Below, one piece after another: positions 1 through 26,808 of a stretch of 26,808 bases of DNA (within the stretch, counting starts at the first letter, position 1; every line of letters begins with the position of its first letter). This DNA is from a virus. Location: positions 1 through 26,808 of IMG/VR virus record IMGVR_UViG_3300025000_000372, one strand, 5' to 3'. The notes below the pieces were generated by a model. That model was not told where the DNA came from. It searched no databases and was given only the letters and a program-made list of their open reading frames with translations. The position numbers and the translations under genes were made by a program.

Positions 1-2495
1 ACAACGCCTACTTTGGGAATACTTGTCATTGAGGTATAAGCTTGAATAGCACCAAGAGTCATTGATATAGTTGCACTGGAAATAGCCATTTTCTTACCAG
101 CTTCAAACTGTTCTTTGTTGCCCTCCATCAGCAACGAACCAATTCTACCTAAAGAATCAGCAAGACTAGCAAAGCCAGTTTTAGCGGTTTCTATATCAAG
201 TCTTCGTTTAGAGTCGGCATAAGTCTGATCGTTTTTCAATTTAGCTGCGTTTGCTTCAGCTTGTACCGCCCCCTCCATTTGCGAATATTTAATTATGCTT
301 TTAAGTCGTTCTTCGTGAAACTTTTTAAGATCGGCTAACTTCGAGTCGTAAATATCATAATTATCAGCAGCGGCTTTACTATTTAAACCTTCGTTAATTC
401 CGCCAATAGTGGCATCGGCTCTTTCCTTTTGTTCCTGAGAAATAGAACTTTGCGGAATGCTATATTGATCGGACGTGCGAAGTTTATACTGTGCAATATT
501 TTGAACAGGACCGCCTGAGTCAAATAACGACAACTTTTGGTCTTTAAAAGGAGAAGTTGTATTATACCTATTCGTCTTTAAATCCCCTGCTTGCATTGTA
601 CTAATGTTAAAAACGTTAGAAGCTATCTCTTGAAGCCTATCGTTTTCAGTAGTAACTTCAAGCCAACGCTGACTTTCATCACGCATCATTTGTTGATATT
701 CTTCTATATTTTTAAGAAGTAGATCATTACTACGTGAATATTTAGTAACGTCAGTAACACTTGTTGCTGTTGAAGTACCACTTGCTTTTCCACCTTTACC
801 CGATGGAGTAATAATAGTTCCTATATTTTCTTTTAACTTTTTAATAGCTTCAACATTCATTTGTAACTTGTAAATATCAGATGCACCGCCCGCTGCGTTG
901 CTTGCCATCAAGGAAATGTAACCTTTAGTTCGAGCCAATGCAAAAAGTTCAGGTCCGTCCATTGGAAAAGCAGCTTGAAATTCAGCCATATTTCCAGCAG
1001 TTGCTAATGGTTTTTTATTACCAAAAACCGACATACCAGAAGTCATTTTATTAGCCAAATTAGCCTCGGTAGCAAACTTTTGATTCTGATTTGCTTGCGA
1101 CGCTACTTTATAACCGCCATAAGCTGCTACAGCAGCACCCCCTGTAGCAATTCCAGCAGCACCACCTGAAATAGCGGCAAGTTTAGCAAACCATTCAATT
1201 GCCATGAGTTCTCGTTTAAGAGCAACTACAGCAACTATCATTTTGCCAATACCTGTGACGAATCCCGCAAATAAAGCAGCTTCACCCATCAGCTTAATTG
1301 CGTCTCGTGACTCCCAAAGAAATTTAGCTACGGTTTTAATGTCTTGAAAGCCGTCCCTTAAAAACGCTTGAATCTTTTCTTTATTAGCGTCTGCGTACTT
1401 ATTAATTTCCTTCATTTGCAAAACTATTTCATGAAACGCAGGAGCTAGACCACCACGCAATACTTCATCACGAATGGTAGCCATTGTTGATTTAACAGTT
1501 TCCCACATAGAATCTATGTCACCTTGCGCGGCTGCAAAACCAACAAGGAGTTTTCCTATGTTTTCGTCAATTGTTCCTGCCTTTTTCCATCGTTCTATTT
1601 TAGCAACAATATCCTGGTCAATACCCACCAGCATTTTTAAAAGAGCATTACCCTCCTTCATTGTGCCTGTCATTAAACCGCGTATCTCTTGACCAAACTG
1701 CATATTCGGATTAGGGGTAGCCTGCGCTATTACAGCGAGTGCATTGGCAGTATTACGACGACCTTCAATAGCCTTTTTGTTATTTATATCAAGGTAAACC
1801 CCTTGCTGAATGTACGCCCTATTCATCAATTGCAATTGTTCATACGAAGCCGAAGTTTCGGTATCCATGCGAACTAAAACCTTTTCAACTGCTTCAGCGT
1901 AAATTTTATTTTGTTTATATGCTTCGCCTATATCTTTAAGACCGTTATTCATGGAAGTTATTAAAGCAGCGTTAGTTACTATCGAAGTATTATAGTTTTC
2001 AATTGCACTTATTGCTGTTTTAGGGATAGAACCTATCGAAGACATTACGGTATTTACAAGAGAATACAAAATTTGAACCTTCGCAATGGCTGCAACAGAA
2101 GCCAAAGACAAAAGATTTAAACTGTTAGTTTGTTTAGTAACAGGTTCAGGATTTAAATTAGCAATTTGCCTATTCATGGCAGCATAAGCACGTCTAACTT
2201 CATCAGCAGAAGCTACCCCTGAATTTTTTATTTTATCAAAAGAAGCTTTTATTTCATTAGTTTCTCTTGTTATTTGTATTGCCGTTTTTATATCAAGCTT
2301 GTTAAATGCCAATTGCAAACGGTCAATTGCAGTAGACCCGTTTTCAGACATTTTCTTAATATAGTATTCAGACTGTTGCGCGTTTTTAAACACAACGTTA
2401 GCCCACTTCTCAACCATTTGAGCGCCTTTACCCAAATCATGTTGAAAACGAGCCGTGTCAGCAGATAAACTTACTACCAGATCGCCTAATGACAT
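1..2495 (-). CDS. Tail tape measure protein (partial, runs off left edge)
   Basis: Open frame of at least 831 codons from ATG at 2495, continuing past base 1. It begins MSLGDLVVSLSADTARF, the usual N-terminus of lambda gpH / TMP-type tape measure proteins, and the rest is Ala/Lys/Gln-rich and mostly helical. A hydrophobic Gly/Ala-rich stretch near residues 410-460 (AAISGGAAGIATGGAAVAA) fits the membrane-inserting segment of these proteins. In the family it sets tail length and is ejected with the DNA. The start is supported by an AAGGAT Shine-Dalgarno and by lying 2 nt past the stop of the upstream gp10-like gene. It follows the tail tube and chaperone genes, as expected. The C-terminus is outside the window. 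Confidence 0.9.
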   Translation of the reverse strand, partial: MSLGDLVVSLSADTARFQHDLGKGAQMVEKWANVVFKNAQQSEYYIKKMSENGSTAIDRLQLAFNKLDIKTAIQITRETNEIKASFDKIKNSGVASADEVRRAYAAMNRQIANLNPEPVTKQTNSLNLLSLASVAAIAKVQILYSLVNTVMSSIGSIPKTAISAIENYNTSIVTNAALITSMNNGLKDIGEAYKQNKIYAEAVEKVLVRMDTETSASYEQLQLMNRAYIQQGVYLDINNKKAIEGRRNTANALAVIAQATPNPNMQFGQEIRGLMTGTMKEGNALLKMLVGIDQDIVAKIERWKKAGTIDENIGKLLVGFAAAQGDIDSMWETVKSTMATIRDEVLRGGLAPAFHEIVLQMKEINKYADANKEKIQAFLRDGFQDIKTVAKFLWESRDAIKLMGEAALFAGFVTGIGKMIVAVVALKRELMAIEWFAKLAAISGGAAGIATGGAAVAAYGGYKVASQANQNQKFATEANLANKMTSGMSVFGNKKPLATAGNMAEFQAAFPMDGPELFALARTKGYISLMASNAAGGASDIYKLQMNVEAIKKLKENIGTIITPSGKGGKASGTSTATSVTDVTKYSRSNDLLLKNIEEYQQMMRDESQRWLEVTTENDRLQEIASNVFNISTMQAGDLKTNRYNTTSPFKDQKLSLFDSGGPVQNIAQYKLRTSDQYSIPQSSISQEQKERADATIGGINEGLNSKAAADNYDIYDSKLADLKKFHEERLKSIIKYSQMEGAVQAEANAAKLKNDQTYADSKRRLDIETAKTGFASLADSLGRIGSLLMEGNKEQFEAGKKMAISSATISMTLGAIQAYTSMTSIPKVGV

Positions 2496-2496
2496 A

Positions 2497-2991
2497 TCAT
2501 ATATCCTTTAATCTGAGTTTGATGTAATTAGCAATTGCTTCAACAGCAAAAACCTTCATATCTTCAAAAGCAGGTCGCATAAAACCAATACCACCATTAG
2601 CCGCTCTCATTTTAGAAGTCCCAAATTCTTGGAACTTCCAATACCATGCTTCTTTATTTTTAACATATATTTCGTAACTAATTTTATATCCACGCGAACC
2701 CGAACTATCTACTTTAATTCTAATCATTTTTTTCATATTACCTGGAAGTATCCACACTCCCATTTTAGCACTATCAAACTTTTTAAACAGTTTTGACGCA
2801 TACGATTTAAGAATGTGAGGTGCTGCACTTTTAGGAGCATATTCAATTGCTCTTTTTTGTATCAACCTACCACCTTCTTTAATAGCTCCTTGCAAAATTT
2901 GCTTTGCCAGTTTATCAGGGTATTCCATTAATTCCTTTTCTAACGCGCGAAGCCCCGTTATTTGAATGTTGCCAACTTTAACATCATTCAT
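2497..2991 (-). CDS. HK97 gp10-like neck/minor tail protein
   Basis: 164 residues. The C-terminal half has the HK97-gp10 family signature: YWKFQEFGTSKMRA followed by GFMRPAFE (about residues 118-142), preceded by a Lys-rich helical region with EYAPKS. In the family it acts at the head-tail junction or tail end. Here it sits between the tail chaperones and the tape measure gene rather than in the neck block with the connector genes, which is unusual. The start codon lies beside one arm of a perfect 13-bp inverted repeat (2949-2961 with 2990-3002) just downstream of the GGAG Shine-Dalgarno, so initiation may be structure-controlled. Confidence 0.85.
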   Translation of the reverse strand: MNDVKVGNIQITGLRALEKELMEYPDKLAKQILQGAIKEGGRLIQKRAIEYAPKSAAPHILKSYASKLFKKFDSAKMGVWILPGNMKKMIRIKVDSSGSRGYKISYEIYVKNKEAWYWKFQEFGTSKMRAANGGIGFMRPAFEDMKVFAVEAIANYIKLRLKDI

Positions 2992-3002
2992 AACGGGGCT
3001 TC
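2949..3002 (-). repeat. 13-bp perfect inverted repeat over the gp10-like start codon
   Basis: GAAGCCCCGTTAT at 3002-2990 on the minus strand pairs perfectly with ATAACGGGGCTTC at 2961-2949, with a 28-nt loop. The 5' arm falls between the Shine-Dalgarno (about 3003-3007) and the ATG (2991-2989), and the 3' arm lies inside codons 11-15. In the mRNA this would enclose the initiation region. Pairing is seen directly; a regulatory effect is inferred. Confidence 0.6.
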
Positions 3003-3005
3003 TCC

Positions 3006-3428
3006 TTACAATCCGAAAACTTCTCGGTCAATTTTTTCTTGAATTTGTTCTTGAGTCAACACCTTCTCAGGTTTCTTCGGCACAAAATTCATGAACTCAA
3101 TGCTTTGCCACGGTTCTTTTTTCTTTTCAGGATCACGATTCAAGTTGTGGTGCATCGCAAGAAGTTGACCATGCCTCAATTCGCTTCTGTTCTCCCCAAA
3201 CGGTTCAATGCTCTCATAATCGAACCATCCTGTCACCTGAGAAGCGGTCAACCCTCTTTTTCCAGGTAATGTAATCGTGAAGCTTCGAGGTTTACCAAAC
3301 CAGACGCCCAAATTAACCCGTAGCGTCCTTTCTGGTTCCCCGTTAAGCAATTCATCAGGGTGACGACAACCAAGCTCTAAACAGAGGCGATAGAGGGCGA
3401 TTCGGGCTGGTTGTCGTCTGAGTTTTTT
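3006..3428 (-). CDS. Tail assembly chaperone C-terminal part (gpT-like), made by -1 frameshift
   Basis: The open -1 frame runs from the slippery site at 3428-3422 to the stop at 3006 without interruption. It reads ARIALYRLCLELGCRHPDEL, then TASQVTGWFDYESIEPFGE and LNRDPEKKKEPW, the pattern of lambda gpT-like / DUF4035 proteins (helical N-terminus, 'W..Y..lEPFGe', 'NrdpkKrkEP'). The only in-frame start candidate at 3350 is a TTG without a good Shine-Dalgarno, and it would discard the conserved first part. Expression is therefore best explained as the extension of the gpG-like protein (starting 3769) by a -1 frameshift. The fusion would have about 254 residues: 116 from the upstream frame plus 138. 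In the family the gpGT fusion recruits tail tube protein to the tape measure. Confidence 0.85.
   Translation of the reverse strand, partial: KKLRRQPARIALYRLCLELGCRHPDELLNGEPERTLRVNLGVWFGKPRSFTITLPGKRGLTASQVTGWFDYESIEPFGENRSELRHGQLLAMHHNLNRDPEKKKEPWQSIEFMNFVPKKPEKVLTQEQIQEKIDREVFGL
3362..3428 (-). promoter_or_regulatory. Programmed -1 ribosomal frameshift site with stem-loop
   Basis: In the reading frame of the upstream chaperone the codons are GAA AAA AAC, so A AAA AAC (3428-3422) is a canonical X XXY YYZ slippery heptamer. Three bases downstream begins GACGACAACC (3418-3409), exactly complementary to GGTTGTCGTC (3371-3362): a 10-bp stem. Its roughly 37-nt loop holds a smaller CTCT/AGAG hairpin and the zero-frame TAG stop. 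Confidence 0.85.
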
Positions 3429-3769
3429 TCTTCTTCACCTGTCAAGCCGTTCAGCTTTCGGGCTGCTTCAGCCAGCTTCAGGAATGGTCCTTGAGCGCCA
3501 CGCTTGATAGTTTCAATATCGCTATCATCAAAAATACGATTACCGTTTTCATCAACAGCCCCATAACAAATCAACGCTGCTTGAAACCTACCCATTTCAA
3601 GAACTTCTTCACCTTCTTCGTTTGTGGTTCTGTTTGCAGGATCACTGTAAATTTTGATGTAATCAGGACCGGATAGTTCAGTCATAATTACTGTGCCGCT
3701 TTTCAATTCTACAACTTCAGTTGGTAAACGCAGTTCCTGAAACAGTTCGTGTTTGTTGAGAGTACCCAT
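3377..3769 (-). CDS. Tail assembly chaperone, gpG-like (zero-frame product)
   Basis: 130 residues, acidic C-terminus. Position between the tail tube and tape measure genes, size, and a downstream overlapping -1 frame identify it as the lambda gpG equivalent. Motifs: ELSGPDYIKIYSD in the first half and a helical middle part, then a linker GEEEKNSDDNQPESP that contains the slippery codons. Termination at 3377 gives the short form; a -1 shift at residues 114-116 gives the long gpGT-like form. Both forms act with the tape measure protein during tail tube polymerisation and are normally absent from virions. The gene is preceded by a UUCG-capped hairpin at 3799-3816. Confidence 0.85.
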   Translation of the reverse strand: MGTLNKHELFQELRLPTEVVELKSGTVIMTELSGPDYIKIYSDPANRTTNEEGEEVLEMGRFQAALICYGAVDENGNRIFDDSDIETIKRGAQGPFLKLAEAARKLNGLTGEEEKNSDDNQPESPSIASV

Positions 3770-3798
3770 TGCGAATATCGCCTTTCTGACGTGAGATT

Positions 3799-3816
3799 AG
3801 CGCCCCGAAGGGCGCT
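3799..3816 (-). other. Intergenic UUCG hairpin between tail tube and chaperone genes
   Basis: On the minus strand AGCGCCC-TTCG-GGGCGCT, a perfect 7-bp stem with a UUCG tetraloop. No T-run follows on this strand; TTTT follows only on the plus strand. It looks like an intercistronic stability or processing element rather than a true terminator. Confidence 0.6.
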
Positions 3817-3824
3817 TTTAAAAT

Positions 3825-4496
3825 TTAAGATTTGGTTACAGAACCCGAACGCTTGATTTCTACCGAACCAGTAACAACGCCATCTTTAGAAGCATCGCCA
3901 ACTTTCGGAAACGACTTAACATAACCGGCAAAAGTACGAATCGGAGTTGCGCCGGAAGGATAAGTAATTTTAAACGTAGAGATAGCACGAGCATCAAAAG
4001 CCGTTTCCATAGCAGCGAGTCCTGCATCCGAATCAACACAGTATACACTCATGGTAACATTACCCGTATCAGGCAAACCGGGAAGATACTCTTTAGTTGT
4101 TGAATCAAGGTCCGTAACTTCAATGTCAGGCGAAGTGTCAGACGTACCTTTAATGTCAGTCATTTGCCCAACTTTTACCCAAGCGGTAGGGGTTACGGTA
4201 GTGCTACCGTCAACGGTAATCGTTTTGCCTACAGTGTTAACGTCAATACTAATCGTGTCATTTGTTGCGCCGGTTGCGTAATGTGTAGCAACTTTGGTAA
4301 GACCGTTCAGCGTTGCTGCGTCAGCACCGGTAAATCCGGCAAGTGTAATACTGTCACCATTGGCAACACCAGCATGGCCTGTGATTGCAAGAATAGTAGG
4401 ATAACCGACGGTGATTGCGGTAACTACTTCAGGGGTCGCTGCGGTTCCGGCAATGTGAAGCGTGGTTCCTTGAGACTGAATAGCGGCTGTTGACAT
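3825..4496 (-). CDS. Major tail tube protein
   Basis: 223 residues, lambda gpV-like tail tube family. The N-terminus (IQSQGTTLHIAG) and C-terminal part (GQMTDIKG, DLDSTTKEYLPGLPDTGNVT, SGSVEIKRSGSV) show the tube fold typical of siphoviruses. Between them, roughly residues 25-105, lies an inserted beta-rich segment with TGHAGVANGDSITLAGFTGA and LNGLTKV, resembling the FCCH-like domain found within some phage tube proteins. The protein polymerises to form the tail tube. It follows the tail terminator and a membrane-protein gene and precedes the chaperones, as expected. Strong Shine-Dalgarno AAGGAG. Confidence 0.9.
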   Translation of the reverse strand: MSTAAIQSQGTTLHIAGTAATPEVVTAITVGYPTILAITGHAGVANGDSITLAGFTGADAATLNGLTKVATHYATGATNDTISIDVNTVGKTITVDGSTTVTPTAWVKVGQMTDIKGTSDTSPDIEVTDLDSTTKEYLPGLPDTGNVTMSVYCVDSDAGLAAMETAFDARAISTFKITYPSGATPIRTFAGYVKSFPKVGDASKDGVVTGSVEIKRSGSVTKS

Positions 4497-4523
4497 AACT
4501 TTCTCCTTTACTTGTTATTTTAA

Positions 4524-4874
4524 CTACGGTTTATCCTGCATTTGTTTCATACTACCTTGTTGATCTATATATTGATTTCGTGCGCGTATTCCATCAACTT
4601 CTTTTCGCAAGCTTTCAATGCGCTCAGTATGTTGCATGAGAACTACATCGTTTTTACTAAGTAAGGTTTGAATGTCGCTAGTTTTAGTTATCAAAGTCAC
4701 CATGCCAATACTAAGTACCGTTCCAATAACTCCCAAGAACCATAACATTGCGGTCCACCTTCCTGAGTTTTTGTCTACCGTAGATTGAAGTCTATCGGTA
4801 AGTTCACGATGCTTATCGCAATCAATGTCGTTTTTGCGTCGGTCCTCACCGCTTCTTTCAGTCACATGAACCAT
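4524..4874 (-). CDS. Small membrane protein with coiled-coil tail, unknown role
   Basis: 116 residues. Hydrophilic basic N-terminus, one transmembrane segment at about residues 42-64 (AMLWFLGVIGTVLSIGMVTLI), then a predicted helical coiled-coil tail. I cannot assign a family with confidence; in layout it resembles XhlA-type or holin-associated phage membrane proteins. A membrane protein between the tail terminator and tail tube genes is out of place for a structural block. It starts 2 nt after the tail terminator stop with a GGGGGT Shine-Dalgarno, so it is co-transcribed and probably translationally coupled with that gene. Confidence 0.65.
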   Translation of the reverse strand: MVHVTERSGEDRRKNDIDCDKHRELTDRLQSTVDKNSGRWTAMLWFLGVIGTVLSIGMVTLITKTSDIQTLLSKNDVVLMQHTERIESLRKEVDGIRARNQYIDQQGSMKQMQDKP

Positions 4875-4876
4875 AC

Positions 4877-5311
4877 CTACCCCCTTTTAGACCAAACGTA
4901 AAATTCAGAATGAGAAAAAAACCTTCGAGTATCTTCTTCAAAACCTTCTTGTGGAGGCGCGATAATAACGTTACTTAAAGCACCAGCTACGTTATAATGG
5001 TCAACGGAGGCTTCGATGTTTTGATTAGCAAGTTCGTTAGCAGTATTCATTGCGTCAATTACTGAATTTGTTGTTGCTTTAAATTCAGTATAGTCAATTG
5101 AATAAACACTAACTTGTACACGTACTCTTGAAAGTGAATCACTACCAGCAAGACCACTGTAAGTTTGACCGCCTACTATAGTCCAAGCTCCATACATATT
5201 ACTAACACTCGAAGTTAACCCATCAGGATCAGGATGAACTATAGGATAAATTTCATCACCGAAGACCGGAGTTAAAATAGTATTAATTTGATTTTCGAGA
5301 GGTATTGTCAT
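4877..5311 (-). CDS. Tail terminator / tail completion protein (DUF3168-like)
   Basis: 144 residues. N-terminal helix (PLENQINTILTPVFG), then YPIVHPDPDG, YGAWTIVGG, and the strand-helix unit SLSRVRVQVSVYSIDYTEFKAT, which is the characteristic core of DUF3168 / HK97 gp10-neighbour tail terminators. The C-terminus FSHSEFYVWSK is the expected closing strand. In the family it forms the ring ending the tail tube and joining it to the head. It overlaps the head-closure gene by 4 nt (ATGA), so translation is coupled. Confidence 0.8.
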   Translation of the reverse strand: MTIPLENQINTILTPVFGDEIYPIVHPDPDGLTSSVSNMYGAWTIVGGQTYSGLAGSDSLSRVRVQVSVYSIDYTEFKATTNSVIDAMNTANELANQNIEASVDHYNVAGALSNVIIAPPQEGFEEDTRRFFSHSEFYVWSKRG

Positions 5312-5634
5312 ATAGCTCTCACACCTGAGTTAGTAGTTAAAACAATATCTTTATTTTGTATATCTACGTTATTGACATTCAGAATACTATAAACAACGTC
5401 TTGATAAACAACTCTCATTGTGGGCAAAATTCCAGCCACATACCTAAAGCTTATTTTCTGATCGGCACTAGGCCAAGTAGTTACTGAAGAAGTTCGCTCA
5501 TTACCTTTTAAGTTTTCAATAGCTGCCCACAATGAAGCATAAGTAGACCAAGTTGTGAGTACAGAACCATTAGGTTGCTTTGTTTGAGAGGCAACCTCAA
5601 TTCTTATAAAGCAATTGCGCTTACCGGCCCTCAT
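5308..5634 (-). CDS. Head closure / head-tail adaptor protein (SPP1 gp16-like)
   Basis: 108 residues. The N-terminal RAGKRNCFIRIEVASQTKQPNG, then SLWAAIENLKGNER and the strand pattern ISFRYVAGILPTMRVVYQD followed by YSILNVNNVD fit the PF05521 head-tail joining family (SPP1 gp16, HK97 gp7-type). It closes the connector under the portal after DNA packaging. It starts 4 nt inside the connector gene (ATGA overlap), with the tail terminator overlapping its end the same way, giving a compact neck block in the canonical order connector, closure, terminator. Confidence 0.85.
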   Translation of the reverse strand: MRAGKRNCFIRIEVASQTKQPNGSVLTTWSTYASLWAAIENLKGNERTSSVTTWPSADQKISFRYVAGILPTMRVVYQDVVYSILNVNNVDIQNKDIVLTTNSGVRAI

Positions 5635-6239
5635 AATTTCATTATCCTGTAATTTGCGATTAATCCGTCACAAATAGTTTCAGTAAGATCAATAGCAACT
5701 TCGCCTCTTGCACCAATTACAACACTTTCTCTATTTTCAAAAAGTGAAGCTGCGTTTATTAGCATCCACTGTTTAATACTTTTAGGTATGTTGTCTGACG
5801 TATCTGGAGCAATCGGGCCATAACCGCAAGTAAAGTTAATAGTCACAGAAGCAATGTCGTTTAAAGCAACGGGCCATTCTGAATTATAAACAGGTAAAAC
5901 ATATCCAGGTTCAGAAGTTGTAATCACGCGATATGCTAAACTACTCAGTGTTTGTTCAACTCCGTCAGAATCTAAATACTTAATTGAGTTTACTGTTTGC
6001 AACGGTGGTTTTGGTAATTGTATTATGCCACGACCAGAAGGAAAAGCGTCAAGGGTAAGTTCCCATACTTGAGTTATCAAAGCACGTTTAGTGATAGATT
6101 CAGCTCGTTCTCTGACAGAACCTATTATTAAATCTACAACGTCAGCTTCAGCCGTTAAATCAACATTACGGGTTTGCAGTTCGACGGCACCTATTGCAAT
6201 TGGCTCAGAAGCAGGCGGTATTATTAAAGTTAAGTTCAT
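5631..6239 (-). CDS. Head-tail connector, gp6-like
   Basis: 202 residues from ATG at 6239, chosen over the in-frame start 45 nt upstream because GGAG lies 5 nt before it and it then clears the preceding gene. Motifs of the HK97 gp6-like / phage_connect_1 family: N-terminal LTLIIPPASEPIA, a helical segment with RERAESITKRALITQVWELTLDAFP, LPKPPLQTVNSIKYLDSDG, and a C-terminal helix bundle after FTCGYG (IPKSIKQWMLINAA). It docks below the portal ring. Its stop overlaps the head-closure start (ATGA). It directly follows the beta-helix gene of the secreted cassette. Confidence 0.85.
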   Translation of the reverse strand: MNLTLIIPPASEPIAIGAVELQTRNVDLTAEADVVDLIIGSVRERAESITKRALITQVWELTLDAFPSGRGIIQLPKPPLQTVNSIKYLDSDGVEQTLSSLAYRVITTSEPGYVLPVYNSEWPVALNDIASVTINFTCGYGPIAPDTSDNIPKSIKQWMLINAASLFENRESVVIGARGEVAIDLTETICDGLIANYRIMKL

Positions 6240-6249
6240 AATTACTCCG

Positions 6250-8169
6250 TTAAGGACCAAAAACAGGGCCAAAGTTAAAGACACTTAGCGCACGCCGCGC
6301 CGATGCCGCTACCTGCACCGCCACCGCGCCAATATCCACGCCACCCTCGCCGGAGCCTTTTAGGGCGGGATTGGTAGGGGTGAATGCAGCTCGTGCTGCT
6401 GTATAAAAACTTTCCCATTTAGCCGCTGTGTTGAATCCTGTGTCGTCATTCCGCTTGCGAATCTCCAGCCAAATATCATCCCACGTTGTAGCCACAGGGA
6501 GAAAGGTTTTACCCCATACCAAAAAATTGAAATCTTTGTTTAAAAAGCCCGGATCGGCTGTTGTAATGTCATGTCCGCCTGGAGGGGTTGGCGATGCATA
6601 TTTAGCATCATCTAAATCGTAACCGTCCGCTGTACCATTCAGTCGGGCATTATAATCACAATCCAGCATTGAGGCGTCAGCGATGGTTGAGGCACTTTCT
6701 TGTTTTACAATGTAGTGAGTCCCTGGCACAGGGCTGTACATTATATTATTACGGACTTTTTGCACTGTATTAGCGACCAGCGTAGCACCTTCAAGAGTGA
6801 CTAATTTGCCGTTTTTACCTATAACTGTATTATTTTCGACTACTACTGTCGTAGGGGTATGGTTCCCCACTAATGCAACTACGGAGTTACTGGTATTATT
6901 ATTGTTCGTATCTGATATAGCGATGCCGTTTTTTATACTGCCGCCACCGGCCACCGATACAAAAACCCCTCCTGACGGTGCTGATGTCGCGGTTTCTGCT
7001 ACCCACCCGTCAACCAACATAGGACCAACACAACGCCAATGGTCGTTGTCTGTTGTTGCTGTATGCAATGATACCAGTCGAGACATTATTGTGCCGGCAG
7101 GGGCCAAAGCATTGACGCCCCCTGCGGTCGCTCGATTGTATGTAAAGATATCCTCTAGCAAAACCATATTAGTGGACGAACCACCGCCGTGACTCAGAGG
7201 GGCCAAGGCACTACCGGACGTGATTGCAATAGCTACTCGTTGCAATGACCAGCCGATATAATATTGTAGTTGTACGCCGCCCTCTATGACACTATCCCTA
7301 ATCATCCGTGTGCCAGTTGTTATACTCTGTGAGGTCCAACAGAGTACGCTATAAAGAGATGCTGCCTGCGCTGGATTTTTGATTGTAGTTTTATCAATTA
7401 AAAATGTCGCCGTAGCAACTATTCCACTATTACCGTGACCGACCACAATCCCTGTACATCCGTCAACAATACAATTTTCCAGCGAAAATCTATTGGTCGC
7501 GCCCTGTAACTGAGCTGTCGCCCATTGTGTCGTGCCATATCCCAAGTTAGTAAAATTAGTCCACTTGCCCTCTAACCGACCGGCACCTAGTAATCCAACT
7601 GTCACAGTCTGTGTGCCCACCCTAACTGTAGCACCATCAGTAAATCCGCCAAAATTAGCAGAACCAACAGCATTTGTGAACGTTACCCTATTTGACCCTG
7701 TCCCTGTCCCAGTCAATTTTAATATGGCATTTGGCTGATCCGTGACCATCCCGATTCGCCAGATATAATGATTATCGGCAGGCACAGCCGATTGCGAACT
7801 ATCGTGGTGAATAACTGCCCCGGCGTTAGCAACCCATGTTGCATTTGCTTGCAAAATCGGGCCTCGGAATACGAGCGTACCGTTAATAATTAAAATCCCA
7901 GTTCCTGCTGTTGACGCACATTGAATAGCTGGGGCTGAAATATCTTCTGGTGTGGATAGAGTTGGAGATGATCCCACAATGGCCGTCACCCCGACGGGTA
8001 TTGTCAAGGTAACGCCGTCAGCTATGGTAATGGTGTCACCGGCGGCAAATTCAGTCCCTCCAAAAGTGGCTGCGACATTTATATCTCCTGTGACTGATGC
8101 CGTTAAAGCCGCCGCCCAACTATTCCCTGCAACCGCCAATATCATCAGCACCATCAAAAATCTTTTCAT
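6250..8169 (-). CDS. Secreted beta-helix-like protein
   Basis: 639 residues from ATG at 8169, chosen because GGAG sits 5 nt upstream and the protein then begins with a clean Sec signal peptide (MKRFLMVLMILAVAG, likely cut after SWA). After it come Thr/Ala/Val/Gly-rich short strands and Asn-rich turns (AGDTITIADGVTLTIP, VVVENNTVIGKNGKLV, VRNNIMYSPVPG) typical of right-handed parallel beta-helices in surface or polysaccharide-interacting proteins. The C-terminal region has a helical WDDIWLEIRKRND segment. Composition is visibly more GC-rich than the flanking neck genes, suggesting separate acquisition. It could be a lysogenic-conversion surface protein or an exported spike; the signal peptide argues against an ordinary virion tailspike. 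Confidence 0.75.
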   Translation of the reverse strand: MKRFLMVLMILAVAGNSWAAALTASVTGDINVAATFGGTEFAAGDTITIADGVTLTIPVGVTAIVGSSPTLSTPEDISAPAIQCASTAGTGILIINGTLVFRGPILQANATWVANAGAVIHHDSSQSAVPADNHYIWRIGMVTDQPNAILKLTGTGTGSNRVTFTNAVGSANFGGFTDGATVRVGTQTVTVGLLGAGRLEGKWTNFTNLGYGTTQWATAQLQGATNRFSLENCIVDGCTGIVVGHGNSGIVATATFLIDKTTIKNPAQAASLYSVLCWTSQSITTGTRMIRDSVIEGGVQLQYYIGWSLQRVAIAITSGSALAPLSHGGGSSTNMVLLEDIFTYNRATAGGVNALAPAGTIMSRLVSLHTATTDNDHWRCVGPMLVDGWVAETATSAPSGGVFVSVAGGGSIKNGIAISDTNNNNTSNSVVALVGNHTPTTVVVENNTVIGKNGKLVTLEGATLVANTVQKVRNNIMYSPVPGTHYIVKQESASTIADASMLDCDYNARLNGTADGYDLDDAKYASPTPPGGHDITTADPGFLNKDFNFLVWGKTFLPVATTWDDIWLEIRKRNDDTGFNTAAKWESFYTAARAAFTPTNPALKGSGEGGVDIGAVAVQVAASARRALSVFNFGPVFGP

Positions 8170-8209
8170 AAAATCTCCAGGGCGGGTGTTCTCCCGCAAG
8201 TGGATTCAG

Positions 8210-8473
8210 TCAGCGTTTTTCTACTGATGTAAACAAGGAATATCTATTACCCATTTGTCTTGGTATTGAAATCAACGCCATTTCTTGTCCTGGTTGAATA
8301 TCAAAATCGAAGCGCAACCAATGTTTTTCATTTTTCTTTAAACCTTTGGGAAAGGTTAGAAAAGTGTGAGTTTGTGCATCGGTAATCAATGTGCCTTGTT
8401 TGCAATCATTTCCAATATAATAGCCTGTGCAGAAGATGCACAAACATACCAGCACCATCAATAATCTTTTCAT
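8210..8473 (-). CDS. Small secreted protein, unknown function
   Basis: 87 residues from ATG at 8473, preceded by GAGG at 5-nt spacing. A longer in-frame opening exists but lacks a Shine-Dalgarno and would bury the signal sequence. N-terminus MKRLLMVLVCLCIFCTGYYIG is a signal peptide or membrane anchor ending near a Cys. The mature part is basic and beta-prone (HTFLTFPKGLKKNEKHWLRF, then GQEMALISIPRQM). No family recognised. It is the third of four adjacent genes encoding exported proteins, starting about 12 nt after the preceding gene and 40 nt before the beta-helix gene. Confidence 0.65.
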   Translation of the reverse strand: MKRLLMVLVCLCIFCTGYYIGNDCKQGTLITDAQTHTFLTFPKGLKKNEKHWLRFDFDIQPGQEMALISIPRQMGNRYSLFTSVEKR

Positions 8474-8484
8474 ACGATCCTCGC

Positions 8485-8658
8485 TTACGACAGAGTGGTT
8501 GCGGTGGTAACAGTCGTGGTAACGGTCGTAGTTGTCAGAATTAGGCCTGTAACCACCTTGTCGGCAGGATCGGAAGCCGCCCATTTAAATGTAATATCCT
8601 CAGCCTGTGCTACGCTTGCGATAAGCAAACAGGCTATAAGCAACAGTATCTTTTTCAT
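8485..8658 (-). CDS. Short secreted protein with Thr-rich tail
   Basis: 57 residues from ATG at 8658, with GGGG upstream and an ATGA overlap with the 47-codon gene before it. Signal peptide MKKILLLIACLLIASV, cut after AQA. The mature N-terminus EDITFKWAASDPADKVVTG looks like the first strands of a fibronectin-III-type domain, but it then dissolves into a Thr-rich low-complexity end (TTTTVTTTVTTATT). It may be a truncated remnant of a larger fibronectin-like protein or a small surface protein. Part of the exported-protein cassette. Confidence 0.6.
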   Translation of the reverse strand: MKKILLLIACLLIASVAQAEDITFKWAASDPADKVVTGLILTTTTVTTTVTTATTLS

Positions 8659-8798
8659 CTTGTCCCCTTTACAGTCCCGCGTCTTTTTCCCGTTGCAGCA
8701 AACCATCTATTAGCCTCAAGCCGCCCCTGCCTGCATACGCTCAGCACATTAAATATTGCATTCTGTTCCAGCGTCCAGTATGAGCGACGGGGAAGCAT
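8655..8798 (-). CDS. Possible 47-residue basic protein
   Basis: Small frame from ATG 8798 to TGA 8655, starting right after the preceding gene's stop and ending in an ATGA overlap with the next gene. The product is basic (RRSYWTLEQNAI, then ANRWFAATGKRRGTVKG) and faintly recalls SANT/Myb-like DNA-binding helices (W-T-x-E pattern). There is no clear Shine-Dalgarno, so expression would rely on re-initiation. Support is mainly the junction geometry. Confidence 0.35.
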   Translation of the reverse strand: MLPRRSYWTLEQNAIFNVLSVCRQGRLEANRWFAATGKRRGTVKGTR

Positions 8799-8801
8799 TA
8801 A

Positions 8802-9197
8802 TTACTGAAACAAACCGTGTGCTGTTTTAAGAGTAGCTGTAGAATAAGCACGCAAGCAAACCGAAGTAATAGTAGGGGCTTTAGAAACAGGTGAGTTCAT
8901 CCACTGACCAAACATATCGGAAACGGGAAAAGTTAAAGTTTCACTTCCATTATAAAACATCTTAAAGCCAACACCTGAACCATCAGTAGTTGCAGTTGCT
9001 GTAGTTTTAAGCCACCATGATATTTTACCCAAAGTTGAGTAACACTTAAAACCCTTTGTTCCAAGTGAAGCGCTTCTAATTACAGAAAAAGCGCCGCTTT
9101 GCATCTTTTGCCCATCGCCATCACGACTTAATGTAGTATCTGCAAAACAAGGAACTGAAAAAACAAACATGAAGATTGCGATTAAAAGTGTTTTCAT
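8802..9197 (-). CDS. Secreted protein, unknown function
   Basis: 131 residues with a clear signal peptide (MKTLLIAIFMFVFSV, likely cleavage after CFA before DTT) and a strong AAGGAG. The mature protein of about 112 residues is Ser/Thr/Gly-rich and predicted all-beta (SGAFSVIRSASLGTKGF, ISWWLKTTATATT, FKMFYNGSETLTFPV), with two Cys that could form a disulphide. No family recognised; by eye it has the feel of a small jelly-roll or surface domain. First gene of the exported-protein cassette that interrupts the head-to-neck gene order; separated from the head gene upstream by a perfect 9-bp hairpin. Confidence 0.7.
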   Translation of the reverse strand: MKTLLIAIFMFVFSVPCFADTTLSRDGDGQKMQSGAFSVIRSASLGTKGFKCYSTLGKISWWLKTTATATTDGSGVGFKMFYNGSETLTFPVSDMFGQWMNSPVSKAPTITSVCLRAYSTATLKTAHGLFQ

Positions 9198-9230
9198 AAG
9201 AACTCCTTAATAACTTATTTACTCTAAATA

Positions 9231-9256
9231 CCGACTGTCGTTAAATTGACAGTCGG
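9231..9256 (-). terminator. Hairpin upstream of the secreted cassette (possible weak terminator)
   Basis: CCGACTGTC (9231-9239) and GACAGTCGG (9248-9256) form a perfect 9-bp stem with an 8-nt loop. On the minus strand TATTT follows, only a weak U-tract. It divides the head block from the exported-protein cassette and could dampen read-through. The rest of 9198-9296 shows no gene. Confidence 0.45.
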
Positions 9257-9296
9257 TGTCTGCAATAAATAAATTTTACTTAAAATCCCTTTTCCA

Positions 9297-9608
9297 TTAC
9301 TTTTTACCCCATTCAGGAACTTCCTGATTTACGACAACGGGCAAAGCGGGAGGGGCTACAGGAGGTTTAACGACAGGTGATGTCACCTTACCCTTAGCTG
9401 CTGTCTCAGGAGGCGTCACAACGGCTTTTTCAGGAGCCTTGACGATTGCAACTTCAGGAGGTGCGACAACAGAAGCTTCAATAAAAGTAGCAACTCCCAT
9501 TTTGATCCAATATTCACCTTCTTCATCGCATACAGTACGAACTTGACCTTCTTTCCAGTTTTCAGAAGTAACTGGACCGCATTTTGTTGTAAGCATTTTA
9601 ATTTTCAT
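9297..9608 (-). CDS. Small head-region protein with Pro/Ala/Val-rich tail
   Basis: 103 residues. N-terminus MKIKMLTTKCGPVTSENWKE and the acidic 'V.DEEGEYWIKMGVA' resemble the short proteins often encoded just after phage capsid genes (typically 'KVKMLTTMAGP...G..v.Vdee.A..Li..G.A'). From about residue 47 the sequence becomes a Pro/Ala/Val/Lys-rich flexible tail (PPEVAIVKAPEKAVV and similar). AAGGTGA Shine-Dalgarno. It may be a head accessory protein; function unknown. It starts 15 nt after the previous gene's stop. Confidence 0.6.
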   Translation of the reverse strand: MKIKMLTTKCGPVTSENWKEGQVRTVCDEEGEYWIKMGVATFIEASVVAPPEVAIVKAPEKAVVTPPETAAKGKVTSPVVKPPVAPPALPVVVNQEVPEWGKK

Positions 9609-9623
9609 AAGTCACCTTTCTAA

Positions 9624-10220
9624 TTAAGCAAGTCTCAAGGCGTAAATATAACCAGTAGTGTTGGTAGCATTATTGTTGGTAATTGCAACAGTGGCTTTCA
9701 AAACAAGTCTACAACCAGGGGTAAGAGTTGTTCCGGTAATAGTAAATGCTTTTTCAGCGGTATCTGCCGCAATAGTTTGAGCAGCAGTAGCACAAATATC
9801 AGCTCCACCAGCTCCAGCATCGGTTGCAAGACCGGCAACAAGATCAACTGTTGCAAGGCTTACCGTACCGCCCGAAGTTGCATAACCAGCAGCAATGTAG
9901 GCAGTAATATCAGTTCCGGCTACATAATCGTTTGGCAACGCAATATCAAACAAAACATCGTTGGTTTTAGCGTTACCGTTAGACACTGTACCGGCAAGAT
10001 TGAAGGCATTGGTTGCAGAAGCAGAAGGAATAAAATCTGTAGCAACTGCTGCTGCGACAAGCAAAGGCGCTCCCGTTGCTGTTTTACCCGAAAGAAGCGG
10101 AATACGAAGATTGAGGTCTTTTTCAATTACCCCACCAGCTTCAACTGTAATTTTGCCGCCAGAAGCAACTACTATTTCATTGCCGCCTTGTTTCCTATAA
10201 ACTTTACCGTTGTATGACAT
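9624..10220 (-). CDS. Probable head structural/decoration protein
   Basis: 198 residues. N-terminus SYNGKVYRKQGGNEIVVASGGKI followed by EAGGVIEKD is a short beta-hairpin repeat common in phage structural proteins encoded beside the capsid gene. The remainder is Ala/Thr/Gly-rich and beta-dominated. No precise family assigned; a head fibre or decoration protein fits the position two genes after the major capsid protein. Strong AGGAG Shine-Dalgarno, preceded by a perfect 8-bp hairpin at 10237-10258. Confidence 0.65.
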   Translation of the reverse strand: MSYNGKVYRKQGGNEIVVASGGKITVEAGGVIEKDLNLRIPLLSGKTATGAPLLVAAAVATDFIPSASATNAFNLAGTVSNGNAKTNDVLFDIALPNDYVAGTDITAYIAAGYATSGGTVSLATVDLVAGLATDAGAGGADICATAAQTIAADTAEKAFTITGTTLTPGCRLVLKATVAITNNNATNTTGYIYALRLA

Positions 10221-10236
10221 AACAAACTCCTTTACA

Positions 10237-10258
10237 AGAGGGCTGTCGCCAGCCCTCT
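10237..10258 (-). other. Intercistronic hairpin
   Basis: AGAGGGCT / AGCCCTCT, 8 bp with a 6-nt loop, ending about 8 nt before the Shine-Dalgarno of the next gene. There is no U-tract. One of several such hairpins ahead of head genes. Confidence 0.6.
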
Positions 10259-10284
10259 CCTTCAGTTAATAGTTAAGTTCCAAA

Positions 10285-10725
10285 TTAAGCAGTACCTTCA
10301 GCCGGAGAAACGTGCAGTTCGCCGGAAACACCTGTTCCGTGAGTAGCAGGTTTAACACGACCATTGTATTGAATGGCAAAAGCAGCACAAGTTGAAGCTT
10401 GAGTTGCGCGAGAAACAATCAGGCGCACATAGCGGCTCTGAGGCTTGCCAAGATCAATGTAAAAGGTTGTGTTATCAGCAGTGTCTGCTACAGTTTGAGA
10501 AGTACCAAGAAGATCGGCAAAATCACCGTCAACATTGGTAGGTGCGCCCTGAACTTTAATTGAAGTCGCAGCCCCTGAAGTAATTGGTCCGAAAGGCACA
10601 ACAAACAACACACCTTCGTAATCGGACATATCGATCACTGTTCCGGTAATGTCAGAGCTTCCCGAAGCGCCAGCGGCAACGGTAACTACCTGACTGATTT
10701 TAGTATTTGCACTGAGGTTTTCCAT
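10285..10725 (-). CDS. Probable capsid decoration/accessory protein
   Basis: 146 residues, encoded directly after the major capsid gene. Predicted beta-sandwich: VVTVAAGASGSSDITGTVID, YEGVLFVVPFGPITSGAATSI, TFYIDLGKPQSRYVRLIVSR, a layout frequent in head decoration or head-associated proteins of siphoviruses. Shine-Dalgarno AAGGAG. No catalytic motif is seen. The position and all-beta look suggest a virion role; identity beyond that is uncertain. Confidence 0.65.
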   Translation of the reverse strand: MENLSANTKISQVVTVAAGASGSSDITGTVIDMSDYEGVLFVVPFGPITSGAATSIKVQGAPTNVDGDFADLLGTSQTVADTADNTTFYIDLGKPQSRYVRLIVSRATQASTCAAFAIQYNGRVKPATHGTGVSGELHVSPAEGTA

Positions 10726-10739
10726 ACAGTTCTCCTTGT

Positions 10740-10761
10740 AGCCCCTCCACCAAGAGGGGCT
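10740..10761 (-). other. Intercistronic hairpin after the capsid gene
   Basis: AGCCCCTC / GAGGGGCT, 8 bp with a 6-nt loop, directly ahead of the AAGGAG of the next gene. In the minus direction no U-run follows. A possible mRNA-stability element for the abundant capsid message. Confidence 0.6.
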
Positions 10762-10781
10762 TTAAAGTTTATTGTTTAAGA

Positions 10782-12029
10782 TTAGGATGCGCCAAGCTTG
10801 ACGCGGGTAAATGCTTCAGCCAGGACCGGCATTCCGTCAGTTTCCATACGACCAATGAAACCAACTTGATTGTTCAGAGCAAACAATTCGTTCAAACGAC
10901 GGAATTGAAGTGCAAGACTATCGGCAATCCAGTAGTTCGAGAAGTCAGCAAAGATGCCCACATACTGACTTGCTGTAAAGGTGTTTGGGGCAAACTCGCT
11001 CATTGACAACGGACGGCCAAGAAGCATATCAGGAACGCCTGATTTTGTGGCAAGATCAAACAGGTAACGACCTTCGCCGTCTTTGAGTTGAGCAAGCATC
11101 TTAATTGCGTCCCGATGGAACAGCCACTGAGCCGTTCCCATATACTGAGCCTTCAGGCTGTATTTAACAGCAATAAGGTTGTCGGCCTTAATTTCAGTTG
11201 CCGTGTTACCTTCGGAAACGTCACGGGTAGTAGGAATACCGTCGTCGGAAGCAGTAAACACGCCAAGAGCCTGTTGAGCGCCGTTGCCGGTAAGATACGC
11301 TTTTTCCATAGCAACGCCGAATTTGTAAGCCATGCGGTCCATAACAAGGCTTTCAGGATTCAGGGCTGAGTTGCGAAGCAGCGGCTCAGAAATCTTGACC
11401 AGTTTGGAAAGAGGGTGAGGTGTGAGCGAACGCTTACCGAAGCGCATATTATCGTCTTCGGAAACCGTACCAATTTCAGGGGTCCAATCAGCATCGCCGA
11501 CGTCAGTATCCAGGGTAGGAACGCCACAAGACATTGCACCTTTAAGCGGAATTACTTTTGCAAGTTGACGCATAAAAACTTTGTCTTTCACATTTACAAG
11601 AAGATCGTTGATAAACTCTTCAGGTGTGAGAGTAAAGCCGCCTTTAACGTCAGTACCGGCAGACAGACCGCGAGACTCAACCAGTTCTTTTTTCAGGCTG
11701 TGAAGTTCTTCATTATTCAAAGAACGCTCACCGTCCAGAATCATCTTGCGGAAGTTGATTGTGAACTTGTCTTCAACGGGTTTTTCAGTTCCGCTTTGTT
11801 TAGCTGCTGTGCGAACTGCTACAGTAGCAAGTTCACGTTCGGTTTCGAGAAGACGAACTTCATCGTCAATCTCTTTGCCAAGTTTCGATACATCCCCAAT
11901 GTGCAAGTCATATTGTCGCTGTTCGTCGTCGGTTTTAACACGCTTTTCACCGGCAGCTTTTTCAGCAATACTTCTTGCTTCCTGCAATGCCCTTCCCCGC
12001 TGATCGCGGAGTTCGTCTACTCTAGCCAT
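10782..12029 (-). CDS. Major capsid protein, HK97 fold
   Basis: 415 residues. The first roughly 85 residues are a charged helical delta domain (VDELRDQRGRALQEARS, DDEVRLLETERELA) removed by the prohead protease in the family. The rest carries HK97 capsid motifs: SRGLSAGTDVKGGFTLTPEEF (E-loop/N-arm region), KVIPLKGAMSCGVPT, LVKISEPLLRNS, AYLTGNGAQQALGVF, and the C-terminal FALNNQVGFIGRMETDG. It assembles into the icosahedral shell. Located after the protease as in HK97; AAGGAG Shine-Dalgarno, preceded by a hairpin at 12050-12069. Confidence 0.95.
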   Translation of the reverse strand: MARVDELRDQRGRALQEARSIAEKAAGEKRVKTDDEQRQYDLHIGDVSKLGKEIDDEVRLLETERELATVAVRTAAKQSGTEKPVEDKFTINFRKMILDGERSLNNEELHSLKKELVESRGLSAGTDVKGGFTLTPEEFINDLLVNVKDKVFMRQLAKVIPLKGAMSCGVPTLDTDVGDADWTPEIGTVSEDDNMRFGKRSLTPHPLSKLVKISEPLLRNSALNPESLVMDRMAYKFGVAMEKAYLTGNGAQQALGVFTASDDGIPTTRDVSEGNTATEIKADNLIAVKYSLKAQYMGTAQWLFHRDAIKMLAQLKDGEGRYLFDLATKSGVPDMLLGRPLSMSEFAPNTFTASQYVGIFADFSNYWIADSLALQFRRLNELFALNNQVGFIGRMETDGMPVLAEAFTRVKLGAS

Positions 12030-12049
12030 AATTGACTCCTTTTTAGTCG

Positions 12050-12069
12050 CGCTCCGTCGAACGGTAGCG
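12050..12069 (-). other. Hairpin ahead of the capsid gene
   Basis: CGCT-a-CCGT-TCG-ACGG-AGCG on the minus strand: two 4-bp stems with a one-base bulge and a 3-nt loop, ending about 10 nt before the capsid gene's AAGGAG. Confidence 0.5.
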
Positions 12070-12082
12070 GTTTATTTAGCCC

Positions 12083-12733
12083 TTAGGCTATTTCCAGCAA
12101 CGCAAGCATATTTTTATCGTATTCTTCAGCAGCCATACGTTCTTCTTCAAGTTTAGCCATCGCTGCTTTCGTTTCCAATTCTTCGGTTTCTTTTAACTGA
12201 ACTAAAGAACGAACAGCGCAAGAAGTAGAAGCATAAGCCGGATAGGTTACAGGACTTACATCATATAAACGATCTACTTTCAGAATTGAACGCAAGTAAG
12301 TTCCATCTGGTTCTTTACGCCAAGCGTCGCCACCTTCTGCCACGCGAAAACCAAAGCTGCACTGGCTCACATCACCTCTATTCATTGAAACTTGCAAGTC
12401 TTTTGCGTAAGAAGTTTCAGGAGGATCAATAGCAAACTTGAGGCCGCGTTCATCTTCAATAAGTCGGCATGTTCCTGACGTATTACGCCCTAAGATCAAG
12501 TTTGGATCGTGATTGAATAGCGCCCGAATATCTGAAGTTTTAAGAGCATCGGCAAAGCACCCAGGCATTAGCATTTCACGGAAGCCACCAAGGTCTTCAG
12601 ACAAGCTGTTAAAGTTTGCAGCGTACCCTTCCAACGTCGGAGTTTTCTTACCGTAAGCTGCATCTTTGACACGCATTTCTACAGTGTGAGTTCTACGCTC
12701 CATTTCATCAGTTTTTTCAAGTTCAGGCTTCAT
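12083..12733 (-). CDS. Prohead maturation protease (HK97 family, peptidase U35)
   Basis: 216 residues. N-terminal LEGYAANFNSLSEDLGGFREMLMPGCFADAL, then RALFNHDPNLILGR carrying the probable catalytic His75, and QCSFGFRV carrying the probable catalytic Ser126, followed by YDVSPVTYPAY. These are the hallmark motifs of the U35 / HK97 prohead protease family (PF04586). The C-terminal Glu/Lys/Ala-rich helix may scaffold. It processes the capsid delta domain during head maturation. Shine-Dalgarno AAGGTGA; lies between the bacterioferritin-like gene and the major capsid gene. Confidence 0.92.
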   Translation of the reverse strand: MKPELEKTDEMERRTHTVEMRVKDAAYGKKTPTLEGYAANFNSLSEDLGGFREMLMPGCFADALKTSDIRALFNHDPNLILGRNTSGTCRLIEDERGLKFAIDPPETSYAKDLQVSMNRGDVSQCSFGFRVAEGGDAWRKEPDGTYLRSILKVDRLYDVSPVTYPAYASTSCAVRSLVQLKETEELETKAAMAKLEEERMAAEEYDKNMLALLEIA

Positions 12734-12743
12734 AAGTCACCTT

Positions 12744-13208
12744 TCAGACTTGCAGAGCAAGGTAATTTTCAATACCTATTTCTGTAATCTGCCTCATGTT
12801 TATTTCAATTTCGCTCAAATGTTTATCTTCATGAACAAGCAGGTTTTCAAGTAAAGCCCTTGTTCCAAAATCCTTATGTTGTGTAGCAAAATCTATCGCT
12901 TCAGAAAAACCACCAATAGAACGCAATTCGGTTTCTTTATCACAAAGAAACATACTTCTTACGTCAGTAGCTATATCAACTTGGTTCAGTTCTGACAAAT
13001 TAGGTTTACCGTCAAGAAATAAAACACGCTCAATAATCTGTTCCATTTGTGTCATTTCTTGCAAGGCTCTTTGTTTAACAGATTCGGCCAACTTACCGTA
13101 ACCGCTATTTTTGCACATAAGCGAATGTGCTATATACTGAACGTAGTTTGTATGCTTTTCAATCAATCGCAAATTCAACTCATGTATCATTTCAGGATTG
13201 CCATTCAT
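12744..13208 (-). CDS. Bacterioferritin homologue with partly degenerate ferroxidase centre
   Basis: 154 residues, the length of bacterioferritin, and it aligns without gaps by eye to E. coli Bfr over its length: shared MxGxxxxI, QY at 24-25, H28, M31, KN at 33-34, G36, then EM at 51-52, IERxLFLxGxPNL, a region with E94, EDxxH at 127-130, IGxxNYLxxQ. Four ferroxidase ligands are kept (E51, E94, E127, H130), but E18 is Lys and H54 is Gln; the haem ligand Met52 is kept. Bfr forms 24-mers that store iron. Here the gene lies in the head operon, overlapping the portal stop by ATGA and 10 nt before the protease, with a GAGG Shine-Dalgarno. Function in the phage is unknown; a structural, cargo or haem-binding role seems more likely than full ferroxidase activity. 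Confidence 0.85.
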   Translation of the reverse strand: MNGNPEMIHELNLRLIEKHTNYVQYIAHSLMCKNSGYGKLAESVKQRALQEMTQMEQIIERVLFLDGKPNLSELNQVDIATDVRSMFLCDKETELRSIGGFSEAIDFATQHKDFGTRALLENLLVHEDKHLSEIEINMRQITEIGIENYLALQV

Positions 13209-14530
13209 ATTGTAACCTCTTCTTTAGGTTTAGCTTCAGGTGCTACAGGTTGATTCTGTTGACCGGCCATTTCCGCAGGCATTGTGCCCGACTGAACGTA
13301 CAATTTATCAGCAACAGGATCAGAAGAAGGACTTTCACCACTATTACGACGAATATCATTAGGGGTCCAGGACGCAGTGTCAAATCTTGATTTATTATAC
13401 TCAGCTTGAGCTTTCATATCGCCACGCATAAGAGCGTTGAAATCAAAGTTAAAGTAATAAGTAGATTCAGAATCATAAAGTAAATCTGTTTTAAGTCGCT
13501 GTTCCCAATTTTCAAATTCAGGTTGCATATTCAACGAAATAAACATTTGCATAATAACTTCAGCAGAAGCGAACGTTTGGTTCTTATCGCCCGAACGATG
13601 TATAAGCATCATTGGTACATCGAAGCCGCTACATATATCTTCAACTTGAAATTTACGAGTTTCGAGGAACTGTGCTTCTTCCATTGTTAAACTCATTTTT
13701 TCAATATTCATTCCATTTTCAAGAATGATAGTTCTGTGGGCATTTGCAGCACCTGTATATTGATCCAACTGTTTACGCAAACGATCAAAAGCCGAGTCGT
13801 CGAGTTTATTAGGATGGGTAAATACTTTCCCAATTTGTGCGCCGTTAGTAAACAGCGTTGCGCCCTGCTGTTCGGTAGCAAGAGCAAGACCAATACTTTC
13901 AGCAAACAACTTAACAGCAGATTTACCCACAATACCGTTTGAAGACCGGCTTCTTATATGCAGTATTTCACTTGCAAGAAAAACTTCAGTATTTCCGTTC
14001 ATCGGAAAGTATTGATAAAAAAGTTTTGAACCAGCAGGGGGCGTAGGGGAGTTGTCATACATGTAATACATAGAACCATTAGGAGTAATAACAAACGGAA
14101 ATACTCTATCGGGATGTAAAGGGATAAGCTGGTTTAAACCACGCCCAGGAGTTGACTGTTTGTAGTTATAGAAGTTGCCGCGCAACATCTTATGGCCCTG
14201 ACCCATTTCACGCCATTCGTAAGATGTTTGCCAAGAATTAGGATTGTTGTGCATTTGCTTATAAAGCCTGTGAGCTTTGGCAACTTCATGACCGCCATTA
14301 TTAGGCAGTTCTTTCATTATTTGCAAAGGCAACATCGCAAGCGTAGAAGCTTTACGATGGATACAAGCGTAGACTGTAGAAACCTTTTCAGCACTATCAG
14401 GATTGACGTTTTGGCCTGAAGAAGTATTCAGCCCTCCACCGAACAAATCAGTAAGAGCCGGATCACCAAGGGATACATTGGAGGCTGTTACAGAAGCGCG
14501 GGTTTCAAAGGCTGCTGAAAGGATGCCCAT
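13205..14530 (-). CDS. Portal protein, HK97 family
   Basis: 441 residues with family motifs: VSTVYACIHRKASTLAMLPLQI near residues 49-71, NSWQTSYEWREM, GNFYNYKQ, LIPLHPDRV, ILHIRSRSSNGIVGKSAV, and FLETRKFQVEDICSGFDVPMMLI (about 287-310). The C-terminus is Pro/Glu-rich. It forms the dodecameric ring for DNA entry and exit and the nucleation point of head assembly. Its start overlaps the stop of the small membrane-protein gene (TAATG), and its stop overlaps the bacterioferritin-like start (ATGA). Confidence 0.95.
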   Translation of the reverse strand: MGILSAAFETRASVTASNVSLGDPALTDLFGGGLNTSSGQNVNPDSAEKVSTVYACIHRKASTLAMLPLQIMKELPNNGGHEVAKAHRLYKQMHNNPNSWQTSYEWREMGQGHKMLRGNFYNYKQSTPGRGLNQLIPLHPDRVFPFVITPNGSMYYMYDNSPTPPAGSKLFYQYFPMNGNTEVFLASEILHIRSRSSNGIVGKSAVKLFAESIGLALATEQQGATLFTNGAQIGKVFTHPNKLDDSAFDRLRKQLDQYTGAANAHRTIILENGMNIEKMSLTMEEAQFLETRKFQVEDICSGFDVPMMLIHRSGDKNQTFASAEVIMQMFISLNMQPEFENWEQRLKTDLLYDSESTYYFNFDFNALMRGDMKAQAEYNKSRFDTASWTPNDIRRNSGESPSSDPVADKLYVQSGTMPAEMAGQQNQPVAPEAKPKEEVTI

Positions 14531-14793
14531 TAGTTACCAGCCTTTGCCTGAAGAAAGGCAAGGCCAATAAACTCAAGGCCAATTAAGATAAAAGCTAAAG
14601 GGGGATTAAGCTGATAAACGCCGAAAAAGACGCTTCCTGTGCCAATGCACAAGAACACGTCGGACTCGTCCGGCGCTATGGAAAGTAAGGATTTTTTCAA
14701 TGCGGTAGCACTCCTGTTTGGCTTACCGGCTTGGCCTATTCCCTTTTGGAACAAGCAATTTAAGGCGTCTTCCCCTCCTATGAGGCAAAGCAT
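14530..14793 (-). CDS. Small two-helix membrane protein upstream of portal
   Basis: Up to 87 residues from ATG 14793. The hydrophobic part is at the end: VFLCIGTGSVFFGVY and LAFILIGLEFIGLAFL, a two-TM arrangement resembling short membrane proteins found between terminase and portal in other siphoviruses. The stop forms a TAATG overlap with portal, supporting that it is real. The start is uncertain: ATG 14793 is only about 4 nt from the expected transcription start of the promoter at 14804-14832, while a TTG at 14700 has AGGAG at 10-nt spacing and would give a typical 57-residue product beginning M-K-K. The function is unknown. Confidence 0.6.
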   Translation of the reverse strand: MLCLIGGEDALNCLFQKGIGQAGKPNRSATALKKSLLSIAPDESDVFLCIGTGSVFFGVYQLNPPLAFILIGLEFIGLAFLQAKAGN

Positions 14794-14803
14794 GTTGGTG
14801 AAA

Positions 14804-14832
14804 CTTATATCTTATTAAAAAATCATTGTCAA
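14804..14832 (-). promoter_or_regulatory. Sigma70-type promoter for the portal-head block
   Basis: TTGACA (14832-14827), 17-nt spacer, TATAAG (14809-14804) on the minus strand. It follows directly on the T-tract of the terminator at 14841-14875, so head-gene transcription is restarted here. Confidence 0.75.
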
Positions 14833-14833
14833 C

Positions 14834-14917
14834 AAAAAATAAAAGACCCTTGAAAATAAATTTCAAGAGTCTTTTACAGTTCCCTTCGCCCATCCAATCT
14901 ATCAAATTGACTGACGA
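14834..14917 (-). ncRNA. Candidate short RNA between promoter and terminator
   Basis: A promoter at 14924-14952 is followed only about 80 nt later by a strong intrinsic terminator, with no start codon plus Shine-Dalgarno of note between. The predicted transcript would run from about 14917 to 14834. It could be a free small RNA, or simply the tail of the upstream operon. Expression is inferred from the two signals; the sequence matches no RNA family I recognise. Confidence 0.4.
14841..14875 (-). terminator. Intrinsic terminator closing the terminase block
   Basis: AAAAGACTCTTGAAA / TTTCAAGGGTCTTTT, a 15-bp stem with one mismatch and a 5-nt loop, followed on the minus strand by TTTTATTTTTTG. 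It separates the terminase operon from the head operon. Confidence 0.8.
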
Positions 14918-14923
14918 GGTTTC

Positions 14924-14952
14924 AAGGTAGCAAAGTTAGGGCAAAATGTCAA
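14924..14952 (-). promoter_or_regulatory. Sigma70-type promoter after the 94-residue gene
   Basis: TTGACA (14952-14947), 17-nt spacer, TACCTT (14929-14924) on the minus strand. Shares ACTTTGCTA around the -10 with the promoter at 24950-24978. It begins 7 nt past the stop of the gene at 14959. Confidence 0.65.
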
Positions 14953-14958
14953 GGGTTA

Positions 14959-15243
14959 TTATTCAGGCGGCTCAATAGGTCCGTACCATTCGCCAATGAA
15001 AATATCAAGCGGTTGAAATGCACCGTCATAAAGTACACATAATCCGGCTTCAGCTAAACATAGCCTTAAACATACAAGTTCATCCTCATCTCTATACCAA
15101 TACCAACCCTCTTGTGTTGGAAGTTCTGAAGTCCATTTTAAAGCAGGTTTTGCTAAATCAAAAGCAATTTTACAATAACCCATCGCTGAAACAGGAACTC
15201 CGTTACTTTGCATTTCTTTTGAAACTTCATCCCAAGTTTTCAT
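14959..15243 (-). CDS. Hypothetical phage protein with 'GWYWYRDE' motif
   Basis: 94 residues. N-terminal helical part (TWDEVSKEMQSNGVPVS), then LPTQEGWYWYRDEDELVCLRL, LCVLYDGAFQPL and GEWYGPIEPPE. The 'P.eGWYW.r........G.WyGPi.pP' pattern is widespread in small phage and prophage proteins of unknown function. Shine-Dalgarno AAGGAAAG. Located between terL and the terminator; transcribed as the last gene of the terminase operon. Confidence 0.7.
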   Translation of the reverse strand: MKTWDEVSKEMQSNGVPVSAMGYCKIAFDLAKPALKWTSELPTQEGWYWYRDEDELVCLRLCLAEAGLCVLYDGAFQPLDIFIGEWYGPIEPPE

Positions 15244-15317
15244 TTACTTTCCTTTCTCACTCAATATATCTTGACCGCACCCAACACAAAGCATATCAAC
15301 ATCGAAGCGCCGGTAGC

Positions 15318-15395
15318 CTACCAACCGTAACGATTTTTATAAAATGTTTCACAAGCAAGTTTAGCTTCTTCAATTTGTTCTTCGAGTAATTGCAT
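15318..15395 (-). CDS. Possible 25-residue leader-like peptide
   Basis: ATG 15395 to TAG 15318, with a strong AAAGGAG at 5-nt spacing. The product begins MQLLEEQIEEAKLAC and ends NRYGW. Downstream in the -1 frame a further open stretch (YRRFDVDMLCVGCGQDILSE) runs to a TAA directly before the ATG of the next gene; it lacks its own clear start. Too short to classify. Confidence 0.45.
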   Translation of the reverse strand: MQLLEEQIEEAKLACETFYKNRYGW

Positions 15396-15410
15396 GTTAA
15401 CTCCTTTCGT

Positions 15411-18400
15411 TTATAAGACACGAAGTATCTCGTCCTCACCTTTAGCAGCTCGTGAGTTGTAGCTGTCAGAATCGTCGTTACTGGTAATCAATCGCCCCAA
15501 TCCCATAATTGCAGCAACTCCTGAATCTATCTTGAGCTTATCGTTTTCTTTTGTAGGAAAATACATTTTTCCGCTACCACCAAATCGCGATTGCTTTTTA
15601 ACAATATTACCCATACACCAAGTAAAAATAGGATCGCCAGAATGCCAGAACTCATTTGCAGCAATCATTGCTTCAAGCTCCTGCATTGGCTCGTTCATGA
15701 GGGAGGGGCTTTGAGGAAATTCAACACACTCAAAGTTTGCCCATTGACTTATCAAATGTATAATGTGGGTTGCCTCTTTTTGGTCAAATGAGAGTTCCTT
15801 CACAATATGATTTTTACTAACAACTTCAATATCTTTTTCAACAATCCCGAAGTCAGTTCTAGCCCCGTCCGTCTTGGTCAAGTGTCCTTCGATAACCCAT
15901 TTCTGATAGTGGGTGTTTTCTTTACGATTTATCGTGTCTTCAGGCATATAATGCTTTGCAAAAGCAGCAACACAATTTCGGTCAACAGGTTTTTTCCAAG
16001 CACAAACACTTTCATCTTCTAAAGTCAAATTACTAACACAAACGTTCATCCCATCTACAACAACAACTTCACCAAAACATTTTGGGCAATTCGTGTTTAC
16101 AATGCGTCGTTTGTATTTAAACAACATTACTAAGGCGCAAAGGTCGATTTTGCTGGCAAGGTCGAGGGCAAGCCAACACTCTTGCCCCAAGAACATATCT
16201 AAACTTAAAGTTAAATCTTCACATTGTTTCCACCGTAGCATATCTACAAAGCTAATTCCCGCATTCTGCCAAATATTAAGATGTTTTGTTAAAATCACGT
16301 TTCTTTGTTGGGGTTTATTTAAAGCATCCCTATACTTATTAAGCAAATAGTCTTCCTCTATAGAAATTAAATAGTTAGGATTTACTTTTTTCCATACTTC
16401 AAAATCTTCCCAAGAATCACCTTCGTCGATAGTAAATACAATACAAAATAACGAATCGTCTATAACACTTCCTTCCAAAACTTTAATTGCTTCACAATGA
16501 AGATCATAACAAGGGTAGGAGGTGTTTGTTCCGGCAGTTGTTATAACTTTTAACACAGGTTGCTCACGTGATCCCATTCCAGTATCCATTGCATCATATA
16601 AAACACTCGTTAAATGTTCATGATACTCATCTACAAGTGCACCATTAGGACTTGCACCGTCGCCTGGTTTTCCCACAATAGGAATAAACTTGCTCGAATC
16701 TTCAATTCTAAATGCCGAAGTGGGGTTTTTAGCCGTACCTGTTATTTCTACATTATAATAATCTGCAAATTGAGGATTCATTTTAATCATTTGCCAAGCT
16801 GGTTGAAATACCATCATAGCTTGTGCCTCAGTAGTTGCACCAGCGTATACTTCAGCAGCCTGGATTCCATCAGCAAATGCTAAAAACAAACCATCAGTTG
16901 CTGCTTCAATACTATTATGTGTAGGTAACATTGTCTTACCAAAAAGATATAAATGAGAAGGTGAATCTACAGTTATGCAACGAACTGGAACCGATTCAAC
17001 CGGCTCGCAAGAAACAATTTGAACAGTTTTACTTCTAGGCGAAATACTTACGTCTGTTAGTTCGCGCATTCTATCAAGTTTACGTTGCAATCTAAAAACA
17101 GGAAGTTCGCATTTAAAAACATTAAATTGTATTGAGTAGCAAGTCCCTTTTACATCAACTCCGTTACAACGCATTTTCTTTTCAATAAGGCTATGCTTAA
17201 TTCCCATTGAAGAAACCAGTTCACAAAAATCTTCAGCAAATTCTTTTAAAATTGTTACAAATTGAAACACTTTACCTTTAGCATCAACAGTCCCATCGGT
17301 ATCCATCAAACCTTGTAACAAAGCCAATCTTTGTTCAAAAGAAGACCTTAAATAAATTTTAGGAATGTGCTTATTTTTATAAACATTCAATTGCTTTAAA
17401 ATGAAATTTAAACTTCTAGAGTCATTTATATCAGTTACAATTTCCCCGTTTATAAGTGTGCGAACAAATAAACGCCAAGCCGTTCTATCGCGTCTTTGTG
17501 TAAAACAAAAACCTTCTTTTAAAATCTCACCTTTAAAACTTTCAACATCTTGTTCTCCACAAGAAATAGCAAACTCGTTGCTGTTCCCATCACCCAACCA
17601 CGAACCAAACAGATAAGGTGAAATAGGTAAATCAACTTCTTCACAAACAATAGGTTTGGGCATAACCATTGAATGATTAATGTCGTTTCTTGAACCGAAT
17701 GTTAAAGAATTAAATATTTCTTTAGTTGTTCGTATTCTAGTAATAGTATCAACATTAAAAGGATGTTCAATTAGATCAACTTTAGCAAGTTCTGATAAAA
17801 TGTGCAGGGCTTGCGTTTCTGATATTTTTAAACAATCTCCTATATAAACTTGTCTGCCGTAAAGGTTAGCATACCAGTATTCTTTAGTTCTACCGCTAAT
17901 TGTACGTTTAGACAAAGAAGGTTCTCTAAATCGACGAATCTTTTTTTCTTTTCTCTCTCCTGGAGTATTTACTCTCGCTGTTGTCAGCCATTCGTGTTCT
18001 TCGTCAGCTATAACTTCCTGACCGTTAGAAAAAACAAGTTTGTAGCAAGGTCTATTTATCATACTTTCAGTGACATTAGTTATATTACAAGGATTACCCG
18101 TTTCATCAAATACTTTATCGCCTACTTTCAAATCACCTTGAGTAGTCCATCCTTGCGGAGTCGGTATTAATGTATCTAAGGAAAGTGCTTTCCCATTTTT
18201 ACGGGGTAGCTCGAAATACATCTTTGTAAATCTTCGTTTGTTATTCTTTTTCTTCAACCAACCAAAACCAACACCTTGCATAAAGATTTGATGCAATTCT
18301 AACTTTATAAACTCGCCACGCCAACGATCTTTAGTATGTTGCAAGCGTTCGGTGAAGCCGCATCTTCTCGTAGCCGCAACTTCACTAAAATAATACGGAT

Positions 18401-18539
18401 AGTTTTCATCACTTTGTTTAGCAAGATCATCTAAGTGCCGCTGACACGCAAGTTTTTCAAACTTACAACTCTTTCTGTTAGGCAGAGTGTCCGTCAGTAC
18501 AGCATTACAGTAATAAAGAATACTTTCAATATAAGTCAT
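15411..18539 (-). CDS. Terminase large subunit with embedded intein
   Basis: 1042-residue precursor; 617 residues after splicing. N-extein 1-117 ends PRKNGK and the C-extein starts SIEAATDG, so the joined sequence PRKNGKS is the Walker A motif of the packaging ATPase. Walker B is ALVDEYHEH (about 634-642). The nuclease domain starts near CWLALDLASKIDL (D793). An unusual Cys-rich segment (C818-x2-C821, C834, C846) suggests a zinc-binding insertion in the nuclease domain. PF03354-like terminase family. It cuts concatemeric DNA and drives it through the portal. Start has AAGGAG; upstream are a promoter, a 125-nt leader and a terminator-like hairpin. Follows the small terminase gene. Confidence 0.93.
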   Translation of the reverse strand: MTYIESILYYCNAVLTDTLPNRKSCKFEKLACQRHLDDLAKQSDENYPYYFSEVAATRRCGFTERLQHTKDRWRGEFIKLELHQIFMQGVGFGWLKKKNNKRRFTKMYFELPRKNGKALSLDTLIPTPQGWTTQGDLKVGDKVFDETGNPCNITNVTESMINRPCYKLVFSNGQEVIADEEHEWLTTARVNTPGERKEKKIRRFREPSLSKRTISGRTKEYWYANLYGRQVYIGDCLKISETQALHILSELAKVDLIEHPFNVDTITRIRTTKEIFNSLTFGSRNDINHSMVMPKPIVCEEVDLPISPYLFGSWLGDGNSNEFAISCGEQDVESFKGEILKEGFCFTQRRDRTAWRLFVRTLINGEIVTDINDSRSLNFILKQLNVYKNKHIPKIYLRSSFEQRLALLQGLMDTDGTVDAKGKVFQFVTILKEFAEDFCELVSSMGIKHSLIEKKMRCNGVDVKGTCYSIQFNVFKCELPVFRLQRKLDRMRELTDVSISPRSKTVQIVSCEPVESVPVRCITVDSPSHLYLFGKTMLPTHNSIEAATDGLFLAFADGIQAAEVYAGATTEAQAMMVFQPAWQMIKMNPQFADYYNVEITGTAKNPTSAFRIEDSSKFIPIVGKPGDGASPNGALVDEYHEHLTSVLYDAMDTGMGSREQPVLKVITTAGTNTSYPCYDLHCEAIKVLEGSVIDDSLFCIVFTIDEGDSWEDFEVWKKVNPNYLISIEEDYLLNKYRDALNKPQQRNVILTKHLNIWQNAGISFVDMLRWKQCEDLTLSLDMFLGQECWLALDLASKIDLCALVMLFKYKRRIVNTNCPKCFGEVVVVDGMNVCVSNLTLEDESVCAWKKPVDRNCVAAFAKHYMPEDTINRKENTHYQKWVIEGHLTKTDGARTDFGIVEKDIEVVSKNHIVKELSFDQKEATHIIHLISQWANFECVEFPQSPSLMNEPMQELEAMIAANEFWHSGDPIFTWCMGNIVKKQSRFGGSGKMYFPTKENDKLKIDSGVAAIMGLGRLITSNDDSDSYNSRAAKGEDEILRVL
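16914..18188 (-). mobile_element. Class-3 intein with LAGLIDADG homing endonuclease
   Basis: Residues 118-542 of the precursor. Starts with Ala (ALSLDTLIPTPQGW) rather than Cys/Ser and ends THN before Ser+1. Block B has HEW (H182, W184), block F has VRCITV with Cys521 where class-1 inteins have Asp, and block G has Thr540-His541-Asn542. W at B:12, C at F:4 and T at G:5 make the WCT signature of class-3 inteins, which splice via the block F cysteine. Two DOD motifs, LFGSWLGDG (about 310-318) and LLQGLMDTDG (407-416), retain their acidic residues, so the homing endonuclease looks intact. The insertion splits the Walker A lysine from its serine. Confidence 0.9.
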
Positions 18540-18664
18540 TCAAACGCTCCTTAAAATAAGCAAAGCCCTTCACCAAGGCAAGTTGATGAAGGGCTTCACA
18601 AGTGGCGACCATGGAAGGACACCAACTATGTTCACGCATCCTTGCCGATACGCTTAATTATTTG
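18540..18664 (-). promoter_or_regulatory. Structured leader of terL
   Basis: About 125 nt between the predicted transcription start and terL, with no gene seen. Minus strand: GTTCA/TGAAC encloses CGTATC-GGCAAG-GATGCG, then a TGGTG/CGCCA stem, then the terminator-like hairpin at 18563-18596 just before the Shine-Dalgarno. The layout suggests attenuation; no known riboswitch recognised. Confidence 0.45.
18563..18596 (-). terminator. Terminator-like hairpin before terL (possible attenuator)
   Basis: AAGCCCTTCA / TGAAGGGCTT, 10 bp plus an inner CAA/TTG extension across one mismatch, followed on the minus strand by TTGCTTATTTT and then AAGGAG of terL. The U-tract is interrupted, so termination may be partial. 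Confidence 0.6.
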
Positions 18665-18670
18665 AACAGC

Positions 18671-18700
18671 ATCCTAACACAATCAATACCTTTTTGTCAA
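18671..18700 (-). promoter_or_regulatory. Sigma70-type promoter for terL
   Basis: TTGACA (18700-18695) and TAGGAT (18676-18671) with an 18-nt spacer, minus strand. The -35 overlaps the stop region of the small terminase gene. Confidence 0.65.
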
Positions 18701-19212
18701 CCAACTTCGTCCAAGTCTGCGAATGAATTTTTAGTCACTTGCTTTGGCTTCTGCGGCACACGAGCACGACTTGAGGGGGTCAATCCGAACTCAGTCAATA
18801 TTTTCATTTCAAAGTCTTTACACTGTTTATGTATTTCAACTTCTGGACGTTTTTTAACACTACAAGTTTCAACACCCTTATCTTTACCCAATTTTATATA
18901 TTTAACCTCTTCATAAGTAAGACCTTCAACACGAAGATAGTTTTCAAGAAACACAAGTTGTTCATGATTATTAGCATACAAAGTAATAGCATAAGAGTCT
19001 GTTTCGCTACAAGGGTACATATCTTGAACACGTTCAACAAATTCGTTAAAGTAAAATTTTGCATCAACAGATAAATCTTCAGGAGCTATCGCACAACTAG
19101 CAGAAGGAACTGGTTCATCCCTATCTTTGTACCTGTGGGCATGAGCTTTATCGTTTTTAAGCAACCTTAATTCCGGCGGGAAGGGTTTTCTTCCTGTTGA
19201 TTTGCCGCCCAT
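18697..19212 (-). CDS. Terminase small subunit (P27 family)
   Basis: 171 residues. N-terminal basic Pro-rich part (GGKSTGRKPFPPELRLLKND, then RDEPVPSASCAIAPEDLS), helical DNA-binding/oligomerisation core (AKFYFNEFVERVQDM, TDSYAITLYANNHEQLVFLENYL), and the family-typical C-terminus FEMKILTEFGLTPSSRARV. These match phage terminase small subunit P27 / Terminase_4. It recognises packaging sites and delivers DNA to the large subunit. Located between an HNH/zinc-protein cluster and terL, the classical arrangement for cos-type phages. AAGGAA Shine-Dalgarno. Confidence 0.9.
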   Translation of the reverse strand: MGGKSTGRKPFPPELRLLKNDKAHAHRYKDRDEPVPSASCAIAPEDLSVDAKFYFNEFVERVQDMYPCSETDSYAITLYANNHEQLVFLENYLRVEGLTYEEVKYIKLGKDKGVETCSVKKRPEVEIHKQCKDFEMKILTEFGLTPSSRARVPQKPKQVTKNSFADLDEVG

Positions 19213-19213
19213 T

Positions 19214-19360
19214 TTATTTTTCCTTTTCTACAGCTTTCCAGTTAAGAAACGGTTTCATTTTAGTACCCTTTGTTACACATTCGGTACAAGTTTCACTAGC
19301 TGCTTTAAGATGTTCAACCTTTTCATGGTGGCAATTAGCGCACGTATCGTAAGTAAACAT
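19214..19360 (-). CDS. 48-residue zinc-ribbon-like protein
   Basis: ATG 19360 overlaps the HNH stop (TAATG) and the TAA at 19214 lies one base before the small terminase ATG. Two CxxC pairs, TCANCHHEK and TCTECVTKG, about 17 residues apart, indicate a small zinc-binding fold; the C-terminus is basic with WKAVEKEK. The function is unknown. It belongs to the run of tiny Cys-pair proteins upstream of the terminase genes. Confidence 0.65.
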   Translation of the reverse strand: MFTYDTCANCHHEKVEHLKAASETCTECVTKGTKMKPFLNWKAVEKEK

Positions 19361-19773
19361 TATAAGAACCTATCCTTTCTTTGATTGCCGAAACCAGCAT
19401 CTTCTTTAGCGGTTTTCTCTGAGTGACAACTGTTACAAAGCGACTGATGATTGCTTTCAAGCCAAAACTTCGGATCGTCTTTATCGCTCACAGCTTCGAT
19501 ATGGTCCACACACTGAGCAACAGTTAAAATACCCTTCTTTTCACAAAGCACACATAAAGGATGATCTACGCGATATTGTTTTGAGTATCTAGCCCAACGA
19601 GAACCATAACCTCTACTGTGGGCAGTACCGCGTTCATTGTCGTATTTAATTCTTTGTTCTTTAATCTCAACTTCTTTTTTAATAAGATGTTTTTCGCAAT
19701 AAGCACCGTTGCCCACAAGTATTCCGCAAGAAGGGAAGCGACAAGGTTTTCTTGGGGCTGAAGGTGACATCAT
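19360..19773 (-). CDS. HNH endonuclease
   Basis: 137 residues from ATG 19773, chosen because it gives an ATGA overlap with the preceding gene (a GTG 9 nt upstream is possible). N-terminal Cys pair CRFPSC and CEKH; a central 'RGYGSRWARYSKQYRVDHPLC' typical of phage HNH proteins; then CVLCEKKG, the HNH core CVDHIEAVSD, and NHQSLCNSCHSEKTAKE. Phage HNH enzymes next to terminases assist cos cleavage and packaging. Ends in a TAATG overlap with the next zinc-ribbon gene, immediately before the small terminase. Confidence 0.85.
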   Translation of the reverse strand: MMSPSAPRKPCRFPSCGILVGNGAYCEKHLIKKEVEIKEQRIKYDNERGTAHSRGYGSRWARYSKQYRVDHPLCVLCEKKGILTVAQCVDHIEAVSDKDDPKFWLESNHQSLCNSCHSEKTAKEDAGFGNQRKDRFL

Positions 19774-19916
19774 ACCCACCACTTATAATTACAGTGATAA
19801 CAACTGCACTCATTCCAAGTAGACCAGCACCCGTCATACATATCAGCTTTCTTGTGTTGCTCAACATTTTTACTACCACATTTAGGGCAGGAAATTTCTT
19901 CGTAGTCTCGACTCAC
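19770..19916 (-). CDS. 48-residue zinc-ribbon protein
   Basis: GTG 19916 to TGA 19770. Product MSRDYEEISCPKCGSKNVEQ followed by a second metal-binding half with CWSTWNECSCYHCNYKWWV. CPKCG...CYHCNY is a classical zinc ribbon. The GTG start overlaps the upstream stop (GTGA) and the stop overlaps the HNH start (ATGA), so its translation is coupled on both sides. Function unknown. Confidence 0.7.
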   Translation of the reverse strand: MSRDYEEISCPKCGSKNVEQHKKADMYDGCWSTWNECSCYHCNYKWWV

Positions 19917-20014
19917 GCATTTGCACCATTGACAAAATGCAAGATAGCTTCATCTTCGTCAAAGCACAAGCCGCAATGATAAGCGTAATTTAAATTTAGG
20001 CAAACTTGGCACAT
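19913..20014 (-). CDS. 33-residue CxxC protein
   Basis: ATG 20014 to TGA 19913. Begins MCQVCLNLNYAYHCGLCFDED, with two CxxC pairs 8 residues apart, then an acidic and hydrophobic tail. Start overlaps the upstream stop (TAATG) and its stop overlaps the next start (GTGA). A minimal zinc-knuckle-like peptide; function unknown. Evidence is the Cys pattern plus coupling geometry. Confidence 0.55.
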   Translation of the reverse strand: MCQVCLNLNYAYHCGLCFDEDEAILHFVNGANA

Positions 20015-20181
20015 TATCTTACAACCTTTGCCTGCAATTCCATTTTGCGCAAACACCTCTTGCATGTAACTTCAGACCTGTCTAAAACCCATCTAACTCT
20101 GGTCAGAGAAATACCGCACAAAGTTTTTTCATAATTTTCAGATAAGAAGCAGTGCCAATGTATAGGCTTTAATTTACACAT
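20014..20181 (-). CDS. 55-residue putative zinc-binding phage protein
   Basis: ATG 20181 to TAA 20014. The pattern H-W-H-C near the start, then TLCGISLTRVRWVLDRSEVTCKRCLR, follows the common small phage family 'H........tLCG........vTC..C'. C-terminus basic. The stop overlaps the next ATG (TAATG). Probably metal-binding; the biological role is unknown. Confidence 0.65.
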   Translation of the reverse strand: MCKLKPIHWHCFLSENYEKTLCGISLTRVRWVLDRSEVTCKRCLRKMELQAKVVR

Positions 20182-20182
20182 T

Positions 20183-20362
20183 TTACGGTTTCAACTCCAT
20201 CGGTTTCAACGCTGCTTGAAGATCAGTAAGCAATTTCAAACGTTCTTCATCCGTCAGTTTGTTGGAGTTAAATGCAACAACCATGTTATTAATAAGTTCG
20301 ATTGCCGGAGGCGCAAGAGTTGACACAAGCTGTACTATTGCCAGGATAGAAGCGGCGCTCAT
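20183..20362 (-). CDS. 59-residue helical protein
   Basis: ATG 20362 to TAA 20183. Amphipathic/hydrophobic first half (ASILAIVQLVSTLAPPAIEL) and a charged second half (LTDEERLKLLTDLQAALKP). The start overlaps the lipoprotein stop (ATGA) and a GGGAGG Shine-Dalgarno lies upstream. Because it sits in the lysis block, an accessory lysis or membrane role is possible, but no family is recognised. Confidence 0.6.
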   Translation of the reverse strand: MSAASILAIVQLVSTLAPPAIELINNMVVAFNSNKLTDEERLKLLTDLQAALKPMELKP

Positions 20363-20757
20363 TTTGCACCTCCCAGGGCCACAACAAGGTTATCAATAAG
20401 GGCTTTATCTGTCAGAAAGGCTGTCAAGGCTATGGTGTAAGCTGTGACCGTAGAAGGGTCTTTACCGGCAGCCATGGCAATCTTCAGCGTGTCTACAGCT
20501 ACGTTAAACGACGCTAACGCCTGATTATAAACCGGAACGGTTTCATTGTAGTCGTCCTTGCTCAGTTTGCCGGAATTATACAGTGCCTCCAGAACGTCAG
20601 GAACAACCTTCAGGGCCGTACCCGCTGCATACAGCGACATTTCGGCAGCTTTCTGTGCGTTGACGATAGGAGTGGACGGCTGAGTAGGGGTTACTATGCT
20701 TCCAGGGCAAGCACTAAGCAGGAGGCACAACAGGGGCAACAGGATCAGCTTTTTCAT
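20359..20757 (-). CDS. Lipoprotein in lysis block
   Basis: 132 residues from ATG 20757, selected because AAAGGAAA precedes it and it then begins with a lipoprotein signal (MKKLILLPLLCLLL, lipobox LSAC). The mature part is an Ala/Leu/Val-rich helical bundle (AEMSLYAAGTALKVVPDVLEAL, VYNQALASFNVAVDTLKIAM). Outer-membrane attachment is expected in a Gram-negative host. It could serve an o-spanin-like or lysis-accessory role given its place just after the holin-like gene, though it is longer and less Pro-rich than typical Rz1 proteins. Start lies within the end of the holin-like gene (about 44 nt overlap). Confidence 0.7.
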   Translation of the reverse strand: MKKLILLPLLCLLLSACPGSIVTPTQPSTPIVNAQKAAEMSLYAAGTALKVVPDVLEALYNSGKLSKDDYNETVPVYNQALASFNVAVDTLKIAMAAGKDPSTVTAYTIALTAFLTDKALIDNLVVALGGAK

Positions 20758-20977
20758 TTGCGGTTTCCTTTTCATAGAGGATTTGAGTTTTACGTGCGCT
20801 ACCATCAGACGAACCAAAGTAATAACCAATTACCATCGAAACCCATGACAAGTATGCTACACCAAAAGTTTTAAGCAAGTCCATGTTTTTTTCAGGTACA
20901 ACGACGTAAAGCAAAGCTCCAATCAGTGCAATACTACCACACAATGTTATCAAACCAAGTAAACGTTTAGTTTCCAT
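20714..20977 (-). CDS. Holin-like membrane protein
   Basis: 87 residues from ATG 20977, chosen for its GAGG at 5-nt spacing. Two transmembrane helices: about residues 5-28 (LLGLITLCGSIALIGALLYVV) and 37-53 (FGVAYLSWVSMVIGYYFG), followed by GSSDGSARKTQILYEKE, a motif often seen after the last TM of phage holins. Short Pro/Ala-rich acidic end. Placed between the DUF1353-like gene and the lipoprotein, downstream of the endolysin. Holin function is inferred from topology and context. Confidence 0.65.
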   Translation of the reverse strand: METKRLLGLITLCGSIALIGALLYVVVPEKNMDLLKTFGVAYLSWVSMVIGYYFGSSDGSARKTQILYEKETANEKADPVAPVVPPA

Positions 20978-20984
20978 ACAAACC

Positions 20985-21350
20985 TCATTTATAAAAAGTA
21001 TAAGTTTCAGTCTTGTGACTTCGACCAAACAACTCTACGGCAGCATACATATTACCACACAGCTCTTCGTTAACACAAACTGACAACATTGCTTCTTTAA
21101 AAACTTCATTTGCCAATTCAAAAGGAATATCCACACAAGAAGTTAAATAATCATGAACAACCGCAGGACGTTTTGCAATCCAATTTAAAGCCTTAAAAGA
21201 AACAAAATCAGTAATAAAATTTGCAGGAACTACAACGTCACAACCTAAAATATCCGAATAATAAACCAACGGCGCAAGCAGCATCCATTGTTCTATACCT
21301 GGACATTCAGGCAGGAGTCTCGCGTCTAATGTAGTTTTAAACTCGCTCAC
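20985..21350 (-). CDS. DUF1353-like protein
   Basis: 121 residues from GTG 21350, preferred because it overlaps the preceding small gene's stop (GTGA). Motifs of the DUF1353 family: LLAPLVYYSDILGCDVVVPANFITDFVSF, then RPAVVHDYLT and the C-terminal region ANEVFKEAMLSVCV with MYAAVELFG. This family is common in the lysis or late region of phages; its biochemical role is not established. Ends 8 nt before the holin-like start. Confidence 0.8.
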   Translation of the reverse strand: MSEFKTTLDARLLPECPGIEQWMLLAPLVYYSDILGCDVVVPANFITDFVSFKALNWIAKRPAVVHDYLTSCVDIPFELANEVFKEAMLSVCVNEELCGNMYAAVELFGRSHKTETYTFYK

Positions 21351-21424
21351 GCTTTCTCTTTCCAACAACACTGACAGTCGTTACACTCTTCGTTTTTGTT
21401 GTAAATGCACCGTTTATGAGACAT
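21347..21424 (-). CDS. 25-residue Cys-rich peptide
   Basis: ATG 21424 to TGA 21347: MSHKRCIYNKNEECNDCQCC then WKEKA. Five cysteines in 25 residues, with a GGAG 10 nt upstream; the stop overlaps the next GTG start (GTGA). It could bind a metal. Short length keeps confidence moderate. Confidence 0.5.
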   Translation of the reverse strand: MSHKRCIYNKNEECNDCQCCWKEKA

Positions 21425-21570
21425 GCTTTAAATTCTCCAATTTAAGTTCATCTTTCAACTCGAAAGAAGGACAAGATTCACCCCAAGGACCACGCACACC
21501 ATTGGTAAGATTGCATTTGTTAAAATAAACATTAAAAAAACTTGCATTTCCAATGTACGCTGCGTGTCAT
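21414..21570 (-). pseudogene. Small Cys-containing gene broken by a T7 run
   Basis: ATG 21570 overlaps the endolysin stop (ATGA) and reads MTRSVHWKCKFF before TAA. If one T is removed from the TTTTTTT run (21540-21534), the frame continues as NVYFNKCNLTNGVRGPWG, then ESCPSFELKDE, to a stop at 21414: a 51-residue product whose 'WKCKFF...C...G..GPWGESCP.FE' pattern looks like a genuine small phage protein. So the gene is either a real frameshift mutation, a sequencing error, or uses +1 frameshifting or transcriptional slippage at the homopolymer. Confidence 0.55.
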
Positions 21571-22013
21571 ACAATACCTTGCAAATAAACAGTTTTGCTG
21601 TCACGTTTAATTGCAGTGAGTTGCTGTTTACGTGGTTTACCGTCAGTCAACCCTAAATGTACCCAACCCGAAGGACCAAATTCATAAATAACTTGATCGT
21701 AGTTTGGAATGTATTTAGCAATCCATTTACAAACTTCAATGTTGGGCACACCCTCAACTTCAAAGTCAGCAGCCATAGCAAATCTATGGGCCGAAGTAGG
21801 CGAACCACCTACCGCTTTGTTTACTTGTGGGCTACGATAGCAACTTAAAACCCGAATTGTGGAATTGAAATTAAAGCGGATTGTTTCCAATACTTCAGCT
21901 ACTTTTTTAGCATTGGGAACAAGTTCTTCGGGAATGGTGTTGTCAAGACCTTTGCGAATTGCGGTTTCAGATCGACTCATTTCATAAAGCGTAAAATGCT
22001 CAGTCAGTTTCAT
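21567..22013 (-). CDS. Endolysin-type peptidase, M15 family
   Basis: 148 residues from ATG 22013, chosen for AAGGTG at 7-nt spacing and the ATGA overlap with the upstream gene. Family motifs: FTLYEMSRSETA N-terminus, VLSCYRSPQVNKAVGGSPTS, then AH at 76, AADF with D83, and WVHLGL with H119, giving the His-Asp-His zinc triad of the PF08291 M15 peptidases. It would cut peptidoglycan stem peptides. No signal peptide, so release depends on a holin. Ends with an ATGA overlap into the broken small gene. Confidence 0.88.
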   Translation of the reverse strand: MKLTEHFTLYEMSRSETAIRKGLDNTIPEELVPNAKKVAEVLETIRFNFNSTIRVLSCYRSPQVNKAVGGSPTSAHRFAMAADFEVEGVPNIEVCKWIAKYIPNYDQVIYEFGPSGWVHLGLTDGKPRKQQLTAIKRDSKTVYLQGIV

Positions 22014-22195
22014 CTCAAACACCTTTCCCACAAGGAGGCAGCGTAAACAACCACGCTTTCCATAGTTGAAACTATTATTTCACCAGCAGTGTCTATTTCA
22101 TTAATTGCCCGTTGCAATTCAGACACGCTTCCGGTTGCAAGCATGTCTCGCAAACGGCGCAAACTGCGGTCTATAAGAACAACGGCAGAAGTCAT
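22010..22195 (-). CDS. 61-residue helical protein before the endolysin
   Basis: ATG 22195 with a strong AGGAGG at 5-nt spacing; TGA overlaps the endolysin start (ATGA). Predicted all-helical: IDRSLRRLRDMLATGSVSEL and INEIDTAGEIIVSTMESVV. It is the first gene after the promoter at 22225-22253. No family recognised; it may be a small regulator or chaperone of the lysis operon. Confidence 0.65.
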   Translation of the reverse strand: MTSAVVLIDRSLRRLRDMLATGSVSELQRAINEIDTAGEIIVSTMESVVVYAASLWERCLR

Positions 22196-22224
22196 TAAGC
22201 CTCCTGTTATGCTAACGCGACACC

Positions 22225-22253
22225 ACCGTAAACTAAAAGTTAGAGTAAGTCAA
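22225..22253 (-). promoter_or_regulatory. Putative promoter of the lysis operon
   Basis: TTGACT (22253-22248), 17-nt spacer, TACGGT (22230-22225), minus strand. The -35 overlaps the stop of the XRE regulator gene. The -10 is weak. Confidence 0.45.
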
Positions 22254-22504
22254 GATAAATTCGAGGGTATGCCTTTAGGGAAGTCTTTTGCAATACGAGC
22301 ATCGACCCGTCCAGGCAAACCTTCAATAAACGTTTTGTTAATTTGTTCAAGCTCCAAAGCCGCTCGTTCTACACGTTCTGGAACGGTAGCGCTACCATCT
22401 TCGTAACGAGCATAGGTTGATTTTGGAATACCGATACAGGTTGCAAAGCTATCCATATCAAACTTTATTTTCAATCGAATTTCTTTAAGTTCTTGTTTTT
22501 TCAT
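22250..22504 (-). CDS. XRE-family HTH regulator
   Basis: 84 residues. MKKQELKEIRLKIKFDMDSFATCIGIPKSTYARYEDGSATVPERV is the helix-turn-helix core (residues about 5-55; recognition helix near KSTYARYE). The C-terminal part is helical and Lys/Arg-rich. Such proteins control late or lysis genes, or repress lytic genes. It is isolated by the bidirectional terminator upstream at 22550-22593 and has a promoter overlapping its end, which suggests it controls the adjacent lysis operon. A GAGG lies 11 nt before ATG. Confidence 0.85.
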   Translation of the reverse strand: MKKQELKEIRLKIKFDMDSFATCIGIPKSTYARYEDGSATVPERVERAALELEQINKTFIEGLPGRVDARIAKDFPKGIPSNLS

Positions 22505-22549
22505 GCGTACAATTTCCTCAATTTAAATTTTCTGTGTATGCAAACTGAT

Positions 22550-22593
22550 TATTAAAAAGCCCTTCGGGGAGGCGTCCGAAGGGCTTTTTAATA
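22550..22593. terminator. Strong bidirectional intrinsic terminator
   Basis: Perfect 18-bp inverted repeat with a core GCCCTTCGG / CCGAAGGGC and an 8-nt loop, flanked by A5 and T5 runs on both sides. Ends the transcript of the gene at 22614 and insulates the XRE regulator. Confidence 0.88.
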
Positions 22594-22613
22594 CTACCGG
22601 ATTAAAACAACGA

Positions 22614-23222
22614 TCAGGCAGTACGACCAACACGATAACCAGCAGCGCCATCTTTAGTTTCAGCAACGGCAGTAAACACGCGAACATGTTTGGTAGCCGG
22701 AATAGTACGCTTCTCGCCGGTCTTGGGAACAGTGATAGTTTTCATTTTCGGAGTTACGCCGTCTTCTTCAAACACAGGAACGTCGTATTTCTTCATGGCG
22801 TTTGTGAGAGCCGAAGCTACGCTTTTGTCAGTGGGGATAAAGAAAGACTGGCCTACTTCCAGGGCATCGAACGGGTATTTTGCAGCGCGAGTTCCGCCAC
22901 CACGTTTACCAGCGGTTACAGCAATGTTTTCAATTTCAAAACTCATTTTGTTATTTCCTTTCGTTTTAGGCGTTTCAGCCTGAGTTATTACAGCCGGAGC
23001 CGATTCCAAATTTACAAACACATAACCTGCTTGAGTTGCGCGAGTTGCTACTTCTTCAAGGTTTTCAGGGTTTTTAATTTCTTCGTTGCATTCAACCAAT
23101 CCTTGTTCAATGAGGTACGCTACATCAAAAGGATCAGCATAAACATAACTTCCTGCTTGCGTTGCAGCTACAATGCTTGGCAGCATATTTACAGCCGCTC
23201 GTTCCAACTTACTGAGTGTCAT
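22614..23222 (-). CDS. Two-part protein with C-terminal 'PFDxLxxGQSFFIP' domain
   Basis: 202 residues. N-terminal part about 1-92: helical, with two similar ATQAGSYVY / ATQAGYVFV segments. C-terminal part about 93-202: YPFDALEVGQSFFIPTDK, a helix SALTNAMKKYD, then KHVRVFTAV and GYRVGRT. The same domain occurs twice in the gene at 25680, so this phage carries a paralogous family. An internal ATG at 22946 (Met93) is preceded by AAAGGAAAT at about 7 nt, so a separate 109-residue form containing only the second domain is likely made. Function unknown; in other phages this domain is often near replication or recombination genes. Terminated by 22550-22593. Confidence 0.75.
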   Translation of the reverse strand: MTLSKLERAAVNMLPSIVAATQAGSYVYADPFDVAYLIEQGLVECNEEIKNPENLEEVATRATQAGYVFVNLESAPAVITQAETPKTKGNNKMSFEIENIAVTAGKRGGGTRAAKYPFDALEVGQSFFIPTDKSVASALTNAMKKYDVPVFEEDGVTPKMKTITVPKTGEKRTIPATKHVRVFTAVAETKDGAAGYRVGRTA

Positions 23223-23410
23223 TTCCTTTTCTCCTTTCGTATTTGTGTTGCATAATTTGAATTGCTGGCAACAATATTAACGACCTTTGCTTTTATTATT
23301 GGGACGGTCAGGCAAGAACCAGCAAACTTGTTTTGAATTGCCATTTAAGTGAAATCTTTTAAGCATCGTTAGTTTATAGCCTCGACGCTATCCTCACGTG
23401 TCACTCTGCT

Positions 23411-23439
23411 ATAACAGAAACATCCAAGTGTGATTTCAA
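23411..23439 (-). promoter_or_regulatory. Putative promoter of the gene at 22614
   Basis: TTGAAA (23439-23434), 17-nt spacer, TGTTAT (23416-23411), minus strand. It would give a leader of roughly 180 nt containing an ATAGC/GCTAT hairpin, then AAAGGAG before the gene. Confidence 0.4.
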
Positions 23440-23482
23440 GCATGATTGGCATTTTCTTAAACGGCAAACTTAATTTAAATTG

Positions 23483-23660
23483 TTAAACCGGATGTAGGTT
23501 TCGACACCTACTGCTTATTCACTAAGCGAACTCGAATTTACTAAACCATCCAGCGCCATTACACGGTTGAGGTCATTTCATTCGATACAGTCACGTTTCC
23601 TTCAACGCCGATCCGGTTTAAACTGGTAACGAACTCTGCAAGTTCAACCGAACTTGTTTT
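23483..23660 (-). ncRNA. Candidate structured RNA
   Basis: The block 23223-23707 (485 bases) has no protein gene. Minus strand from a predicted start near 23662: hairpin CAAGTTC-GGTT-GAACTTG (23656-23639); a long-range 11-bp stem TTAAACCGGAT (23621-23611) with ATCCGGTTTAA (23493-23483); inside it GTTGA(A)GG with CCTCAAC, GCTTA-GTGAA-TAAGC (23527-23513) and GTAGGT-GTCGAA-ACCTAC (23511-23494) stacked directly on the closing stem, a tRNA-like acceptor/T-arm arrangement. No tRNA or tmRNA consensus is met. Strand is chosen from the promoter; function unknown. Confidence 0.5.
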
Positions 23661-23669
23661 GTTAAACAA

Positions 23670-23698
23670 CGTATATCAAACTTCATTTTAGTTGTCAA
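23670..23698 (-). promoter_or_regulatory. Promoter for the candidate structured RNA
   Basis: TTGACA (23698-23693), 17-nt spacer, TATACG (23675-23670), minus strand, about 10 nt past the end of the small membrane-protein gene. Confidence 0.6.
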
Positions 23699-23707
23699 GG
23701 AATATTT

Positions 23708-23878
23708 TCAACAAAATTTACCAAACGACAACGTCCCGAAAACACCTACGAACAAACTTACAAATAAAAAATAAGCGTTTAAAATATTACGTTCAAGCAA
23801 GTCGGCTCCACCGTACCACACTACAAACATAGACACACTAAAGCATAAAATTCCAAATAAAATTGGCTTCAGTTTCAT
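23708..23878 (-). CDS. 56-residue two-TM membrane protein
   Basis: ATG 23878 overlaps the transglycosylase stop (ATGA); TGA at 23708. Two hydrophobic helices: ILFGILCFSVSMFVVWYGG and AYFLFVSLFVGVFGTLSF, with a short charged loop DLLERN between. A small holin-like or other membrane protein coupled to a cell-wall enzyme gene; the pair could act together during entry or lysis. Function inferred only from topology and neighbour. Confidence 0.65.
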   Translation of the reverse strand: MKLKPILFGILCFSVSMFVVWYGGADLLERNILNAYFLFVSLFVGVFGTLSFGKFC

Positions 23879-24444
23879 GGCACGTTCTCCAATTCCGCTA
23901 ATATATTTTGTGCGTAAGTTCTTTTTGTCTTATCACCGTTATACGCATTCAACCCCTTTTTAAGATTGCCGTCATTTTCAGCAACAAGAGCTTCCAGGAT
24001 ACGTTCTGAATCCAAAGCTTGAATTACAGGATCATTGCTAACCTTCTTTTCATACATCAAATGCTTCCAGTGGCGAGGCTGACATTGAAAAGCTCCACGG
24101 CTTTTTCCACCATCTCCAACCGCTTTTGGGTTTCCATGTGACTCACGGATTGCAATTGATGCCATCAGACGGGGCTGGCTTGTCGCTAGGACGGCTTCGG
24201 CCATCTGGTTAGGGGTAGGACTACCCTTTCGTCGGAAATACTCGCTCAAGACGATCTGACGCGTTGTAGGCAATATTTCCGAATGTGACTTTTTCATGAC
24301 CGGAGCTGGTTCACGCTTCACAATTGAATGAGCGATAAAGAACGACAAACCGATTAACAGAATTGCTACAGTTGAAATTACATTTTGTTTAGTTAGTTTA
24401 TTTCTTTGTTTCCAACCTTTGTCATAATAAGGGTCTAAATTCAT
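23875..24444 (-). CDS. Membrane-anchored lytic transglycosylase
   Basis: 189 residues. Cytosolic basic N-terminus, TM at about 22-40 (VISTVAILLIGLSFFIAHS), then an extracytoplasmic SLT-type domain: MASIAIRESHGNPKAVGDG with catalytic Glu101, GAFQCQPRHWKH, and LNAYNGDKTKRTYAQNIL. It would cleave the glycan backbone of peptidoglycan from the periplasmic face. This N-in single-pass form could serve as a signal-anchor endolysin or local wall remodeler. It starts 4 nt inside the preceding zinc-protein gene (ATGA) and overlaps the two-TM gene after it. Confidence 0.85.
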   Translation of the reverse strand: MNLDPYYDKGWKQRNKLTKQNVISTVAILLIGLSFFIAHSIVKREPAPVMKKSHSEILPTTRQIVLSEYFRRKGSPTPNQMAEAVLATSQPRLMASIAIRESHGNPKAVGDGGKSRGAFQCQPRHWKHLMYEKKVSNDPVIQALDSERILEALVAENDGNLKKGLNAYNGDKTKRTYAQNILAELENVP

Positions 24445-24641
24445 GCTTCCTCCTTTAGTTGCAATTTATGCCGTCTTTCCTTAAAACAACTTTCACAAAT
24501 ACCGTGAGTTTCATCTGTATGTTTAGCTGGATGATAAAACTTACATTTAATTGAATACATCTTTTTACAATAAACACAGACAACAGGTAAACAAAATTTA
24601 GTCTTCAAGGTTAGCTCTCTTGTCATAAACCATATCGGCAA
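24441..24641 (-). CDS. Zinc-binding small protein ('THGICESC')
   Basis: Up to 66 residues; the exact start is uncertain (ATG 24641, ATG 24626, or TTG 24608 with GAGAG upstream, which would reduce overlap with the previous gene). Core: VVCVYCKKMYS, KHTDETHGICESCFKER, a four-Cys metal-binding pattern found in small phage and bacterial proteins ('C..Ck......THGiC..C'). The C-terminus is basic. Stop overlaps the transglycosylase start (ATGA). Function unknown. Confidence 0.65.
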   Translation of the reverse strand: MPIWFMTRELTLKTKFCLPVVCVYCKKMYSIKCKFYHPAKHTDETHGICESCFKERRHKLQLKEEA

Positions 24642-24798
24642 CAGGATGCTTCAAATCCGATCTGTAAATGTTACCGTAACACAAATAAAAGAAACCCTCG
24701 AAACGTTTGTTTAATTCGTCTACAACTTCAAAAGGAGACACGTACTCAGCATAAAGTTGTTTGACCAATTCTTTTGCTTCGGGAAGTTGACTAAACAT
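24598..24798 (-). CDS. Hypothetical small protein
   Basis: 66 residues from ATG 24798, which overlaps the end of the preceding gene by 8 nt (ATGTTTAG); a GTG 21 nt upstream is the alternative. Helical N-terminal half (LPEAKELVKQLYAEYVSPFEVVDEL) and a Tyr/Phe-rich middle (FEGFFYLCYGNIYRSD). No family recognised. The end overlaps the next zinc-protein gene by up to 44 nt. Confidence 0.6.
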   Translation of the reverse strand: MFSQLPEAKELVKQLYAEYVSPFEVVDELNKRFEGFFYLCYGNIYRSDLKHPVADMVYDKRANLED

Positions 24799-24928
24799 AA
24801 TCAGTGCCATCAACTTCACAGCTTAATTCAAGATAAATTTGTTCAGCCCAATCAACAAGAGGTTTAAATTTAGATGGATAAAAGTAACCTAAAGGTTGAT
24901 GTTTGCAACCAGAGCCAGTTAACATCAT
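24791..24928 (-). CDS. 45-residue hypothetical protein
   Basis: ATG 24928 (a second ATG follows directly) with a strong AGGAGG at 5-nt spacing; stop TAG at 24791. Product MMLTGSGCKHQPLGYFYPSK, then VDWAEQIYLELSCEVDGTDYV. First gene after the consensus promoter at 24950-24978. No family recognised. Confidence 0.65.
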   Translation of the reverse strand: MMLTGSGCKHQPLGYFYPSKFKPLVDWAEQIYLELSCEVDGTDYV

Positions 24929-24949
24929 GTAAACCTCCTTTTGAGGTGC

Positions 24950-24978
24950 TTTATAGCAAAGTTATTTCATTGTGTCAA
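24950..24978 (-). promoter_or_regulatory. Near-consensus sigma70 promoter
   Basis: TTGACA (24978-24973), 17-nt spacer, TATAAA (24955-24950), minus strand, with TTTGC before the -10. The -35 overlaps the stop of the VRR-NUC gene. Drives the small-gene/transglycosylase operon. Confidence 0.85.
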
Positions 24979-25379
24979 GACAAAAGATAGTATTCGAGAC
25001 ATGACCACGCTTCTTCCCAGGAATAGCATACGACAAAGCAGAAGCCTTGAGACTTCACAAACTCACCAAACTCTCTTTGTTCATCCGAAATTCCACCCCT
25101 AGAAGTTTCTTTTACCGGCTTTTCAGAAGGCTTTTTCATTTCAATATACAAGCCTGAATATTGCATTCTTTTTACAGGCAAAAATGTATCGCTTATACCA
25201 GATTTTACTCCTTCGGCTTTAAGCTTGCCTGAAGTTATTTTATCACGAAGTCCTCCGTTCGGAATTGCATGAAACCATTTAAGTTCAGGAAAGCGTTTCA
25301 TGTTTAAAGCACACATCATGAACAAAGCAATTTGATGCGAAGACTCAGAACCAGATTTGCAATAGTCAGCGGGGTTCAT
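24975..25379 (-). CDS. VRR-NUC domain nuclease
   Basis: 134 residues. Family motifs in order: SHQIALFMMCALN (about 14-26), FHAIPNGGLRDKI (36-48), KLKAEGVKSGISDTFLPV (52-69) with Asp64, GLYIEMKKP (76-84) with the E-x-K catalytic core (E80, K82), and GGISDEQREFGEF (95-107). This PD-(D/E)XK-related domain is found in phage-encoded structure-specific nucleases involved in replication, recombination or packaging. GAGGGG Shine-Dalgarno; ATGA overlap with the membrane-protein gene upstream. Confidence 0.88.
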   Translation of the reverse strand: MNPADYCKSGSESSHQIALFMMCALNMKRFPELKWFHAIPNGGLRDKITSGKLKAEGVKSGISDTFLPVKRMQYSGLYIEMKKPSEKPVKETSRGGISDEQREFGEFVKSQGFCFVVCYSWEEAWSCLEYYLLS

Positions 25380-25549
25380 ATCAACCCCTCCACAATAAAA
25401 ATACGTTCAATTACTAAATACCAAGAGTAAAAAGGAATGAAGCAAAACAACGTAGACCAAAAGCCTTTTGCTATTACAAAACCAGCTAGCCATAATGCAA
25501 CTACCAACAAGCAAATTAAACATTCAAACATATTACTAAAATATTTCAT
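25376..25549 (-). CDS. 57-residue membrane protein
   Basis: ATG 25549, selected for the AAAGGAAAT upstream (an earlier in-frame ATG lacks one). Two hydrophobic helices: CLICLLVVALWLAGFVIA and LFCFIPFYSWYLVI. Short charged ends. TGA overlaps the nuclease start (ATGA). Function unknown. Confidence 0.65.
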   Translation of the reverse strand: MKYFSNMFECLICLLVVALWLAGFVIAKGFWSTLFCFIPFYSWYLVIERIFIVEGLI

Positions 25550-25560
25550 TTTATTTCCTT

Positions 25561-25683
25561 TCACGTTATTTGTATAAATTTGTAGCCGCATTTATTACAA
25601 GTAAATTGTTTAAATAAAATAGCGCCTATTGCACGTTTGCCTTTAAACTTCAACGACTCACATTTGCATTTGGGACATTTCAT
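25561..25683 (-). CDS. 40-residue zinc-ribbon protein
   Basis: ATG 25683 overlaps the previous stop (ATGA); TGA at 25561. MKCPKCKCESLKFKG, then FTCNKCGYKF: a complete two-knuckle zinc ribbon (CPKC/CNKC) with a basic linker. Possibly a DNA- or RNA-binding accessory; function unknown. Confidence 0.7.
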   Translation of the reverse strand: MKCPKCKCESLKFKGKRAIGAILFKQFTCNKCGYKFIQIT

Positions 25684-26240
25684 TTCAATTCACTCACTTT
25701 CTCCTGCATTTCAGCAGACGGTTCAAAGAATGACAAAGGTTTCTTCGGAACATGATACACTTCAAACATACCGTACTTTTCATGTTTTAATACTATAAAC
25801 TTACAATCAAGTTTTTTAGATTGAACGCTGCATTGAACTCGCAATGATTTTTCAAGTTTTTCAGGAGTCGCGCCAAAAGGCATAATAAAACTTTTTCCTT
25901 CAGGTACTTCAAAGAAAGGATAACTTCTATTGCTAGGCAACCCGTTCAATATTGTAGCCTTTGCTTCAGGTGAAGATTCTACAATTTTAACTTGTAAGTC
26001 GAGTTGAGCGTCAGGGGCAAGGATACAAGCAATCTCATAATACTGACCGTCTTTATGTCTACAAACTTTAAATTGTTTGTTGGGATATCTTTTATTTCTA
26101 ATACTTACAATATTTCTCAAAGAGTCTTCTTTTATTTCACTATAATGTAAAATTACACTTTGTCCAGGATCAAGAACGTCAAAAGGAATATCTTTACCTC
26201 TTTTAGCGTTTACGGCAGGTGTATTTTTATAAATCTCCAT
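25680..26240 (-). CDS. Tandem-duplicated 'PFDxLxxGQS' domain protein
   Basis: 186 residues with two similar halves. First: IPFDVLDPGQSVILHYSE, then LRNIVSIRNKRYPNKQFKV and GQYYEIACI (about 18-70). Second: YPFFEVPEGKSFIMPFGA, then KLEKSLRVQCSVQSKKLDCKF and GMFEVYHV (about 107-164). Each half matches the single domain in the C-terminus of the gene at 22614, so the gene arose by internal duplication of a family present twice in the window. Function unknown. Overlaps the preceding gene by 14 nt. Confidence 0.7.
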   Translation of the reverse strand: MEIYKNTPAVNAKRGKDIPFDVLDPGQSVILHYSEIKEDSLRNIVSIRNKRYPNKQFKVCRHKDGQYYEIACILAPDAQLDLQVKIVESSPEAKATILNGLPSNRSYPFFEVPEGKSFIMPFGATPEKLEKSLRVQCSVQSKKLDCKFIVLKHEKYGMFEVYHVPKKPLSFFEPSAEMQEKVSELK

Positions 26241-26430
26241 TTTCTTTTTCTCCTTCTTCAGTTAAATACCATTCTTCGTTTTCAAGAGCAAACTTTCTAA
26301 AGCAAAGTCTGTGAAATGTTTTAAACTCACCTCGTACAAGCATTCGTCTAAGAGTACCATCTTTTAGCTTTTCTTCAAATCCTTTAAAGTGCAAATTTTT
26401 CTTGCAGTAGAAACAAACACGATAGTCCAT
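26227..26430 (-). CDS. 67-residue putative zinc-binding protein
   Basis: ATG 26430, with GGAG 7 nt upstream; a longer in-frame opening lacks a Shine-Dalgarno. MDYRVCFYCKKNLHFKGFEE gives one CxxC pair; FKTFHRLCFRKFALE may supply further ligands. The acidic end is EEGEKENGDL. First gene after the promoter at 26473-26501. Function unknown. Confidence 0.65.
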   Translation of the reverse strand: MDYRVCFYCKKNLHFKGFEEKLKDGTLRRMLVRGEFKTFHRLCFRKFALENEEWYLTEEGEKENGDL

Positions 26431-26472
26431 GACAACACTCCTTCCTTCAGCATTTGCCCACAATTGAATGTT

Positions 26473-26501
26473 AAGATATAGCAAATTCCACCTTTTGTCA
26501 A
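26473..26501 (-). promoter_or_regulatory. Rightmost sigma70-type promoter
   Basis: TTGACA (26501-26496) with TATCTT (26478-26473) at a 17-nt spacer, minus strand; TATATC with a 15-nt spacer is an alternative. Shares TTTGCTAT with the promoter at 24950-24978. Confidence 0.7.
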
Positions 26502-26808
26502 GAAAAAAGAATCATTATATTCGTAATTTTTTACAAGTGCTTAAAAACATTAACAAAAAGGCTCATAATCACTAAAATAGTGAACATTTGTTGCGACAAT
26601 CTATTCGATCCAAATTTTCTAAGTCCTTCTTTTCTTTATTTATTATTAATTATATATTATATTATATATAATATAAGAAGATAGATAGTATGTTATTAAG
26701 ATAGAGTTATCGAGAAGTATCATTTCATAAGTATCATTTTAGGTATATTAGGTATTGCTCTAGACACATCCTATTCAATATACTATTTTATTAATAGAGC
26801 TGATTCAA
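26502..26808. other. AT-rich intergenic end with palindromes and repeats
   Basis: No gene seen on either strand. Contains a 15-bp palindrome-like site TCACTA-AAA-TAGTGA (26569-26583), a perfect 20-bp AT palindrome (26657-26676) and an 11-base direct repeat AAGTATCATTT (26715-26725, 26729-26739) at 14-base spacing. An operator or replication-start-like region is possible. Confidence 0.5.
26569..26583. promoter_or_regulatory. Palindromic operator-like site
   Basis: TCACTA-AAA-TAGTGA, two perfect 6-base half-sites around a 3-base centre, about 70 bases upstream of the rightmost promoter. Typical size for a repressor dimer site; no binding protein can be assigned. Confidence 0.35.

Follow-up and report, generated by a model that had tools for sequence, protein, structure and literature searches.

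Genes of the ferritin superfamily in phages have so far been read as auxiliary metabolic genes. In Vi01-like phages, a ferritin-like protein is predicted beside the tail genes (PMC10892097). The haem ligand of bacterioferritin (Bfr) is used for iron release (PMC12120770). As for the phage head, muf genes directly follow portal genes, and SPP1 gp7 reaches the procapsid by binding to the portal, a route which MuF toxins have been proposed to use as well (PMC5576092, PMC6316719). Here, we describe a Bfr-like gene that follows the portal gene in the head operon of a phage and summarize what occupies the same position in other viruses. The stretch of DNA under analysis, called the window, is a whole IMG/VR contig of 26.8 kb, and the whole dataset is metagenomic.

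The bacterioferritin gene and its neighbours

The gene (12744..13208, minus strand) encodes a protein of 154 aa, which matches Pfam Ferritin (E=4e-22) and NCBIfam TIGR00754 (bfr; E=9e-33, residues 1-153), the latter with 113.5 bits and thus below the cut-off of 125.55, which is passed by the phage relatives L013, L014, L016 and L020, unlike the window protein. All 50 of 50 matches in a PDB sequence search were Bfr or ferritin entries, and the best alignments were gap-free over residues 1-151. The AlphaFold monomer model (pLDDT 96.4) was matched by Foldseek to Pseudomonas BfrB (4toa) with TM 0.98 and rmsd 0.7, and its helices (5-34, 38-64, 83-110, 114-144 and 146-152) make up a Bfr-like four-helix bundle with a short fifth helix. 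In the C-terminal part, N148 and Y149 are kept and Gln151 is replaced by Ala. By its sequence and model, the window protein is a true Bfr homologue with a canonical predicted Bfr subunit. The sequence-only reading had proposed a ferritin aligning to Bfr without gaps, and both points were borne out, the family by the two HMM matches (though one is below its cut-off) and the alignment by the PDB entries.

The ATG of the Bfr gene (13208-13206) overlaps the TGA stop of the portal gene (13207-13205) on the minus strand, and this ATGA overlap (13205..13208) likely couples the translation of Bfr with that of the portal protein. AGAGG at 13220-13216 (13216..13220, minus strand) is likely its ribosome-binding site, as read from the sequence. 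Upstream lies the portal gene (13205..14530, 441 aa; PF04860, E=1e-81; phrog_12), while only 10 nt separate the Bfr stop from the ATG of the prohead protease (12083..12733, 216 aa; PF04586, E=1e-45; phrog_80), followed by the HK97-type major capsid gene (10782..12029, 415 aa; PF05065, E=1e-52; phrog_10). According to Pfam and PHROGs, the operon side beyond the portal contains the large terminase subunit with a LAGLIDADG intein inside (15411..18539, 1042 aa) and the small one (18697..19212, 171 aa), all on the minus strand. The 154-aa ORF between portal and protease and its ATGA junction had been noticed before; the strand had gone unmentioned. A second IMG/VR contig (L002, 3300025011) is identical to the window over 5,902 bp (100% identity), including the whole locus, which argues against a chimeric assembly, although both samples possibly come from one study.

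Besides, two other observations were made in this region. An intein is also apparent in the L013 terminase (924 aa), as in the window terminase, and the L004 terminase (616 aa) is apparently intein-free. Between the head and connector genes of the window (6250-9197, minus strand), several consecutive ORFs have signal-peptide-like starts (8802-9197, 8485-8706 and an internal Met of 6250-8199), with similar ORFs in L013 and L004; secreted proteins inside a head-tail module would be odd.

Ferritins between portal and protease genes

A first scan of IMG/VR with a small Bfr alignment returned distant relatives with Bfr in exactly the same slot (L013 and L014), and also loci with another head type, in which a diverged Bfr lies between the portal gene and a protease-capsid fusion (L021-L026). 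In a second Bfr scan, ferritin was again located between portal and protease or protease-capsid (L110-L115). Starting from the portal instead, we scanned with two portal alignments and obtained 100 loci, in which ferritins were then called by our own Bfr profile. It turned out that 60 of the 100 loci contain a ferritin, all of them on the portal strand and 3' of the portal, with a portal-ferritin gap usually of -4 to 252 nt (1251 nt in L160 and 766 nt in L180). In the portal group of the window (portal identity >=50%, slot visible), 9 of 13 loci have it. A ferritin-side scan with alignment A11 was run to avoid the bias of portal queries, and 78 of the 80 returned loci showed the portal upstream and the protease or protease-capsid gene downstream, while 2 were cut by the contig end. 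Pooling the scans leaves 78 distinct ferritins, which fall into 48 clusters at 95% identity and 16 at 70%; the cluster counts are the ones to rely on, since a number of contigs repeat a virus already seen in another sample.

These slot ferritins occur with two portal families. Many other phages also have a ferritin in this slot, which makes the head-operon place of the window Bfr meaningful, and the random insertion in a single genome, which the earlier reading had named as its refutation, does not hold. Some phages have Bfr elsewhere, such as L015 (outside any head module), L016 (upstream of the terminase) and L020 (between terminase and portal). The genes of the latter two (L016:6001-6462 and L020:6001-6468) are complete and belong to larger phages, in which they are near terminase and portal genes and not directly behind the portal.

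In L013 (5784-6008), L200 (5868-6044) and L204 (1691-1966), portal and ferritin are separated by small ORFs of 59-92 aa, those of L013 and L200 looking alike. Between ferritin and protease, L196 (4932-5576, by PHROGs) and L201 (6649-7365, by resemblance) contain GIY-YIG homing-endonuclease-like genes, indicating that mobile elements target the ferritin-protease junction. In L014 (958-2319), the portal ORF is split into two frames (958-1824 and 1873-2319), probably through a frameshift or an assembly error.

Relatives without ferritin are also informative. In L003, L004 and L005, whose portals are about 72% identical to that of the window, the portal-protease slot holds no gene, and ferritin is absent from the relatives L003, L197, L198 and L206, so the gene is dispensable. 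In ferritin-free relatives, the distance from the portal stop to the protease start is about -53 to +32 nt, apart from one of 209 nt which has no ORF. Since the slot is empty when ferritin is missing, it is no hot spot for cargo or morons in general; a generic insertion hot spot was rejected on this ground, and short ORFs or a GIY-YIG gene join the ferritin in a few phages only. A scaffold or essential head protein was rejected as well, and the scaffold-like filler suggested earlier is disfavoured, for relatives with such similar portals do without the gene or any substitute.

We also searched for earlier records of this arrangement. PHROGs gave no ferritin match with E below 0.001, and among the inspected tblastn matches in the isolate-phage collection there was no phage with a ferritin in the portal-protease slot. 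The matches inspected in that collection turned out to be bacterial chromosome stretches filed as phage, whose bfr genes are the host's, including Salmonella, Acinetobacter, a P. aeruginosa chromosomal stretch in "phage Y5" and gut Bacteroidales-like contigs (misfiled records AFYI01000003, AGRM01000003, CAKLQH02/CAKLQF02 and OQ572407). In the full text of open-licence papers, no report of a ferritin between portal and protease was found. A search for prophages and hosts with the ferritin or portal found nothing in about 400 genomes each of Acidobacteriota and Pseudomonadota and in 195 from the class to which a Geobacter MAG belongs; as no positive-control genome exists, this is of little proof. 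Being absent from PHROGs and the searched isolate phages, the family seems to have been overlooked in annotation, and we consider it an even bet that these genes make up a group of phage bacterioferritins not described before and are fixed accessory parts of the head module.

Ligands and evolution of the slot ferritins

A tree of the phage ferritins with 83 cellular Bfrs was built by a quick method, and exact placement in it is uncertain owing to long branches. The window's group contributes nine ferritins, all in the slot, which form one clade (clade 1, SH-aLRT 100), while 15 ferritins of the other group form another (clade 2, SH-aLRT 100) on the far side of the cellular Bfrs, so the slot was probably filled at least twice. 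The L113 ferritin is 64% identical to that of L110, and the L113 and L114 ferritins belong to clade 2. L113 and L114 contain a phrog_12 portal (the window's type) and a separate head maturation protease, whereas L110 contains a phrog_21 portal and a protease-capsid fusion, indicating that ferritin kept its place while the head genes around it were exchanged. Mapping ferritin presence onto the portal tree for the window's group takes 2 changes, most simply two losses, and ferritin would be ancestral in this group. The dN/dS (NG86) is about 0.07-0.12 for close ferritin pairs and 0.23 for the most distant pair; by this measure, the slot ferritins are under purifying selection.

The ligand positions of the window protein were read by script as K18, E51, M52, Q54, E94, E127 and H130. 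Four of the six ferroxidase ligands are kept (E51, E94, E127 and H130), while E18K and H54Q leave the di-iron centre incomplete; the haem ligand Met52 is present, and helix 2 reads E51-M52-T53-Q54, with the ExxH motif lost. The residues at the ligand positions had been given correctly from the sequence alone, but the proposal that ligand loss suggests repurposing does not fit the family. In clade 1, 8 of 9 ferritins contain all six ligands (E18, E51, H54, E94, E127 and H130), and it is the haem Met ligand which is mostly missing, since position 52 is Lys or Arg in 7 of 9. The window protein is the only member with lost ferroxidase ligands and one of two keeping Met52; the ligand loss is private to the long branch of the window phage.

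The window ferritin is only 40-46% identical to its sisters, while the window portal shares 67-74% with the portals of closer relatives. In most pairs, sister ferritins diverge about as much as their portals (for instance, 66% and 65% for L196-L200), which suggests that the window copy, not the family, changed its constraint. This copy evolves fast and is short of two ligands, and its role may therefore differ from that of the family. K18 and Q54 should make it a poor ferroxidase; the copy has drifted and would probably serve only as a cage or haem-type subunit, alone or mixed with host Bfr, or else its function may be on the way to being lost.

Clade 2 differs in its metal site. E18 and E92 (the equivalent of E94) are kept, and helix B has C50-E51-x-H53. 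An inserted loop at the di-iron site, as in L160:7453-7935, splits helix D (helices 112-126 and 135-149 in the model), and H120, H125 and H135 are near-invariant. A structure search matched the clade-2 model to 8sqr with TM 0.93. As predicted from sequence and model, clade 2 has a reorganised, unusual metal site on the Bfr fold.

Possible roles and comparison with known systems

Dozens of related uncultured viruses have a ferritin in the same place, indicating that it is probably part of the building, filling or protecting of particles and not a chance insertion. We prefer to read it as an accessory ferritin of the head module, most likely portal-proximal and head-associated, with a probability of about 0.5. 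The Bfr fold, the recurrent exact position, the occurrence in at least 2 phage clades, purifying selection and the otherwise empty slot support it. The ferritin would be co-transcribed with the portal, often with translational coupling, just before the prohead protease, and would therefore be made when and where the head assembles and act on the assembling head. It could be a portal-proximal cargo of small copy number, like the SPP1 gp7/MuF proteins with genes in the same slot, which would oxidise and bind Fe(II) near the genome and thereby limit Fenton damage to packaged DNA or deliver iron. A bolder form, which we hold only tentatively and would not expect to be right, is that many uncultured tailed phages package a Bfr cage or subunits, held by the portal inside the head, as the viral equivalent of an encapsulin iron compartment, protecting packaged DNA or supplying the next host with iron or ferroxidase activity. 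Against the head-module reading speak the missing terminal targeting extension, the dispensable gene, the Bfr genes elsewhere in L015, L016 and L020, and the fast evolution of the window copy with its two lost ligands.

The main rival is a late cytosolic iron sink, that is, an auxiliary metabolic gene whose product would stay in the infected cell, use O2 or peroxide to oxidise Fe(II), store iron late and protect replicating and packaging DNA, the head operon offering late and strong expression. The slot may indeed have been favoured for no other reason than late and high expression. Such a sink fits the full ferroxidase ligand set of 8 of 9 clade-1 members, with the haem ligand mostly lost, as well as the dispensability in relatives and the ferritin-superfamily genes outside head modules in other phages, such as the Bfr of L015, Dps and Mn-catalase in Gratiaviridae (PMC8008677) and a viral bfr in a lake-sediment virus (PMC10904782). 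However, it leaves unexplained why a single slot is used across two portal families and two ferritin clades when a late operon has many other places, and we regard the sink as a serious possibility that falls short of being probable. For the window copy, Met52 together with E18K and H54Q could mean a haem-type subunit which enters the host Bfr cage and changes iron release or blocks iron uptake. The same positions are changed in Magnetospirillum Bfr2 (E18Q, H54A and H131M; PMC6529640), and the loss of the helix-2 ExxH, confirmed here in the window protein, is described for haem-binding subunits (PMC12120770). This would be improbable, as it fits the window copy only, Met52 being lost in most of its clade; the window protein groups with phage ferritins and not cellular Bfrs (in a tree without an annotated haem subunit), and the ligand loss may be simple decay.

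The same fast evolution and lost ligands could also mark a chance insertion, a decaying moron or an assembly artefact in one genome. The identical locus in L002, the intact window ORF with good start signals, the filled slot in many phages and purifying selection in relatives make this very improbable, and for the group it is largely refuted. Separately, a Foldseek search of BFVD gave weak ferritin-fold matches (E 0.03-0.17), including proteins of uncultured Caudovirales phages named prohead protease (A0A6J7WIS1, A0A6J7XDU5 and A0A6J7WPK9; E 0.07-0.17), hinting at candidate fusions of ferritin or Dps with the protease. Such fusions, if real, would be a strong independent sign of procapsid targeting.

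For the accessory head-module ferritin, one conserved slot, unrelated head modules and purifying selection point to a role in or at the virion. This raises a testable question, namely whether an iron-handling protein is carried in the heads of tailed phages, with a bearing on the Ferrojan-horse idea and on phage DNA damage in iron-rich habitats.

Compared with E. coli Bfr and P. aeruginosa BfrB (TIGR00754), the window protein shares the fold, length, gap-free alignment, Met52 and 4 of 6 ferroxidase ligands, but it scores below the family cut-off, carries K18 and Q54 and is encoded in a phage head operon, while most ferritins of its clade, unlike the window copy, have all ferroxidase ligands and no Met52. 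The haem subunits Magnetospirillum Bfr2 and Shewanella SoBfr2 resemble it in keeping Met52, losing ExxH and changing E18 (PMC6529640, PMC12120770), whereas the window protein groups with phage ferritins of the opposite residue pattern, and no second Bfr which could be a partner haem-free ferroxidase subunit is found within the 26.8-kb window. Phage Dps, Mn-catalase and viral bfr genes likewise belong to the ferritin superfamily, but the families differ and the excerpts of these sources describe no fixed portal-protease place (PMC8008677, PMC10904782). MuF and SPP1 gp7 genes lie, as the phage Bfr does, directly 3' of the portal in the packaging/head module (PMC5576092, PMC6316719), while the window protein has no MuF domain (PF04233), Ferritin being its only significant Pfam match.

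In encapsulin systems, a ferritin-superfamily cargo gene (EncFtn, IMEF or encapsulated Bfr) stands beside the gene of an HK97-fold shell, as here (PMC8346489). No encapsulin shell gene (PF04454) was found as a neighbour, and by inspection there is no terminal extension of the encapsulin-targeting type, the window protein ending within the Bfr helix E region. HK97-fold kinship alone says nothing on packaging. The shell gene near the window ferritin codes for a phage capsid (PF05065) and belongs to a full head module, together with portal, protease and terminase genes; the arrangement bears on the question of how ferritin-like cargo came into HK97-fold shells.
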